Made by a program: the position numbers and the translations under genes
Shown here: positions 1-64,000 of the stretch, one piece after another
How the letters are laid out: each line of letters starts with the position of its first letter
How positions within the stretch are numbered: position 1 is the stretch's first letter
Assembly: GCF_020089865.1 (NCBI RefSeq)
Contig: NZ_JAIRBM010000003.1
Span: 186,001-250,000 of the forward strand
Reading direction: 5' to 3'
Source: Microvirga puerhi
GTDB taxonomy: Bacteria; Pseudomonadota; Alphaproteobacteria; Rhizobiales; Beijerinckiaceae
DNA: 64,000 bases
The notes under the pieces: generated by a model
The model's database searches: none
What the model saw: the letters and a program-made list of their open reading frames with translations, nothing else
What the model was told of the DNA's origin: nothing

Positions 1-2442
1 AAGGCCATGCTCGAGAATGCGGCCCGGATGGACGCATCACAAGGAGAGGGCTTCCGTCTTCTGACGGGAACCGTGACATCTCCGACCTTGCAGCGTCAGA
101 TCGCAGAGCTGCTTCAACATTGGCCCAAAGCGCAATGGCATGTGTTGGAGCCGATCAACGAAGATTTCCGACGCGAGGCTCTGCAGCTCTTGTTCGGGCG
201 TCGGTTGGACGCGCACTATCGGCTTGAGGAAGCAGACGTCATTGTCAGCCTCGACGACGATCTCTTAGGCTCAGGTCCTCGTCAGACCTTGCATGGGCGT
301 TCATGGTCGAAACGCCGTCTGGCTTTTCAAAAGGGACAGGGTCGTTGTCTCCTTATGGCGACCGAGCCGTCGCCGACGCTGACGGGCATCACGGCATCGG
401 ACCGCCTGATCGCTTCGCACAGCAGGATCGAGACTCTGGCAAGTGCACTGGCCCATCAGTTGGACGCCGGCATCGGCCGGGCTGCCAATCTGACGCCGAA
501 GGAGCAGACCTGGGTCAGCAAGGCCGCCGATGCCCTCACAGCCAGCAGGAGCCGCTGTCTGGCCACGATCGGCGCACATCATCGACCGGAGGTGCAGGCT
601 CTCGGTCTCCTCATTAATGAGCGTCTCGGGAATTTCTCACGCACGATCCGGTTCACCGAACCCATCGCTACAATGCCTCCGGAAGGCGAACGCTCCTTCG
701 ATCGGCTTTGCGAGGATATGGCATCAGGGCGGGTCGCCACTCTTGTGATGATAGCCGCAAATCCTGCCTACGCTGCGCCCGAGGATAGGGGCTTTCGTGA
801 CCATCTCGGCAAAGTCGGCCTCGCGGTTCATGCAGGTCTTCATTACGATGAGACTGCAGCGTTAAGCCAATGGCATGCCCCCTTACCGCACGAGCTCGAG
901 TCCTGGAGCGATGCGCGAAGCCCGGACGGGTTGGTGGGTCTCATCCAGCCCCTCATCCGTCCCATTTACGACGTCCGCTCTGCCCATGTCGTGATGGAGA
1001 ATCTGCGTGGGCAATTCGGAGGTGACGATCACGCGATCGTGCAGGCCACGTGGCGTCAGGCGTGGAGCGGCGCTTTCGATCAGCTATGGCGTACGAGTCT
1101 CCATCGCGGCTTCATTGAGAGGAGTGCCTATCCCGACATCGTCATAGAAGCCATTCGAGCCATCCCGCCGACTCCGCCCTCCCAGAGCGAGCCAACTCTG
1201 CATCTCATCGTCAGGCCCGATCCGACGATCTGGGATGGACGCTATGTGAATAATCCCTGGCTCCAGGAGTTGCCTAAGCCGCTGACGAAGGTGACATGGG
1301 AAAACGTCATCCTCGTCTCTCCGCAACTTGCCGAGGAACGCAAGATCAGCAATGGCGATACGATCCGGCTTGTCACGGATCGGACCAGCGTCACGGGCCC
1401 GGCCTGGATCATGCCTGGCCAGGAAGCCGCGACGGTTGTCGTCACCCTGGGTTATGGCCGAGGTCCCTTCGGGAGTGCGATGGATCAGATGGGCTATGAC
1501 GCCTATCGACTCCAGGCGGCCGAGAGCCCATGGCACCGATCCGATGTGAAGCTCGAGACGACAGGGCTGAAACAGGATGTGGCGACGACGCAGAAGCATC
1601 ATGCCATCGATGGCTTTGACTTCATCCGCACGGTCGCTGCTCCAGATGAAGAAGTAAAAACAGGCCGGAACTCTCCACCACCTTCCTTTTATCCTCCCAC
1701 GGTGAAAAACGATCCTTCCTGGGGTATGTCGATCGATCTCGATACTTGCATCGGATGCAATGCTTGTGTCGTCGCCTGCGTGGCGGAAAACAACATTCCC
1801 ATGGTGGGAAAGGAGCTCGTGGGGCAAGGCCGTGAGATGCACTGGCTGCGGATCGATCACTATCACGAGGGCGAACCGAACGATCCCCGTCATTACTTTC
1901 AGCCGGTACCCTGCATGCATTGCGAGCAGGCTCCATGCGAGATGGGATGCCCCGTGAATGCCGCCGTTCATAGCTTCGACGGCATGAACCTTCAGGTCTA
2001 CAATCGCTGCATCGGCACACGCACCTGCTCATCGTTCTGTCCCTACAAGGTGCGCCGTTTCAATTGGTTCAACTTTACCGAGAACGATCCGCCGGAGATC
2101 CAGGCTGTCCGAAACCCGAACGTCACCGTTCGTGCCCGTGGCGTCATGGAGAAATGTACTTACTGCGTGCAGCGCGTGAGCGACGTCCGCATTCAGGCCA
2201 AGAAGGAGGGAAGATCCATTCGTGATGGAGAGGTCGTGACAGCTTGTCAGCAGGCATGCCCGACCAGCGCCATCGTCTTCGGCAATGTCAGCGATCCCCA
2301 GTCGCAGGTCAGTCAACGCAAGGGATCGGGACGCGACTATAGTCTACTGGAAGAGGTCAACACTCGCCCGCGCACAACTTATCTGGCGCGGATCGAAGAA
2401 GACCTCGCTCCCCAAAAGCAGAGCAAAGAGGGTAAGGAATGA
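1..2442 (+). CDS. actB: Alternative complex III iron-sulfur/molybdopterin-like subunit ActB (5' end outside window)
   Basis: This is the electron-transfer subunit of alternative complex III, a quinol:cytochrome c oxidoreductase. The frame is open from base 1, so the first ATG at 7 is probably internal and the N-terminus is missing. The first 530 or so visible residues resemble a molybdopterin-oxidoreductase-type domain. The C-terminal third is an NrfC/PsrB-like ferredoxin domain with four cysteine groups: CIGCNACVVAC (from 1747), CMHCEQAPCEMGC (from about 1912), CIGTRTCSSFC (from about 2008), and the split pair CTYC (about 2155) with CQQAC (about 2244). In characterised ActB the molybdopterin-like part carries no cofactor. 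The stop overlaps the next start (ATGA). The identification is firm because actC to actF follow directly. Confidence 0.93.
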   Translation, partial: KAMLENAARMDASQGEGFRLLTGTVTSPTLQRQIAELLQHWPKAQWHVLEPINEDFRREALQLLFGRRLDAHYRLEEADVIVSLDDDLLGSGPRQTLHGRSWSKRRLAFQKGQGRCLLMATEPSPTLTGITASDRLIASHSRIETLASALAHQLDAGIGRAANLTPKEQTWVSKAADALTASRSRCLATIGAHHRPEVQALGLLINERLGNFSRTIRFTEPIATMPPEGERSFDRLCEDMASGRVATLVMIAANPAYAAPEDRGFRDHLGKVGLAVHAGLHYDETAALSQWHAPLPHELESWSDARSPDGLVGLIQPLIRPIYDVRSAHVVMENLRGQFGGDDHAIVQATWRQAWSGAFDQLWRTSLHRGFIERSAYPDIVIEAIRAIPPTPPSQSEPTLHLIVRPDPTIWDGRYVNNPWLQELPKPLTKVTWENVILVSPQLAEERKISNGDTIRLVTDRTSVTGPAWIMPGQEAATVVVTLGYGRGPFGSAMDQMGYDAYRLQAAESPWHRSDVKLETTGLKQDVATTQKHHAIDGFDFIRTVAAPDEEVKTGRNSPPPSFYPPTVKNDPSWGMSIDLDTCIGCNACVVACVAENNIPMVGKELVGQGREMHWLRIDHYHEGEPNDPRHYFQPVPCMHCEQAPCEMGCPVNAAVHSFDGMNLQVYNRCIGTRTCSSFCPYKVRRFNWFNFTENDPPEIQAVRNPNVTVRARGVMEKCTYCVQRVSDVRIQAKKEGRSIRDGEVVTACQQACPTSAIVFGNVSDPQSQVSQRKGSGRDYSLLEEVNTRPRTTYLARIEEDLAPQKQSKEGKE

Positions 2443-3803
2443 CGCAACAAGTCAGTCCCGGCGCCCACGGTTCGTCTCTGAATCGCTATGCAGCGATCAC
2501 CGGCGAAATCACGCAAATTCCAATCTCGTTCCCGCAGAGGCGGAATTGGTGGATCGCCTTTGCCTTCGCTCTGACCTTGCTATTGATCTTCTTCGTCTCG
2601 GCCATCGTCGTTTTCTGGAACGGAGTCGGTGTGTGGGGCATCAATATCCCTGTCAACTGGGGCCTGGCGATCTCCAACTACATCTGGTGGCTCGGCATCG
2701 GCCATGCCGGGACCTTGATATCAGCCATGCTGCTTCTCATGAACGAGCATTGGCGTAACGCCCTCAACCGCTTCGCCGAAGCCATGACGCTTTTTGCCGT
2801 CGTTTGCGCGGGTCTCTATCCCATCCTGCATCTCGGGCGCTTCTGGTACTTCTATTGGATGGCTCCCTATCCCAATACGATGAACATCTGGCCGCAATTC
2901 AAGAGTCCGCTGACCTGGGACTTCTTCGCGGTTCTCACGTATCTCATCGTGTCCGTTCTCTTTTGGTATATCGGCGTCATTCCCGATCTCGCCGCCACGC
3001 GTGACCGTACCCAGAAACGGCGACAGCAGGTTTTCTATGGCCTTTTCGCACTCGGATGGCGCGGTTCGGCGCGGCACTGGGCGCGCTGGCAACAGGCCTA
3101 TCGCCTGACGGCGGCCATCGCGGTGCCGCTCGTCGTTTCCGTCCATTCCGAAGTATCGCTCCTCTTCGCCGCCGGGCCCATTCCCGGCTGGAACTCCACG
3201 GTCTTTCCACCCTACTTCGTGTTGGGAGCAGCGTTCTCGGGCTTCGCGGTGGTATCCATGATCGCGACTGTCCTGCGGTATGCTTTCGACCTAGAGGATC
3301 TTGTCACCGCCCGCCACTTGGACCTTCTGGGAAAGCTTCTGCTCGCAAGTGGATTGATGACGTCCTACGGCTACATATCCGAGGTTTTCTTTACTCTGTA
3401 TTCAGGCGTTCAGCATGATGTGCTGACCTTGCAGCATAGACTCGGGGGCACCTATGCCTGGAGCTATTGGGGCGCCGTCATCTGCAACTTCGTGCCGCTG
3501 CAACTGCTCTGGTGGCATAACATCCGAACGAATCCGCTGCCCCTCTTTCTGATCGGGCTTTCCGTGACGGTCGGCATGTGGTGCGAGCGCTACATGCTTC
3601 TGGTGACGGCTCTCTACAAGGATTATCTCGTTTCTTCCTGGGGCGAGTATCATGCCAGCTTCTGGGAATGGAGCCTTTATATCGGCACACTCGGCGTCTT
3701 CCTGGTGCCGTTTCTGCTCTTCGTGCGCTTTCTGCCCATGATCTCCTCCTTCGAGATCAAGGAAGCATTGTATGAGGAAGAAGAAAGGGGGCGTGATGCG
3801 TGA
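2439..3803 (+). CDS. actC: Alternative complex III membrane subunit ActC (NrfD/PsrC family)
   Basis: This 454-residue polytopic membrane protein of the NrfD/PsrC family is expected to have about ten membrane helices and to bind quinol near its periplasmic face, next to ActB. The first helix (about residues 35-57, rich in Leu, Ile and Phe) follows a short polar N-terminus. Long hydrophobic segments alternate with Arg-rich loops throughout. The ATG overlaps the actB stop by four bases. ActF, encoded downstream, is a paralogous NrfD-like subunit, as in other alternative complex III operons. Confidence 0.93.
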   Translation: MTQQVSPGAHGSSLNRYAAITGEITQIPISFPQRRNWWIAFAFALTLLLIFFVSAIVVFWNGVGVWGINIPVNWGLAISNYIWWLGIGHAGTLISAMLLLMNEHWRNALNRFAEAMTLFAVVCAGLYPILHLGRFWYFYWMAPYPNTMNIWPQFKSPLTWDFFAVLTYLIVSVLFWYIGVIPDLAATRDRTQKRRQQVFYGLFALGWRGSARHWARWQQAYRLTAAIAVPLVVSVHSEVSLLFAAGPIPGWNSTVFPPYFVLGAAFSGFAVVSMIATVLRYAFDLEDLVTARHLDLLGKLLLASGLMTSYGYISEVFFTLYSGVQHDVLTLQHRLGGTYAWSYWGAVICNFVPLQLLWWHNIRTNPLPLFLIGLSVTVGMWCERYMLLVTALYKDYLVSSWGEYHASFWEWSLYIGTLGVFLVPFLLFVRFLPMISSFEIKEALYEEEERGRDA

Positions 3804-4356
3804 GCCTGCGCCTCACGAACCCATCTTCGGAATACTGGCCGAGTTCAGCCATCCGGATGCACTGCGGGATGCGGTTCGCAAGACATATGCAGGAGGATAC
3901 ACCCATATCGATACCTATACTCCCTTTCCCATAGAGGGCTTGGCCGAGGCGCTCCATTTTCAAGACAGCCGCGTTCCGCTCCTTTGCCTTGCCGGTGGTA
4001 TCACGGGAGCTCTGACGGGCTATGGGATGCAGGTCTATACGAACCTAGACTTTCCCATCGATATCGGCGGACGGCCTTTGATATCCTGGCAGGCCTTCAT
4101 GCTCATTACGTTTGAGCTGACGGTTCTCTTTGCGGTTCTTTTTGCCATTGCGGGCATGCTTCTTTTCAATCGCCTGCCGCGGTTGAATTATCCGGTCTTC
4201 GACATCGAAAGCTTTCATCTCGCCTCATCGGATAAGTTTTTTCTCATCGTCTTCAGCAACGATCCTCGTTTTGATCCGGAAGAGACGAGCAGCTTCCTGT
4301 CGGATTTGGATCCTGTGCGCGTGGATCAGGTCGGAAAAGCGGAGGAGGCAGAATGA
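3796..4356 (+). CDS. actD: Alternative complex III subunit ActD (DUF3341)
   Basis: This is a 186-residue membrane subunit of alternative complex III. An upstream in-frame ATG exists at 3772, but 3796 is preferred. It has a purine-rich AAAGGGGG tract just upstream and overlaps the actC stop by only eight bases. The N-terminal soluble part contains a conserved GGYTHIDTYTPFP stretch typical of DUF3341. Two membrane helices follow at about residues 62-85 and 103-128, then a cytoplasmic C-terminal tail. The C-terminus overlaps the actE start through ATGA. Confidence 0.9.
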   Translation: MREPAPHEPIFGILAEFSHPDALRDAVRKTYAGGYTHIDTYTPFPIEGLAEALHFQDSRVPLLCLAGGITGALTGYGMQVYTNLDFPIDIGGRPLISWQAFMLITFELTVLFAVLFAIAGMLLFNRLPRLNYPVFDIESFHLASSDKFFLIVFSNDPRFDPEETSSFLSDLDPVRVDQVGKAEEAE

Positions 4357-4883
4357 AGTTCTTCTGCCTCATCCTCCCGCTTCTGCTGACGGCTTGCGAT
4401 AATTTGGACCATCAGCCGCGCGATGATCACTACAAGAGGACTTCTCTCTTCGCCGATGGCAAGGTTCTGCAATCGCCGCCGCCGGGCACGGTCGGGCGAG
4501 ATGATCTCGCTCTGGAGGCCGCTCTCACTACACGCCCGCCGCTGACCCAGGCGCTCCTGGAGAGAGGGCGGGAGCGGTATGATATCTATTGCTCCGTCTG
4601 CCACGATTTTTCAGGCTATGGGCAAGGCACGGTTCCCAGTCGCGGCTTTCCTCATCCGCCAAGCTTCCACATCCCCAGGCTGCGCGCTGCTCCTCCAGCC
4701 TATTTCGTCGATGTCATCACCCATGGTCATGGGGTGATGTACTCCTATGCCGACCGTGTGGCACCGGCAGATCGCTGGGCCATTGCGGCCTATATTCGTG
4801 CTCTCCAGGTCAGTCAGGACACATCGGTGACGGCTCTGTCGGATGAGGAGAGAACCAAGCTGGAGGCCGCTCATGACCAATGA
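4353..4883 (+). CDS. actE: Alternative complex III monohaem cytochrome c lipoprotein ActE
   Basis: This 176-residue protein has a short lipoprotein signal peptide ending in the lipobox LTAC, with Cys15 as the predicted lipidated residue. A single haem c motif, CSVCH, lies at residues 80-84. A methionine in GVMYSY near residue 129 is a plausible axial ligand. In characterised alternative complex III, ActE is the membrane-anchored cytochrome that hands electrons from the complex to the terminal oxidase. Here that oxidase is encoded downstream in the same operon. Confidence 0.92.
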   Translation: MKFFCLILPLLLTACDNLDHQPRDDHYKRTSLFADGKVLQSPPPGTVGRDDLALEAALTTRPPLTQALLERGRERYDIYCSVCHDFSGYGQGTVPSRGFPHPPSFHIPRLRAAPPAYFVDVITHGHGVMYSYADRVAPADRWAIAAYIRALQVSQDTSVTALSDEERTKLEAAHDQ

Positions 4884-5934
4884 GCGCAGCCCGATACCCT
4901 TGTGGTGGCCCATCGCTGGGTTTGCGCTTTGCGTTCTGTCGCTTCTAGCGTGCCTGTGGGATCCGCAGGCCGCTTTGCGTGCCTGGCTGGGAAGCGCTTT
5001 TTTCTGGAGCGGTATCCCCATCGGAGCACTTCTGCTGCTGATGACGATGCGGCTCATTCCGGGGGGCTGGGCCAACGAGCTTCTGGTTTTCGCAGAGACG
5101 GCGACGCTGCTCATGCCTTTGGCCGCCTTGATGTTCATTCCCGTTCTGCTTGGGATAGGTTCCATCTATGACTGGGCTGACCAACCACCACGAAATGCCT
5201 TTCAAAGCATCTACCTGATACCCTGGTTCTTCGCAGCAAGAACCCTGATCTGGTTTGCGCTTCTCGGAGCATTCACCTTCCTGCTTTCACAGCGGCGGGG
5301 GAATTTCACGATCCTGTCCTGCATCGGACTTCTGATCTTCGTGCCGATGAGCACGATGATTGCCGTCGATTGGATCATGTCTCTCGATCCAGCCTTCAGT
5401 TCTTCGGGCTTCGGCCTTTATATCCTCTCGAGCCAAGTGGGCACATCTCTGGTTTGGATCAGCGGCACTGCTCTTCTGCTCAAACCTCATCTGAGGCGCA
5501 TCAGTCTTCTGTCGGGGCTTTTGCTCTTGCTGCTGTTGCTTTGGACTTATTTCGCCTTCATGCAGTACATCATCACATGGTCGGGCAATCTTCCGCAGGG
5601 CGTTCTCTGGTATAAGAGACAGTCGTCGGAAGGCTGGTCGCATGTGGAGTGGGCCATATCCGGTCTGCACCTTCTCCCGGCTTTCATTCTCATGCTTCCC
5701 GTTCGGTCCTCGAAGACATGGCTGTTCGCCATGTGCGTTGCAGTGTTGGCCGGGAAGATTCTGGAGGCATCTTGGCTGACCCTGACCGGTGTCACATCGC
5801 CTCTCAGTCTTGGTCTCTTCGTGCTGTCATTGTCAGGCACGGGTCTCATCGTCGCGACCGCTTTCATGGAGACATTCAGATACCGCGTCAGTGCCCGCTC
5901 CCCATCGAGCGTCGAAGTAGGAGAGGCATCATGA
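4873..5934 (+). CDS. actF: Alternative complex III membrane subunit ActF (NrfD-like)
   Basis: This is the second NrfD-like quinol-binding membrane subunit of alternative complex III, 353 residues, rich in hydrophobic helices. A longer frame starts at 4843. The ATG at 4873 is preferred because it overlaps the actE stop by 11 bases and gives a normal ActF N-terminus (MTNERSPIPLWW). Conserved features include an IYLIPWFFAAR-type helix and the SLDPAFSSSGFGLY segment typical of this family. The C-terminus overlaps the next gene through ATGA. Confidence 0.9.
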   Translation: MTNERSPIPLWWPIAGFALCVLSLLACLWDPQAALRAWLGSAFFWSGIPIGALLLLMTMRLIPGGWANELLVFAETATLLMPLAALMFIPVLLGIGSIYDWADQPPRNAFQSIYLIPWFFAARTLIWFALLGAFTFLLSQRRGNFTILSCIGLLIFVPMSTMIAVDWIMSLDPAFSSSGFGLYILSSQVGTSLVWISGTALLLKPHLRRISLLSGLLLLLLLLWTYFAFMQYIITWSGNLPQGVLWYKRQSSEGWSHVEWAISGLHLLPAFILMLPVRSSKTWLFAMCVAVLAGKILEASWLTLTGVTSPLSLGLFVLSLSGTGLIVATAFMETFRYRVSARSPSSVEVGEAS

Positions 5935-6308
5935 GCGACCATCAAGCCAAAGGCTATGAAGCATCCGACGTTTCAGTCAGGGGCGTAGCCTATGTCCTTG
6001 GCATCCTCTTCGTCTGCCTTGGCCTCACAGGAGGTTTGGTCGCGGGCATGTTCGCGCTTTTCTCTCAGAGAGAGGACCATTCCGCTGCAAGTCCGCTGGA
6101 GATGCGCGTCTTGTCTCCTCCATCGCCGCGCCTCGAAGTCTCGCCTGCGGGCGACCGGGCGGCGGTGGAAGCGAGAGCACGCGGCCGTCTCGAAGGTTAC
6201 GGCTGGACCAATCGGGAAACTGGGCGTGTGCATATTCCCATCGAGGCTGCCATGCGGCTCACGATCCAGCAGGGCTGGCAGGACGAAACCGGAAAGCCGC
6301 AGCCATGA
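5931..6308 (+). CDS. Small single-helix membrane protein between ActF and SCO (function unknown)
   Basis: This 125-residue protein has one membrane helix at about residues 20-45. The remaining roughly 80 residues are probably periplasmic and end in a conserved-looking GWTNRETGRVHIPIEAAM segment. The ATG at 5931 overlaps the actF stop and its own stop overlaps the SCO gene start, so it is translated as part of the operon. The sequence shows no cofactor motif. Its place between complex III and oxidase genes suggests a role in assembly or in linking the two complexes; this is inference only. Confidence 0.8.
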   Translation: MSDHQAKGYEASDVSVRGVAYVLGILFVCLGLTGGLVAGMFALFSQREDHSAASPLEMRVLSPPSPRLEVSPAGDRAAVEARARGRLEGYGWTNRETGRVHIPIEAAMRLTIQQGWQDETGKPQP

Positions 6309-7090
6309 GATCCCTGTTCGTGCTTTTTCTGGCCGTGTTCTCTCTCAGCGCTGCGGCTGCTCCGTTCAACGCATTCGAGGTGGCAGGGATCGATCGGCGA
6401 CCCGACGCGCAAGTGCCGCTCGACGTCGTGGTTCGGGATGAAACCGGCAGAAACATTTCGTTGCGCGCATTGGGAAGCGGAAAACCCATCATCCTGATCC
6501 CCGTCCAACACCAATGCCCCAACATCTGTGGCGTCACGCTCGGTGGAATTGCCAGCGCTGTCCTGGCTCAGCCCTACAAGCTCGAGAACGATTTTTCGCT
6601 CATCGCCTTCGGCATCGATCCGAAGGAAACCTCTCGCGAGTCGGCCGCCTCGCTCAAGGACTTGCAGGTTCGTCTTCGCGAGCTCGCGGCTCGTGGCGGT
6701 CTCCATGCCGTGACGGCGTCGCCCGAAACCACGAAAGCGGTGACGGATGCCTTGGGCTATCGCTATGCATGGGACGAGCAACTGGGCCAATTTGCCCACA
6801 TCGCAGCCACGGCCGTTTTGACGGAGGATGGACGCCTCGAGCGCTGGCTTTACGGCCTCAACCCGGATCCATTGGATTTACGGCTTGCGCTCACCGAGGC
6901 CGGTCAAGGCCGCATCGGCGGATGGGGTGAGCAACTTCTCCTGCTTTGCTATCACTACAACCCGCAGACGGGGCAATACGGTGCGCTCGTGTGGCTGATG
7001 CTGCGCATCGGAGGCGGCCTAACGGTTGCGATTCTGTTGGCCTTCCTCATTCGTGCTTTCATGCGTGAACGCAGGGAACGCATGTCATGA
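6305..7090 (+). CDS. SCO1/SenC-family copper chaperone for the oxidase CuA site
   Basis: This is a thioredoxin-fold SCO protein of 261 residues. It has an N-terminal signal/anchor segment, the copper-binding CPNIC pair (CxxxC) in HQCPNICGVTLGG, and the distal histidine in FAHIAATAVLTEDGRL. A C-terminal membrane helix is present at about residues 228-252 (WLMLRIGGGLTVAILLAFLI). SCO proteins load copper into the CuA centre of oxidase subunit II, which is encoded by the next gene. Both ends overlap the neighbouring genes through ATGA. Confidence 0.9.
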   Translation: MRSLFVLFLAVFSLSAAAAPFNAFEVAGIDRRPDAQVPLDVVVRDETGRNISLRALGSGKPIILIPVQHQCPNICGVTLGGIASAVLAQPYKLENDFSLIAFGIDPKETSRESAASLKDLQVRLRELAARGGLHAVTASPETTKAVTDALGYRYAWDEQLGQFAHIAATAVLTEDGRLERWLYGLNPDPLDLRLALTEAGQGRIGGWGEQLLLLCYHYNPQTGQYGALVWLMLRIGGGLTVAILLAFLIRAFMRERRERMS

Positions 7091-8037
7091 GGTCGGATCT
7101 GCCCCTCTGGCCGGACCAAGCCTCCGCTCATGCGAGTGCCGTCGACATCCTCCTCTATGGCTTCACCGGCCTGATTTTTGCCCTATCGGTTCCAGTCTTC
7201 ATCCTCATCATCGTCTTCGCGGTACGGTATCGTCGCGGCCGCAAAGTCAATCGCCGGCACCAGGTTAACCGGAATGCGTTGCTCGAAGTGTCGTGGTCGG
7301 TGATCCCCTTTCTCTTGATTCTGTGCTTTTTCTTCTGGTCGGCTTGGCTCTTCTTCGATCTCAAGCATCCTCCTGCCAGCGCACTTGAGATCGATGTGGT
7401 GGCGAAGCGATGGATGTGGAAGTTTCAGCATCCCGGTGGGCAGGGGGAAATCGACGAGCTGCACGTGCCAGTCGGTGAGCCTGTCAAGCTCACCATGATC
7501 TCGCAGGACGTCATTCACAGCCTCTACATGCCGGCCTTGCGTCTCAAGCAGGATGTCCTGCCCGGGCGCTACACCACCATGTGGTTCCAAGCCGATAAGC
7601 CGGGCATCTACCGTCTCACCTGTGCCGAGTTCTGCGGCACCAACCACTCCCTGATGGGAGGGCATTTCGTCGTCATGGCGCAACAGGATTATGCGCGATG
7701 GCTCCAGGAATCGGGTGTGGATCAGACGCTTGCGGCGCAAGGCGAGACGCTTTTCCGCACCTATGGTTGCAGCGGGTGCCACAGCCCGGCCGCGACCGTT
7801 CACGCCCCCTCGCTCGACGGGCTCTACGGACGGCCCGTTGCACTGCAGGGCGGCGAAACGATCATCGCCGATGAGCAATATATCCGGGACAGCATTCTCT
7901 TGCCGCAGCAGCAGATGGCGGCGGGCTATCCGTCCATCATGCCCACGTTCAAAAATGTGCTGGGAGAAGACGATCTGACGAAGATCGTCGCATACATCAA
8001 GTCGCTGAAAGCGACGCAATGGCGAGAACATCCATGA
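7087..8037 (+). CDS. ctaC: Cytochrome c oxidase subunit II with fused cytochrome c domain (caa3 type)
   Basis: This 316-residue protein has two N-terminal membrane helices (about residues 18-42 and 66-90). A cupredoxin domain carries the CuA motif [12 protein letters not shown] (C-x3-C-x3-H-x2-M). A C-terminal class I cytochrome c domain has CSGCH and the axial Met in IMPTF. The covalently attached cytochrome makes this a caa3-type oxidase, which takes electrons from a cytochrome such as ActE. It overlaps the SCO gene upstream and subunit I downstream by ATGA. Confidence 0.95.
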
Positions 8038-9662
8038 CCGAGCGCCATATTCCCGAAACCGACGTCGAGAAGGTCAGCTACCTCAGGGCAGGCCATAGCC
8101 TGCGGTCCTGGCTCCTCACCACGGATCACAAGCGCATCGCCATCCTTTATCTTTATGCCGTCACATTCTTCTTCTTTATCGGTGGTGCGGCGGCGGCTCT
8201 GGTGCGAATAGAACTCCTGACGCCCGGGGGCGATTTTCTGACAAACGAGGGATATAACCGCACCTTCACGCTGCACGGCGTCATCATGGTGTGGTTCTTC
8301 CTGATCCCATCTATTCCCAACACCTTCGGCAACTTTCTCATACCGCTAATGATCGGCGCGAGAGATCTGGCCTTCCCGCGGCTGAACCTCTTGAGCTGGT
8401 ATATCTATCTGCTCGGCGGCACGCTCACTCTTTACGTACTGGTGGCGGGAGGTGTCGATACGGGCTGGACGTTCTATACGCCCCTGTCCAGCATGTTTGC
8501 CAACGGCAATGTGGTGGCGGCGACCGTTGCCATTTTCATCGCAGGCTTCTCGTCGATCCTGACAGGCCTCAATTTTATCGTCACAATTCACACTCTGCGC
8601 GCTCCGGGCATGACCTGGGGCCGACTGCCTCTCTTCGTCTGGTCGCATTATGCGACGTCGCTGATCCTCGTGCTGGCAACGCCGATCCTCGCGATCACAC
8701 TCGCCCTGATCGCGGCAGAGCGGCTCTTCGGAATCGGCATCTTCGATCCGTCGCTGGGCGGTGACCCGTTGCTTTATCAGCACCTGTTCTGGTTCTATAG
8801 TCATCCGGCCGTCTACATCATGGTTCTGCCCGCGCTCGGAGTGGTGAGCGAGCTTGTGGCGGCTGCGGCCCGCAAGCCTGTCTTCGGCTACTGGTTCGTC
8901 GCCTTCTCTTCCATTGCCATCGCCATCATCGGCTTCCTGGTCTGGGGACATCACATGTTCGTATCCGGCCAGTCGATGTATGCGAGTGCGGTCTTCTCGT
9001 TCTTGAGCCTTGCGGTGGCAGTCCCATCCGGCATCAAGGTCTACAATTGGACAGCCACTCTTTACAAAGGCCATATCTCGCTGGATCCACCTTTTCTCTT
9101 CGCCATGAGCTTCATCGGGCTTTTCGTCTTCGGCGGATTGACGGGCCTGATTCTCGCCATGCTGGCCATCGACGTGCACGTGCACGATACCTATTTCGTC
9201 GTTGCGCATTTCCATTACATCATGGTGGGCGGAACGGTATCCGCTTTCTTCGGTGCGCTGCATTTCTGGTGGCCCAAGATCACCGGGCGCGAGTACATAA
9301 TGGTTTGGGGCAGATTGACCGCGATCTTCATCTTCCTCGGCTTCAATCTGACATTCTTCCCGCAATATCTTCTCGGCTATCTCGGTATGCCGCGCCGCTA
9401 CCATATCTATGATCCGTCCTTCCAGGTGCTTCATGTGATGTCGTCATTGGGCGCGAGCCTCCTAGGCGTCGCCTATGTCCTGCCCTTCACTTACCTCTTC
9501 TATTCTCTGCGCTACGGTAAGCCCTCTCCTCCGAATCCCTGGGGCGTGACAGGTCTCGAATGGACCACGCCCTCGCCGCCGCCGAAGCAGAACTTCGATC
9601 AAATTCCGGTCGTGACGACAGGGCCCTACGATTATCCGGTCGAGATGGAAGACCGCCGATGA
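8034..9662 (+). CDS. ctaD: Cytochrome c oxidase subunit I, A2-type haem-copper oxidase
   Basis: This is the catalytic subunit, 542 residues, with about 12 helices. Haem and CuB ligands are visible: an early His in [10 protein letters not shown], the CuB/Tyr region YSHPAVYIM, the His pair in WGHHMF, and the pair in VAHFHYIM. The YSHPxV sequence replaces the Glu-containing HPEVY motif of A1 oxidases and marks an A2-type proton channel. The ATG at 8034 overlaps the subunit II stop. A start at 8019 would add only five residues. The C-terminus overlaps subunit III through ATGA. Confidence 0.96.
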
Positions 9663-10294
9663 CCCAGGGCAGTCCGGTTCACGAGCCATATACGGAGGCC
9701 AGCCAGCAGCATGAGGCGAACATGCTGGGCATGTTCATCTTTTTGGGAACCGAGATCATGCTGTTCGGCGGCCTGTTCGCTGCGATCATGGTTTATCGGA
9801 TCGAACATCGGGAGCAGCTGATAGAAGCGTCGAAGCGTCTGTATCTCTGGATCGGCACCGCCAACACCGTCATTCTTCTCACTTCGAGCCTGCTGGTTGC
9901 CCTGGCCGTTCAAGCGTCGCGCGCGGGCTCGCGTCGCGTGGGGGCGACCCTGCTGGTCGCGTCGGCTTGCATGGGAGTTGGTTTCCTCGGTCTCAAGGGT
10001 ATCGAATATGCCAAGGAATGGCAGGAAGGCCTTCTTCCCCTGACAGGCGTCCGCCATGCGTTCTCGGGGCCCGTCCAAGAGCTTTTCATGGGTCTGTATC
10101 TTGCAGCCACAGGACTTCATGCAGTGCATCTGACCATCGGCATTGCACTGATGGTCGGTCTGTCCTGGCGCGTGGGGCGCGGCTCGCTTCGCCTCCCGCA
10201 GAAGGCCTTGACGGTCGAACTTTGCGGGCTCTACTGGCATTTGGTCGATATCATTTGGATTTTCCTCTTTCCCGCCCTTTATCTGGTGCGCTGA
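9659..10294 (+). CDS. ctaE: Cytochrome c oxidase subunit III
   Basis: This 211-residue subunit has about five membrane helices, the short form typical of caa3 and bo3-type oxidases. Conserved pieces include [15 protein letters not shown] near the N-terminus, the [10 protein letters not shown] segment, and [19 protein letters not shown] at the C-terminus. A longer open frame begins at 9560 inside ctaD. The ATG at 9659 is chosen because it overlaps the ctaD stop by four bases, as at other junctions in this operon. The next gene starts one base after the stop. Confidence 0.94.
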
Positions 10295-10295
10295 G

Positions 10296-10574
10296 ATGGC
10301 TCGCGCACAGATCCTTCAAGCTATCCTGATCTGGGTTTTGCTTCTGATCCTGCTAAGCCTGACCGTTGGCGCGAGCTTTCTCCCGCTCGGTCGCATGAAC
10401 CCTGTCGTCAGCATGGGTATTGCCCTCATCAAGGCGAGCCTGATCTTCTGGTTCTATATGCAGTTGAAGAAGGAGCGCGGCCTCGTCCGATTGGCTGCGC
10501 TAGGGGCCGGAGCGTGGTTGCTCATTCTATTTCTTCTGGTTTCAAGCGATGTTGTGACCCGGGGATCATTTTAG
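10296..10574 (+). CDS. Cytochrome c oxidase subunit IV-type small membrane protein
   Basis: This 92-residue protein with three predicted helices matches the prokaryotic cytochrome c oxidase subunit IV family. It is recognised by the ALIKASLIFWFYMQLKKERG segment, which resembles the family's A-x-x-K-x-x-L-V-x-x-F-M-H-L region. Its start lies one base after the subunit III stop. It is the last clear member of the respiratory operon. No strong terminator is visible in the 220 bases that follow. Confidence 0.85.
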   Translation: MARAQILQAILIWVLLLILLSLTVGASFLPLGRMNPVVSMGIALIKASLIFWFYMQLKKERGLVRLAALGAGAWLLILFLLVSSDVVTRGSF

Positions 10575-10794
10575 ATCGCGCTCGTGCCCCAACCTGTCGG
10601 TGTCAAAGACCACAAGCTGCGCCTCTTAGATCATCACCTCACAGCCACGGGTATTTGGCTCAACCGCAGCAAGTTCCTGGGGACCGCTTTGGCCGAGGGT
10701 CTTCTGTAGAGTGGTCATCGCGAACCCTTCCGATACACCATGCAGAGCTATGGAAAGGCACTTCGGCGCCGTCCGACGGATCGGGAGCATCGTG

Positions 10795-11529
10795 ATGAAC
10801 AACAGAACATTCAGCCCACGCACGTCGCTGCGCCTTGCGGCCGGGCTGCTGCTCCTGGGGCAACTCCTCCACATCGCGATCACCCGGTTTCACGCCGGCG
10901 GTGACGCCAATAATCACTCTGCCATCTTCGCTGTATATGCCGGCAACACGATCTGGGGGGCCGTGCACCTCGGCCAGTTCGCGAGCATGGCGATCCTGCT
11001 CGCAGGGCTGATCGCCTTGTTCTGCGCCCTGGATGTTCAGGGCGGTGCGGCGAGATGGGCGGGTCGCCTCGGTGCTGCTTCTGTGGCCGCGGCGCTGGCG
11101 CTGTACGGCGTTCTACAGGCGGTGGATGGAGTCGCCCTTAAGCAGGCTGTGAATGCATGGGCGAGTGCTCCAGACGCCCAGAAAGCGGCGCGATTTGCGA
11201 GTGCCGAGGCAATCCGCTGGCTGGAGTGGGGAGTAAGAAGCTACCAGGACTTCACCCTCGGCCTCGCTCTGCTTCTGTTCGCAGTTGCGGTCGTGCAGAC
11301 GACTTGGATCCCGCGGACGATTGCGGGCCTGATGGGTCTCTCCGGTTTCATCTATTGGGTTCAAGGCTGGTTGGTTGGCTCCGAGGGCTTTTCGCCGATG
11401 CACTCGGTTGCAATCGTGCTGACCTGGGTTGTGAGTGCGGTATGGATGGTCTGGCTGGTCATCGTGGCTTCGCGGATGCAAGATTCGGGGCACGCCGATA
11501 CGAGTGCAGGCCACCCCAGCATCAGCTAG
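10795..11529 (+). CDS. Multi-pass membrane protein of unknown function
   Basis: This 244-residue hydrophobic protein has about six predicted helices and no recognised catalytic motif. The start at 10795 is preferred over the longer frame at 10711, because GGAG lies eight bases upstream and the N-terminus then leads straight into a helix. A short charged C-terminal tail follows the last helix. It might be related to DUF4386-type membrane proteins, but that is only an impression. A 220-base gap separates it from the oxidase operon, so it may be transcribed separately. Confidence 0.7.
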   Translation: MNNRTFSPRTSLRLAAGLLLLGQLLHIAITRFHAGGDANNHSAIFAVYAGNTIWGAVHLGQFASMAILLAGLIALFCALDVQGGAARWAGRLGAASVAAALALYGVLQAVDGVALKQAVNAWASAPDAQKAARFASAEAIRWLEWGVRSYQDFTLGLALLLFAVAVVQTTWIPRTIAGLMGLSGFIYWVQGWLVGSEGFSPMHSVAIVLTWVVSAVWMVWLVIVASRMQDSGHADTSAGHPSIS

Positions 11530-11842
11530 CTGTCGCCCTCTCGCCCTCTGTCAAATTCCGGAAGCGCACGCGCAGCCTGAGCGCCATATGACCTCTTGGC
11601 AAGTTAGCTTGGCTCGACGCATCCGATCGTGATTAACGTAACGATTCCGAACGGAATTACAGTTAAGTTGAAGTTTGTGTGCTGGAACATTGTGTCGTTT
11701 CACCGTTGATCGGCGGCGCAATTGTTAAAATAGCTCAAACAGTATTTTGAAATTGTGCTCATTTTAGACTAGCCAATGCACAAGGGCGGCATGTAAAGCC
11801 CGCAATCTACATCTGCACTGAAATTCTATTAAGGAGAGCTGT
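11530..11842 (+). other. AT-richer leader region of the autotransporter
   Basis: No gene is seen here. The part from about 11630 to 11842 is clearly richer in A and T than its surroundings and probably contains the autotransporter promoter and leader. A strong ribosome-binding site AAGGAGAG lies seven bases before the ATG at 11843. No convincing single -35/-10 pair could be chosen by eye. Confidence 0.5.
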
Positions 11843-14800
11843 ATGACACGCGCAACCGGAAGCGACGGTGGCACGTCACCGGCAGTCATGCGCTCTGCAC
11901 ACGCTCTTCTATCAGGTGTCAGCCTTGTTGCTGTCCTGACCGTCCTTGCTGGCGCCGCCGCGCATGCGGATGAAGTCAGCAAATGGCTCGGCATTGGCTT
12001 GAGCGGCAAGGACGCCCAGAATCTGGGTTGGTTCAGGACGAGTGCTGCGACCCAAGCGCAACCCGGAGGCAGCCTCAGCATCATCAACAACTACTCGACG
12101 ACGGCGGCCAACGGTCCTGCCGTCGAGATCGGCTCCATCGGAGGTAACGGCGGCAATGGTTTCCGATCGGTCGGCTTTGTCGGCGGAGAGCCCGCAACGC
12201 CAGGTGCCCCTGGCGGAACGCTGACCATCACGCAAGACGGGGTTCTCGGGGGAGCTGGCGACCAGAGCAACCCCACTGCACTTCTTCTCCTTTATTCCCG
12301 TGGCGGTACGAGTGGCAATCACATCGTCGACGTCCCACCTGGTGGACGCGGCGGTGACGTTATGCTCGTGGCGAACAAGGCGGTGCGCGCTGTCGGCAAC
12401 AACTACGCGGCGATTTGGGTCCGCTCCATCGGCGGCAATTCGGGCAAGTCGGAAGGCAGCACCGAAGCGGCCTACCGGTCCACGTCAGCGGGCGGCGCGG
12501 GCGGGGCCGTCTCTGTGACGGTCGCCAAGAATGCCGTCATTTCTACGAAAGGGACCAATGCCCCCGCGATCATTGCAGAATCGGTTGGTGGCGAGGGCTC
12601 CAAGCGCTCGTATAGCACCACTTGGTCCGCGCCCTATCCGACGGATGGCGGCGCCGGCGGAACCGTCACGTTTGTCAACAACGGCACCGTGTCCACAGAG
12701 GGCGCCGCATCTCCGGCCGTCCTGCTTCAAAGTCTCGGCGGTCAGGGCGGGCAGCAGGCGCGTCTGGCGGACGGAGGGCAGCCCGGGGGCACGGGCGGAC
12801 GCAGCGATGAGGTGAAAGGTACGAATGCGGGGACCATCACGACCAAGGGCGACTACAGCTTCGGCATCATTGCTCAATCGGTGGGCGGCTCAGGCGGGCG
12901 AGGCGCGGGTGGCTATTTCGGCGGCGGTGATGGCGGCCGGGCAGGCACCCCCGGCAAGGTGGAGGTCACCAATCAGGGAACTTTGGCGACACAGGGTGCA
13001 GGCGCGCATGCCATCGTGGCGCAGAGCATCGGCGGAGGCAACGCCATCAACGCCTTTGCGGTCGGGCCGATCAAACCTGCCAATGCAGGCGATCCCACGG
13101 CAGGTGGGGGCGGCGGCATGGGCGGGGCGAGCTTCTTCCTTGGCAAGGGTGGCGTCGGTGGCATGGGGGGCAATGGCGGCACTGTCACAGTGGCCCAGGG
13201 CGGCGCCATCACGACCCAGAGCGAGAACGCATACGGCATTCTGGCCCAGAGCATCGGTGGCGGTGGCGGTCGTGGCGGCGATGCGGATTCCTTCAACACC
13301 TTCGTCGGCGTGGCCATCGGCGGTCGTGGCGGCGGCGGCGGAAATGGCGGCGACGTCCTCATCGTGCCGACCCCTCCACTTCCGACACTCGCAGGAGCTC
13401 CGCTGCCGAGCATTACCACCTGGGGAAAGCTTTCCACTGCCGTGATCGCCCAGAGCGTCGGTGGCGGCGGCGGCGCGGGAGGAACGGCCTCGGCTACGTC
13501 GGCAGGGATTGACGTGTCCGTGGCTGTTGCGGTGGGCGGTGCGGGCGGTGATGGAGGTAGCGGAGGCGATGTAAGTATCGTCAACGGCTCGGTCATCACA
13601 ACCCACGGCCTGGAGTCGCATGGCATCCAGGCCCAATCCATTGGCGGCGGCGGCGGCGCTGCGGGCAGTGCCAAGGCCTATGCCTTGGCCATCGCGCCGC
13701 CGGAAACGCTCGACTTCGGAGTGTCCTTTGCCGTTGGCGGCTCGGGAGGGGGCGGCGGGTCGGCGAAGACCGTGACGGTGACGAACCTCGCGAAGGTGAC
13801 CACGCAAAGCGACAAGAGTTATGGCATCCAGGCCATCAGTGTCGGCGGTGGTGGCGGGACGAGCGGGTCGGCCGCATCCGTGGTGGACCTTCTCGGCACC
13901 TATCTCAATTTTGGCCTCGGCGTGTCCGTCGGCGGCTCAGGCGGCGGAGGCGGCAACGGCAGCACGGTCACCGTCGTGAACGAGGGAAAGCGGGACAAAG
14001 ACGGAAACTTCACGTCAGGCATTATCGAAACCCATGGTGCATTCTCGACGGGCATCATGGCCCATAGTATCGGCGGTGGCGGCGGAGATGGTGGACCGGC
14101 TTCGGCCTCCGCAGCCTCTGGCCTGTCCTGGAACGAAACGATCGGTGAGATCACGAAGGCGGCCTTGCCGCTCGGGAGTTCTTACACCGGCAAGTTCGAG
14201 ATCGGAGGCAGTGGCGGCGGCGGCGGCAACGGCGGTGGCGTGAGCGTGGTCAACGACGGCTCCGTCCTCACTTACGGCAACAACGCCCGCGGCATCTTCG
14301 CCCAGAGCGTCGGCGGCGGCGGCGGCGATGGTGGAGGCTATCAGGCCAGCGGCACAGGCAAACCCGCCACCGTCAAGCAAGGGACCTTTTCGGCCAAACT
14401 CGACATTGGCGGTCGGGGCGGTGACGGCGGTGTCGGTGGCCAAGTGTTCGTCAACAATTCCCTTGGCGGCGTGGTGGAAACCTATGGCAATGGCTCTGCG
14501 GGCATCGTGGCCCAGAGCATTGGCGGTGGTGGCGGCTCCGGAGGTGCGTTCGGCGGCAAGCAGAAGGCCGCGGCCGATTTTGGCGAAGATCCTGGGAAGT
14601 TCATTTATCAAGTCACGGACGAGCTGCTGAAATCCGACCAGGTCCTCGTTTTCCTACTGGGCGACAAGGACAAGAAACAGAACGTCGCGGATTATAAGTT
14701 CTTCGACAAGCATGCGCCTCAACAGAAGAAGCTTTCCAAGGCGAAGGATATCCTTTCAGCGCTGAAGGTTCTGACTGACAAGGACAAGAGCTGGCCTCAA

Positions 14801-17800
14801 CGTATTACTCAAGCCGGAGGCACGCTTGGTGCAGGTTATGCGCTGAACAAGCTCAAGGATTATCTCAAGGATAACTACGCAGGCAAAAAGGTCGAAAGCG
14901 TGCCTGACGTCGAACTGACCGTGACACTCGGCAAGACCGGAGGCAAGGGCGGAAATGGCGGCGAGGTCGGTGCCTACAACGAAGGAAGCATCATCACGCA
15001 CGGCGACAATAGCTGGGGCCTGTTCGCCCAGTCGATCGGCGGCGGTGGCGGCCAGGGGGGAGGGGCCCTCTCCACGGGCAACAACAAGGTGAACGCCAAT
15101 GTCTCGCTCGGCGGCAGCGGAGCAGAGGGCGGCGATGGCGGGAAAGTCTCCGTGCGCCAGCTCGGAAGCATCGCGACATCCGGCGCGGGAGCCTTCGGAA
15201 TCGTTGCGCAGAGCGTCGGCGGCGGCGGTGGTATCGGCGGCATTGCCACGAGTGCAAATACGGTTTCCGTCTCCGGCACGTTCAAGCTCGGAGGCAGCAA
15301 CGGCAAGTCGTCTCCCGGAGGAAGTGTGGAGGTCAGCAACAGCGGCACCATCGCCACAAAGGGACGCGAGGCTCATGCTTTGGTGGCACAGAGCGTCGGC
15401 GGCGGCGGCGGTGTCTCCTTCCTCACCCGGGTCGATCCCGCAGACCCGACGGTGCTCGCTACAACGCAGACGGAGAAGGAGGCGCTGGAAGCCGCTTTCG
15501 GTCTTCTCAAAAATCTTGGCCTCATCGAGGATGGCAGCATTCTCGACCGCTCAACCAACATCGTCGCAATGCCGAATCTGTCGCTCGGTCTCGGCGGCAG
15601 TGGAGGCCCCGGCGGAAAAGGCGGCGACGTCACCGTGACTCATTCGGGAACCATCAGCACCGCTGGTCTGGGTGCTTTCGGCATCTTTGCCCAATCGGTT
15701 GGCGGTGGTGGCGGCTTTGCTGCCGATGCGAGCAAGGTCGGCTATATGGAGAGCGGCGTCACCCTCGGTGGAAGCGGTGGCATCGGCGGCAAGGGCGGGG
15801 ACGTCCGCCTGAACTTCGAAGGCAAGTCCAGCATCACGACCACAGGCGAGGGGGCAAGTGCGGTTTTCTTGCAGTCGATCGGCGGCGGCGGCGGGTACGG
15901 CGGCGCAGGAGCGATCAAAGCTCCGAGCGGTCCACAGCCTCTCACGCTGGTCCGAGACGATGCGACGAGCGGCGACGGTGGCGCGATCCGGGTCGAGATG
16001 CGCGATTCAGCGACGGCCCTCAGCTCCATGGCCATCAAGGCCAGCGGTGCGCGGGCCCATGGGATCTTCGCTCAATCGATTGGCGGCGGTGGTGGTACGG
16101 CCTTCGATGTGAATGGAAAGGCATTCGCAGAGCCCTTCAGCGGCGCAACGCGGCGCAATGCAGCCGGCCAAGGCGGTCTGATTTTTGTGTCGACCAACGG
16201 CAGCATCGAAGCGACGGGAAGCGGCGCATACGGATTCTATGGTCAGAGCGGCGTGCAGAAAACCGACGGCACTTTGGATCCGACCCGAACCGGTGGAAAC
16301 ATCGTGTTCAAGCATGTCGGTACGGTGACCGGCGGCTCTGGCGATGGCGCTGCAGTACGCATCGATGGCGGCGGGGCAAGCAACTTCATCATCGCCGAAT
16401 ATGGTTCGCGCTTCAGCGCTGTCTCGGGCACGGCAATCCTTGGCTCTTTTGGGCGCGAGGAAGTGTTCAACCGGGGCACGATCATCGGTGACGTCAACCT
16501 TGTTTTCGGCAATCCGAATGGGCGTGAGGAGAACGTTTTCAATAACGAGACCAGCGGCCTTTACGCTTCAGGCACGCAAGGCATCGTCAATCTCGGAACC
16601 GGCGGTGTGTTCCACAATCGCGGAGCGTTCGCCGTCGCCGGAACCGAGTTCATCGGGAAGGCGATGGTTACTGGCCGATATCAGCAGGAGGCGAGCGGGT
16701 CGCTTCTTGTCGACGTGACATCGACACCGGCCCCTGGGCAAGCTCGCAGCGATCTTCTCACTCTGACGGGTCCGAGCCGGCTCGACGGCCGACTCGTGGC
16801 TGGCGTCGTGGGCGGCCTGCGACCGGAGACCTTCACGGTCCTGACGGCAAAGGACGATACCTCCGGGACGATGACAGGTGCCGGAAATCCTGCGGCACCC
16901 TTCACCTGGAGGGCCGATCGGGTCGGACAGACCATGACCATCACTCCGAGCGCTAATTTCGCCGCGCCGGCTGGTGCCGTCGTTTCCAACAGCGAAAGGA
17001 ACGCGATCGACTATCTCCAGCGAATCTGGAGTTCCGGGCGTATCAGCGACAAGGATGCGCATCGGTTCGGCTACTTCGCGCGGGTAGGCTCGACGCAGGA
17101 CTATCTTGCGGCCGTCGACCGGATTTCGCCGGAGGAGTCGGCGAGTTCCTCCACCATTCAGACAATGGGTGCACGGGACTCGATGCATTTCGCCATGAGC
17201 TGCCCCGTATTCGCGAGCACGGGTACGCTTATGGAGGAAACGAGTTGCGTCTGGGGGCGCATGATCGGCAACTGGACCCAACAGAGCGGAACAGCGGAGG
17301 CGGACGGCTATCGGCGTGATGCAGTCACGCTCCGGACAGGGTTGCAGCGCGAATTTGCGACGGATTGGTTCTTCGGAGCGACTGCGGGCCTCAGTCTTTC
17401 GTCCTTGTCGGACGCGGACGGGTTTTCGAACACGTCCGGCATGACGGGCGATATCGCCCTTTCCGTCAAGCACCAGATCGGACCCTGGCTGCTTGCTGCC
17501 TCCGGGCACCTAGGGTGGGGCCGCTATGAGACCGAGCGCTATCTCGGGTTAGGTGAAGGCGGGTCGATCACGCGGGGCGACGCCGACGTTTTCACTGCGG
17601 CGGCGCGGTTCCGGGCGAGCTACGAGCTGGCTTTCTCGAATTGGTACATGAAACCCTATGCCGATATCGACGTCATCCACACGTCCCTACCGGCGCACAC
17701 GGAGGCCGGTTTGGGCTTCGGTTCGGGCCTTGCCTTTGGCGCGGCGCGGCAATGGAACTTCGCGTTCAGCCCCAATATCGAAGTGGGCGCACGCGTGGAT

Positions 17801-18076
17801 CTTGCTCCCGACATGTGGCTGCGACCATACGTGTCAGCAGGTCTGACCATGTTTGCGAAAGACAGTCTCTCGATGCGGGTGAATTTCTCGGATACGGATC
17901 CACAGTTGGCGCCCTTCCTCACCCATGTCACGATGCCGGACATTCTCGGCAATGCAACGGTCGGCGCGCAGGTCTACAACACCAAGGGCTACGAGATCCG
18001 GGCAGAATATCGCGCAGATTTCGGACGGGACTACTTGTCCCAGGAAGTGAGCGCACGCGTCGCCATTCCGTTCTGA
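11843..18076 (+). CDS. Giant glycine-rich autotransporter (type V secretion)
   Basis: This 2077-residue protein starts with a long signal peptide (about residues 1-43, with an n-region extension before the hydrophobic core ending AHA). A passenger of about 1750 residues follows, then a C-terminal beta-barrel from about residue 1800 ending in the outer-membrane signature phenylalanine (VAIPF). The passenger carries about 18 copies of a motif like GIxAQSIGGGGGxGG spaced roughly 65-110 residues apart, each preceded by a V-x-N-x-G-x-I-x-T-x-G strand-like segment, as expected for a beta-helix. Two stretches break the pattern: a Lys-rich segment at about residues 905-1027 and a smaller one at about 1192-1250. 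Surface display or adhesion is likely. The ligand is unknown. Confidence 0.9.
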   Translation: MTRATGSDGGTSPAVMRSAHALLSGVSLVAVLTVLAGAAAHADEVSKWLGIGLSGKDAQNLGWFRTSAATQAQPGGSLSIINNYSTTAANGPAVEIGSIGGNGGNGFRSVGFVGGEPATPGAPGGTLTITQDGVLGGAGDQSNPTALLLLYSRGGTSGNHIVDVPPGGRGGDVMLVANKAVRAVGNNYAAIWVRSIGGNSGKSEGSTEAAYRSTSAGGAGGAVSVTVAKNAVISTKGTNAPAIIAESVGGEGSKRSYSTTWSAPYPTDGGAGGTVTFVNNGTVSTEGAASPAVLLQSLGGQGGQQARLADGGQPGGTGGRSDEVKGTNAGTITTKGDYSFGIIAQSVGGSGGRGAGGYFGGGDGGRAGTPGKVEVTNQGTLATQGAGAHAIVAQSIGGGNAINAFAVGPIKPANAGDPTAGGGGGMGGASFFLGKGGVGGMGGNGGTVTVAQGGAITTQSENAYGILAQSIGGGGGRGGDADSFNTFVGVAIGGRGGGGGNGGDVLIVPTPPLPTLAGAPLPSITTWGKLSTAVIAQSVGGGGGAGGTASATSAGIDVSVAVAVGGAGGDGGSGGDVSIVNGSVITTHGLESHGIQAQSIGGGGGAAGSAKAYALAIAPPETLDFGVSFAVGGSGGGGGSAKTVTVTNLAKVTTQSDKSYGIQAISVGGGGGTSGSAASVVDLLGTYLNFGLGVSVGGSGGGGGNGSTVTVVNEGKRDKDGNFTSGIIETHGAFSTGIMAHSIGGGGGDGGPASASAASGLSWNETIGEITKAALPLGSSYTGKFEIGGSGGGGGNGGGVSVVNDGSVLTYGNNARGIFAQSVGGGGGDGGGYQASGTGKPATVKQGTFSAKLDIGGRGGDGGVGGQVFVNNSLGGVVETYGNGSAGIVAQSIGGGGGSGGAFGGKQKAAADFGEDPGKFIYQVTDELLKSDQVLVFLLGDKDKKQNVADYKFFDKHAPQQKKLSKAKDILSALKVLTDKDKSWPQRITQAGGTLGAGYALNKLKDYLKDNYAGKKVESVPDVELTVTLGKTGGKGGNGGEVGAYNEGSIITHGDNSWGLFAQSIGGGGGQGGGALSTGNNKVNANVSLGGSGAEGGDGGKVSVRQLGSIATSGAGAFGIVAQSVGGGGGIGGIATSANTVSVSGTFKLGGSNGKSSPGGSVEVSNSGTIATKGREAHALVAQSVGGGGGVSFLTRVDPADPTVLATTQTEKEALEAAFGLLKNLGLIEDGSILDRSTNIVAMPNLSLGLGGSGGPGGKGGDVTVTHSGTISTAGLGAFGIFAQSVGGGGGFAADASKVGYMESGVTLGGSGGIGGKGGDVRLNFEGKSSITTTGEGASAVFLQSIGGGGGYGGAGAIKAPSGPQPLTLVRDDATSGDGGAIRVEMRDSATALSSMAIKASGARAHGIFAQSIGGGGGTAFDVNGKAFAEPFSGATRRNAAGQGGLIFVSTNGSIEATGSGAYGFYGQSGVQKTDGTLDPTRTGGNIVFKHVGTVTGGSGDGAAVRIDGGGASNFIIAEYGSRFSAVSGTAILGSFGREEVFNRGTIIGDVNLVFGNPNGREENVFNNETSGLYASGTQGIVNLGTGGVFHNRGAFAVAGTEFIGKAMVTGRYQQEASGSLLVDVTSTPAPGQARSDLLTLTGPSRLDGRLVAGVVGGLRPETFTVLTAKDDTSGTMTGAGNPAAPFTWRADRVGQTMTITPSANFAAPAGAVVSNSERNAIDYLQRIWSSGRISDKDAHRFGYFARVGSTQDYLAAVDRISPEESASSSTIQTMGARDSMHFAMSCPVFASTGTLMEETSCVWGRMIGNWTQQSGTAEADGYRRDAVTLRTGLQREFATDWFFGATAGLSLSSLSDADGFSNTSGMTGDIALSVKHQIGPWLLAASGHLGWGRYETERYLGLGEGGSITRGDADVFTAAARFRASYELAFSNWYMKPYADIDVIHTSLPAHTEAGLGFGSGLAFGAARQWNFAFSPNIEVGARVDLAPDMWLRPYVSAGLTMFAKDSLSMRVNFSDTDPQLAPFLTHVTMPDILGNATVGAQVYNTKGYEIRAEYRADFGRDYLSQEVSARVAIPF
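12420..16100 (+). repeat. Degenerate in-frame repeats coding GIxAQSIGGGGGxGG
   Basis: About 18 imperfect copies of a GCCCAGAGC-(A/G)T(C/T)GGCGG-type core followed by GGC/GGT triplet runs occur here. Examples lie near 13251, 14310, 14510, 15030, 15215 and 15395. They encode the Gly-rich turns of the passenger. The near-identical DNA cores and GGC triplet runs could promote slipped-strand or recombinational change in repeat number while keeping the frame. Confidence 0.8.
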
Positions 18077-18540
18077 ACGGCGTGCTGCGGTGTCGTAGAC
18101 CAAGCAGATAGCGGGAAAGGGCTGCGTCGCAACGCAAGCATGCGCGGCGACCCGCGGTTGACCCGTGCCGAAGATCGAAAGCCCACTAAAGCCTGCTCCC
18201 GCTGAGCAGTTCGAAGGTCCGTGGGCGCGATAGATCTGTATGACAGGCTTGCATCGCCTGACCCTTGCGCGTCCTATGAACCAGGATCACCGCGCGATCA
18301 AAATGACGGCCCTGAGCCTCAAGCGTCCGCGAAGCTGGCCAGAGTGTAATCCGAACTCAATTGCTGAACGGTTGGCGGCACTTCTTCATCACCCGCTCCA
18401 GATCCCTCGGGCTCGTCGGAATCATACATTCAAATCCATCAATGTTACGATTTGCAGGCCGGGTATTTACCCCCGTCTGGTCACATGCAGGATAGTTCTC
18501 AAGAAAGTCAAAAGCATAATTTCCTAGAGGGCCTAAGTAG
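18077..18540 (+). other. Intergenic region upstream of the ABC transporter operon
   Basis: No convincing gene is seen. A 95-codon frame at 18240-18527 lacks protein-like composition and was not called. A perfect short dyad GGGTATTTACCC lies at 18461-18472, about 70 bases before the permease ATG, in an AT-richer stretch, and could be a regulator site. GAGGG at about 18528 precedes the ATG as a possible ribosome-binding site. Confidence 0.5.
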
Positions 18541-19458
18541 ATGGATGCCACTCACGGAGCCAAGGTGACAGCGTTGCCTGCCCGGCGCCCTGTTGTCAAA
18601 GAAAGTTTGGTGCGTCTGCCGCGTGTTAAGCGAACGCATTATGGTCGCTACCTCAGCGGTGTCGTGCTGATCGCGTTGTTTGTCCTGATTGTCCGTGCAT
18701 TCGCGCATGGGAAGATCGATTGGGAGATCGTGGGAGAATTTCTGACCGCCCGCTCGATTTTGAGCGGGTTGCTACAGACCATCATCATGGCACCGCTGGC
18801 GATGGGTGTCGGCTTGGCACTCGGGCTTATTTTCGCGCTGATGCGCATGTCGGAGAACCCCGTCGCGCGCTATACGGCCATCTTCTACATGTGGATCTTC
18901 CGCGGCAGCCCACAGCTCCTGCAACTCTTCCTTTGGTTCAACCTTGCACTGATCTTTCCCGTCATCGTCATTCCAGGCCTATTTGAGATCTCCACCGTCA
19001 CGGTGATGACGCCCTTCGTCGCCACATTGCTGGGACTGGGCATCTGCCAAAGTGCCTATACGGCCGAGGTCATCCGCGCGGGAATTTTGTCAGTCGACGC
19101 CGGACAAGCAGAGGCGGCCGACGCGCTCGGAATGACCCGTCACCAGGCCATGAGACGCATCATCCTCCCGCAGGCGTTGCGCTCAATCATCCCACCGGTC
19201 GGCAACGAGTTCATTGGCATGGTGAAGGCCACGTCCCTCGCCAGCGCTATCCAATATACCGAGATTCTGAATGCGGCTCAGCGCATCTACTACGTGAACA
19301 ACTACATCATTGAGCTGCTGATCGTTGCGACGTTCTGGTACCTGCTCGTCGTCACGCTTCTCACGATCGGCCAGTACTTCCTTGAGCGTCGCATGAGCCG
19401 TGGCTTCTCACGCACCGAGTCCGTCACTTCCCTCAATGTCGAAGATCAAAGAGCATGA
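18541..19458 (+). CDS. Amino-acid-type ABC transporter permease
   Basis: This 305-residue inner-membrane permease belongs to the HisM/GlnP-like polar amino acid family. A cytoplasmic N-terminus of about 38 residues is followed by a helix and then the permease domain. The EAA loop is visible as [21 protein letters not shown]. It is the only permease in this locus, so the transporter is probably a permease homodimer. The stop overlaps the ATPase gene by ATGA. The neighbouring genes suggest uptake of a nitrogenous compound, but the substrate cannot be read from the sequence. Confidence 0.9.
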
Positions 19459-20228
19459 TGATGGGCGCTCCTAAGATAGTGATCCGCTCGCTGAGCAAGT
19501 ACTTCGGCGCGGTCCAGGTCCTGAACAACATCAATCTCGACGTTGCCGAAGGAGACATCGTCTGCCTAATCGGTCCATCAGGCTCTGGCAAGAGCACGCT
19601 GCTCCGCTGCATCAACCAACTGGAGCGCAATGAGGAGGGGCTGATCTGGATCGATGGCGTTCCCCAGGGCTGGAAAGAGCAGAGCGGCCGTCTCGTTCAG
19701 CTCACCTCGGCCGAGGTAGTCAGGCAACGCGCGAAGATCGGCATGGTATTTCAGCGCTTCAACCTCTTTCCCCATTTTACCGCACTCGAAAACATCGTCG
19801 AGGCGCCGATGCAGGTAAAAGGGATGTCGCGTCGCGATGCACAGGCAAGAGCATTGACCCTGCTCGAGAAAGTAGGCCTGCGCGACAAGGCGGGCTCCTA
19901 TCCGTCTCAGCTCTCCGGTGGTCAGCAGCAGCGTGTCGCGATCGCTCGCGCGCTCGCCATGGACCCGGATGTCATGCTGTTCGACGAGCCGACATCGGCG
20001 CTCGATCCGGAGCTCGTTGCCGAAGTTCTCACAGTCATGCGCTCTCTTGCCGAAAGCGGAATGACCATGATCGTGGTGACCCATGAACTCGGGTTCGCCC
20101 GGGAAGCCGCCAGCAAGGTGGTCTTCATGGACAAAGGCGCGGTCGCCGAGGAAGGCGATCCCGAGGCCGTTTTGTTCGCACCGCAGAACGACCGCACCAG
20201 GGATTTCATCTCGACTGTCCTGAGATGA
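19455..20228 (+). CDS. Amino-acid-type ABC transporter ATP-binding protein
   Basis: This 257-residue ATPase subunit has Walker [10 protein letters not shown] (about residues 37-45), the signature [15 protein letters not shown], Walker [13 protein letters not shown] and the switch histidine in VVTHELGF. It resembles GlnQ/HisP-type ATPases of polar amino acid importers. The first of three consecutive Met codons (19455) overlaps the permease stop; a start one or two codons later is equally possible. It is followed after 16 bases by the binding protein gene. Confidence 0.93.
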
Positions 20229-20244
20229 CGACGAAGAGGGAAAA

Positions 20245-21099
20245 ATGCAGAAGTTTCGATTGATGACGGGCCTTGCCATCGGCGCGTTGATTGCGGGTCT
20301 TACGTTTCAAGCTAGCTCCGCTCTCGCTAAAGAGCCGATCAAGCTTCCACAGCAGTTCGAGTCTCGAAAGAGCTGGAATGTCGGCATGGAAACGAATTCT
20401 CCTCCGATGGAATACGAGGATATCAAGAGCGGCAAACTGACCGGCTTTAACGTCGAGCTGGTCGAAGCCATTTCCGCGAAACTGGGACTTGAGCTCAAGC
20501 TCCAGACAATGGATGTGCCTTCCATGAGTCCGGCGCTGGATTCCGGCCGCATCGACATGATCGGTTCGCACTTCAATGACATCCCCGGTCGCCACCGCAA
20601 GCTAACGTTCGTCGACTATCTCGCCACTGGCCCGGTCTTTTACACGACCAAGGAAAACGCGGCGATTTACAAGGAGCCGGCGCAACTGTGCGGCAAGGCG
20701 CTTGGTGCGCCTGAGCACACCACATACTTCCGGCTGATCAAGGAATGGGGCGAGAAGAACTGCCCGGCGGACAGCCAACCGGTCATCCTCGGTACGAAGG
20801 GGCTCCCCGATACGCAGCTTCAGATCCGCCAGGGTCGGCTCATTGCCGGCGCCATCGGAGCCGAGAAGATCAACTATTGGGCGGAAGATCCGAAGAACAT
20901 CTTCGCCGCCATCGGAAAGCCTTTCTACAAACAGCTCTACGGCTTTGCCTTCACCCGCGAGAATGCCGAGCTGCGTGATGCCGTTAAGGCAGCACTCGAC
21001 CAGCTCGCTTCCGAGGGCGAGTACAAGAGAATCATCGAGAAATACAAGCTGTCCGAGCAAATGCTGCCGGAGATCACGATTGACAAGGGTGAGGATTGA
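20245..21099 (+). CDS. ABC transporter periplasmic substrate-binding protein (SBP family 3)
   Basis: This 284-residue family 3 periplasmic binding protein has a clear signal peptide (about residues 1-28, ending SSALA). The mature N-terminus leads into WNVGMETNSPPMEYED, then the GKLTGFNVELVEAISAKLG region and the MDVPSMSPALDSGRIDMIG segment, which are typical of amino-acid-binding PBPb proteins. A purine-rich GAAGAGGG ribosome-binding site precedes the start. It is co-directional with the permease and ATPase upstream and the DUF3830 genes downstream. Confidence 0.9.
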   Translation: MQKFRLMTGLAIGALIAGLTFQASSALAKEPIKLPQQFESRKSWNVGMETNSPPMEYEDIKSGKLTGFNVELVEAISAKLGLELKLQTMDVPSMSPALDSGRIDMIGSHFNDIPGRHRKLTFVDYLATGPVFYTTKENAAIYKEPAQLCGKALGAPEHTTYFRLIKEWGEKNCPADSQPVILGTKGLPDTQLQIRQGRLIAGAIGAEKINYWAEDPKNIFAAIGKPFYKQLYGFAFTRENAELRDAVKAALDQLASEGEYKRIIEKYKLSEQMLPEITIDKGED

Positions 21100-21146
21100 T
21101 CGGCCACCCACCTGTCATGGCACCACAGAAAACGAGTACACACACG

Positions 21147-21623
21147 ATGAATGCTATCACGATTGCAGGCGAGAGATTCGATATCGATGTCCTCGGCAAG
21201 TGGGCTCCCAAGACGGTTGCCACCCTGCAGGAAATCGGCCGTATCGATCTCGACTTCGTCCGCTCGAGCTGGTGCGGTCCGGTCTTACACGCCACCCTCG
21301 ACAGCGGGCCCGTTCTGGAGATCGGTGAGGTCGAACAACCGGTGATCTCGCTCTATCCCGGAATCATCTGCCTTCGCCCGGTCGAACGCCGTAACTCGAC
21401 ATACCAAACAGATGTCTGGGCGCGGTTGCCTCAATCCTATTCTTCTACGGTGGAGTTCGTCGTCGCCTTCGGCCATGGCGAGTTCCGCGGTCCCATCGGC
21501 CCGTCTTACGTGACGCCTTTCGGCCGGATCACCAATTTCGGGCCTGAGGTTGCCGCCCATCTGGAAAACGTATCCCGTGCCGGCCAAGGTGCTGGCGCCC
21601 TGACGATCAACGGAGACCGGTAA
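21147..21623 (+). CDS. DUF3830 family protein, copy 1
   Basis: This 158-residue protein belongs to the DUF3830 family, which has a small cyclophilin-like barrel fold but no settled function. Visible family features are the WAPKTVATLQEIG segment near the N-terminus, the RSSWCGPVLHATL strand and the LYPGIICLRPV strand. A start at 21096 overlapping the binding protein gene is possible. The ATG at 21147 gives a better family N-terminus, although neither start has a strong ribosome-binding site. It is the first of three tandem, diverged DUF3830 genes. Confidence 0.78.
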   Translation: MNAITIAGERFDIDVLGKWAPKTVATLQEIGRIDLDFVRSSWCGPVLHATLDSGPVLEIGEVEQPVISLYPGIICLRPVERRNSTYQTDVWARLPQSYSSTVEFVVAFGHGEFRGPIGPSYVTPFGRITNFGPEVAAHLENVSRAGQGAGALTINGDR

Positions 21624-22045
21624 TGGAACGTCGGCTTCACTTCAAAATCGGCGACGTCACCGGTTCTGCCATCCTGTATGACGACGTTGCACCGAAGAAC
21701 ATCGCAGTCCTCTGGAACGCGCTGCCCATTCTCGGTCCATTGCGGCATGCGCGCTGGAGCGGTCAGCAGGTCTACATGAAGATCGATCCGCTCGCCCGGC
21801 TGTGCGAAGCTGTCGAGAATCCGGTCTCGATCGTTTCGCGCGGGCAGGTCGTCTTCCGCCCAGAACGGGGCATGTTCAGCGTCTGTTATGGGCGCGCGCA
21901 GCAGCGGGATCAACCCCTGCATCATCGCGTCGTCAACGGATACGGCTCGTTGATCGGCTATGTCGACGACAATACCGATGCCCTGCTGGCAGCCTTCGCC
22001 GAAACCGATTTCAGAGGCTCTATTCCTATCGAAATCAATCGTTGA
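21623..22045 (+). CDS. DUF3830 family protein, copy 2
   Basis: This 140-residue protein has the clearest DUF3830 sequence of the three: VAPKNIAVLWNALPILGPLR, followed by an ARWSGQQVYMKI strand and a GMFSVCYGRAQQR region. The ATG overlaps the stop of copy 1 by one base, so translation is coupled. The family resembles cyclophilins in fold, but a prolyl isomerase role is not established. In this context it may bind or process the imported substrate; this is inference. Confidence 0.8.
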   Translation: MERRLHFKIGDVTGSAILYDDVAPKNIAVLWNALPILGPLRHARWSGQQVYMKIDPLARLCEAVENPVSIVSRGQVVFRPERGMFSVCYGRAQQRDQPLHHRVVNGYGSLIGYVDDNTDALLAAFAETDFRGSIPIEINR

Positions 22046-22055
22046 GAGAACCGGA

Positions 22056-22478
22056 ATGATCAAGATCTCAATCGGCGAGAAGTCAGTCTTCGCTGAGCTC
22101 TTTGCAGAACAATCACCACTGTCCGCGCAGACTCTCGAAGCGGCATTGCCGCTAACGACGAAATTGCGAAGCCACAGCAACTGGTCCGGACGATGCAGCA
22201 CCTTCGATCTTCCTGGAGCCCGTGAACTGAAGTCTCTGGAATCGGCAGTGTGCTCGCTCTATCCCGGCTACCTTGCCCTACGGCCGGATCAAGGCGTCGT
22301 CGAAATCGGTTACGACGCGGCGGAACTGCGTTCGGAACTCGGACGGGAATACGGCTCGCTCGTCGGCCGACTGATTGGCGACGGCGTAGACGATTTCCTC
22401 ACCTACCTGGACGCGATGCACTATACCGAGGGTGATCAGATCCTGACGATCACGTCGGCGAACGAGGAAACCGTCTGA
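22056..22478 (+). CDS. DUF3830 family protein, copy 3
   Basis: This 140-residue, more divergent DUF3830 homolog keeps the overall order of the family: SPLSAQTLEAALPLTTKLR, SHSNWSGRCSTFDL, LYPGYLALRPDQGVVEIGY and a C-terminal LIGDGVDDFLTYL. The open frame runs back to 21960, but the ATG at 22056 lies ten bases after copy 2. Its stop lies 29 bases from the stop of the convergent LysR gene. Three diverged paralogs in a row suggest a heteromeric assembly or specialised copies. Confidence 0.75.
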   Translation: MIKISIGEKSVFAELFAEQSPLSAQTLEAALPLTTKLRSHSNWSGRCSTFDLPGARELKSLESAVCSLYPGYLALRPDQGVVEIGYDAAELRSELGREYGSLVGRLIGDGVDDFLTYLDAMHYTEGDQILTITSANEETV

Positions 22479-22507
22479 GGATGTGTCGGCGACGCTGAGG
22501 ATCTCCA

Positions 22508-23425
22508 TCAGGTCGATATCGTGGTCGTGTCACTATTGGACGCTATCCTGGCTTCGTCGACGCAGGAGAGAAATGCTCGGACGAGCCGGGACATCTTCCG
22601 ATTGTGACGACGATAAATGGAGATCTTTCTCGTGAACCGCATCTCCGTCGCTTCGATCGGCTCCATGCGGGACATGGCAACGAACCGACTGGCCCGGGAT
22701 TCCGGAAGGAAGCCGACAAACGAGCCGGTCAGGATCAGAGCGATCGCAGCCTCGGTCGTATTCACGACGGCCCCGGCATTGATGCCACTGAGACAGCGGG
22801 TCTCCTGAAGATCGGAGTAGCTTCGCCTGATGAAGCGCGCTCCGCGGATGTCTTCTGGGCCGGGGGATTCTTTCGAGCAAAGGAAGTGCTGCGGAGCGGC
22901 GTATAGCCGGTGCTCGTCGGTATAAAGCTGATGTCCGTAATAGAATTCCGGCTTGGTGAGATCGCCGATAACGACATCAAGCCGGCTTTCGTTGAGGGCC
23001 TGCTCGAGTTGAGACGGATCGGCACTCGTTACGCTCAGGCGGACATTGGGCGCCTGTCGAGCGAAAGTCCCGATGATCCCTCTGATGAGAGGGCTCTCGT
23101 CGAACAGGCCATCCATGATGCCGAGACGAAGCTCGCCCAGCAGCACCTGGTGCAGAGCGGTCGCCTCGTTCTGGAATGTCTCGATTGAGGAGAACAGTTG
23201 TTGCGCCGACCGGTAAATCTCCTCGCCCTTCAGAGTGAGCCGAAATCCCGCCCGTCCGCGATCACACAGACGAAAGCCGAGGCGCCGCTCCAGGGCGGCG
23301 ATCTGATTGGAGATTGTCGGTTGGCTGACTTGAAGGATCACCTGAGCCTTCGAGAAGCCACCGCATTGCACGACGCTCGAGAAGACTCTCAGGAGGTGAA
23401 TATCAGCATCTGTCAGTCGCATCAT
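22508..23425 (-). CDS. LysR-family transcriptional regulator of the DUF3830/ureohydrolase locus
   Basis: This 305-residue LysR regulator has an N-terminal winged helix-turn-helix (GGFSKAQVILQVSQPTISNQ, about residues 24-43) and a C-terminal effector-binding domain. The longest frame starts at 23506, but the Met at 23425 (or 23422) fits the family N-terminus (MRLTDADIHLLRVF). It is divergent from the deacetylase gene and convergent with the DUF3830 genes, so it probably controls this locus. A perfect palindrome lies 28 bases upstream of its start. Confidence 0.9.
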   Translation of the reverse strand: MMRLTDADIHLLRVFSSVVQCGGFSKAQVILQVSQPTISNQIAALERRLGFRLCDRGRAGFRLTLKGEEIYRSAQQLFSSIETFQNEATALHQVLLGELRLGIMDGLFDESPLIRGIIGTFARQAPNVRLSVTSADPSQLEQALNESRLDVVIGDLTKPEFYYGHQLYTDEHRLYAAPQHFLCSKESPGPEDIRGARFIRRSYSDLQETRCLSGINAGAVVNTTEAAIALILTGSFVGFLPESRASRFVAMSRMEPIEATEMRFTRKISIYRRHNRKMSRLVRAFLSCVDEARIASNSDTTTIST

Positions 23426-23452
23426 CAACCCGAAACTTCGAGTCTGAACCTC

Positions 23453-23469
23453 ACACACCGGAGGTGTGT
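23453..23469. promoter_or_regulatory. Palindrome ACACACC-GGA-GGTGTGT, candidate LysR operator
   Basis: This is a perfect inverted repeat with seven-base arms and a three-base spacer, in the 116-base divergent gap between the LysR start (23425) and the deacetylase start (23542). The location suits an autoregulatory LysR site. No second copy was noticed before the ABC operon. Confidence 0.5.
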
Positions 23470-23541
23470 CACATCTTCCAACACGCACATGCCGTCGTTG
23501 AATCAACCTCTACCATCGACCAACCTGCTCAACAATCCGTC

Positions 23542-24438
23542 ATGAGAAGTGAAGCCATGCAGAACATTAAGCCACAACCCGCGAACCTCGCGCCGCGATC
23601 GCCCGAGTTTCCCTGGCCAGACAACAAGAAAACCGCTCTCTTCGTCGGTTTCGATGTCGATGCGGAATCAGTCTGGATCGGCATGGATCCGAAGAACACC
23701 GAGCGCCTCGTCACCATGTCATATGGCGGTTACGAAGCGCGGGTGGGCGTTCCCAAGCTCCTGGAAGTCCTGGCCCGGCACGAGGTGAAGGCGACGTTCT
23801 TCATTACGGGTTGGACCGTCGAGGCGCATCCGGCGATGTGCGAGGACATCCTGGCCGGCGGCCACGAGGTGGCGCATCATGGCTATCTTCATCTTCGCCC
23901 CGAGCCGGGCAATATCGATGTCATGGCGGAGGAAGTTGATCGCGGCCTCGAGGCATTGAAGCGCGTTCTCGGCATCGTGCCGAAGGGCTACCGCGCTCCC
24001 GGAGGCGAGAGCTATACCGAATTCCTTGAACTGCTCGCCGACCGTGGCTTCCAGTATTCCAGTTCCTGGCGCGATGACATCCGGCCCTACAGACATGTTC
24101 TGCCGCGGGGCGCTGGCCCCATCGAAATTCCCGTCAACTACAGCTTCGACGACTGGAATTTCGGAATGACCCATCGCTCCGGCTCCCGCGCTCTGTTCGG
24201 CCGGGAGGATGTGCTCGGCATCTGGAAGGATGAGTTCGAACAGACCCGGGACTGGGGCGGCGTCACGACTATGGTCATGCATCCGCAGGTCAGCGGACGG
24301 CCGATGCGGATCCGCATTCTCGATCAGTTCCTGACGCATGTGCGCAGCTACGAGGATGTCTGGTTCGCGACCGGCGCCGAGATCGCCGATCATTTCGAGA
24401 GGCATGAGGCCGCGCAAAACAATTCCACGCAACGCTGA
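23542..24438 (+). CDS. NodB-type polysaccharide deacetylase-family hydrolase
   Basis: This protein of about 298 residues has the carbohydrate esterase 4/NodB fold. Motifs seen are FDVDAE (catalytic Asp region), HEVAHHGYLH (metal-binding H-x3-H), YRAPGGES (R-x-P-G) and MVMHP near the C-terminus. The arrangement resembles the HpPgdA/PuuE/cyclic-imidase branch more than chitin or peptidoglycan deacetylases with a signal peptide; no signal peptide is seen, so it is probably cytoplasmic. Starts at 23542 or 23557 are both possible. Its placement ten bases before a ureohydrolase gene suggests C-N bond hydrolysis of a small substrate (inference). Confidence 0.82.
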   Translation: MRSEAMQNIKPQPANLAPRSPEFPWPDNKKTALFVGFDVDAESVWIGMDPKNTERLVTMSYGGYEARVGVPKLLEVLARHEVKATFFITGWTVEAHPAMCEDILAGGHEVAHHGYLHLRPEPGNIDVMAEEVDRGLEALKRVLGIVPKGYRAPGGESYTEFLELLADRGFQYSSSWRDDIRPYRHVLPRGAGPIEIPVNYSFDDWNFGMTHRSGSRALFGREDVLGIWKDEFEQTRDWGGVTTMVMHPQVSGRPMRIRILDQFLTHVRSYEDVWFATGAEIADHFERHEAAQNNSTQR

Positions 24439-24448
24439 AGACAATAAA

Positions 24449-25498
24449 ATGATCGATTCAGAAAAGCTTGCCGCCCTGCGGGCGCGTTACGCCGACACCT
24501 CCGGAGGCGACATCGACGATCCCGATTTCCGGAAAGCCGCCAGTCTGCAGTTCTCGGAGAGCGATCGTCGTAAATGGCCCTTCGCCGATCCGGCGACCTT
24601 TCTCGATGCTCCTTTCAAGCCGGTGGCCTCGGCAGGATATCTGGCGGAGCTCGATATCGCTCTCATCGGCGTCCCCATGGATCTTGGCGTGACGAACCGG
24701 GCGGGTGCTCGGCTCGGGCCGCGTGCCGTGAGGGCGATCGAGCGTGTCGGCCCGTACAATCACGTCCTGCGCATGACGCCCATGGCCGATTGCAAGGTGG
24801 CTGACGTGGGGGATGTTCCTTTCCGCAGCCGATTCAACCTTGAATCCTGCCACCAGGACATCGAGGACTTCTATCGCATAGTGGTGTCTGCCGGTGTACT
24901 GCCTCTCTCCGTTGGCGGCGACCATTCGATCAGCCGCGCAATTCTGTCGGCCGTCGGAAAGGAGCGCCCTGTCGGGATGATCCACATCGACGCGCATTGT
25001 GACACCGGCGGCAGCTACGAGGGCTCGAAGTTCCATCATGGCGGTCCGTTCAGACAGGCCGTTCTCGAGGGAACGCTCGATCCTGAACGCACGATCCAGA
25101 TCGGGATCCGCGGGGGTGCTGAGTATCTGTGGGAGTTCTCCAGGGCATCCGGGATGACCGTGATCCATGCTGAGGAAGTTCCGCATATGGGGATCGGGCG
25201 CATCATTGAGGAAGCGCGGAGGGTGGTAGGAGATGGGCCGACTTACATCTCCTTCGACATCGACAGTTTGGACCCCGGCTTTGCGCCCGGAACCGGGACA
25301 CCGGAGGTCGGTGGTCTCCAGCCTCGGGAGGTTCTCGAACTGCTGAGAGGACTCAACGGGGTCAACATGGTCGGCGGCGATGTCGTTGAAGTCGCCCCTC
25401 AGTATGACGCTACCTCCAATACCGCGCATGCGGGTGCGCAGGTTCTGTTCGAGCAATTGTGTCTTGCCGTCACAGCGATAGGCCAGAGAAAGGCATGA
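24449..25498 (+). CDS. Arginase/agmatinase-family ureohydrolase
   Basis: This 349-residue manganese ureohydrolase has all metal-ligand motifs: GGDHSISRA, HIDAHCDTG and SFDIDSLDPGFAPGTGTPE. It releases urea from guanidino compounds such as agmatine, guanidinobutyrate or guanidinopropionate; which one cannot be told from the sequence. An N-terminal extension of about 60 residues precedes the core. A longer frame begins at 24338 inside the deacetylase gene, but the ATG at 24449 lies ten bases after that gene's stop. It is probably co-transcribed with the deacetylase under the LysR regulator. Confidence 0.88.
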   Translation: MIDSEKLAALRARYADTSGGDIDDPDFRKAASLQFSESDRRKWPFADPATFLDAPFKPVASAGYLAELDIALIGVPMDLGVTNRAGARLGPRAVRAIERVGPYNHVLRMTPMADCKVADVGDVPFRSRFNLESCHQDIEDFYRIVVSAGVLPLSVGGDHSISRAILSAVGKERPVGMIHIDAHCDTGGSYEGSKFHHGGPFRQAVLEGTLDPERTIQIGIRGGAEYLWEFSRASGMTVIHAEEVPHMGIGRIIEEARRVVGDGPTYISFDIDSLDPGFAPGTGTPEVGGLQPREVLELLRGLNGVNMVGGDVVEVAPQYDATSNTAHAGAQVLFEQLCLAVTAIGQRKA

Positions 25499-25521
25499 TG
25501 CGGCTCTGATCCTAACCGAGG

Positions 25522-25583
25522 CGCAGGTCGACTCCGGCCTGCGTCTGTCATTCAGATCTGCTGCTTGCGGAGCGCTTCGCGCT
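25522..25583. terminator. Possible bidirectional terminator hairpins between convergent genes
   Basis: Two GC-rich inverted repeats lie between the convergent ureohydrolase and cfa genes: CGCAGG (25522-25527) with CCTGCG (25538-25543), and AGCGC-TTC-GCGCT (25571-25583). Neither has a good T-run, so this is a weak call. Confidence 0.3.
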
Positions 25584-25621
25584 GCTCGCATCTATAGCGC
25601 CGATATGGCGACACTCATGCC

Positions 25622-26929
25622 TCAAGGCGCGTAAAGATCCGCCCGCGTCGGCGGCAGATTGGCCGGGCCCTTGGTGCGCTTGGAGGCAAGCGTCTGGTTA
25701 ACGCCGATGACGCCGCGCCCGAATCCCAGCGAGACGCCGGCAAGATAGAGCAGCCATGTGCGCGTCTTCTCCGGCCCTACCTCCGCCTCCGCCGCGGCGC
25801 GGCGGGCGTTGAGGTTTTCCCACCACAGCCGCGTCGTGCGCTGATAATGCTCTCGCCAGGTTTCCACGTCGTGCACCTCGAAACCGTAGCGTTCGAGATT
25901 GGCGACAGACATGCCAAGATGGTCGAGTTCCGCACCGGGGAAGATGTAGCGCATGATCGCCTTGGCTTCCGGCTTCAACCGTCCGAAGGCTTTGTCCGAG
26001 CGCTTGGCCCGGCGCGCGATGCAGTGATGGAGGTAGAGACCGCGTGGCCGCAGGAGGCGATGCACGGTGCGATAATAGGTGGGATGATTGGCGATCCCCA
26101 CATGTTCGAACATGCCGATGGACGAGATCTTGTCGAACTCCCCTTCCATCTGGGTAAAGTCTTTCAGGATTACCTCGACCCGGTCCTGTAGCCCGAGCCG
26201 TGCGATCTTCTCTCGGGCGAGGGCGGCCTGCTCCTCGGCGAGCGTGACGCCGGTCGCCTTGACGCCGTAATGCTGCGCCGCATGGCAGATGAGCGCCCCC
26301 CAGCCGCAGCCGATGTCGAGCAGGCGCTCACCGGGTTTGAGCCGCAGCTTGCGGCAGATCATGTCGAGCTTGTCGACCTGCGCCTTGGCGAGGTCGTCGT
26401 GCCAATCCGGCTGGAAATAGGCGCAAGTATAAACCATCTCCGGATCGAGAAAGAGCCGGTAGAAGGCATTCGACACGTCGTAGTGGTAGGCGATGTTGCC
26501 CTTGTTGGTCTCGGGCCGTCCGTCGCGCGCGCCGGGCTTTTCCTTCACGACGTCGAGGGGGCGAGGCATGTCGGCGGGCGCGCGCCAGAACTGGTAGGCG
26601 GCCTTCAGCGCCTTGATCTTGCTCACACGCCTCAGGCGCCGGCCGATCTTGCCCTGGGGGCGCTGATCCGCCAAATCGAAAATCGTGCCGTTCTTGAGGT
26701 CAAGGAGCCCTGCCACGTGGGCATTGACGACGGTGTCGAGCGCCGGGCGGCGCAGGAGAGCGGCCACGACGCTCTCGTGGCGGATCACGAGGCGCATGGC
26801 ATAGGGCGGCAGGTCGGCCGGCACGGCCGATCCGTCCCACAGCTCGAAGCCGAACGTCAGTTCGAGCGCCCGATGGGCGTCGGTCAGAAGGCTCCGGATG
26901 GTCTCCAGCCGTTGGGTTCCGCTCATCAT
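25622..26929 (-). CDS. cfa: Cyclopropane-fatty-acyl-phospholipid synthase
   Basis: This SAM-dependent methyltransferase of about 435 residues makes cyclopropane rings in membrane phospholipid acyl chains. Features include the NIAYHYDVSNAFYRLFLD segment, DWHDDLAKAQVDK, the SAM-binding LLDIGCGWG and the EHVG catalytic-region segment FEHVGIANH. A much longer frame (to 27202) is a shadow of the sigma gene. The Met at 26929 has GGGGAGGG immediately upstream. It lies 74 bases downstream of the ECF41 sigma gene on the same strand, so it may belong to the same transcription unit. It could respond to membrane stress (inference). Confidence 0.92.
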   Translation of the reverse strand: MMSGTQRLETIRSLLTDAHRALELTFGFELWDGSAVPADLPPYAMRLVIRHESVVAALLRRPALDTVVNAHVAGLLDLKNGTIFDLADQRPQGKIGRRLRRVSKIKALKAAYQFWRAPADMPRPLDVVKEKPGARDGRPETNKGNIAYHYDVSNAFYRLFLDPEMVYTCAYFQPDWHDDLAKAQVDKLDMICRKLRLKPGERLLDIGCGWGALICHAAQHYGVKATGVTLAEEQAALAREKIARLGLQDRVEVILKDFTQMEGEFDKISSIGMFEHVGIANHPTYYRTVHRLLRPRGLYLHHCIARRAKRSDKAFGRLKPEAKAIMRYIFPGAELDHLGMSVANLERYGFEVHDVETWREHYQRTTRLWWENLNARRAAAEAEVGPEKTRTWLLYLAGVSLGFGRGVIGVNQTLASKRTKGPANLPPTRADLYAP

Positions 26930-26931
26930 CC

Positions 26932-26948
26932 CTCCCCGTTTGGGGGAG
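26932..26948 (-). promoter_or_regulatory. Hairpin that includes the cfa Shine-Dalgarno sequence
   Basis: On the minus strand CTCCCC-CAAAC-GGGGAG forms a six-base-pair stem-loop. Its 3' arm is the GGGGAG ribosome-binding site just before the cfa start at 26929. Pairing would hide the site and could limit translation. Confidence 0.4.
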
Positions 26949-27003
26949 TACCGTAACGGGGCCATGCAAGCCGGACAATCGTTCCTTTGACCTGAAGGGC
27001 CTC

Positions 27004-27882
27004 TCAGTGTTCGGAAAGGCCGGCGCTCGCCGCGACGTGCCGGAGCTTCTCGGGGTTGCGGACGATGTAGATCGCCGTCACGAGGCCGTTCTCGATCTGC
27101 AGGGCGAGACTCTGTAGCTCTCCGTCGCTCTCGCGGGTGATCACGCCGGGCAGGCCGTCGATAAGGCCCCGATAGACGACGGACGGGATGTCGCTGTCCC
27201 ACTTGCGGGCGGCGCCCGCGAAGAAACCAGCCACCCTGCGGATGCCGAGGAGCGGATTGAGAAATGCTTTTCGAATGCCGCCGCCGTCCGAATAGGCGAC
27301 GACGTTCTCGGCCAGCAGGTTTTGGAGCGTCGCGAGGTCGCCGGTGCGGGAGGCCGTAAAGAAGGCATCCGTGATGCGACGACCCTCGTCCGATGAGACG
27401 GTGAAACGCGGCCGGGCATCCCGTACATGCTTGCGGGCCCGCGCCGCCAGTTGGCGGCAGGCAGCCGGATCCCGATCGAGCGTGGTGGCGACCTGCTCGA
27501 AGTCCATGCCGAAGACGTCATGCAGCAGGAAGGCGGCCCGTTCGAGCGGGGACAACCGCTCGAGCGCCATCATGAGGGTGAGCGACAGGTCGTCCTCGCC
27601 ATCGGGATCCAGGGCCGATTCGACCACCGGCTCGGGAAGCCAGGAACCGATATAGGTCTCGCGCCGCACGCGCGCCGACTTGAGATGATCGAGGCAGAGC
27701 CGTGTGACCATGCGCGACAGGAAGGCGCCCGGCTCGCGGATAGCGGCACGGTCGGTCCCATGCCAGCGGATATAGGCCTCCTGAACGATATCCTCCGCCT
27801 CGCTCATGGAGCCGAGCATGCGGTAGGCGAGGCGGATCAGCCGGGGCCGGTAGGCCCCGAACGGATCCGCCATGGCGTCCAT
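27004..27882 (-). CDS. ECF41-type sigma factor (SigJ-like, SnoaL-like C-terminal domain)
   Basis: This 292-residue extracytoplasmic-function sigma factor has region 2 (AYRMLGSMSEAEDIVQEAYI), region 4 (LSPLERAAFLLHDVFGMDFE) and a SnoaL-like C-terminal extension instead of a separate anti-sigma gene. The ECF41 hallmarks are all present: WLPEP in the linker, DGGG in the extension and a C-terminal NPEKL (usually NPDKL). In this family the C-terminal domain modulates sigma activity. The frame extends to 27954, but the ATG at 27882 follows the upstream gene's stop by one base. The partner carboxymuconolactone-decarboxylase-like gene upstream is also typical. Confidence 0.92.
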   Translation of the reverse strand: MDAMADPFGAYRPRLIRLAYRMLGSMSEAEDIVQEAYIRWHGTDRAAIREPGAFLSRMVTRLCLDHLKSARVRRETYIGSWLPEPVVESALDPDGEDDLSLTLMMALERLSPLERAAFLLHDVFGMDFEQVATTLDRDPAACRQLAARARKHVRDARPRFTVSSDEGRRITDAFFTASRTGDLATLQNLLAENVVAYSDGGGIRKAFLNPLLGIRRVAGFFAGAARKWDSDIPSVVYRGLIDGLPGVITRESDGELQSLALQIENGLVTAIYIVRNPEKLRHVAASAGLSEH

Positions 27883-27883
27883 G

Positions 27884-28345
27884 TCACGCAGCGGCACGGT
27901 CGGACCCGACCGGATGAATGGACCGGAAGCCGATGGCGAAACGGTTCCAGGCATTGATGGTCGAAATCAGGAGAGTGAGCTTCACCTGCTCCTCCTCGGT
28001 GAAATGAGCAGCGAGCAGCTCGTAATCGGCGTCCGGCGCATGGGTCTGGGAAACGAGCGTCAGAGCCTCCGTCCAGGCGAGCGCTGCCCGTTCCCGGTCA
28101 CTGTAGAGGGGCGATTCGCGCCAGGCGTCGAGCAGATAGAGGCGCTCCTCGGTTTCCCCATGCGCCCGCGCGTCCCGGGTATGCATGTGGATGCAGAAGG
28201 CGCAGCCGTTGATCTGGGAAGCCCGGGTCTTCACGAGTTCGATCAGGCTTTGCTCGAGGCCGCTCTTCTGCACATGCTGCTCGAGATCCAGCATCGCCTT
28301 GAGAGAGTCGCCTCCCACCTTGTAGAGGTTCAAACGGGGTTTCAT
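27884..28345 (-). CDS. Carboxymuconolactone decarboxylase/AhpD-like protein (ECF41 partner)
   Basis: This 153-residue protein of the carboxymuconolactone decarboxylase family has the AhpD-like redox motif NGCAFCIHMHTRDAR (CxxC and a nearby His). Starts at 28366 and 28351 are in frame. The ATG at 28345 is chosen because AAGGAG lies nine bases upstream and it gives the common MKPRLN N-terminus. Such genes are the standard targets and neighbours of ECF41 sigma factors, and an exact ECF41 promoter precedes it. The physiological substrate is unknown; a peroxide or redox stress role is plausible. Confidence 0.9.
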   Translation of the reverse strand: MKPRLNLYKVGGDSLKAMLDLEQHVQKSGLEQSLIELVKTRASQINGCAFCIHMHTRDARAHGETEERLYLLDAWRESPLYSDRERAALAWTEALTLVSQTHAPDADYELLAAHFTEEEQVKLTLLISTINAWNRFAIGFRSIHPVGSDRAAA

Positions 28346-28384
28346 CGTCATCTTCTCCTTGGACATTCAAGCTGACGGAGTAAA

Positions 28385-28411
28385 GACGAGACAGCCCTGC
28401 CGAATGTGACA
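28385..28411 (-). promoter_or_regulatory. ECF41-dependent promoter TGTCACA-N16-CGTC
   Basis: Read on the minus strand, TGTCACA lies at 28411-28405 and CGTC at 28388-28385, separated by exactly 16 bases. This matches the published ECF41 consensus. It lies about 40 bases upstream of the CMD-like gene start, so the sigma factor probably activates its own operon. Confidence 0.8.
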
Positions 28412-28429
28412 TCGGGGGCGAAAGATTTT

Positions 28430-28666
28430 TTAGAAGTCGGTGGCGAGCCCCTTCACCTCCCAGTCCTCGTAGCGGACCGGCTCGAGGCCGCCACGGCCGC
28501 GAAACTCCTTCTGCTTGGTGAGATCGGCCGCTTTCGCATCGATGGCGCGCCGGCGCTCCTCCGCTTCGCGCAAGGCCCGCTCGGCGGCGGGAGAGAGGGT
28601 TTTGCCGGGCGCTGCCCCATCGGGGCGGACATTGTGGCTTGTGTCTGGGATGTCGTTCGTGCTCAT
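28430..28666 (-). CDS. Succinate dehydrogenase assembly factor 4 homolog (DUF1674)
   Basis: This 78-residue soluble protein ends in the DUF1674/SDHAF4 signature GLEPVRYEDWEVKGLATDF. Mitochondrial SDHAF4 helps the flavinated SdhA subunit assemble. A longer frame to 28807 overlaps the divergent htpX gene; the ATG at 28666 is preferred. The N-terminal half is Ala/Arg/Glu-rich and probably helical. It is divergent from htpX. Confidence 0.85.
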   Translation of the reverse strand: MSTNDIPDTSHNVRPDGAAPGKTLSPAAERALREAEERRRAIDAKAADLTKQKEFRGRGGLEPVRYEDWEVKGLATDF

Positions 28667-28793
28667 GAGCGTCCTGATACCGATTGTTTGCGCCGCCGGC
28701 GAGGCCTTGGGAGCCGTCCGGGGCGACCCCACATGATATGCGTGAAGGGGATGCCTTGAGGTCCTTCCTGATCCTGAGGACGTGGAGACTACA

Positions 28794-29720
28794 ATGAACA
28801 CCGTCAAGACCGGCCTGCTGCTGGCGGCCCTGACAGCCCTGTTCGGTGTCGTCGGCTACATGCTCGGCGGCGGAACCGGCATGCTGATCGCCCTGGGCTT
28901 GGCCGTCGCGACGAATCTGTATGCCTATTGGAATTCCGACCGCCTCGCGCTGGCGGCCCATCACGCCGTCGAGGTCGACGAGCGGACGGCGCCCGATCTC
29001 GTGCGCATGGTGCGCGACCTCGCCCAGCGGGCCGGGCTCCCCATGCCGCGGGTCTATGTGGTCGAGAATCCGCAGCCGAACGCCTTCGCCACCGGCCGCA
29101 ATCCGGAGAACGCCGCGGTTGCCGTCACCACGGGTCTTCTCAGCATGCTGACTCCGGACGAAGCGGCGGGCGTCGTGGCCCATGAGCTCGCCCATATCAA
29201 GAACCGCGACACCCTCATCATGACGGTCAGCGCCACGGTTGCCGGCGCCATCGCGAGCCTCGCGCAGTTCGGCTTCCTGTTCGGCGGCCGCGGCAACGAT
29301 CGGCCGAACGCCATCGTGATGCTGCTCACTGCCCTGATAGCGCCTCTTGCCGCCATGATCCTGCAGATGGCGATCAGCCGCTCGCGGGAATATGATGCCG
29401 ACCGGGATGGTGCGATGATCGTGGGCCAGCCGATGGCGCTGGCCTCCGCGCTGGCCAAGATCGCCGGCGGCGTGGCCCAAGTCCCCAACATGGATGCGGA
29501 GCACCATCCCGCGACCGCGCCGCTCTTCATCATCAACCCGCTTTCAGGCCGAGGCATGGACAATCTTTTCTCGACACATCCGGCGACGGAGAACCGCATC
29601 GCTGCTCTCCAGGCTCTGGCGCGTGAGATGGGGCCGACGGCCCCGGCGCCTGGAAGCTTTACTGGCAATGCCTCGGCGAGTCCGTGGAACAGGGACACCC
29701 GCCGAGGACCCTGGGGTTGA
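28794..29720 (+). CDS. htpX: Membrane zinc metalloprotease HtpX homolog
   Basis: This M48-family integral membrane protease of 308 residues has N-terminal helices (about residues 7-45), the zinc motif HELAHIKN (HEXXH), further helices, and the glutamate-bearing [13 protein letters not shown] segment. HtpX degrades damaged membrane proteins under envelope stress. The ATG at 28794 has GGAG eight bases upstream; a start at 28782 is less likely. The next gene begins five bases after the stop, so the two may be co-transcribed. Confidence 0.94.
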
Positions 29721-29725
29721 GCGCG

Positions 29726-31042
29726 ATGGATTCGAGCGATCGGCAGACCGGACTCGGCCCGCGGCGCCTCGCCTGGAGGGCCGTCAACGAGACCTTGAAA
29801 CGGCGTGTCCCCCTCGATGATGTGCTGGAGGAGCTTGCCGCTGAGGAGCGCCTGTCTTCTCGGGACGAGGCTCTGGCAAGAGCCATCGCCATCGTGACCT
29901 TTCGGCGTCTCGGCACGCTCGGCTGGGCGCTGCGCGAGCGGCTGAGCAAGGGCACCCGCGACGAGCGGCTCCTGCATCTTCTGGCCATCGGCGCCGCGCA
30001 GATCCTGTTCCTCGACGTGCCGGATCACGCGGCCGTCGATACCGCCGTGCAGCTCGCGCAGGGCGATCACCGCCTCAGGCACGCGGACGGGCTGATCAAT
30101 GCGGTGCTGCGGCGCGTGGCGCGCGAGCGCGACGCGATTCTCGCCGCGCAGGATCCGTGGCTCGACACGCCGGATTGGTTGGCAAAACGGTGGAGCGGCC
30201 AATATGGAGAGGCAATTGCCGCCCGCATCGCGGAGGCGCATCGCACGACCGCGTCCGTGGATTTGACTGTGAAGGGGGACGCATCCCTGTGGGCTGAACG
30301 CGTCGATGGCCTCGTCCTGCCGACCGGCAGCGTGCGGCTGACCGAGCGCACGGCGATCCGCGACCTTCCCGGCTATGCGGAGGGGGAATGGTGGGTGCAG
30401 GATGCGGCCGCGGCGCTGCCGGCTCGCCTGCTTCGGCCGCAACCGGGCGAGCGCATCGCCGATTTTTGCGCCGCTCCTGGCGGCAAGACCGCACAGCTGG
30501 CTTTCGCCGGCGCCGATGTTCTGGCTGTCGACCGCTCCGCTCGGCGCCTGAAGCGCTTGGAGGAGAATCTCGATCGGCTCGGTCTGAAGGCGCAGACCCT
30601 CGCCATCGATGCCGAAAAGCTCGAAGGGCCGCCCTTCGACGGCATCCTGCTCGATGCGCCCTGTTCGGCGACCGGCACCATCCGGCGCCATCCGGACGTG
30701 GCCTGGACCAAGTCCAACGAAGATATTGAGAAGCTCGCCGGTCTCCAGTCACGGCTCCTGGACAAGGCGGCACAGCTTCTCAAGGATGGGGGACGGTTAG
30801 TCTATTGCACCTGTTCCCTCGAAGCCGAGGAAGGCGAACAGCAAGCAGCCCATTTCCTCGCCCGTCATCCGGAGTTTGTTCGCCTTCCGATCGAGGCGGC
30901 CGAGATCGGCAATCTCGATGAGTGTGTGACGGAGCAGGGAGACCTGCGGACGCTGCCGTTCCACCTGATCAGCCCGACAAGCGACCGTGGAGGTCTCGAT
31001 GGATTCTTCGCGGCACGTTTCGTGAAGCGCTCCGCAGGGTGA
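29726..31042 (+). CDS. rsmB: RsmB/NOL1-family rRNA m5C methyltransferase
   Basis: This 438-residue RNA (cytosine-5) methyltransferase has an N-terminal NusB-like RNA-binding domain (about residues 10-140) and a C-terminal SAM domain. Motifs are FCAAPGGKTAQ (SAM binding), PCSATGTIRRHPD (motif IV) and YCTCSLEAEEGE (motif VI, with the catalytic Cys). By family it methylates 16S rRNA. The frame extends to 29684 but the ATG at 29726 follows the htpX stop. A heparinase-like gene and purH follow, as in other Rhizobiales. Confidence 0.92.
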   Translation: MDSSDRQTGLGPRRLAWRAVNETLKRRVPLDDVLEELAAEERLSSRDEALARAIAIVTFRRLGTLGWALRERLSKGTRDERLLHLLAIGAAQILFLDVPDHAAVDTAVQLAQGDHRLRHADGLINAVLRRVARERDAILAAQDPWLDTPDWLAKRWSGQYGEAIAARIAEAHRTTASVDLTVKGDASLWAERVDGLVLPTGSVRLTERTAIRDLPGYAEGEWWVQDAAAALPARLLRPQPGERIADFCAAPGGKTAQLAFAGADVLAVDRSARRLKRLEENLDRLGLKAQTLAIDAEKLEGPPFDGILLDAPCSATGTIRRHPDVAWTKSNEDIEKLAGLQSRLLDKAAQLLKDGGRLVYCTCSLEAEEGEQQAAHFLARHPEFVRLPIEAAEIGNLDECVTEQGDLRTLPFHLISPTSDRGGLDGFFAARFVKRSAG

Positions 31043-31250
31043 TGCGACGGGAATGAGCGCGCCTGCGGACCGATCGTTAAGGCGCCGTTGAGGATAATGT
31101 AACGGAAGTGTGTGCGGATCGCGCAATTTCGCGCGCATCCCTCCAAAGACCGTGCCGTCGATGGTTCCCGGTTACCCAATATTAACCTAACGACGAGCAT
31201 TTCTTCTCTGAGCGATCGTTAACGTGACCTAAACGAGAGGAGCGCCGGGC

Positions 31251-33014
31251 GTGGATTGGGGGCCGGACCGCTGGCGTCTTTATGGCCTCGCCTTCCGCGA
31301 GGCAGGCAGAGCCATGCGCGAGGCCATGGTCTGGGGTGCCTCGAAGGTCTTCGTGGGAACGCCGACGCCGACACGCCTTCTGTTTGCGCCGCAGGATCTG
31401 CGCACCGCGGATCCGACCATCGCCACCGACATCTATTCCGGATTCTTCGCCTTTGCCGGGCGGGCCATCACAACCGGCGGCCGCTCGCCCTTCGGCTTCG
31501 TGCCTCCGAGCCGCGCCTGGGCGGAAGCTCTCTATGGCTTCGGCTGGCTGCGGCACCTGCGGGCGGCCGGGACGGCGCTCGCACAGGCCAATGCGCGCTC
31601 CCTGGTCGACGAGTTCGTATCGTCCCGGCTCGGTGACCGGCAGCTCGCCAACGACACGCAAGTAATGGCGCGGCGGCTGATCGCCTTCATCAGCCAGTCT
31701 CCGCTTATTCTCGAAGGGGCGGATCACGGCTTCTATCAGCGTTTCCTCAAGATCATCGGCGGTGCCGTGCGCGATCTGGAGCGTCATGTCCGCGCCGGAG
31801 CTCTGCCGCAGCAGCAGCTCATGGCGGCGATCGCGCTCTGCTATGCGGGGCTTTGCTGCGAGGGGCTCGACAAGACCCTGCGTCGCGCCACCCGACTTCT
31901 GGTGCGTGAGCTCGACCGGCAGGTCCTGGCCGATGGCGGGCATGCCAGCCGCAATCCACGCATTCTCGTCGATCTTCTGTTCGATCTCCTGCCTCTGCGC
32001 CAGATGTTCGCGAGCCGCGAGGTGGATACGCCGGAAGCGCTGCTCAATGCCATCGATCGCATGCTGCCGATGGTGCGCCTGTTCCGGCATGGGGACGGCA
32101 CGCTGTCCCACTTCAACGGCATGGGCGTCACGGCAGCCGATCATCTGGCGACGCTCCTGACCTATGACGACATGCGCAGCCAGCCGATCCACCATGCGGC
32201 CCGATCCGGCTACGAGCGCATGGAGGCGGGCTCCTCTCTTCTCGTGGCCGATGTGGGCGCGCCGCCCGTACCAGCCCTCTCGACGGAGGCTTGCGCAGGC
32301 TGCCTGTCCTTCGAATTTTCCAGCGGAGCGCAGCGCATCGTTGTCAATTGCGGCACGCCCCGCATCGCCAACGATGCGATTCTCCAGGCGTCCCGTTCGA
32401 CGGTCGCCCATTCCACCGCGTCCATCGACGATATGTCGTCCTGTCAGATCGCGAGCGTGCGCGGCAATTGGCTCGACCGGATCGCGGCGCGCTTTCTCCT
32501 GCACCGGGTCGGGCCGGTCGTCGTTGCCGGTCCGCAGCGCGTTGCAGCAGAGCGCGGCGAGCGCGACCACGTGCAGACGCTCCATGCCAGCCACGACGGC
32601 TATGTGCGCCGCTTCGGGCTCACGCACGAGCGGCGGATCCAGCTTTCCTCCACCGGCGACCGGCTGGAGGGGGAGGATCTGTTCTGGGGTGAGGGAAGCT
32701 CGACGTCGCGCGAGGCGATTATCCGCTTTCATCTCGCCCCGGGAATCCGGGCTAGCCGCGCGCAGGGCGGGCGAGTCGTCATGCTTGTGCTGCCGAACCG
32801 CGAGGCGTGGCAGTTTTCCGCGAGTCCCGGTGAGGCCTATGTGGAAGACAGCATCTTCCTAGCAGTGCCCGACGGCATGCGCCGGACGGAGCAGATCGTT
32901 CTGGCCTTCCGCCCGAGCGAGACGCCCTCCGTCCGCTGGCGCTTCGAGCGATTGGCGCGCAGCTTCAATCCCACGCCCCCACAGGCTGCCGAGCCCGTCT
33001 CGGACCAGGCCTGA
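31251..33014 (+). CDS. Heparinase II/III-family protein
   Basis: This 587-residue protein has an N-terminal alpha/alpha-toroid-like region and a C-terminal beta-rich heparinase II/III domain (about residues 350-580). It starts with GTG at 31251 with a GAGAGGA ribosome-binding site upstream. There is no obvious signal peptide in the first 30 residues. Alphaproteobacteria commonly carry this gene between rsmB and purH. The polysaccharide substrate is not known, and a role in cell-envelope sugar turnover is only a guess. A strong hairpin with a T-run follows the stop. Confidence 0.85.
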   Translation: MDWGPDRWRLYGLAFREAGRAMREAMVWGASKVFVGTPTPTRLLFAPQDLRTADPTIATDIYSGFFAFAGRAITTGGRSPFGFVPPSRAWAEALYGFGWLRHLRAAGTALAQANARSLVDEFVSSRLGDRQLANDTQVMARRLIAFISQSPLILEGADHGFYQRFLKIIGGAVRDLERHVRAGALPQQQLMAAIALCYAGLCCEGLDKTLRRATRLLVRELDRQVLADGGHASRNPRILVDLLFDLLPLRQMFASREVDTPEALLNAIDRMLPMVRLFRHGDGTLSHFNGMGVTAADHLATLLTYDDMRSQPIHHAARSGYERMEAGSSLLVADVGAPPVPALSTEACAGCLSFEFSSGAQRIVVNCGTPRIANDAILQASRSTVAHSTASIDDMSSCQIASVRGNWLDRIAARFLLHRVGPVVVAGPQRVAAERGERDHVQTLHASHDGYVRRFGLTHERRIQLSSTGDRLEGEDLFWGEGSSTSREAIIRFHLAPGIRASRAQGGRVVMLVLPNREAWQFSASPGEAYVEDSIFLAVPDGMRRTEQIVLAFRPSETPSVRWRFERLARSFNPTPPQAAEPVSDQA

Positions 33015-33077
33015 AATTCGAGCAGAGGCTGCGGTTTTCATCCTGGCCCGGCCGTGCTATCGCGCCCCACATCCTCG

Positions 33078-33121
33078 GGCAGAGCTGGCAACGCCTCCGG
33101 CGAAGCCGGCTCTTGCCTTTT
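33078..33121 (+). terminator. Intrinsic terminator after the heparinase gene or purH leader attenuator
   Basis: A long stem pairs GGCA-GAGCTGGC (33078-33089) with GCCGGCTC-T-TGCC (33105-33117), with one bulged T, and is followed by TTTT at 33118-33121. It lies 64 bases after the heparinase stop and about 70 bases before purH, so it may end the upstream transcript or act as a conditional terminator for purH. Confidence 0.55.
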
Positions 33122-33188
33122 CGTGGTCGCATTTTCACGCGCAGGCCCCATGTTCCTGCCTGAAAGTGCCTGAATGGAGCGGCTGCCC

Positions 33189-34781
33189 ATGCCGAGCGAT
33201 CTCAAGCGCGTCACCCGCGCTCTTCTGTCCGTTTCCGACAAGGCCGGACTGGTGGAATTTGCCCGCGCGCTCGTGGAGCGCGGCGTCGCGCTGGTTTCCA
33301 CGGGCGGTACGAAGAAGACTCTGCAGGATGCCGGCCTTTCCGTTCAGGACGTGAGCGATCTGACCGGCTTTCCCGAGATGATGGACGGACGCGTGAAGAC
33401 CCTGCACCCGGCGGTTCACGGCGGCCTTCTCGCGATCCGCGAGAATCCTGAGCATCAGGCCGCGATGTTGGCGCACGGGATCCAGCCGATCGATCTGCTG
33501 GTGGTGAATCTCTATCCCTTCGAGGCGACCGTGGCGGCGGGCCGTCCTTACGACGATTGCATCGAGAATATCGATATCGGTGGACCGGCCATGATCCGTG
33601 CGGCCGCGAAGAACCACGGCGATGTCGCCGTCGTCGTGGACGGCACCGACTACAAGGCGGTTCTGGACGATCTTGCGGCCCATGACGGCGCGGTGACCTT
33701 CACCTTACGCCGCCGCCTGGCGCAGAAGGCCTATGCCCGCACGGCCGCTTACGATGCGGCGATCTCGAACTGGTTCGCAACGGAGATCGGGGAAGAGACG
33801 CCGCCTTATCGGGCGCTCGGCGGCACGATCGCGGAAGTGCTGCGCTACGGCGAGAACCCGCATCAATCGGCGGCGTTCTACCGGACGCCGGAGAGCCGTC
33901 CGGGCGTCTCCACCGCCCGTCAGGTGCAGGGTAAGCAGCTCTCCTACAACAACATCAACGACACGGACGCGGCCTACGAGGCAGTGGCGGAATTCGCGCC
34001 GGAGCGCTCGGCTGCGATCGTGATCGTCAAGCACGCCAATCCTTGCGGCGTCGCGGAGGGCACCACTCTGCGAGAGGCCTATGAGAAGGCTCTGCGCTGC
34101 GATCCGGTCTCGGCCTTCGGCGGCATCGTGGCGATGAACCGGCCGCTCGACGAGGAGGCCGCGAAGGCCATCGTCGAGATCTTCACTGAGGTGATCATCG
34201 CGCCCGACGCATCGGAGGAGGCGATCGCCATCGTGGCAGCCAAGAAGAACCTGCGACTTCTGCTTGCCGGCGGCCTGCCCGATCCACGCCAGGAAGGCCT
34301 GACCCTGCGCACGGTGGCGGGCGGTTTCCTCGCTCAGAACCGTGACAACGCCGTCGTCGACGCCATGGATCTGAAAGTGGTGACAAAGCGCGCCCCGACC
34401 CAGCGCGAGCTCGACGACATGCGCTTCGCATTCCGCGTCGCCAAGCACGTGAAATCCAACGCCATCGTCTATGCCAAGGACGGCGCGACGGTCGGCATCG
34501 GAGCGGGCCAGATGAGCCGCGTCGATTCCTCCCGCATCGCTGCGTGGAAGGCTGCGGAAGCCGCGAAGGCCGCGGGACTTTCGGAGACGCTGGCCAAGGG
34601 TTCCGTGGTTGCCTCCGACGCCTTCTTCCCGTTCGCGGATGGGCTTCTCGCCGCCGCCGAGGCCGGCGCTACGGCCGTCATCCAGCCGGGCGGGTCGATG
34701 CGCGACGAGGAAGTGATCCGCGCCGCCGACGAGGCAGGCCTCGCAATGGTGTTTACCGGCTACCGACACTTCCGGCACTGA
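33189..34781 (+). CDS. purH: Bifunctional AICAR transformylase/IMP cyclohydrolase PurH
   Basis: This 530-residue enzyme catalyses the last two steps of IMP synthesis: formylation of AICAR and ring closure. The N-terminal IMP cyclohydrolase part has [19 protein letters not shown] and [11 protein letters not shown]. The transformylase part has [31 protein letters not shown] and [10 protein letters not shown]. An in-frame ATG at 33174 lacks a good ribosome-binding site, whereas GGAG lies about nine bases before 33189. Its length is normal for the family. Confidence 0.96.
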
Positions 34782-34788
34782 GGCGCAG

Positions 34789-34935
34789 CGTCATTCCGGG
34801 ACGGTCCAAAGGGCGGGCCCGGAACCCATAAACACTGAAATTCGTGGATAAGGCGCAGCATCAGCCGTTGCGCCATATCTCGAAATGTCAGCGGCCATGG
34901 GTTCCGGGATCCGCTGACGCGGCCCCGGAATGACG
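34789..34935. repeat. Palindromic intergenic repeat element (REP/RIME-like)
   Basis: CGTCATTCCGGG at the left end (34789-34800) is mirrored by CCCCGGAATGACG at the right end (34923-34935). Inner arms CCCGGAACCCAT and ATGGGTTCCGGG are also complementary. The element fills the gap between convergent purH and acs and resembles the extragenic palindromes scattered through Rhizobiales genomes. Confidence 0.65.
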
Positions 34936-34988
34936 GTTGAGGTGTGACGCACTTCCCTCCCCATAAGGGGGAGAGAAGTGCTGCCATG

Positions 34989-36941
<1,953 letters not shown>

Positions 36942-37047
36942 GGCGCTTCTCCCAGACTCCCTGCCTTCTTATCCTAGCTTTACGGAAAGACCGAGGCCGC
37001 GGGCAAGCATGCGGGACTCGGACTTTGGTCGCTGACGGCCGTTTCCG

Positions 37048-37461
37048 TTAAAGTCCACCCATCTTGCAGATGAGGCCCCATTCCGTGTCCGTCACCGGTT
37101 GAACGGACAGGCGGGAATTATTGACGAGGATCATGTCCTTGAGTTTCGGCTCGGCCTTGATCTCGTCGAGCGTGACCGGGCGCTTGAGCGGCTTCACGGC
37201 TTTGATGTCGACCATGCCGAACTTGCCCGTCTCGTCCGTATGATCCGGGTAATATTCCTTGATCACCTCGACGATGCCGACGACCGCCTTGCCCTCGTTG
37301 GAATGGTAGAAGAAGCCCCGCTCGCCCTTTTTCATCGCCATCAGGTTCTGCTTGGCGACGTGGTTGCGCACTCCGTTCCAGAACGTGCCCTTCGCGCCTT
37401 CCGCAACTTGGTGGTCCCAGGACCAGACGGAGGGTTCGGACTTGTAGAGCCAATGCGCCAT
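37048..37461 (-). CDS. EVE domain protein
   Basis: This 137-residue single-domain protein of the EVE/PUA-like superfamily begins with the typical MAHWLYKSEPSVWSWD. It contains WNGVRNHVAKQNL and GERGFFYHSNEGKAVVG. EVE domains bind modified bases in DNA or RNA; the exact ligand here is unknown. The gene starts ten bases after gpsA on the same strand, in an order seen in other alphaproteobacteria. Confidence 0.92.
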   Translation of the reverse strand: MAHWLYKSEPSVWSWDHQVAEGAKGTFWNGVRNHVAKQNLMAMKKGERGFFYHSNEGKAVVGIVEVIKEYYPDHTDETGKFGMVDIKAVKPLKRPVTLDEIKAEPKLKDMILVNNSRLSVQPVTDTEWGLICKMGGL

Positions 37462-37471
37462 GGCGGTTTCC

Positions 37472-38455
37472 TCAATGCTCGGATTTGATTGGTCTGTTCA
37501 TCAGGGCATCGACTGCCTGATCGATGGTGGAGGTGCCGCTCAGCACGCGCTCCACCGCCTCGGCGATCGGCATGTCGACGCCCCTGGCGCGGGCGAGTGC
37601 CACCAGGGCGCGGGCCGTCGTCGCGCCCTCCACCAATTTGCCGCCCGCCGCCTCTTCGGGCGACAGGCCCTCGCCGAGGCGCTGGCCGAACGCGAAATTG
37701 CGGGACTGCGCCGTGGAGCAGGTCAGGACGAGGTCGCCAAGCCCCGATAGCCCCATCAGCGTCTCTGCCTCGCCGCCATAGGCGCGGGCGAAGCGCAGGA
37801 GTTCGGCGAAGCCGCGGGCGATGAGGGCAGCCTTGGCACTCTCGCCGAGGCCGCGCCCCGCCACCGCTCCGCAGGCGATGGCAAGCACGTTCTTGGCCGC
37901 GCCGCCGATCTCGACGCCGCGCAGGTCGGTGCGGTGATAGACCCTGAAGGTCGGCCCCGATAGGGCGGTAGCGATGTCCTCGGCAAGCGCCGGATTCCGG
38001 CAGGCCAGGGTCACGGCGGTGGGCAGCCCGCGGGCGACGTCATCGGCGAAGCTGGGTCCCGAGAGAGCGGCGACCGGGCTGCCGGGCCGGACATCCTCGG
38101 CCACGTCGGTGAGCAGCATGCCGGTTTCGCGCTCGATTCCCTTGGCGCAGAGGACGAGCGCGGTTTCGCGGGGCAGTACGGTCGCCAGGGCCGCAGTCAT
38201 CTCCCGTGTCGTCTGCGCGGGCGTGACGAGAAGGACGAAGTCGGTCGCCACAAGATCGTGAAGGTCGGATGTGGGCCGGATCCGGTCATGAAGGAGGATC
38301 CCGGGAAGAAGCCGTTCGTTGATCCGCGTTGCGGCCAGGGTCTTTGCCTGTTCCGGGCTTCGCGTCCACAGGATCACATCATGGCCACCGAGCCCCGCCA
38401 CATTGGCCAGGGCCGTTCCCCAGGCTCCGGCTCCGGCGATGCCGATCGTTCCCAT
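37472..38455 (-). CDS. gpsA: NAD(P)-dependent glycerol-3-phosphate dehydrogenase
   Basis: This 327-residue enzyme reduces dihydroxyacetone phosphate to sn-glycerol 3-phosphate for phospholipid synthesis. The N-terminal Rossmann motif is GIAGAGAWGTALA. The catalytic lysine lies in GAAKNVLAIACG, and the C-terminal helical domain contains LSGLGDLVLTC. It is in an operon-like run with the GNAT gene and tsaD upstream and the EVE gene downstream. Confidence 0.95.
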   Translation of the reverse strand: MGTIGIAGAGAWGTALANVAGLGGHDVILWTRSPEQAKTLAATRINERLLPGILLHDRIRPTSDLHDLVATDFVLLVTPAQTTREMTAALATVLPRETALVLCAKGIERETGMLLTDVAEDVRPGSPVAALSGPSFADDVARGLPTAVTLACRNPALAEDIATALSGPTFRVYHRTDLRGVEIGGAAKNVLAIACGAVAGRGLGESAKAALIARGFAELLRFARAYGGEAETLMGLSGLGDLVLTCSTAQSRNFAFGQRLGEGLSPEEAAGGKLVEGATTARALVALARARGVDMPIAEAVERVLSGTSTIDQAVDALMNRPIKSEH

Positions 38456-38470
38456 GAGAGCGTCCCGATT

Positions 38471-39046
38471 TTACGATTGAGCGGCGGCGAGGAAGGCCGG
38501 CCGGGAGAGGCGGTAGAGAACGTGCAGGCGCAGCGGATGGCCCTCGGCCACACTCGGATGCAGGAAATCGGCCGTCGGATCGTAGATCATGCCAAGCTTG
38601 TCCATGACCCGGCGCGACGGCTCGTTCTGTGTCGCCGTGAAGGCGACGATCTCAGGAAACTCTGTTCGCCGGAAAACGTCCGCCAAGGCGGCGTTGGCGG
38701 CCTCCACCGCATAGCCTTTGCCCCAATAGGGCCGATCAAGGCGCCAGCCGATCTCCACGTCGGTGGCGAAGGGCATCGGCTGTTCGAACCGCCAGACACC
38801 GACGAAGCCGATGAAATCCGCAACGCCGGGGGCTTCGACCGCCCAGGGACCGAATCCGTCGAGGTCGAAGCGGTCGTCCAGCCATTGCGCCGACCGGTCG
38901 CTTTCCTCACGGCTGCGTATGTCAGGGAAGAAGCGCATCACATGCGGATCGGCATTGAGCTTCGCGAAAGCGTGCCGATCCTCCTCGCGCCAGCGGCGCA
39001 GGATGAGGCGTTCGGTGCGAATCTCGGTGGGGCAGGGCAGCGTCAT
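38471..39046 (-). CDS. GNAT-family acetyltransferase (RimJ/RimL-like)
   Basis: This 191-residue GNAT N-acetyltransferase has an N-terminal [20 protein letters not shown] and a later [19 protein letters not shown], which contains the acetyl-CoA-binding R/Q-x-x-G-x-G/A-like turn. The long frame up to 39181 runs inside tsaD. The ATG at 39046 overlaps the tsaD stop by four bases. The substrate is unknown. The gene is co-directional with tsaD and gpsA. Confidence 0.87.
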
Positions 39047-40098
39047 GCCTTCGCTCCCGCTTCGTCGCGGCTCGAATCCAGGGGCCAGCGGGCGCGAGCC
39101 GGGGCCGAAATATCGTCGATCAGGCCAAGCCGCATGCGCTCGAGACCGGCCCAGGCAATCATGGCGCCGTTGTCGCCGCATAAGGAAAGGGGCGGCGCGA
39201 CGAGACGCAAACCGGTTTCCACCGCGAGCCGCTGCAGGGCCTGCCGCATCGCTTGGTTCGCGGCAACGCCGCCCGCCACCACGAGGGCGGTCGGATGGCC
39301 GGCGATGTCGCGGAAGGCGCGCAGGCCCACCCGGGTTCGGTCGACCACCGTGTCGACGATGGCGGCCTGGAAGCTGGCGCAGAGATCGGCCACGTCACTC
39401 TGGGTGAGGGGCGCGATACGTTCGGCCTCGAGCCTGACGGCTGTCTTGAGGCCGGAGAGCGAAAAGTTCGGCTCGGGCCTGCCGATCATCGGGCGGGGCA
39501 GGGCGAAGCGTTCCGGGTTGCCGCGGGCCGCTTCCTGTTCCACATGCGGGCCGCCTGGATAGGGAAGGCCGAGGAGCTTCGCTACCTTGTCGAAGGCTTC
39601 GCCGATGGCGTCGTCGATGGTGGTGCCGAGCCGCACGTAATCGCCGACGCCCCGCACGGCGACAAGCTGCGTATGGCCGCCCGAGGCAAGAAGGAGCAGG
39701 AAGGGAAATCCGATGCCATCGGTCAGGCGCGCGGTCAGCGCATGGGCCTCCAGGTGGTTGACGGCCATGAGCGGCTTGCGGGTCACCAGCGAGATCGCCT
39801 TCGCGGTGGTCAGTCCGACCAGCACGCCGCCGATGAGGCCGGGGCCGGCCGCGGCGGCGATGCCGTCGATGTCGTTGATGGTGCAGTTGGCGTTCTTGAG
39901 GGCGCGGGCGACGAGGCGGTCGATGACCTCCACATGGGCGCGGGCTGCGATCTCGGGAACCACGCCGCCATAACGGGCGTGCTCGGCGATCTGGCTCAGG
40001 ACCTCGTTCGACAGGATTTCTCCACGTCCGTCGAATCCGATGCCGACCACAGCGGCGGCCGTTTCGTCGCAGGTCGTCTCAATGCCGAGGATGCGCAT
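39043..40098 (-). CDS. tsaD: tRNA threonylcarbamoyladenosine synthase subunit TsaD
   Basis: This 351-residue ASKHA-fold protein transfers the threonylcarbamoyl group to A37 of ANN-decoding tRNAs. The N-terminus [18 protein letters not shown] is typical, as are the metal-binding HLEAH motif in [13 protein letters not shown] and the [11 protein letters not shown] segment. The gene is divergent from hemC across a 130-base gap. The stop overlaps the GNAT gene start. Confidence 0.96.
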
Positions 40099-40228
40099 GG
40101 TAGGGCACGCTATGGTTTGATTGGAGCTGATCTTTCGGGCTTCACGGCCCGCCTCTCCTCCCCCTATAGTCCGCCGCGCCGCCCGAGATCAAACATCGAT
40201 CGTCGCGCTCAAGGAGAAGACAGCCAGA

Positions 40229-41155
40229 ATGTCCACATCGCCCGCCTTCGTCATCGGCACACGCGGCTCGCCGCTCGCGCTCGCCCAGGCTCATGAGACG
40301 CAGCGTCGGCTGATCGACGCGCATGGGCTTCCGCCGGAGCGTCTGCCGTTGCAGATCATCAAGACGACGGGCGATCGCATTCAGGACCGGGCGCTGTCCG
40401 AAGCCGGGGGCAAGGGACTGTTCACCAAGGAACTCGACATCGCCCTTCTCGAAGGATCCATCGATTTGGGCGTTCACTCGGCCAAGGACCTTCCCACCGC
40501 GCTGCCCGAAGGGATCGTGATCGCGGGCTATCTTCCGCGCGAGGACGTGCGCGATGCGTTCATCAGCCTCCACGCCAGGAATCTGCAGGACCTGCCGGAG
40601 GGCGCCGTGGTCGGCTCGGCCTCCTTGCGGCGGCAGGCCGAGATCCGCCGCCTGCGGCCCGATGTCAAGGTCACGCTGCTCCGCGGCAACGTGGAAACGC
40701 GGCTCGCGCGGCTCAAACGCGGTGAGATCGATGCCACTCTTCTGGCCATGGCGGGGCTGCGCCGCCTCGGGCTGACGGAGCATGTGACGGCTGTTCTCGA
40801 CGTGGAGGATTTCCTGCCGGCCGTCGGGCAGGGGGCGATCGCCATCACGATTCGGGCCGACGACGAGAAGGTCGCAAGAGCCGTTCGGCCGATCCTGCAT
40901 GCCGAGACCGGCTATGCGCTGGCGGCCGAGCGGGCTTTCCTGACGGTCCTCGATGGGTCCTGTCGTACACCGATTGCCGGCCACGCCCGTCTGGTGGACG
41001 GAGAGCTTGAAATTCGTGGGCTCGTGCTCCGTCCGAATGGGTCCGGCAGTCTGGATGTCGTGCGGCGCGGAGCGCCGGAAGATGCCGCGGCTCTCGGTCG
41101 GGAGGCCGGGCTCGACCTGCGTGCCCGCATGCCGGACGGCTTCCTCGATCCATGA
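40229..41155 (+). CDS. hemC: Hydroxymethylbilane synthase
   Basis: This 308-residue enzyme of tetrapyrrole synthesis joins four porphobilinogen units. It has IGTRGSPLALAQA at the N-terminus, GVHSAKDLPT, the Arg-rich GSASLRRQAEIR, and the cofactor-attaching Cys in LDGSCRTPIAGHA. The frame extends to 40121, but the ATG at 40229 has AAGGAGAAG upstream. hemD follows with an overlapping ATGA. Confidence 0.95.
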   Translation: MSTSPAFVIGTRGSPLALAQAHETQRRLIDAHGLPPERLPLQIIKTTGDRIQDRALSEAGGKGLFTKELDIALLEGSIDLGVHSAKDLPTALPEGIVIAGYLPREDVRDAFISLHARNLQDLPEGAVVGSASLRRQAEIRRLRPDVKVTLLRGNVETRLARLKRGEIDATLLAMAGLRRLGLTEHVTAVLDVEDFLPAVGQGAIAITIRADDEKVARAVRPILHAETGYALAAERAFLTVLDGSCRTPIAGHARLVDGELEIRGLVLRPNGSGSLDVVRRGAPEDAAALGREAGLDLRARMPDGFLDP

Positions 41156-41844
41156 TGCGCATCCTTCTCACCCGCGCAGAGGAAGACGCGGCACGCACGG
41201 CCGAGCGCCTCCGGGCGGATGGCCATGAAACGGTCGCGGCACCGCTGACGCGGATCGTCGACACCGACGATCCTCAGCCTGCCGGCGCATGGGACGCTCT
41301 GATCGTGACCAGCGCTCATGCGGAAAATGCCCTCATGTCGATCGCGGCCAAGCATTGCCCGGTCTATGCGGTCGGCGAGCGGACGGCCCAAGCGGTGCGG
41401 CAGGCCGGCTTTCAGACTGTCCTCCCCGCCGAGGGTGATGCGGTCTCGCTGTCCCGCCTGATCTGTAATCGGCTCGAACCGGGGCGGCTCCTGCTCCATG
41501 TGACGGGACGGCACCATAAGGATGAGCCCGCTTTGTCCCTCAGGGCCAGCGGCTTTCAGATCGAAACCTGGGAGGCCTACGAGGCCCGCGCCGTCGAAAG
41601 CCTTCCTCCGTCCGCAATCGAGGCACTGCGCTCTAGTCAGCTTGATGCTGCGCTCCATTATTCTCGGCGCCACGCCGATCTGTTCCTGTCTCTGACGAAG
41701 GAGGCGCATCTGTCATCGACCCTTTCCGCCCTCGTCCATGTCTGCCTTTCGGCAGACGTTGCGGCTCCCTTCGAGTCTCTCGGGTTGCCGGTGAGGGTTG
41801 CCGAGCGACCCGACGAGGATGCCCTTCTGGCGACGCTCCGGTGA
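41152..41844 (+). CDS. hemD: Uroporphyrinogen-III synthase
   Basis: This 230-residue two-lobed enzyme cyclises hydroxymethylbilane to uroporphyrinogen III. It opens with MRILLTRAEEDAARTAERLR. It also has the typical LIVTSAHAENAL, VGERTAQAVRQAGF and LLLHVTGRHHKDEP stretches. Sequence conservation in this family is low, so the call leans on the position immediately after hemC. The start overlaps the hemC stop. Confidence 0.9.
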   Translation: MMRILLTRAEEDAARTAERLRADGHETVAAPLTRIVDTDDPQPAGAWDALIVTSAHAENALMSIAAKHCPVYAVGERTAQAVRQAGFQTVLPAEGDAVSLSRLICNRLEPGRLLLHVTGRHHKDEPALSLRASGFQIETWEAYEARAVESLPPSAIEALRSSQLDAALHYSRRHADLFLSLTKEAHLSSTLSALVHVCLSADVAAPFESLGLPVRVAERPDEDALLATLR

Positions 41845-41934
41845 CGCCGGAGCGGTCTTCCTCTAGGATGCATCTCCTGGACGGAACGAATGGCCGTGCT
41901 CAAGCTTGCCTCATTTGTTCATCAAGAGTGACCC

Positions 41935-43278
41935 GTGACCGATTCTTTTGATCCCCAGGCCCCGAAATCCTCTTCCCGAAAGAACCGGCGCGAGCCGGCG
42001 ACGATCGACCTTGAGGCGCGGGTCGTCGATGATGGCCGGCGCCCGGACGATACGATTGCGGACGGCGAGACGGAGCGCCTGGTGAGCGAGGCCATGGCCG
42101 AGACCGAGGCCAATGTCGATTCCGCGATCGGCACGGATTCGATCGCAGGTGCACTGCCGCCCGAATCTGAGACGCTGTCTGGTAGCCACGGTTCGACCGA
42201 GCGGTCGCCCCCTCCGCAGCCCGTCCAGCCGGACCGCAGGGCCTCATTGGGTGCATTGCTCGGTGCCGGCCTGATCGGCGGTATCATTGGCGGCGGGCTC
42301 GTCTACGGGCTCGGGGTCTGGCAGAAGGCGCCTGCCCCGAAGGACGATCCCCGTGTGTCGCAGCTGGAGCAGCGCGTGGTGTCGCTGGGACAGCCCGCCA
42401 ATACGCAGGCTCTGGAGAATCGCCTCAAGACGCTGGAGGACGCTCGTGCCGCTCTCGACCGGCGTCTTCAGGCGGCCGAAGGCACCGCACGCCAAGCCGA
42501 GGCGCGTGCCGGCGAGGCTCTGAGCCGTCCGGCGAACACAGCTCCTGCTCCGCAGGACGAGGCGGCCCTGAAGGGCCTGGCCGATCGCCTTGCGGAGCTC
42601 GAACGGGAGGTCCAGGCTCAGGCCCAGGCAACCCAGCAGGCCGGCAGCTCCGCCCAGGCCCTGCAGCAATCCGTGCAATCCCTCGAAGGCCGCGTAACGG
42701 ACGACAGCCAGCGTCTGGCGGCCCTGGCGCAGCACGTCGGCGAAGGGCCCGATCCGGCGACGCTTGCGGCCCTTCGGCTTTCCCTGACGGCTCGGTTGAA
42801 CGAAGCCTTGCGCCGGGGCGTTCCCTATGCGGATACGCTTTCGGCGTTGGAGAAAGTCACGAAGGATCCCGGCCGTCTGGCGCCGCTCGCTCCGTTCGCT
42901 CAGCAGGGGGCGCCGACGGCGGCGGACTTGTCCCGGACTTTCGCTCCTCTGCGCACGACGATCCTGCGGGATGATCGTGCCGCGTCCGGTGGCAGTTGGA
43001 GCGACCGATTCTGGCGCATGACGGAAAAGGTCGTGACCGTTCGTCCGGTCAACGATGCGGCGGCGGCAGGCGTACCGGGCCTTGTCGCCCGGATCGACAA
43101 TGCCCTGGCGCGTGGTGACATGGCCCAGGCGGCTGGGGCATGGCGGAGCCTGCCGGAGCCGTCCCGGCGCCTCTCCGAGGACTGGGGGCATCAGGTCAAA
43201 GCCCGCGCGGACGCGGAGGCTGCGGCGCAGGCAGCATCCGACGAAGCTCTTTCAGCGCTTCCGACGGCGCAACAGTAA
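41935..43278 (+). CDS. Bacterial Mic60/mitofilin-like inner membrane protein
   Basis: This 447-residue protein starts with GTG at 41935. A charged, disordered N-terminus of about 100 residues leads to one membrane helix (about residues 102-125, Gly-rich). A long Ala/Gln/Glu coiled coil follows (about 140-270) and then a C-terminal helical mitofilin-type domain with PYADTLSALEKV. Alphaproteobacterial Mic60 shapes intracytoplasmic membranes and is typically encoded between hemD and hemY, as here. The specific function in this organism is inferred. Confidence 0.85.
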   Translation: MTDSFDPQAPKSSSRKNRREPATIDLEARVVDDGRRPDDTIADGETERLVSEAMAETEANVDSAIGTDSIAGALPPESETLSGSHGSTERSPPPQPVQPDRRASLGALLGAGLIGGIIGGGLVYGLGVWQKAPAPKDDPRVSQLEQRVVSLGQPANTQALENRLKTLEDARAALDRRLQAAEGTARQAEARAGEALSRPANTAPAPQDEAALKGLADRLAELEREVQAQAQATQQAGSSAQALQQSVQSLEGRVTDDSQRLAALAQHVGEGPDPATLAALRLSLTARLNEALRRGVPYADTLSALEKVTKDPGRLAPLAPFAQQGAPTAADLSRTFAPLRTTILRDDRAASGGSWSDRFWRMTEKVVTVRPVNDAAAAGVPGLVARIDNALARGDMAQAAGAWRSLPEPSRRLSEDWGHQVKARADAEAAAQAASDEALSALPTAQQ

Positions 43279-43291
43279 GGATCAGGCCAGC

Positions 43292-44872
43292 ATGTGGCGT
43301 GCACTTGTCTTCATCGGTCTTCTCTGCGTCGCGGCTTTTGCGGCCGTGTGGCTGGCCGATCGCCCCGGGACGGTTCTGGTCACCTTCGGCGGTTACGAGA
43401 TGCAGACCTCCGTCGCTGTCGCGGCGGTCGCCCTCGCGGGCCTCGGCTTGGCCCTCGCGGTGCTCTGGGCCGTGGTGACGGCGGTTCTGCAGTTGCCGTC
43501 CCGTCTCACCTTCGCATCGCGCGCCCGGCGGCGCGCCCGAGGCTATCAGGCGGTTTCGCGCGGTATGGTGGCCGTCGGTGCCGGTGATCCCATTGCGGCC
43601 CGCCGCTACGCGGGGGAGGCCGAGCGGTTGCTCGGCCGTGAGGCCTTGACCCTCCTTCTCAAGGCTCAGGCGGCGCAGGTCTCCGGGAACCGTCAGGCGG
43701 CGGAAGCTGCCTTCACGCAGATGATGGAGGAGGACGAGACTCGCGTTCTCGGTTTGCGTGGTCTGTTCGTCGAGGCCCGCCGGCGGGGTGACGTGCCAGC
43801 CGCACACGAATACGCGGCGGAGGCCGTCCGCCTCGCGCCGGCAGCCACCTGGGCAAGCGATGCGGTTCTGGAATCGCGCTGCGCCGAGCGGAACTGGCGC
43901 GGAGCGCTGGAGGCCGTGGAGCGACGGACGTCCCTTGGTCTCCTGGACAAGGCGACCGCCAAGCGCCACCGGGCCGTGCTCCTGACCGCTGATGCCCTCG
44001 ACCGGGTCGAGCATGACCGGGAAGGTGCGCTGAACAGCGCCCTGGACGCGCTGAAACTCGCGCCGACCCTCATCCCTGCCGCCGCTCTTGCGGGCCAGAT
44101 CCTGTCCCAGCGCGGAGATCTTCGCCGCGCTGCCAAGACGGTTGAGACGGCCTGGCGCAGCCAGCCCCATCCGGACCTCGCGGAAGTCTATCTCAATCTG
44201 CGCCCCGGCGATTCGGCGCTCGACCGGCTCAAACGCGCCGAAACACTCATGAAGCTGTCTGGAGGAACTCCCGAAGGTCGCTTGGCCGTCGCCCGTGCAG
44301 CGCTCGAGGCCCGGGAGTTCGACCGGGCCCGCGATGCCCTCGAACCCCTTCTGGCCGACCGCCCGACCATGCGGGTCTGCCTGCTCATGTCGGACCTGGA
44401 GCAGGCCGAGCACGGCTCCACGGGGAGAGGTCGCGAATGGCTTGCCCGTGCGACGCGCGCCCGCCGTGATCCGGCCTGGATCGCCGATGGCATCGTGTCC
44501 GACCGCTGGGCTCCCATCTCGCCCGTGACGGGGCGTCTCGACGCCTTCGTCTGGGAAGCGCCGCCCGATGTCCTCGTTGGTCCCGAGATCGCCTTGAGCG
44601 ATGATGTGACCGCCGATCTCGACGACACGGTCAAAATGCTTCCGATCGCCCCTGAGGCGGACGGCGGTTCCGTGCCCGAGTGGACGCTCGCTCATGAGAC
44701 GCCCGTTCCGGAGCGCGAGCCGCCCCCGGCACTTTCGACGCAGGAGCCGGGCAAGGACGATGCTCCTGCGCCCAGGCCGGAGCCGGTCGTGTTTCCCGCG
44801 ACGCCGCCGGACGTCCCTCGACCGAAGGAAGAGGCAGCTCCGGCCCGCCGCAGCGCCTTTTCGATCTGGTAG
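43292..44872 (+). CDS. hemY: HemY-type TPR membrane protein
   Basis: This 526-residue protein has two N-terminal membrane helices (about residues 3-22 and 42-66), the GYEMQTSVAVAAVALA region of the HemY_N domain, and TPR-like helical repeats to about residue 430. A Pro/Glu-rich tail follows. HemY of this kind sits in heme operons but is not the protoporphyrinogen oxidase of the same name; its biochemical role is unsettled. The frame extends to 43055 inside the Mic60 gene; the ATG at 43292 follows that gene by 13 bases. Confidence 0.88.
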   Translation: MWRALVFIGLLCVAAFAAVWLADRPGTVLVTFGGYEMQTSVAVAAVALAGLGLALAVLWAVVTAVLQLPSRLTFASRARRRARGYQAVSRGMVAVGAGDPIAARRYAGEAERLLGREALTLLLKAQAAQVSGNRQAAEAAFTQMMEEDETRVLGLRGLFVEARRRGDVPAAHEYAAEAVRLAPAATWASDAVLESRCAERNWRGALEAVERRTSLGLLDKATAKRHRAVLLTADALDRVEHDREGALNSALDALKLAPTLIPAAALAGQILSQRGDLRRAAKTVETAWRSQPHPDLAEVYLNLRPGDSALDRLKRAETLMKLSGGTPEGRLAVARAALEAREFDRARDALEPLLADRPTMRVCLLMSDLEQAEHGSTGRGREWLARATRARRDPAWIADGIVSDRWAPISPVTGRLDAFVWEAPPDVLVGPEIALSDDVTADLDDTVKMLPIAPEADGGSVPEWTLAHETPVPEREPPPALSTQEPGKDDAPAPRPEPVVFPATPPDVPRPKEEAAPARRSAFSIW

Positions 44873-44967
44873 GGAGGGGCGCGCGACTTTGATCGCCGAT
44901 CCTCCCTTGCCAAGCGCCCGACGTGAGGGTATGAGGTCGCGCTCTCCGATCACAACATGATCGCGAC

Positions 44968-45043
44968 GCCGCAATAGCTCAGCTGGTAGAGCACCTCATT
45001 CGTAATGAGGGGGTCGGGGGTTCGAATCCCTCTTGCGGCACCA
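44968..45043 (+). tRNA. tRNA-Thr (anticodon CGT)
   Basis: A 76-base cloverleaf is seen. The acceptor stem pairs GCCGCAA with TTGCGGC. The anticodon stem CCTCA/TGAGG encloses the loop TTCGTAA with anticodon CGT. The T-loop is TTCGAAT, and CCA is encoded at 45041-45043. It lies at the left edge of the accessory region. Confidence 0.97.
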
Positions 45044-45071
45044 TTTCTTTTCGTTGCAGAGCAAGGGTTTC

Positions 45072-45106
45072 ACACAAAAGCCGCCTGAGGGCGGCTTTTG
45101 TGTTTT
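45072..45106 (+). terminator. Strong intrinsic terminator after tRNA-Thr
   Basis: A near-perfect inverted repeat has 14-base arms (ACACAAAAGCCGCC at 45072-45085 and GGCGGCTTTTGTGT at 45090-45103), a TGAG loop, and a trailing T-run to 45106. It starts about 30 bases after the tRNA. Confidence 0.9.
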
Positions 45107-45634
45107 GGGTCTGGGGAAACACCAGGGAAACACGAGCCAAAAACGTGAAGCTGTTTGGCGCGTGCTTTTAGGATTGTCTCGTTGTCGGCCTCGTTGTCGG
45201 CGTAGATTCACCTCTCCACATCAGTGTGGCGGTTCCACCCTTCTGAAAATTCTGGACAAGACCCGGCCAAAATGCAGCCAAGCACATTCCGTCCGGGGCA
45301 CAAACGGACGGATAGACAATGCCGTTTAAACCATCGCTCGAGCTTCGGCTGCGAGGCTTTAGCCAGCAAGGTAGCCAATCAAGCCATCGGCATGTAGGCA
45401 GTCTGAAGTTGGGTCGATATTACGAAGATCGGCAAATTCAGCGTCAAAATTGGAGCGAAGAGCAACATACGAACTCGCCGATTGCCTTAAGCGCTCTGAT
45501 TTAATGAAGGGAAACCTTGTTCAGGGCAGTTTCGGCCTCTAAGGCAAATCACCCGCTGTCGCTGAGCAAAGCCCATTAGCGGCCCAAAGCCACTAACGGG
45601 CCTCTTAGAACTTCAGTTGGTGCCAAATGGGTCG
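45107..45634. other. Non-coding start of the accessory region with short repeats
   Basis: No convincing gene is seen; a 61-codon frame at 45319 was not called. Noted elements are a perfect 12-base tandem repeat CTCGTTGTCGGC (45178-45201), an inverted repeat TCCGTCCG-N9-CGGACGGA (45288-45312), and an imperfect 13-base-arm hairpin at 45571-45601. The hairpin could terminate the minus-strand gene ending at 45635, although it lacks a T-run. Confidence 0.5.
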
Positions 45635-45907
45635 TTAACGATGAACCGTTTGCTTCTTAATCTTCGTATGGTGCCGCTGGACGCTCCCAGTGTTCTGAGG
45701 GATCCCGAGCACACCCTTGACGCCGCCGACTACACCACCCGTCACACCACCCACCGCACCCCCGACAGCTCCCCCAACGGGGCCAGCCGCACGGTTCCCG
45801 ACGGCTGCTCCCTGCTCGGCGCCACGTACAATTCCCTGCGCCTGAGCCGCAGCGGGCATAGAGAGAACAGCCGCGCCGAAGGTAGCCAACAGAATATATG
45901 ATTTCAT
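45635..45907 (-). CDS. Small exported glycine-rich protein
   Basis: This 90-residue protein has a clear signal peptide (MKSYILLATFGAAVLS... to about residue 22, AQAQG). A Gly/Val/Ala-rich stretch with GGAVGG-type repeats follows (about residues 38-65), then a basic tail. AAGGAGCG precedes the ATG at 45907; the frame upstream of this is not used. Such small secreted Gly-rich proteins are common in Rhizobiales and have no known function. Confidence 0.72.
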   Translation of the reverse strand: MKSYILLATFGAAVLSMPAAAQAQGIVRGAEQGAAVGNRAAGPVGGAVGGAVGGVTGGVVGGVKGVLGIPQNTGSVQRHHTKIKKQTVHR

Positions 45908-46424
45908 CGACCGCTCCTTTAGGTGTCTGAGAACATCAATTCCGGCGCGCAAGGCGGGTTCCTTATGGGTTGGCTGCTTGGCGTCTAGATCAAAGCGAGG
46001 GTTGCCACTCAGCTGCTCAACAGAAGCTTGAGTGCGTGTTCGAGGTCAGGCCTTCTGGAAGAAACGCTGCGGCACGACCGCGTTTGAACTGAAGGTGTCA
46101 TCCAGTCACATCTGCGAGCGCTGCGCACGCCAAGACAGACCCATTGTGGAAACTGGATAACCGCTTGCCGGGAAATGGCCCGCAGACGGGCGAGCGCGTC
46201 AGGGGCATACAAGGGTGCCTTCCGTCCTTCCGACCGGCCTCTAGCCGCCTCTGACGCCATTTCTAAGGCGAAGTGGATGTCGGGAAGAGGCCTGGTGTCA
46301 GAATTGGACCTGCCGTCTGCTAGGGCCTGATGTCTCCAATGTACAGGCAGAGCCCCATGATCCTGTATGGCAGCGGCTCTTGGCCGACTCACGGCCTCAG
46401 TCTCGTGCGACGTGAGAGAGTGCT
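45908..46424. other. Intergenic stretch without a recognisable gene
   Basis: A 139-codon minus-strand frame at 46009-46428 has an Arg/Ser-rich composition and no recognisable family. It looks like chance or a decayed gene, and nothing else was identified. Confidence 0.4.
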
Positions 46425-46808
46425 TCACGAGCGTCCAGCAAAAGCGCTCGGATCTGCCGGCACTCCTCTGTTGCGTACGAACTTGCGCGACGTGATTCGC
46501 ACGCTGGCACGCGTTATCTTCACAACACCGGGTGGCGACCCGAGGACATAGCGTGCGTGTCGGTCGGCGAAAGGGCCGCTATGCGGTTCGTCAATGGTTT
46601 CGATCACGATCCCGCTCCGGCGCAGCAAAAATAGGTAGTTGCTCCAGCGCGGACCGACGGCATCGATCGGCGTTGCACCCAGCTCACCCCGCACAATCAG
46701 GATGTGCAGTGCCCAGGCTTCCCTGCCGTGGACAGTGATCACTCTTCCATCGAAATCGATGGACAATGCGACGACGGGATCGTCGTGGGACCGTGCGAGA
46801 AAAGTCAT
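46425..46808 (-). CDS. Winged-helix domain protein
   Basis: This 127-residue protein resembles the small winged-helix proteins common in Rhizobiales accessory regions. Recognisable parts are VITVHGREAWALHILI, GPRWSNYLFLLRRSGIVIET and the FADRHARYVL ending of the wing. It is probably a DNA-binding protein with an unknown target. A stem-loop, GGGGC-TT-TCTCC-TCTT-GGAGA-C-GCCCC (46849-46875), lies 40 bases upstream of its start. The C-terminal 30 residues appear non-conserved. Confidence 0.72.
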   Translation of the reverse strand: MTFLARSHDDPVVALSIDFDGRVITVHGREAWALHILIVRGELGATPIDAVGPRWSNYLFLLRRSGIVIETIDEPHSGPFADRHARYVLGSPPGVVKITRASVRITSRKFVRNRGVPADPSAFAGRS

Positions 46809-46960
46809 CGGCTTAACTCCTGATGCCCGGGAAATTGATTTTGCTTACGGGGCTTTCTCCTCTTGGAGACGCCCCAGGATCCGGATGCTGAGCCGCCGAC
46901 CTCGAACCGACTCCGGATTCTACGTACTGGTCGATGGCTACTGCTCTTCCTGCCAACGTC

Positions 46961-46992
46961 AAAAACCCACCAAACCTATCCAGCTTGGTGGG
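46961..46992 (-). terminator. Intrinsic terminator of the AlpA-like gene
   Basis: On the minus strand CCCACCAA and TTGGTGGG form an eight-base-pair stem with an 11-base loop, followed by TTTTT (46965-46961). It begins eight bases after the stop of the 47000-47239 gene. Confidence 0.8.
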
Positions 46993-46999
46993 GTATTAC

Positions 47000-47239
47000 T
47001 TACACCGATGTTGTATTTGCGCGCTTATGCTGAGCCCACCAGGAGTCAAGGTCGTCGGGATCGTAGAGGACGCGCTTTCCCAACTTGATGTACCTGGGGC
47101 CGCCCATCAGGCGGCGTTTGTCCATAGTTGATTTACCGAGATGACAATATTTGGCGGCGCAAGGCGTGTCCATCATAGGGCGACGCCCTGCGCCGTAGTC
47201 CTGGGGGTAGAATCCGAGCTCATGGTGCTGTTCTCTCAT
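47000..47239 (-). CDS. AlpA/excisionase-like helix-turn-helix protein
   Basis: This 79-residue protein resembles the HTH_17 (MerR-like) domain of AlpA regulators and excisionases: AAKYCHLGKSTMDKRRLMGG, then GPRYIKLGKRVLYDPDDLDSWW. The frame extends to 47320, but the Met at 47239 is preferred. Such proteins control excision of integrated elements. The integrase remnant at 55469-56118 may have been its partner, though the 8 kb distance leaves this open. A clear terminator follows. Confidence 0.78.
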   Translation of the reverse strand: MREQHHELGFYPQDYGAGRRPMMDTPCAAKYCHLGKSTMDKRRLMGGPRYIKLGKRVLYDPDDLDSWWAQHKRANTTSV

Positions 47240-47549
47240 CGGAACAAATGGGGAGCAGCGAGAATGTGATATGGCTTGCAGGGAAAATAAAGCGAGCAGA
47301 AGAGAATGACGCATTTGCAAAAGTCAAAACGCATGCGTCGTTCAATTTGAACCGTGGAACGTTTGCGGTGCGTCAAAGGTTTCGAAGTGCGAGACGGACT
47401 GGCTCTCGGCGCCAGACCGAGGCGGATCAACCGGCATCGCATTGCGCATGTCAAGCGGTTGCACGGATCAGGTACATGCCCGCGTAAAGGAGCGACGCCG
47501 ATCCTTCGCGTTCGACCATGCCATTCAGTGAATGGACGGTGGAGCGGTC
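47240..47549. other. Intergenic stretch, nothing recognised
   Basis: Short open frames on both strands lack protein-like composition. No repeat or RNA gene was recognised. Confidence 0.4.
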
Positions 47550-47672
47550 CTAGAGCTTGGCGATCCAGGCGGCGGCCACTGCTCCCACCAACCCGATGAT
47601 TGCAACCACTACTGCCAGTACGACCGGTCCCATCGCGCTGATCAGTCGAGAGGTGTTGGATGGCATGCCCAT
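47550..47672 (-). CDS. Possible 40-residue single-helix membrane peptide or gene remnant
   Basis: A short frame encodes a polar N-terminus and a strongly hydrophobic C-terminal helix (MGPVVLAVVVAIIGLVGAVA) ending in WIAKL. The ATG at 47672 is one option; the frame stays open upstream to a GTG at about 47726. A different upstream frame reads LTLRLKGVSGLHLSVNG, so this could be the tail of a longer, frameshifted gene. There is no convincing ribosome-binding site. Confidence 0.4.
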   Translation of the reverse strand: MGMPSNTSRLISAMGPVVLAVVVAIIGLVGAVAAAWIAKL

Positions 47673-47819
47673 GGCGGTCACGGTGACCGGCAATGCAATG
47701 TCATCGTTGCCGATAGGCACCGTTGACACTCAGATGCAGCCCGCTCACGCCTTTCAGGCGCAGTGTCAGTGCAGCTTCTCCCGTCTGTGTCGGCTGAGCA
47801 AACTAAATCAACTCCGCGG

Positions 47820-47837
47820 GTGTCGGCGTGCCGACAC
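47820..47837. promoter_or_regulatory. Perfect inverted repeat GTGTCGGC-GT-GCCGACAC
   Basis: Eight-base arms are separated by two bases, with a further half-like GTGTCGG nearby at about 47788. It lies in a 300-base gap without a called gene and looks like a dimeric regulator site. The regulator is unknown. Confidence 0.4.
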
Positions 47838-47975
47838 GGAGATGGCATTCATTGCCGTTGTTGCTGAATTTGAAAAAGGCTGACGCCGGCGCTATGCGAA
47901 CCTGGGCAGTGAGTTGTGATAGCGCCGATCGCTCCTGCTGGCCCTGGAACGCCGACGTGGGCGACAGGTTTCTGA

Positions 47976-48257
47976 TCAGTTCGGCTTGATCGACGAGAGC
48001 CTTGACGTGGTATACTGGTCGTCGGTGATTTTGGTCGCGTAGGTGATCTTGATTGAAGTGATGATCGTCTTGTGCACCGGACTCACGAGCGGACCTTCGT
48101 CTGCCGGTTCCTCGTAGGTGATAAGCACCTCGCTCCGTGGCACGTTTGGATCAGGAGGTTTGCCAGCTTGCTTCCATGACTCAAGCAGAAAGAGCGCGGA
48201 TAGCATCAGGGCAAGGCCCAACAGAGCGTACGGAAGCCAAGTCAGAGCGCGCCTCAT
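47976..48257 (-). CDS. Small single-helix membrane protein
   Basis: This 93-residue protein has an N-terminal membrane helix (about residues 5-27, TWLPYALLGLALMLSALFLL). A predicted periplasmic domain of about 65 residues contains SEVLITYEEPADEG and TIITSIKITYATKITDDQY. The frame extends to 48353, but the Met at 48257 gives the usual short N-terminus. No family was recognised. Confidence 0.6.
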   Translation of the reverse strand: MRRALTWLPYALLGLALMLSALFLLESWKQAGKPPDPNVPRSEVLITYEEPADEGPLVSPVHKTIITSIKITYATKITDDQYTTSRLSSIKPN

Positions 48258-48533
48258 CGGTCCCTCCCCCGAGCACTCCGTCAAGTCATCGTAAGCGCTA
48301 CGATAGGCCCGTGGAGACACTGAAACAATCAATCTCCAGAGCCCTTCCATCACTCATCGGGGGAAACCCCGGCGGGGGCATCGCAGAAATCTTTCCCAAG
48401 CGGGCGGAATCATCATGACCAGGACCGTGACGCCGTTTGTCAGGAGGAGCGAAGGCCAAGTGCTTTCATGTCGGACAAAAGGGGCTTGCTCGACCATGAA
48501 CCGGTCCGAGGTTCCCCAGGCGATGCAGTTCGT

Positions 48534-48874
48534 GACGTCTTGTCGGGACGTCGTCCTATGCCGTGACTTTCCCGAAGGGGCAGGTTCCCCCTGTGAGAGG
48601 CTTCTGGTCGTTGATGATCTACAACCCCGACCACCTCTTTGCCCCGAACGCATTGAACCGCTTTGCGCTCAGCACGAAGAACAAGACACTGAAATACAAC
48701 CCCGACGGCTCGCTAACCCTCTGCCTTGGCAATCAATCGCCGGGCCAGGACAAAGAATCCAACTGGGTGCCCGCGCCGAGTGGGAATTTCTCAATCTGGC
48801 TCAGGACCTATTGGCCCGACGACGCGATGCTCAACGGACGGTGGAAGCCGCCTGTCGTCAGCCGCTTGCAGTGA
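48534..48874 (+). pseudogene. DUF1214 C-terminal fragment (broken DUF1254/DUF1214 gene)
   Basis: The translated fragment matches the end of DUF1214 proteins: YAVTFPKGQVPPVRGFWSL, NALNRFALSTKNKTL, DKESNWVPAPSGNF and WPDDAMLNGRWKPP. Complete DUF1254/DUF1214 proteins are several times longer. An in-frame stop lies just before 48534 and no upstream part was found, so this is a truncated remnant. A GTG at 48563 could still start translation. Such genes often accompany the sulfatase and beta-barrel genes found next door. Confidence 0.7.
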
Positions 48875-48960
48875 GCGGGCGCGATCGACGGCGACCATCA
48901 CCGCAGGAACGTGACCGTGTGCCACGAGACTGACCTTGGCCGACTCGCGGGCGTCCGCCG

Positions 48961-49335
48961 CTACCGGACATTCACTCGATAGTTGAGCATGGATGTACCG
49001 GGCTTCTCGTCGATGCTCTGCCCCTGTGCGGTGATCACGAAGTTGTCGGGACCGCGGTAACCCGGCGCGGGGGTGTATGTCCATGTGTCCTTATCGATCA
49101 TCTGAAGAGTGCCGTGCTGGGGACGCTGGCTGATTTCCGAACTGCTGAGCGTGCCGCGGGGTGTGATGTCGTACATGCATCCTTGCCCCGCCTGGACATC
49201 GAAGTCTGCAGTCATGTTCGCGCCCATGATGGGCTGGTTGCCTGCGACGATGCACATGGCCTGCGCCTGAGCGAGAGCCGGACCGACGGACAGAAGCATC
49301 ATTGGGAATGCTACGATCGAAACTGACGGCTTCAT
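48961..49335 (-). CDS. Exported protein with an Ig-like domain
   Basis: This 124-residue protein has a signal peptide (about residues 1-23, ending ALAQA). A compact beta-rich domain follows, with two cysteines (about residues 28 and 53) and a YTPAPGYRGPDNFVITAQG segment reminiscent of bacterial Ig-like or cadherin-like repeats. The function is unknown. It lies downstream of the sulfatase on the same strand, separated by 131 bases. Confidence 0.68.
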   Translation of the reverse strand: MKPSVSIVAFPMMLLSVGPALAQAQAMCIVAGNQPIMGANMTADFDVQAGQGCMYDITPRGTLSSSEISQRPQHGTLQMIDKDTWTYTPAPGYRGPDNFVITAQGQSIDEKPGTSMLNYRVNVR

Positions 49336-49466
49336 GACGATTTCCTCTCGAGTTTCCCGACAAGCGGTCGAAGCTAGCCCCCTTTTCGAGGCCTTTGGCC
49401 TTCGCCTTGCGATCGGCGGACACCTGATTGGAAATGCCCGCCGACGTTAAAACGCGCCCGCTCAGG

Positions 49467-51239
49467 TTACTGGCTTGGGTTCGTCGTTCCCTTCCTGATC
49501 TGCTCGGTGACCTGATCCAGGTTCCAGCTCGCCGGATCCTGAAGGGGAGGGAACTCCTTGTAGCTCTCGAGCTCCTTGAGCCATAGCTGTTGGCCGATGG
49601 GCAGAATGTTCCAGTTGTAGACCCAGGACGTAACCGGACCCGCGATCGACCCGGCGTAGGCAAAAGGAGCTGCCTTGTTCCATTCGCCAACCGACGTCTC
49701 GAATGGATCGCGCCTGAGGTTGACCATGCTGGCCATGAACTGGGTCTGAACTCCCGGAACGTTGAAGCCAAGGGAAGTTTCGGGCGCGATCGCGAAATAC
49801 AGCTTCCAGTTCCCGTAGCGCACTGCCGACGGACGCGGGCCGGAATAGTAGAAGAAGGTGTCGCGCGCGGACGTCTCCGAACGTCCCGAGAGGTACTCGG
49901 TCTGGTCGATGCCATCGAGCGTCGTTTTCACGATGCCGGGATACTGGCCCGCCTCGATCTGCTTCTTCAGTCCGTCACCCTTCGGCCCGCCGGCGATGTC
50001 GACCAGCGTCGGCAGCCAATCGAGCGAGGCGAAGATGCCGTCCTTGATTGTGCCGGGCTTGATGACGCCCGGCCAGCGGACGACCAAGGGCGCTCGCATG
50101 CCGCCTTCCCACGTGTTCATCTTCGAGCCCTTGAACGGCGTGGTGCCGCCGTCAGGGAAGGTGAAGACCTCGGCGCCATTGTCGGTGGTGAACACGACGA
50201 TGGTGTTGTCGAGCTGGCCCATGTCCTCGAGCTTCTTCAGCACGTAGCCGATGTTGTCGTCGAGCTGCTTCATGCCGGCTTCATTGACGCCCCAGTCCTT
50301 TCCGCCTTGCTGGCCCACCATCGCCATGTACTTGTCCGGCAACACGGTCGTGATGTGCATGCGCGCCGGATTATACCAGACGAAGAACGGCTTGTTGGTC
50401 CGACGCGGATCATTGCGATCGAGGAAGTCGATGACCTTGGCCGAGATCTCCTCGTCCACAGACTTCGAGCGCTCGAGCGTCAGCGGGCCCTGGTCCGTGC
50501 AGCTCTGGTTCTTCGACGAGCCATCGGAAGACTTGCACGCCAGGATGTTGCGCGGGGGTGTGAGGCAGGTGTTGGTGTTGGGATCCACGGCGCCCGGCAC
50601 CTCGGCGACGCCGGGGATCGGCGTGTTCTTGCACGGCGGCGCGATGCCCTGTTGCGTCGGGGTCTTGTTGATGTCGAGAAAACTCACCTGCTGCATCGCA
50701 TCCAGGTGATACAAGTAGCCCCAGAACTCCTGGAATCCGTGCGCGGTCGGCAACGCATCGGTGTGGTCGCCGAGGTGGTTCTTGCCGAACTCGCCGGTGT
50801 TGTAGCCGAGATCGAGCAGGAACTTGGCGAGTGCCGGGGTTCCCGGCCGCAGGTAGGACGGGCTGCCGGGCAGTTGCGGCGGGATCATGCCGGTGCGCAG
50901 CGGATTCATGCCGGTGAAGAAGGCGTTGCGACCCGCCGTGCAGCTCTGCTCGGCATAGTAGGTCATGAACTTCGCACCTTCCTGCCCGATCCGATCGATG
51001 TTGGGTGTCTCACCGACCATCAGGCCCTGATGGTAGATTCTCGGCTGCATCCAGCCGATGTCGTCGCCCATGATGAACAGGATGTTGGGTCTTTGCTGCG
51101 GTGGCGTCTGGGCGGCGGCTGGGGCCACCGCTGCTGCTGCGACGAGGGCCGTGGCGCCGATCAAGGCAGCCTTTGTCTTCGTCCGACAGAAGTTGGCCCT
51201 TCCGTCTGACGATTGTGAGAACGCACGATCATGACTCAT
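49467..51239 (-). CDS. Exported type I arylsulfatase
   Basis: This 590-residue sulfatase has a Tat/Sec-like leader (about residues 1-44, hydrophobic core ending APAAAQ). The metal-binding Asp pair lies in FIMGDDIGW. The formylglycine motif C-T-A-G-R has its modifiable Cys at residue 100. A downstream FTTDNGAE supplies further metal ligands. A segment with several cysteines around residues 215-260 is unusual. The long N-terminal frame to 51464 is not used; the ATG at 51239 has GAGAGGAG upstream. Maturation needs a formylglycine-generating enzyme, which is not in this window. Confidence 0.9.
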   Translation of the reverse strand: MSHDRAFSQSSDGRANFCRTKTKAALIGATALVAAAAVAPAAAQTPPQQRPNILFIMGDDIGWMQPRIYHQGLMVGETPNIDRIGQEGAKFMTYYAEQSCTAGRNAFFTGMNPLRTGMIPPQLPGSPSYLRPGTPALAKFLLDLGYNTGEFGKNHLGDHTDALPTAHGFQEFWGYLYHLDAMQQVSFLDINKTPTQQGIAPPCKNTPIPGVAEVPGAVDPNTNTCLTPPRNILACKSSDGSSKNQSCTDQGPLTLERSKSVDEEISAKVIDFLDRNDPRRTNKPFFVWYNPARMHITTVLPDKYMAMVGQQGGKDWGVNEAGMKQLDDNIGYVLKKLEDMGQLDNTIVVFTTDNGAEVFTFPDGGTTPFKGSKMNTWEGGMRAPLVVRWPGVIKPGTIKDGIFASLDWLPTLVDIAGGPKGDGLKKQIEAGQYPGIVKTTLDGIDQTEYLSGRSETSARDTFFYYSGPRPSAVRYGNWKLYFAIAPETSLGFNVPGVQTQFMASMVNLRRDPFETSVGEWNKAAPFAYAGSIAGPVTSWVYNWNILPIGQQLWLKELESYKEFPPLQDPASWNLDQVTEQIRKGTTNPSQ

Positions 51240-52298
51240 GGGGTGCTCCTCTCCCTGATGATGCAGCGGAGGCCGACATGGCTCGTCTAGGCGTCGCCCG
51301 TCTGCGGATAGCGCGCCGCCGGGTGATAGCGCCGGCACGCCGGACCATGTCGGACGGCGTTGGCGTGGTGGCACGGGAGCCAATGTGAATCCGGGTGTCG
51401 GCCTGCGACATGGGCGCCGCTCCTCATCCTGGCATCCCGCCAGTGACGTACCGTGCATGGACAAAGCAACATCGGAGTTCGCCGTGACATCACAGACGGA
51501 GAACCCTGATTGGTCTACACAAGAAGAACGGCTGCCGATTGCCCGTTGCCGTGGGGTCTATCTCGGAGCTTGAGGTCAGATCCGCCTTGGACGCGGACGG
51601 CACCGATCGGGCCGGGCATGTTGGATTGGCGGAAGGCGCCATGCCTGATCCTGGTCGATAGCGAAGCCACCGCCCGTTCAACTCGACCGACCACGCTACC
51701 TGCAGCCCATCCATTGCAGAGGTCTGGACCCGGTCTCCGGGTGAAGCGACACAGGCAACGTCACCTTTCCGGGCGCGGAGTGCGGCCGCAGCGATGGAGG
51801 TTTGCTGCAAGGCTCTGAATAACCTCTGACAATGCCATGATTAAGGCATCTAATCACGAAGGCAGAGCAGATAATCCTTCTGAGCGAAACCGCTACGTCG
51901 GTGCTGGCTCGTTCGGGGAGTACTTTCATTGAGCCAGATCACGCATGTCCGTCTCGTCGGACCGCTTCGCGTGTTGTTACGCCACATCACGAGCCACCGT
52001 CATGTGGGAGGAGCCTAGCAACGAAATCAGCGCAATTCGGATCACGAGGGACGACGGCCATATCCGCAGGCTGTGCGTGGGCAGCTGTCGTGGCATGCCC
52101 TAAAGGGCAATTTGGCTGTCACCGACAGGCGGCTAGATTTTCCTCTGTCGCATCGCGCCGGCGAGCCGCGAGAGGGCTTCCCCTTCAGGTCATGGGAGGA
52201 GCATTTCATGGGAGGAACATTGTGCTTCATGTTGTGCAGGACAACGGCTCCTGGGTGACCTACCGGAGTGGGCTGCGGCAGATCGGGGGAACGATCGC
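51240..52298. other. Long gene-free stretch between divergent sulfatase and beta-barrel genes
   Basis: No convincing gene is seen on either strand; the largest frame (51901-52302) has a composition unlike a real protein. A near-perfect direct repeat CATGGGAGGA(G/A)CATT occurs at 52191-52205 and 52207-52221. The region may contain decayed genes and the divergent promoters. Confidence 0.4.
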
Positions 52299-53135
52299 AT
52301 GAAGCACAGACTCACGCGTTACAGTCACCTGGGAGCCAGTCTCGCCCTGGCCACCTTGGTCTCCTTGGCCGGCTCGGGCGCCTTTGCTCAGAAGGAGCAC
52401 GGCGGCGCGGGCGATCTCGCCAAGGCGGCGCAGAACCCAATCGCCGACATGATCAGCCTGCCGTTCCAGAGCAACCTGAACTTCGCCGTCGGCCCGCACA
52501 GCAAACCGCAGAACATCCTCAATATCCAGCCGGTCATCCCGCTCCATCTCGACCAGGACTGGAATCTGATCACCCGCTGGATCATGCCGGTGATCTCGCA
52601 GCCGCCCCTGACGATCACCGGCGACCGCGAGGCCGGCCTCGGCGATTTCAACCCGAGCTTCTTCTTCTCGCCGAGGCAGCCGACGCACGGCGTCATCTGG
52701 GGCATCGGCCCGACCTTCGTGTTGCCCACGGGTACCGACAAGACGCTGACGCAGGGCAAGTATTCGATCGGGCCGAGCTTTGTCGCGGTCATCGACAAGG
52801 GGCCGTGGCTGTTCGGCGTCCTCATCAACAACGTCTGGTCGTTCGCCGGCAAGAGCAAACGCCCCGATGTCAACCAGATGCTGGTGCAACCGTTCGTGAA
52901 CTACAACTTCGCGGGCGGCTGGTACCTGACCTCGTCACCGATCATCACCGCAAACTGGCAAGAAAGCGGCAGGGAGCGTTGGACCGTGCCGGTCGGCGGC
53001 GGGTTCGGGCGCGTGTTCAAGATCGACGAGCAGCCTGTCAACATGCAGCTCTCCGCCTACTACAACGTCGTGAAGCCGACGGACGGCGCGAATTGGCAGC
53101 TTCGGGCGGAACTGACATTCCTGTTCCCAGAATAG
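52299..53135 (+). CDS. Outer-membrane beta-barrel protein (neuromedin U/transporter-like annotation)
   Basis: This 278-residue exported protein has a signal peptide (about residues 1-30, ending GAFAQ). Alternating hydrophobic strands typical of an outer-membrane barrel follow, for example WNLITRWIMPVISQPPL, GIGPTFVLPTGTD and a terminal LTFLFPE. Homologs are often labelled 'neuromedin U' or phenol-degradation (MetA)-like; those names do not establish a function. It is next to the sulfatase, and the pair may be linked to uptake or processing of sulfated compounds (inference). Confidence 0.8.
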   Translation: MKHRLTRYSHLGASLALATLVSLAGSGAFAQKEHGGAGDLAKAAQNPIADMISLPFQSNLNFAVGPHSKPQNILNIQPVIPLHLDQDWNLITRWIMPVISQPPLTITGDREAGLGDFNPSFFFSPRQPTHGVIWGIGPTFVLPTGTDKTLTQGKYSIGPSFVAVIDKGPWLFGVLINNVWSFAGKSKRPDVNQMLVQPFVNYNFAGGWYLTSSPIITANWQESGRERWTVPVGGGFGRVFKIDEQPVNMQLSAYYNVVKPTDGANWQLRAELTFLFPE

Positions 53136-53791
53136 GCCATAGCCCGCGATGGCACACTAGCGCCGATAGTGAGCGGCGGCTCAGAGTGCCTGAGATGGTG
53201 CATCACTGCTGACGCTTGTACTACATGACGATGCCATGCGCGAATATGCCTATGGCCCGGCAGCAAGCCTACCCAACAGCAAGGTCGGCACCTTCGCCCC
53301 TGCGGTCTACAACGAAGCAACGGACAAGGGTAGGGTGGTGATTAGCATGAAAGACGATTGGAAGTGCATCTTCGTTCACATAGTGCCCGTGCCGCTATGC
53401 GCGATACACTCCGGTGTCACTGTAAAGAAAGTGCCCTGCCCTCTAGGAAGGTCTGGTCAGCTCCACCGTCTTGTGATCAGATGCCGCCATGCGATCCATG
53501 CGGAGGTTCGCGTGAGGCTTTCTTGCCACGACGCACCGACTGATAGCCCTCGTCTTACAGTCCCCTATCTCGCAATTGGATATCGTCCCTGGGTCTTGCC
53601 ATCAGTTCGGACCCTCGGACACGAGACTGGGCCTGTTTGTGACGCACCGCGGCATCCGCAGGACCGGTCCTGCTCGAGGTGTCGGCTCGGTATTTCGCTA
53701 TCTAAGTTTTCCTCGATCCGGACCAGCGAGCTTCTGAGCACGACGGGATGGCTCGGCTCTCCATTTTCCAAAATTGGCGGAGATTTCATCA
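53136..53791. other. Gene-free stretch
   Basis: The long frame 53236-53901 overlaps the next gene in another phase and shows no domain-like sequence. No RNA gene or insertion sequence was recognised. Confidence 0.4.
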
Positions 53792-54685
53792 ATGGGGCTC
53801 ACCTTCCGCAACCTTTCTCACAGTCTGCTCATGTTCCTTGGGGGCATCGTTGCGACCGGAGGAGCAGCGCAGGCCGCCGATCTCGCGCCGACGCCCGTTG
53901 AAGCCCCGGCTCCGGCAATCTCCGGATGGACGTACCGCTTCACACCCTATGGCTGGCTGGTAGGCCTGAAGGGCACCGAGACTATCCGGGGCCGCTCCGT
54001 GAAGGTCGATGCGAGCTTCATCGACATCGTCGAACATAGTGACTCTCTTGTCGCGTTGATGGGCGATTTCGAGGCGCGCAAGGGGCCGATCACCCTCTAC
54101 GGTGATGTGGTCTGGGCCAGCATTGGGGCGCAGGGCGGCAATATCCGACAACGCAGCTTCGTTTCAGGGGCGACCGTCGTCGTCGATCCGTCTCTGAGCC
54201 TGAACATCGATTTGGCGATTCTGGAAGTCGGAGGCGCCTACGAGGTCCTACGCTCCGGACCATTGGCATTCGATGTACTCGCAGGTGCCCGCTACTGGTA
54301 TCAGAAAGCAGAACTCTCGCTGGACGTCGCGGCAGCGGCCGATCTCGGCGATCTGGTAATCGTCGGCGGGCGTGGGTTCGCGCGCTCCGGTTCCGTCAAC
54401 TGGCTCGATCCGGTGGTCGGTGCACGCATGCGCTACGCCGTCGCGCCCGGTCAGGAAATCTTCCTGCGCGGTGACATCGGCGGCTTTGGGGCAGGCAGCC
54501 GGTTCTCGTGGCAGGCCGTCGGGGGCTACAGCTTCGATATCGGGACCTATCAGGGCATCACATTCTCGGGTGTGGTCGGCTATCGGGCACTCTATGTCGA
54601 CTACAGTCAGGGCGAGGGACGTCGCCGCTACGAGTTCGATATGCTCACCCACGGGCCGATCGTCGGCATCAGCGCAAGGTTCTAA
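53792..54685 (+). CDS. Outer-membrane beta-barrel protein
   Basis: This 297-residue exported protein has a signal peptide (about residues 1-29, ending AAQAA) and a Pro/Ala linker. A beta-barrel follows (FTPYGWLVGLKGTETI, GARYWYQKAEL, RMRYAVAPGQEIFLRGDIGG) and ends in the outer-membrane signature ARF. GGAG about ten bases upstream supports the ATG at 53792. It is similar in style to the Omp25/opacity-like and 'hypothetical outer membrane' proteins of Rhizobiales. The substrate or role is unknown. Confidence 0.78.
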   Translation: MGLTFRNLSHSLLMFLGGIVATGGAAQAADLAPTPVEAPAPAISGWTYRFTPYGWLVGLKGTETIRGRSVKVDASFIDIVEHSDSLVALMGDFEARKGPITLYGDVVWASIGAQGGNIRQRSFVSGATVVVDPSLSLNIDLAILEVGGAYEVLRSGPLAFDVLAGARYWYQKAELSLDVAAAADLGDLVIVGGRGFARSGSVNWLDPVVGARMRYAVAPGQEIFLRGDIGGFGAGSRFSWQAVGGYSFDIGTYQGITFSGVVGYRALYVDYSQGEGRRRYEFDMLTHGPIVGISARF

Positions 54686-55468
54686 TCGGGCAGGACGTCC
54701 TGCAGTCGCGTTTCGGGTACGGTGTCGTATTCACGGGCAGAGCAGTGTGCCATGGCTCATTACTGGGCGCGTAAGCTCACTGCTCTGGGCCAGGTGGTGA
54801 AGCTCATGCCGCCAGGCCATGAAACCTCACTCGCGGCTGTTCGGCCTCTCCTTGGTGTTTCTCGCCCAAACCTCTAGGGGCTAATCCTACTGGTTCCAGC
54901 TGCGCCGATCCAAAGCGAGCGAAATCCTTGTGGGCAAGCAGGGGGCGGGCGCGCTGACGAGCAGCCAGCTTTGCGGTATCAGGATCTGGGGCGCCATGCG
55001 GAGCCTGCCCAGCTCGAATTCCTCTACCGCATCCGGGGAAAAGCCTTTCCCCTGGCAGGGCAGGAGTCCGGGAAGGGCCAATCAGCCCGCCGTGACCAGG
55101 ATTCGGTTGTTCCGGGATCGTATGGCCTAACCACCTATACAATCGCGGGAGCATGTCCCGAGCCTCGGACTTCCGGCGCGTCCACCCTATCGATCCAAGT
55201 CGGCCTCTTTATGCCTGCGCCGTCGCGTGACATGGATCGCCGTTGACCAAAGGCGGTAGCAGGCGGATCTTCCGGGGGTGATGCATCCACTCCCGGTGAA
55301 ACTCGTCACCGGTATACTGGACGCCGAAACACACGTTCCGGAGCGATCTGTGATAGGGCCAGCGATTTGTGCAGGGCCGAGAGGAGCGGTGGCCAGGGTC
55401 TTAAGTTGCCACCCAAGTGGGAAATTCCTTGGCCAGACTGCAAACTCTATTATGGCCCCTACGGATCG
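54686..55468. other. Gene-free stretch left of the integrase remnant
   Basis: Only short frames with unconvincing composition occur (for example 54804-55154 minus). No copy of the tRNA-Thr 3' end was found here by eye. The stretch may contain decayed mobile-element sequence. Confidence 0.4.
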
Positions 55469-56118
55469 CTAGAGGAGAGGGTCCCGCCTGAAGGTGACGA
55501 TCTCGCCCGTAGGCCTGCTTTCCGATGCGTTGACAATCGTCTCCGCAATCCGATCCGAGGCACGACGAAGTGGGTCGGCATCGAGGTGCGCATACCGCGG
55601 GCCGTTGTTGCGGCTTGTGAATGCCCAAGCAGCTTTCCAATGATCGGCAGGCCAAGCCCGCCGGCGGCTCCGATACTCGCAAAAGTGTGCCGCAGATCAT
55701 GAAGACGAACGCCCGAGAGACTTGCCCGGCGCGAGACGGCTGCCCAGATCTTCTTGAGATCATGCTGGGGTCTCGTGGGATCGTCGCTCGGCACGACATA
55801 GGGTCCGACGCGAGGCAGATCGGCGAGCACGGCTAGCGCCGGCGCATTGAGCACTACAGGCTTCCGGCCGGTCTTCGAATCGGGGAGAAAGACTATGCCG
55901 CGCTCGAAGTCGACGTAATCCCATTTCAAATGCAGGACCTCACGAAGTCGGCAGCCGGTGAGCAGCAGCAAACGGAGTGCAGCGACAGGGAAGGGATCGA
56001 AGACCGTCCGCCGATTTTCGGCTTTCGGTGCGTGCTTGGACATTGGCCTGTTTTCATCGATCTCCCAGGGAATTCCGGTTGTCTCAGCCTCCCGAAGCGC
56101 GGCGCCGAGCCGGGCCAA
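55469..56118 (-). pseudogene. Tyrosine-type site-specific integrase, N-truncated and frameshifted
   Basis: The catalytic domain of a P4/prophage-type integrase is recognisable: LLLLTGCRLREVLHLKWDYV (catalytic Arg), VRLHDLRHTFAS (H-x-x-R) and IGKLLGHSQAATTA. Two extra bases (about 55595-55596) then shift the frame. In the next phase the missing end RYAHLDADPLRRASDRIAETI is still readable to a TAG at 55469-55471. The catalytic Tyr codon (55594-55592) is therefore out of frame. The N-terminal arm-binding and core-binding domains are absent, so the gene is inactive. Confidence 0.88.
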
Positions 56119-56248
56119 TACGTCTCTCTCTCGGCTCGTAGCGGACCGAGTGCGAAGATCAGCGTCCGAAGAGTAACGAGGCGGAAAGTTTCCAAGCGAA
56201 TTCGGTTATAGTCTTCGGCCGAGGATAACCCGCGCTCGGGAGGCTTAC

Positions 56249-57094
56249 ATGATGACAATGCCTGCGATCATGGCGGACGAACTCGGAAGGCATATCGCAA
56301 GCGACTTTCGCCGATGGTTCGGCTGCTCGCACCAAGACAAGGCCGAGCGGCTCGACGGTGCTGCACGGATGGCACTGGAATGCATCGGCAGGAGCGATGC
56401 TCTCTATCACAACGTCGAGCATACTTTCCTGGTCACCCTCGTCGGGCGGGACATTCTCCATGGCCGGATGCTGACCGAGCGCCTGGAGGCCGACGACTAC
56501 ACGCACCTGATCGTCGCTTGCCTGCTGCATGACATCGGCTATGTCCGCGGCATCCTGAAAGGCGATGGCAAGGACAGGTTCGTCGTGGACGCACATGGCA
56601 CGACCGTGACCGTGCCGCGTGGGGCATCGGATGCGGCGCTTGCCCCCTATCACGTCGACCGTTCCAAGCTGTTCGTCATGGACCGTCTGGCAGGCTCGCC
56701 CTTGCTCGATGCAGAGCGGGTGGCCCGGGCAGTCGAGTTGACCCGCTTTCCGGCCTGGGAACCGCCCGCCACCGACGAGAGCGATCATGAGGGACGGCTG
56801 GTGCAAGCCGCGGACCTGATCGGGCAACTCGGCGATCCCCTATACCTGAAAAAGGCCAATGCCCTATTCCACGAGTTTGAGGAGATCGGGATCAACCACC
56901 AACTCGGTTATGACACGCCGGCCGACCTGGTCGAGCGCTTCCCCGACTTCTACTGGACCAGCGTCTCACCGCGCCTGGTGGATGCGATTGCATATTTGAA
57001 TGTAACGGCATCGGGTCGGCAATGGATCGCCAACCTGCATAACCACGTGTTCTGCGCGCAGCACGCTTTCGCTCTCATGGGACCTCAGCGTTGA
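56249..57094 (+). CDS. HD-domain metal-dependent phosphohydrolase
   Basis: This 281-residue cytoplasmic protein has HD superfamily metal ligands: YHNVEHT and CLLHDIGYVRG, followed by a later Asp in VQAADLIGQLGDP. Homologs are annotated as HD-domain or metal-dependent phosphohydrolases; the nucleotide or other substrate is unknown. GGGAGG lies seven bases before the ATG at 56249. It is divergent from the integrase remnant. Confidence 0.85.
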   Translation: MMTMPAIMADELGRHIASDFRRWFGCSHQDKAERLDGAARMALECIGRSDALYHNVEHTFLVTLVGRDILHGRMLTERLEADDYTHLIVACLLHDIGYVRGILKGDGKDRFVVDAHGTTVTVPRGASDAALAPYHVDRSKLFVMDRLAGSPLLDAERVARAVELTRFPAWEPPATDESDHEGRLVQAADLIGQLGDPLYLKKANALFHEFEEIGINHQLGYDTPADLVERFPDFYWTSVSPRLVDAIAYLNVTASGRQWIANLHNHVFCAQHAFALMGPQR

Positions 57095-57418
57095 ATCTGT
57101 GTCGAACGGCGGGGGAGCCCTATTCCCAGATATCACAGAGCGAGAGCTGTCCCAAAATGCAAAGTCGACACTCGTATTCAAGGGAGGATGAGGGGGAACA
57201 GTTCAAAATCGATCTGGCGTTGGCCGGGCGCGCGACGGGCTTCCGCATCTGCGCCGAATACGAGCGATTTATGTTTGATTTGCATTCTAACGATGAGCCA
57301 GACGCCAGGGTGGATACTTGTGCTGCGTCCCAAACTGGCAAGCACGCGTCCCAAGCCATCAAGCAGGCTCTTGTCCCCTCCGTAGGCTGACGATCGATGG
57401 AATCAGGAGGAGACCGAG
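57095..57418. other. Intergenic stretch, nothing recognised
   Basis: A 99-codon plus-strand frame (57091-57390) has no recognisable features. A purine-rich AGGAGGAGACC sequence just before 57419 is the ribosome-binding site of the next gene. Confidence 0.45.
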
Positions 57419-57949
57419 ATGCGAAAGGGAATGATCGGAATCGTGGCGGCCCTGCTCGTCGGTGGCGCGCCCGTTGCCCGTGCACAGCAGACCCCCGCAG
57501 CCCCGGGCAGCATGCCCGACAACGGAGGGCTGAGCCAGCCCGAGTTCAAGATGTTGACCGATCTTCGGGTTGGGGTGATCAAGGCGGCTCTGCAACTCAC
57601 ACCGGAGCAGGAGAAACTCTGGCCTGCCGTGGAAGAGGCGATCCGCGCCAGGGCCGAGACGCGCTATCGCCGTTTGGCTGCGCTCGACGCACGCATGGGC
57701 CAGTGGCGCGAAATCGATCCGGTGCAGTTTTATCGCCAGCGCGCCGATGTTCTGGCGGAGCGGGCGGCAGGCCTGAAAAAGCTCGCCGATGCCTGGCAGC
57801 CACTTTACCAGAGCCTCACGCCTGATCAGAAGACGCGGCTGCGCCTCGTGACGGTGCGCGCCCTTGAGGGATTCCGGACCGCCCTGGACAACCGCCGCAT
57901 GGACGCGGATGACGAAGAGGACATCGAACTCTGGATCTCCCCTCAATAG
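57419..57949 (+). CDS. Spy/CpxP-family periplasmic protein (LTXXQ motif)
   Basis: This 176-residue exported protein has a signal peptide (about residues 1-22, ending ARAQQ). A mostly helical mature part carries two LTXXQ motifs, LTPEQ (near residue 60) and LTPDQ (near residue 137). Spy/CpxP proteins act as periplasmic chaperones or stress sensors. AGGAGGAG precedes the start. The acidic C-terminus (DADDEEDIE) is notable. Confidence 0.85.
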   Translation: MRKGMIGIVAALLVGGAPVARAQQTPAAPGSMPDNGGLSQPEFKMLTDLRVGVIKAALQLTPEQEKLWPAVEEAIRARAETRYRRLAALDARMGQWREIDPVQFYRQRADVLAERAAGLKKLADAWQPLYQSLTPDQKTRLRLVTVRALEGFRTALDNRRMDADDEEDIELWISPQ

Positions 57950-58146
57950 GCAGATCCAGAAATGTGCGCCCGACGTTGAGGGAAAGGGGCTGCCATAGAC
58001 GGCTCGCTCTGCATCTGTCATCAAGCCTGACAAGCCCGATACGAGGTCGATGCCGACACCCGGTACGATCTCTTTCGGCATGCTCCCGACCCTGCAACAG
58101 GATCCAGGAGACGGCGAGCCCAGCGGTCCCGCATGCCAGAATTCCG

Positions 58147-58503
58147 TCAGCACGACCAATAAAGTATAGCCCGGGGAACTTGCATGACCCTCAGCAAGAG
58201 CGCGATGAGCGTCAAGGAGCCGGCGGCATGAAGCCCGACGATGAAGAAACCGAGTCCTAAGAGCAATGCCTGGATCAGCGCGACGCCGACCACCCCAAGC
58301 CCTACGCTGCGGATGGTGGCTGCGGTCAACGTGACCAAGTGCGCCGCGCGCGCCGTGCTGCCGGTGACTCGGGTCAGCAGACGTCGGGCGAATTTAGCGG
58401 CCCCCTCGCCATAGGCGATCGGCACGGCGGCGATCGCAAATGAGAGAACGAACGACAGCGCGCCGATGGCCAGACCGCCAGCGAACGACGCCAACCAGGC
58501 CAA
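58147..58503 (-). pseudogene. AI-2E-family transporter fragment
   Basis: The membrane sequence ATIRSVGLGVVGVALIQALLLGLGFF matches the central part of AI-2E/PerM-family transporters, but only about 118 of roughly 350 residues remain. The frame stays open upstream to about 58560 without a normal start. It ends soon after MQVPRAILYW; another phase continues with VVLTEFWHAG, suggesting a frameshift near 58155. It is probably a decayed gene. Confidence 0.65.
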
Positions 58504-58741
58504 GGGCCCGCTTAGCAGGTGACCGTATTGTGTGAGAGCCGCAGGCCGGTGGTGTTGAACATGGTCGAGGACACAGGCCCGGTGCCGAGTCTTGGCGCAT
58601 TCTGGTCCATCGATTTGCCCCTTGCCCCACCCTAAGGTCCGTGCCCACGCGCATCCGCAGGATCACGTGCCGAGTTCGACGAAGGTTCGTCCCCGATCAA
58701 GGAGGGAGATTAGCCTCCGCCGGACATATCAGAACAACGAC

Positions 58742-58996
58742 TCAGCGCCTGCCTGCCCGGTTGACCGGACCACCACGGTTCATGGGTGTTCCAGGGCGCA
58801 CGCCTATCCCTGGAGCACCGACGCCCGGAGTCGCCACAGCACGCGCGACTGGCCGCGGCCGCAACACGACGCCAGGTCTCACGACGCAACCGGCAGGGTA
58901 ATTGATGTACTGACAATAAACCACGGCATTGGCCTCGCCCGTACTCATGACGATGAGTCCAGTTATAAGCGCTGATAGTGCGATCGAAAGTTTCAT
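58742..58996 (-). CDS. Small exported protein with YCQYINYPAGCVVRPGVVL motif
   Basis: This 84-residue protein has a signal peptide (about residues 1-23, ending EANA). A short mature part has two cysteines (YCQYINYPAGC), a VRPGVVLRPRP segment and a Pro/Gly/Arg-rich tail. GGAGGCG lies just before the ATG at 58996. Similar tiny exported proteins occur in several copies in Rhizobiales. The function is unknown. Confidence 0.72.
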   Translation of the reverse strand: MKLSIALSALITGLIVMSTGEANAVVYCQYINYPAGCVVRPGVVLRPRPVARAVATPGVGAPGIGVRPGTPMNRGGPVNRAGRR

Positions 58997-59458
58997 TTCC
59001 GCCTCCATGGATCCACGCTTCATCAATCACTCTGGGACCGCGCGGGTCATGTCCTTGACCGCTTCAGGTCGACGCCTGTTGCTGGAAGTGCCGGCACTTG
59101 TCAGCAAGGCGTAGGCACTCTCGGCGTGTATCGGCCTGCGATGCACCACCGTGATAGGCGCACGATCCGTTCCGATCCGTTACATCCTTCGAATGAAGTC
59201 TAGACCCTCTATGCCGCCATGCTTGATCAATGAGGACAAGGCGTCGACAGTTTGGGTCAGTAGCCATTGGCGCGGACAGAAAGCTTGGCCAGCGGGTCCA
59301 TGATGGCGAGAGGGTACTCGCTACGAATCGGGCGGCCAGATTCCCGCTCTCCCAAAGATCACAGATGATCTGCCGGCGAGTCTCTCATGAGTTACAGCTG
59401 ATCGACATGCCGGGGGATGGGTCGCCGCGATGCTCCTCGGGTTCCAATCTCGCGAACC
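58997..59458. other. Intergenic stretch between accessory region and LysR gene
   Basis: No convincing gene or RNA was recognised on either strand. It contains the upstream region of the small exported protein and the downstream end of the LysR gene. Confidence 0.4.
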
Positions 59459-60445
59459 TCACAGGCTATCCGCCTCGATGAGACGGTGCTTGCCGGCGAT
59501 CGACGCGACCTCCGCCCTGACGCGCCGCATGATCTCCATCGCCATTGGCGTCAATGTCCGTCCCCGCCGCGAAATGACGTAGACGTGCCGCCATGCGATC
59601 GGATCGTTGAGAGCCCGGAAGCGAAGGGGCTGATTCTGTTTGTTCTCGATCGACAAGGCTGGCGTGGTCGTTACGCCGATGCCGCTCTCCAGAAGTGCCC
59701 ACAGAGTTGTATTCGTCGAGGCTTCGAACCGCGGCGCGATCACCGATTGAGGCAAATGCGGAATCTGACGGACGATGGGTCCCGTCGCCGTATCCGATGC
59801 GAGACCGACGAAGTCGTGTCCGGCCAAGTCCGCCCATTTCAGAGCCTTCTTCGATTTGATTAGAGGGTGATCGTAGCGCGCCAGAAGCCCCATCTGATCG
59901 CGAAACAGGGGGGTGAATTCCAGATCGGCATCCTCCTCGTCTTTGCTGCCAAATCCGAGGTCGACTTCGTTTTGCCGCACGCGGCGTCGGACGTCCGCTG
60001 AATTGCCGTCACGGAGTTGCACGTGAAGGCCCGGATATGCGGACAAGAGTCCGCCGAGGACACGCGGTAGAATCCGCGTTGCGACGGAGTGAACGACCGC
60101 AATCCCGACACGCCCCTTTCGCGCCGATGCCGCGACGCGGATGTTCTGCAGAGCAAGGTCGAAGTCGACGATGAGACGTTCCGCGACAGGTAAAAAATCC
60201 TCACCTTCGGGAGTCAGAAGGACATTGCGCGTCGTGCGGTCGAACAGGCTGCATCCCACGATGTCCTCCAATTGCTGGATCGTCATCGTCAAGGACGGCT
60301 GAGAAGCGTGAAGGGCAATGGCGGCGCGCGTGAAGCTGCGATGCTGGGCGAGACTAAGGAATGCCCGCAGATGCTTGATGGTCACGTTGTAGCTGACCGG
60401 CGGGTGCGCATTCTTTTCGTTCGAAGGTGACATCCTGAACACCAT
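59459..60445 (-). CDS. LysR-family regulator of the peptide-type ABC locus
   Basis: This LysR regulator of up to 328 residues has a helix-turn-helix (RSFTRAAIALHASQPSLTMT, about residues 36-55), the following LEDIVGCSLFDRTTRNVLLT wing, and a C-terminal effector domain. Met1 and Met5 are both possible starts. It is divergent from the binding protein gene across about 160 bases of AT-rich sequence, so it probably regulates that operon. Confidence 0.9.
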   Translation of the reverse strand: MVFRMSPSNEKNAHPPVSYNVTIKHLRAFLSLAQHRSFTRAAIALHASQPSLTMTIQQLEDIVGCSLFDRTTRNVLLTPEGEDFLPVAERLIVDFDLALQNIRVAASARKGRVGIAVVHSVATRILPRVLGGLLSAYPGLHVQLRDGNSADVRRRVRQNEVDLGFGSKDEEDADLEFTPLFRDQMGLLARYDHPLIKSKKALKWADLAGHDFVGLASDTATGPIVRQIPHLPQSVIAPRFEASTNTTLWALLESGIGVTTTPALSIENKQNQPLRFRALNDPIAWRHVYVISRRGRTLTPMAMEIMRRVRAEVASIAGKHRLIEADSL

Positions 60446-60486
60446 GCCTTCCGCCGAAGGCTGCTCGGCGGCATTTATAAGACAAG

Positions 60487-60517
60487 TTAATTAATCTCCG
60501 AATTATTTCAATTTGAA
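60487..60517. promoter_or_regulatory. AT-rich dyads in the LysR/ABC divergent region
   Basis: TTAATTAA (60487-60494) and TTCAA-T-TTGAA (60507-60517) lie in a markedly AT-rich gap, with a direct repeat AATTATT flanking the second dyad. These could be the LysR site and overlapping promoters. Confidence 0.4.
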
Positions 60518-60606
60518 TTATTCCCAAGCGTCACCTCTCATTGAGCCTAACGGAGCGCGCATTTCGCAGGTCGATCGCAGACGCTCCGCTCAAAGAGGGA
60601 ATCGAG

Positions 60607-62199
60607 ATGCTGAATTATCTGACTGCCCGCCGTGCGGCCGTTGCTTTGGCGTCCGTGCTGATGTTGGCTTCCGCAGGTTTCGCCACGACCGCCTCCGCGG
60701 CGGCGATCGTGATCGGTTCCGAAGGTGCGGTGCCGCCGCTGGACCCGCATCGGATGACCGGAACGCCCGGGCTGAGAGTCATCGACGCCATCTTCGATCC
60801 CCTCATTCGCGAGGACTTGAGCAAGCCTACGGAAGTAGCGCCTGAACTTGTGGGCGCTCTCGCCGAGTCCTGGTCCGTCTCTCCGGATGGCCTCACCTAC
60901 ACGTTGAAGCTTCGCCAGGGTGTTACGTTTCACGACGGCAAGCCGCTCGATGCAGCCGCGGTGCAACTGAACTTCAGCCGCATGATGGACAAGGACTCGC
61001 CCATATTCGACACCCGCGCGAGTGGCAACATGACGTTCCTGACGCGGTGGATCAAAAGCACGTCGGCGGTGGACCCATCCACATTCCAGATCGTTCTGAA
61101 AGAGCCATTTTCCGGATTGCCGCGTCTCTTGAGCGATCGCCGGGCAGGCATCGTCAGCCCGGCCGCCATCGAGCAGAACAAAGGCGATCAGCTCGGCCTG
61201 CATCCTGTCGGAACGGGCCCTTTCACGCTGCAGGCGTTTCAGCAGGGCCAACAGCTCAATCTATCGAGAAATCCTTCCTACTGGGGCCATAAGCCGGGTG
61301 TCGATCAGATCATCGTTCGCCCCGTGACCGATCCGACTGCGATGGCCATCGGCATGCAGACAGGACAAATCGACGTCATTCCGAGTGCGAGCTCGCAGCA
61401 GGTGGCTCAGCTGAAGGTCGATCCGAGCCTGCAGGTGCAATATCCCGAGCCGGCGAACGAATACTTCGTGCGCCTGAACACGCGGGCCGAGCTGACCAAG
61501 AATCCCCTGTTCCGGCAGGCGCTCAATTATGCGGTCAATCGCGACAGCTTGACGGCGCTTCTCGACGGTCAAGTGACCCCCGCAACGGGACCCGTCCCGC
61601 TCGGCAATGAGCTGCCGCGCGAGAAGATGGCCAATGCCTATCGCTATGATCCCGCGAAGGCGAAGGAACTCCTGTCTGCTGCCGGAATCGCCACGCCCAT
61701 CACGCTGAAGCTCCTGGCACCAAACAGCGGGCCCGGCTTCGGCCAGGCAGCGCAGATCATCGCGTTGCTGCAGCAGGATCTCAAAGCCGTCGGTATCAAT
61801 CTTCAACCGCAGTTCCTGGAATTCGCGACGCTCGTGACGACCGAAGGTCCGGGCTACAAGGATGATGTCCAGGGCTCATTCAATGGATGGACGACCGGTG
61901 CCGACAGCACGTACTGGCTGGAGCGCATGTTCAGCGGTTCCCAGCAGCCTCCAAGCGGCGTCAATCGCGGCTGGTACAACAACGCCGAGGTGGACCGCCT
62001 CTTCACCGCGGCGCGTGCCGAAACCGACGAGGCCAAGCGCAACGACCTTTATCGCCAGGCGGCCGAGCTGATCTCCAAGGATGCTCCCTGGATCTTTCTC
62101 TATCAGGACAAGCTGCCGCGCATCCTCCGTGCGCGTGTCACGGGCATCGTTCCGGCCCGCTCCGTTTTCTTCGACTATTCGAGGATCGGGGTGCGCTGA
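60607..62199 (+). CDS. Oligopeptide/dipeptide-type ABC transporter substrate-binding protein
   Basis: This 530-residue family 5 binding protein has a signal peptide (about residues 1-34, ending TASA), the VPPLDPHRMTGTPG opening, GLTYTLKLRQGVTFHDGKPL, and DPTAMAIGMQTGQIDVIPSA. GAGGGA precedes the ATG at 60607; the upstream frame to 60541 is unlikely. Family members bind peptides, glutathione, nickel chelates or opines. The enzyme encoded next suggests a small organic acid or amino acid derivative (inference). Confidence 0.92.
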   Translation: MLNYLTARRAAVALASVLMLASAGFATTASAAAIVIGSEGAVPPLDPHRMTGTPGLRVIDAIFDPLIREDLSKPTEVAPELVGALAESWSVSPDGLTYTLKLRQGVTFHDGKPLDAAAVQLNFSRMMDKDSPIFDTRASGNMTFLTRWIKSTSAVDPSTFQIVLKEPFSGLPRLLSDRRAGIVSPAAIEQNKGDQLGLHPVGTGPFTLQAFQQGQQLNLSRNPSYWGHKPGVDQIIVRPVTDPTAMAIGMQTGQIDVIPSASSQQVAQLKVDPSLQVQYPEPANEYFVRLNTRAELTKNPLFRQALNYAVNRDSLTALLDGQVTPATGPVPLGNELPREKMANAYRYDPAKAKELLSAAGIATPITLKLLAPNSGPGFGQAAQIIALLQQDLKAVGINLQPQFLEFATLVTTEGPGYKDDVQGSFNGWTTGADSTYWLERMFSGSQQPPSGVNRGWYNNAEVDRLFTAARAETDEAKRNDLYRQAAELISKDAPWIFLYQDKLPRILRARVTGIVPARSVFFDYSRIGVR

Positions 62200-62250
62200 A
62201 GCCCCGGTTTCTCCAATGTTTCCAGAACATGCAAGAGAGGAGTCTATTCC

Positions 62251-62973
62251 ATGATGCTAGGTTGGCGCGCACGTATTGGCCAGATGAGGCCCGCGACTGC
62301 GATCGAAGGGGCCGAGGAATGGCGTAGCGTCGCCCCCGTCGGTGTCGCCTTCGCCGATGCCCGTACGATTGTGCCGCGGGTGGACGATGAAGGCCTGAAG
62401 GTGATGATGGGCCAAGTGCTCGAAGCCGCGCGCCAGCTTGCGACGGCGAAGGTCGACTTGATCGTTCAATGCGGCGCGCCCGGTACATTCCTGCGTGGAC
62501 CCGGGCACGACGAAGATGTCTGCGCCGAGATCCAGAAGACGACGGGCATTCCCGCGATCACCATGATGGGCGCTCAGATGGATGCCCTGAAAGCTCTCGG
62601 CGCCAAGACCGTCGCCGTCGGTACGATCTACACCGACGAAGTGAACAAGAAGATGGCGAGCTACATGGAGGCTTATGGCTTCTCCGTGAAGTCGATGATT
62701 GGTCTGCAGATTACCGATCCGTTCGACGCGAGCGTGCATGACGCGGACAGCGCCTACAGGCTGGGCAAGCAAGCCCTCAAGGAAGCCGGCCAGGCCGATG
62801 CCATTCTCATCTCGTGCGGGACGTATCGCACTTTTGCGACGCTGCCGTATCTCGAAATGGATACCCGGACGCCCGTGATCTCGAGCAATCAGGCGACTCT
62901 TTGGCGCGCGTTGCGAGCCTGCGGCTTGCCCGACCAGATCCCCAATCTCGGCAAGCTCTGGACCGTTGCCTGA
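62251..62973 (+). CDS. Asp/Glu racemase-superfamily enzyme (maleate isomerase/AMDase-like)
   Basis: This 240-residue enzyme is related to maleate cis-trans isomerase and arylmalonate decarboxylase. Both potential catalytic cysteines are present: Cys74 in IVQCGAPGTF and Cys189 in LISCGTYRTF. This argues for an isomerase or racemase rather than a decarboxylase, which lacks the first one. NQATLWRALRACG near the end is typical. It lies inside the ABC operon, so it probably acts on the imported compound. Confidence 0.85.
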   Translation: MMLGWRARIGQMRPATAIEGAEEWRSVAPVGVAFADARTIVPRVDDEGLKVMMGQVLEAARQLATAKVDLIVQCGAPGTFLRGPGHDEDVCAEIQKTTGIPAITMMGAQMDALKALGAKTVAVGTIYTDEVNKKMASYMEAYGFSVKSMIGLQITDPFDASVHDADSAYRLGKQALKEAGQADAILISCGTYRTFATLPYLEMDTRTPVISSNQATLWRALRACGLPDQIPNLGKLWTVA

Positions 62974-63000
62974 GTGCGGATGCAGGTGAGGTAACAAGCA

Positions 63001-63885
63001 ATGGCAGCGATTACACAGACAGCTCCGGCCACAAACAGTTTCGGTCGCACGGTCGTCAGGCACGTGTTGTCCAACCCGTCTCTGGCCGTTGGGCTTGCTA
63101 TCATCGCTGCCATCGTCGTCCTCGCAATCTTTGCCGATTGGATCGCGCCTTTCGACCCGCTCCATGTGGATCCGCTGGCGCGCTACCAGAGGCCCTTGTC
63201 CGGATGGCATGTTCTGGGGACGGATGAACTGGGTAGAGACATCCTCAGCCGTCTGATCTATGGCGCACGCTTCGCCCTGCTGGTTGCGATCCTGCCGACC
63301 GTCATCGCGCTCCTGATCGGCGGAGCAATCGGTCTCTCGGCAGGCTATGTGGGTGGTCTATGGGACAGCGTGGTCATGCGCGTCTTCGACGTCATGTTCG
63401 CCTTCCCGGGCATTCTGCTTGCACTCGGCATCAGCGCCGCACTCGGCCCGGGACTCAGCTCGATGATCATTGCGATGGTCGTCGTAACGATCCCCGCTTT
63501 CGGGCGGATCGTTCGTGGTGTCGTGCTTGGTATCAAGGAGGAACTCTATGTCGAGGCGGCGCGCACCTTGGGCTACAGCCATACGCGCATCGCTCTTCGT
63601 CACATCCTCCCCAACGTTCTCGGACCCGCCGTGGTCTATGGAACGCTGCAGACTGGGCGCAATGTCATTCTGTCCGCAAGCTTGAGCTTCCTGGGCCTTG
63701 GCCCACAGCCGCCGACGCCCGAATGGGGGCAGATGCTCTCGAGCGGCCGGACGGCGATCGCGACCGCAGCGCATGTGGCAACCATTCCGGGGCTCGCCAT
63801 CGTTCTCCTTGCCGTGGGCTTCAATCTGATCGGCGATGCTGCGCGCGACATGCTCGATCCCCGATTCACCAAGGATCGGAGTTGA
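63001..63885 (+). CDS. Peptide-type ABC transporter permease (DppC-like)
   Basis: This 294-residue permease of the DppC/OppC family has an N-terminal helix (about residues 30-53), the PLSGWHVLGTDELGRDILSR segment typical of the family, and the EAA loop EAARTLGYSHTRIALRHILP. It ends in MLDPRF. It follows the isomerase-like gene by 27 bases; the partner DppB-like permease starts three bases after its stop. Confidence 0.93.
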   Translation: MAAITQTAPATNSFGRTVVRHVLSNPSLAVGLAIIAAIVVLAIFADWIAPFDPLHVDPLARYQRPLSGWHVLGTDELGRDILSRLIYGARFALLVAILPTVIALLIGGAIGLSAGYVGGLWDSVVMRVFDVMFAFPGILLALGISAALGPGLSSMIIAMVVVTIPAFGRIVRGVVLGIKEELYVEAARTLGYSHTRIALRHILPNVLGPAVVYGTLQTGRNVILSASLSFLGLGPQPPTPEWGQMLSSGRTAIATAAHVATIPGLAIVLLAVGFNLIGDAARDMLDPRFTKDRS

Positions 63886-63888
63886 ATC

Positions 63889-64000
63889 ATGCTGTCATTC
63901 ATCTTCAATCGCGGCCTGCAGATCGTTCCCGTCATCATCGGGGTGACCCTCGCAACTTTCCTGCTAGCGCAGATCATCCCCGGCGATCCCGCCGACGTGC
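63889..64000 (+). CDS. Peptide-type ABC transporter permease (DppB-like), cut by window end
   Basis: The first 37 codons are visible: a Met start, the short FIFNRGLQIVPVIIGVT helix and the FLLAQIIPGDPADV segment, which are characteristic of DppB/OppB permeases (normally P-G-D-P after the first helix). The gene continues past base 64000. Confidence 0.85.
   Translation, partial: MLSFIFNRGLQIVPVIIGVTLATFLLAQIIPGDPADV

Follow-up and report, generated by a model that had tools for sequence, protein, structure and literature searches.

The locus described here raises the question of whether an ECF41 sigma factor governs the very operon that encodes it, and whether anything else, in the genome or next door, answers to the same factor. 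It lies in a 64,000-nucleotide stretch of Microvirga puerhi DNA, hereafter the window, in which a CMD/AhpD-like gene (27884..28345) is followed by the gene of an ECF41 sigma factor (27004..27897), both on the minus strand and both behind an ECF41-type promoter (28385..28411, minus). In our judgement this is very probably a bicistronic, self-activating ECF41 operon, with a sigma factor inhibited by its own C-terminus and a redox-type CMD protein as its output. Sigma dependence, autoregulation, C-terminal inhibition and the enzyme chemistry are the parts of this explanation that we infer from relatives studied elsewhere; what the analysis itself shows are the sequence features, the conservation of the promoter and the failure to find another credible site.

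All ECF41 sequence features that could be tested were found at this locus, and the module is an ordinary one of known type. In the 292-residue sigma factor, Pfam recognizes Sigma70_r2 (residues 9-71) and r4_2 (102-152), and these sigma2 and sigma4 domains are followed by a C-terminal extension of about 100 residues or more, as is expected of the group. The WLPEP, DGGG and NPEKL motifs that the first-pass annotation reported in its ECF41 sigma factor can all be read directly on the minus strand: WLPEP in the sigma2-sigma4 linker (27628..27642), and DGGG (27288-27277) and the NPDKL-type motif NPEKL (27057-27043) in the SnoaL/NTF2-like extension (approximately 27031..27405). The best-matching family model was the NCBIfam SigJ subfamily NF007214 (381.7 bits against a cut-off of 271), TIGR02957 SigX4 falling just under its cut-off (316.6 against 323.25); the comparison covered SigJ-type family models. 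No second full-length ECF41 factor was found in the genome, the next four matches, with 29-33% identity, being largely confined to the sigma domains.

The predicted structure of the sigma factor is of moderate confidence (mean pLDDT 71.6, pTM 0.52) and gives the extension, at about residues 160-284, an NTF2-like fold; Pfam reported no SnoaL domain in the protein at E 0.001. The best fold matches were Mycobacterium tuberculosis SigJ (5xe7) and SigG1 (7qh5), with TM 0.56-0.60, followed by limonene-epoxide-hydrolase and ketosteroid-isomerase folds among others. SigJ was the closest solved protein both in sequence (1e-43, the best PDB match) and in fold (Foldseek 1.7e-16, 34% identical in the fold alignment), its extension being longer by a few residues. 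The contact between linker and extension is not resolved in the model, in which residues 71-99 have pLDDT below 50.

The upstream gene, described earlier as CMD/AhpD-like, was borne out as such by profile matches to Pfam CMD (6.3e-21) and TIGR00778 ahpD_dom (8.3e-17), and it supplies the linked CMD/oxidoreductase/epimerase gene that is characteristic of ECF41 loci. The full-length AhpD model TIGR00777 stayed far under its cut-off (21.6 against 191.95), and the protein is therefore a relative of AhpD rather than AhpD itself. It carries the CxxC motif NGCAFCIHMH, and C50, C53 and H57 (numbered from 28351) were invariant across 11 chosen CMD sequences. This CxxC...H arrangement is that of AhpD-type redox proteins, so the protein is more likely to carry out a thiol-disulfide reaction than the decarboxylation after which its family is named. 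The nearest solved relatives, Atu0492 (PDB 2gmy, 9.8e-49) and PA0269 (PDB 2o4d, 7.5e-42), are both named hypothetical proteins in the PDB, without a function; the first-pass annotation stated that the CMD substrate is still unknown in the ECF41 family, and the available sections of the published accounts agree. The CxxC points to redox chemistry, and a role in peroxide defence is without support in tested relatives, given that mutants of R. sphaeroides and B. licheniformis are described, in the available sections of the work on them, as unaltered in their response to H2O2, cumene hydroperoxide, t-butyl hydroperoxide or paraquat (PMC3426412), which argues against peroxide defence as a main role.

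As to where the two proteins begin, the CMD gene has in-frame ATGs at 28366, 28351 and 28345, the last giving 153 residues. It is likely the true start, since AAGGAG stands before ATGACGATGAAA at this place, ATGAAR occupies the equivalent position in 16 of the 22 loci printed (the remaining six having another ATG there or one codon earlier), and the alignment with PDB 2gmy begins at the residue encoded by 28345. For the sigma factor, a start codon at position -14, counted from where the CMD stop ends, was found in 21 of 23 loci (20 GTG and one ATG) and was the sole start codon of the examined stretch in 17 of them, L031 and L033 having others nearby. The sigma gene thus most likely begins at GTG 27897, which stands at this conserved place (an alternative ATG occurs at 27882 in the M. 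puerhi genome), and overlaps the CMD stop by 14 nt. Such an overlap suggests translational coupling, by which the sigma factor would probably be translated together with CMD. The order promoter, CMD, sigma factor given in the first-pass annotation therefore stands; that annotation left the strand unstated, which is minus for both genes, and the likely starts differ from those of the longest open reading frames.

A motif scan of the window located the promoter sequence TGTCACATTCGGCAGGGCTGTCTCGTC at 28411-28385 on the minus strand with zero mismatches, comprising a -35 TGTCACA (28411-28405), a 16-bp spacer and a -10 CGTC (28388-28385), in agreement with the exact TGTCACA-N16-CGTC reported before. 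It is the sole exact site in the window, in which the number of sites with up to two mismatches, 14, is what chance would give (16.6 expected), and one of two in the 5.17 Mb genome, against 2.5 expected at equal base composition; with no excess, the 11-base exact match is by itself unremarkable across the genome. What shows the promoter to be real is its location before the CMD-sigma pair and its conservation among relatives. We compared 29 loci, from the own genome and relatives, which are the strong matches out of 30 (L040, with E 2e-10, was excluded, and other full-length matches came without loci). Twenty-two had CMD and sigma genes in the same direction with the motif ahead (21 with N16, one with N17), two had the motif before the sigma gene with the genes divergent, and five had no site matching the pattern; these last seven, in which no motif stands ahead of a CMD gene running the same way, count against our explanation.

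Because these loci were scanned with TGTCAC-N-N14..18-CGT(C/T), conservation of the -35 and -10 elements is partly built in, and the positions left free remain informative. In the 21 aligned promoters (the N17 promoter, L030, was excluded), all 21 had A as the seventh base and ended in C. The bases adjoining the -35 and -10 were also kept, the spacer ends reaching 1.50-1.52 bits, and the middle of the spacer (0.66 bits) was as variable as the upstream sequence (mean 0.62 over 40 columns). Upstream columns -17 and -15 (1.55 bits each) and -11 (1.45 bits) rise above that mean. An A-run followed by a T-rich stretch, AAAAAATCTTTC, lies upstream of the -35 at 28420..28431 (minus) and may act as an UP-like element; it begins within the stop codon of the gene next upstream, a DUF1674 gene (28430..28666, minus; Pfam 3.5e-13) that we take to be SdhAF4-like. 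The 5' untranslated part that leads from CGTC to the CMD start contains a CGTCAGC block at 28371-28377 on the minus strand, conserved in part across the aligned loci (columns 34-40).

The layout of this locus is the published >COE> >ECF> type, which accounts for 107 of 373 loci, a promoter preceding the COE gene in 97 of the 107 (Wecke et al. 2012, PMC3426412, in the sections available), and the earlier description of a textbook ECF41 module holds. Among the 80 named ECF41 loci that were the best of the matches listed, a relative of CMD, sought with the window's CMD as sole query, was present in at least 32, in 23 of them upstream and in the same direction. Three characterized systems, as described in the available parts of the corresponding reports, are close to the one studied here. 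In Sinorhizobium meliloti, SMb20029, a CxxC CMD gene, lies upstream of the ECF41 gene rpoE9 and is likely co-transcribed with it; the one mapped promoter, TGTCACACCGGCGGCCGCTGTCTCGTC, ends in 11 bases, GCTGTCTCGTC, identical to those of the window promoter, and a single target was found. In Rhodobacter sphaeroides, RSP_0606 is a CMD gene overlapped by ecf41Rsp behind a TGTCACA/CGTC promoter, and it was the sole gene besides that of the sigma factor to be induced more than twofold (PMC3426412). Both systems were studied by experiment, whereas ours is known from sequence, and that of S. meliloti belongs to another species and gene neighbourhood. Bacillus licheniformis ydfG/ecf41Bli shares the WLPEP linker, the C-terminal extension and the CMD target, and differs in its monocistronic ydfG transcript and in a -10 of TGTT (PMC3426412). 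From the conserved promoter before a co-directional pair, the conserved overlap and the experimental work on R. sphaeroides and S. meliloti we infer self-regulation, and the suggestion of the first-pass annotation that the sigma factor probably drives its own operon is supported to this extent.

In such an operon, the ECF41 sigma factor would direct RNA polymerase to TGTCACA-N16-CGTC, from which both CMD and the sigma gene would be transcribed, forming a positive feedback loop. The SnoaL-like domain would keep the sigma factor mostly inactive through contact of the NPEKL region with the WLPEP linker; restraint by a SnoaL-like extension contacting the linker motif has been described for ECF41 factors (PMC3426412, PMC8999054, PMC8103513, PMC7730460, each in the parts available), and in two species partial truncation of the extension is reported to make the sigma factor about 20 and 120 times more active, full removal abolishing activity. 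Some signal, perhaps a small molecule, would lift the inhibition, and a separate anti-sigma factor would not be needed. Profile searches found no obvious anti-sigma gene adjacent to the pair, the next neighbours being DUF1674, HtpX and a cyclopropane-fatty-acyl-phospholipid synthase (CFA synthase). The tight coupling of the two genes could also be read as a sign that the CMD protein is an anti-sigma factor or co-sensor rather than output alone, and a partner acting on a SnoaL-type ECF factor has been published, namely RsfG on SigG1, of ECF56 (PMC7730460). We consider this very unlikely, given that co-expression of YdfG left Ecf41Bli activity unchanged (PMC3426412) and that the word carboxymuconolactone is absent from the main text of the RsfG paper, as available (PMC7730460).

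A second alternative is that the sigma factor has a wider regulon, served by degenerate sites elsewhere in the genome. The genome scan for further TGTCACA-N16-CGTC sites that the first-pass annotation proposed gave no other credible target. The second exact N16 site (L004) is antisense within a flavoprotein-like gene. Allowing N15-17, there were six exact sites in the genome against three for the reversed control. Three of these were likewise rejected for lying within or antisense to genes: L006 is located in an asparagine-synthase-like gene, L003 in the 3' end of a PhaC-like gene, and L001 points, in antisense direction, into the last part of a hydrolase-like gene (these identities, like that of L004, are our assumptions, made by eye from the translations). 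L002, an N15 site before a metallophosphoesterase gene, presumably PlcP-like, was rejected as part of a repeat with 22-nt spacing that is present without ECF41 too. This repeat, GTCA-N18-GTCA (L002:1501-1590; G000:C12, from 279169), which we take to be Pho-box-like, is kept in 29 of 30 metallophosphoesterase loci (out of 50 genomes matched), the last being masked, and thus in all 29 readable loci, with or without ECF41. The pattern TGTCAC-N15..18-CGTY occurred in seven of the 30, four of which (G009, G011, G015 and G022) come from genomes without a full-length ECF41 match.

The relaxed pattern TGTCAC-N17-CGTY was found at 19 genome sites against four for the reversed control, which speaks for a wider regulon, as does the Azospirillum ECF41 factor, which is reported to control lateral flagella and which makes a single target no universal rule. 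Nevertheless, when the 19 sites were set against the 25 that this pattern gives in the two nearest relatives, a comparison that misses sites having lost the pattern there, only two had counterparts: the operon itself, in both relatives, and L184, in one. L184 sits upstream of a small divergent open reading frame and was rejected as a target, being antisense over the clpB ribosome-binding site, with the pattern in two of 30 clpB loci, the own genome included. A wider regulon is accordingly unlikely in our estimate, and the CMD-sigma operon alone is the most likely target, in agreement with the single targets given in the available reports on R. sphaeroides and S. meliloti.

A further extension of the operon concerns the CFA synthase gene (25622..26926, minus; Pfam CMAS 3.8e-87), which follows the sigma gene on the same strand after 77 nt and is downstream in 18 of the 29 loci. 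No intrinsic terminator was detected between the two genes by a simple scan, and a transcript begun at the ECF41 promoter could continue into this gene, making a three-gene operon that also alters membrane lipids. On the other side, the CFA gene has a sigma-70-like promoter of its own, TTGTCC-N17-TACGGT, at 26950..26978 (minus), just past the sigma stop codon and outside the module. A pattern of this kind, TTG(N3)-N16..18-TA(N3)T, lay no more than 90 nt from the CFA gene in 28 of 30 loci (16 of the 17 that have the cassette and 12 of the 13 that lack it in the stretch) and occurred 0.014 times per shuffled sequence. The CFA gene was also present in 36 of 37 genus genomes regardless of ECF41, the exception (G013) having ECF41 and no CFA match at E 1e-100, and in none of the 80 best-listed named ECF41 loci, up to 3 kb on each side. 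Since CFA has its own promoter with or without the cassette, the cassette is self-contained, CFA is most likely an independent neighbour, and its gene is probably not part of the ECF41 module. Moreover, the available sections of PMC3426412 mention neither a membrane nor a peroxide phenotype for the ECF41 relatives that were tested, and neither deletion nor overexpression gave a reproducible phenotype in R. sphaeroides and B. licheniformis. The three-gene operon is unlikely; for genus-specific read-through of the induced cassette into CFA, adding a membrane-lipid change to the redox output, the lack of a peroxide phenotype in the studied relatives lowers the chances slightly further. In the literature searched, no paper mentioned ECF41 together with cyclopropane.

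The self-contained ECF41 cassette has an uneven distribution in the genus. Of 37 genomes searched, the own genome included, 22 had a best ECF41 match at E 1e-100 or better with at least 60% identity, four (G017, G021, G029 and G034) had a more distant or broken copy, and 11 had no full-length match. A second ECF41 type, with 56-57% identity, was observed at L034 (G029), G016:C3, G008:C104 and G008:C70; L034 has a divergent CMD gene, with an ECF41-type promoter ahead of each of the two genes. At L035 (G021:C29:35-1222) a broken ECF41 gene lies near the contig start, with overlapping gene parts in succession (7-203, then 88-284). DUF1674 upstream and CFA downstream flanked the cassette in 17 of the 29 loci, within the flanking sequence available, with extra sequence between them in some (L015, L017 and L023 among others). 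A DUF1674 gene was also found just upstream of CFA in 11 of the 13 CFA loci that lack a cassette in the stretch, the exceptions being L056, where it is about 1.4 kb away, and L070, which begins at a contig end. On a tree of 30 CFA proteins, presence of the cassette requires seven changes, at least four of them forced by well-supported branches, and its labels are weakly clustered (40 of 500 shuffles were as low; one contig-end row was left unlabelled). The tree agrees better with repeated losses, or with several gains at one place, than with one gain.

The window locus by itself leaves the known picture of ECF41 factors unchanged, and a review (PMC8103513, in the sections available) warns against assigning a single function to the group. 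The adjacency to CFA is the one slightly fresh element, with the evidence speaking against membership in the module; read-through into CFA, if true, would be the first physiological hint, towards membrane or lipid stress, of the signal sensed by the SnoaL-like domain. What the locus offers is a clean and conserved ECF41 example, beside a lipid-modifying gene, for testing that signal and the substrate of the CMD protein, and close relatives with and without the cassette allow natural comparisons for a phenotype.
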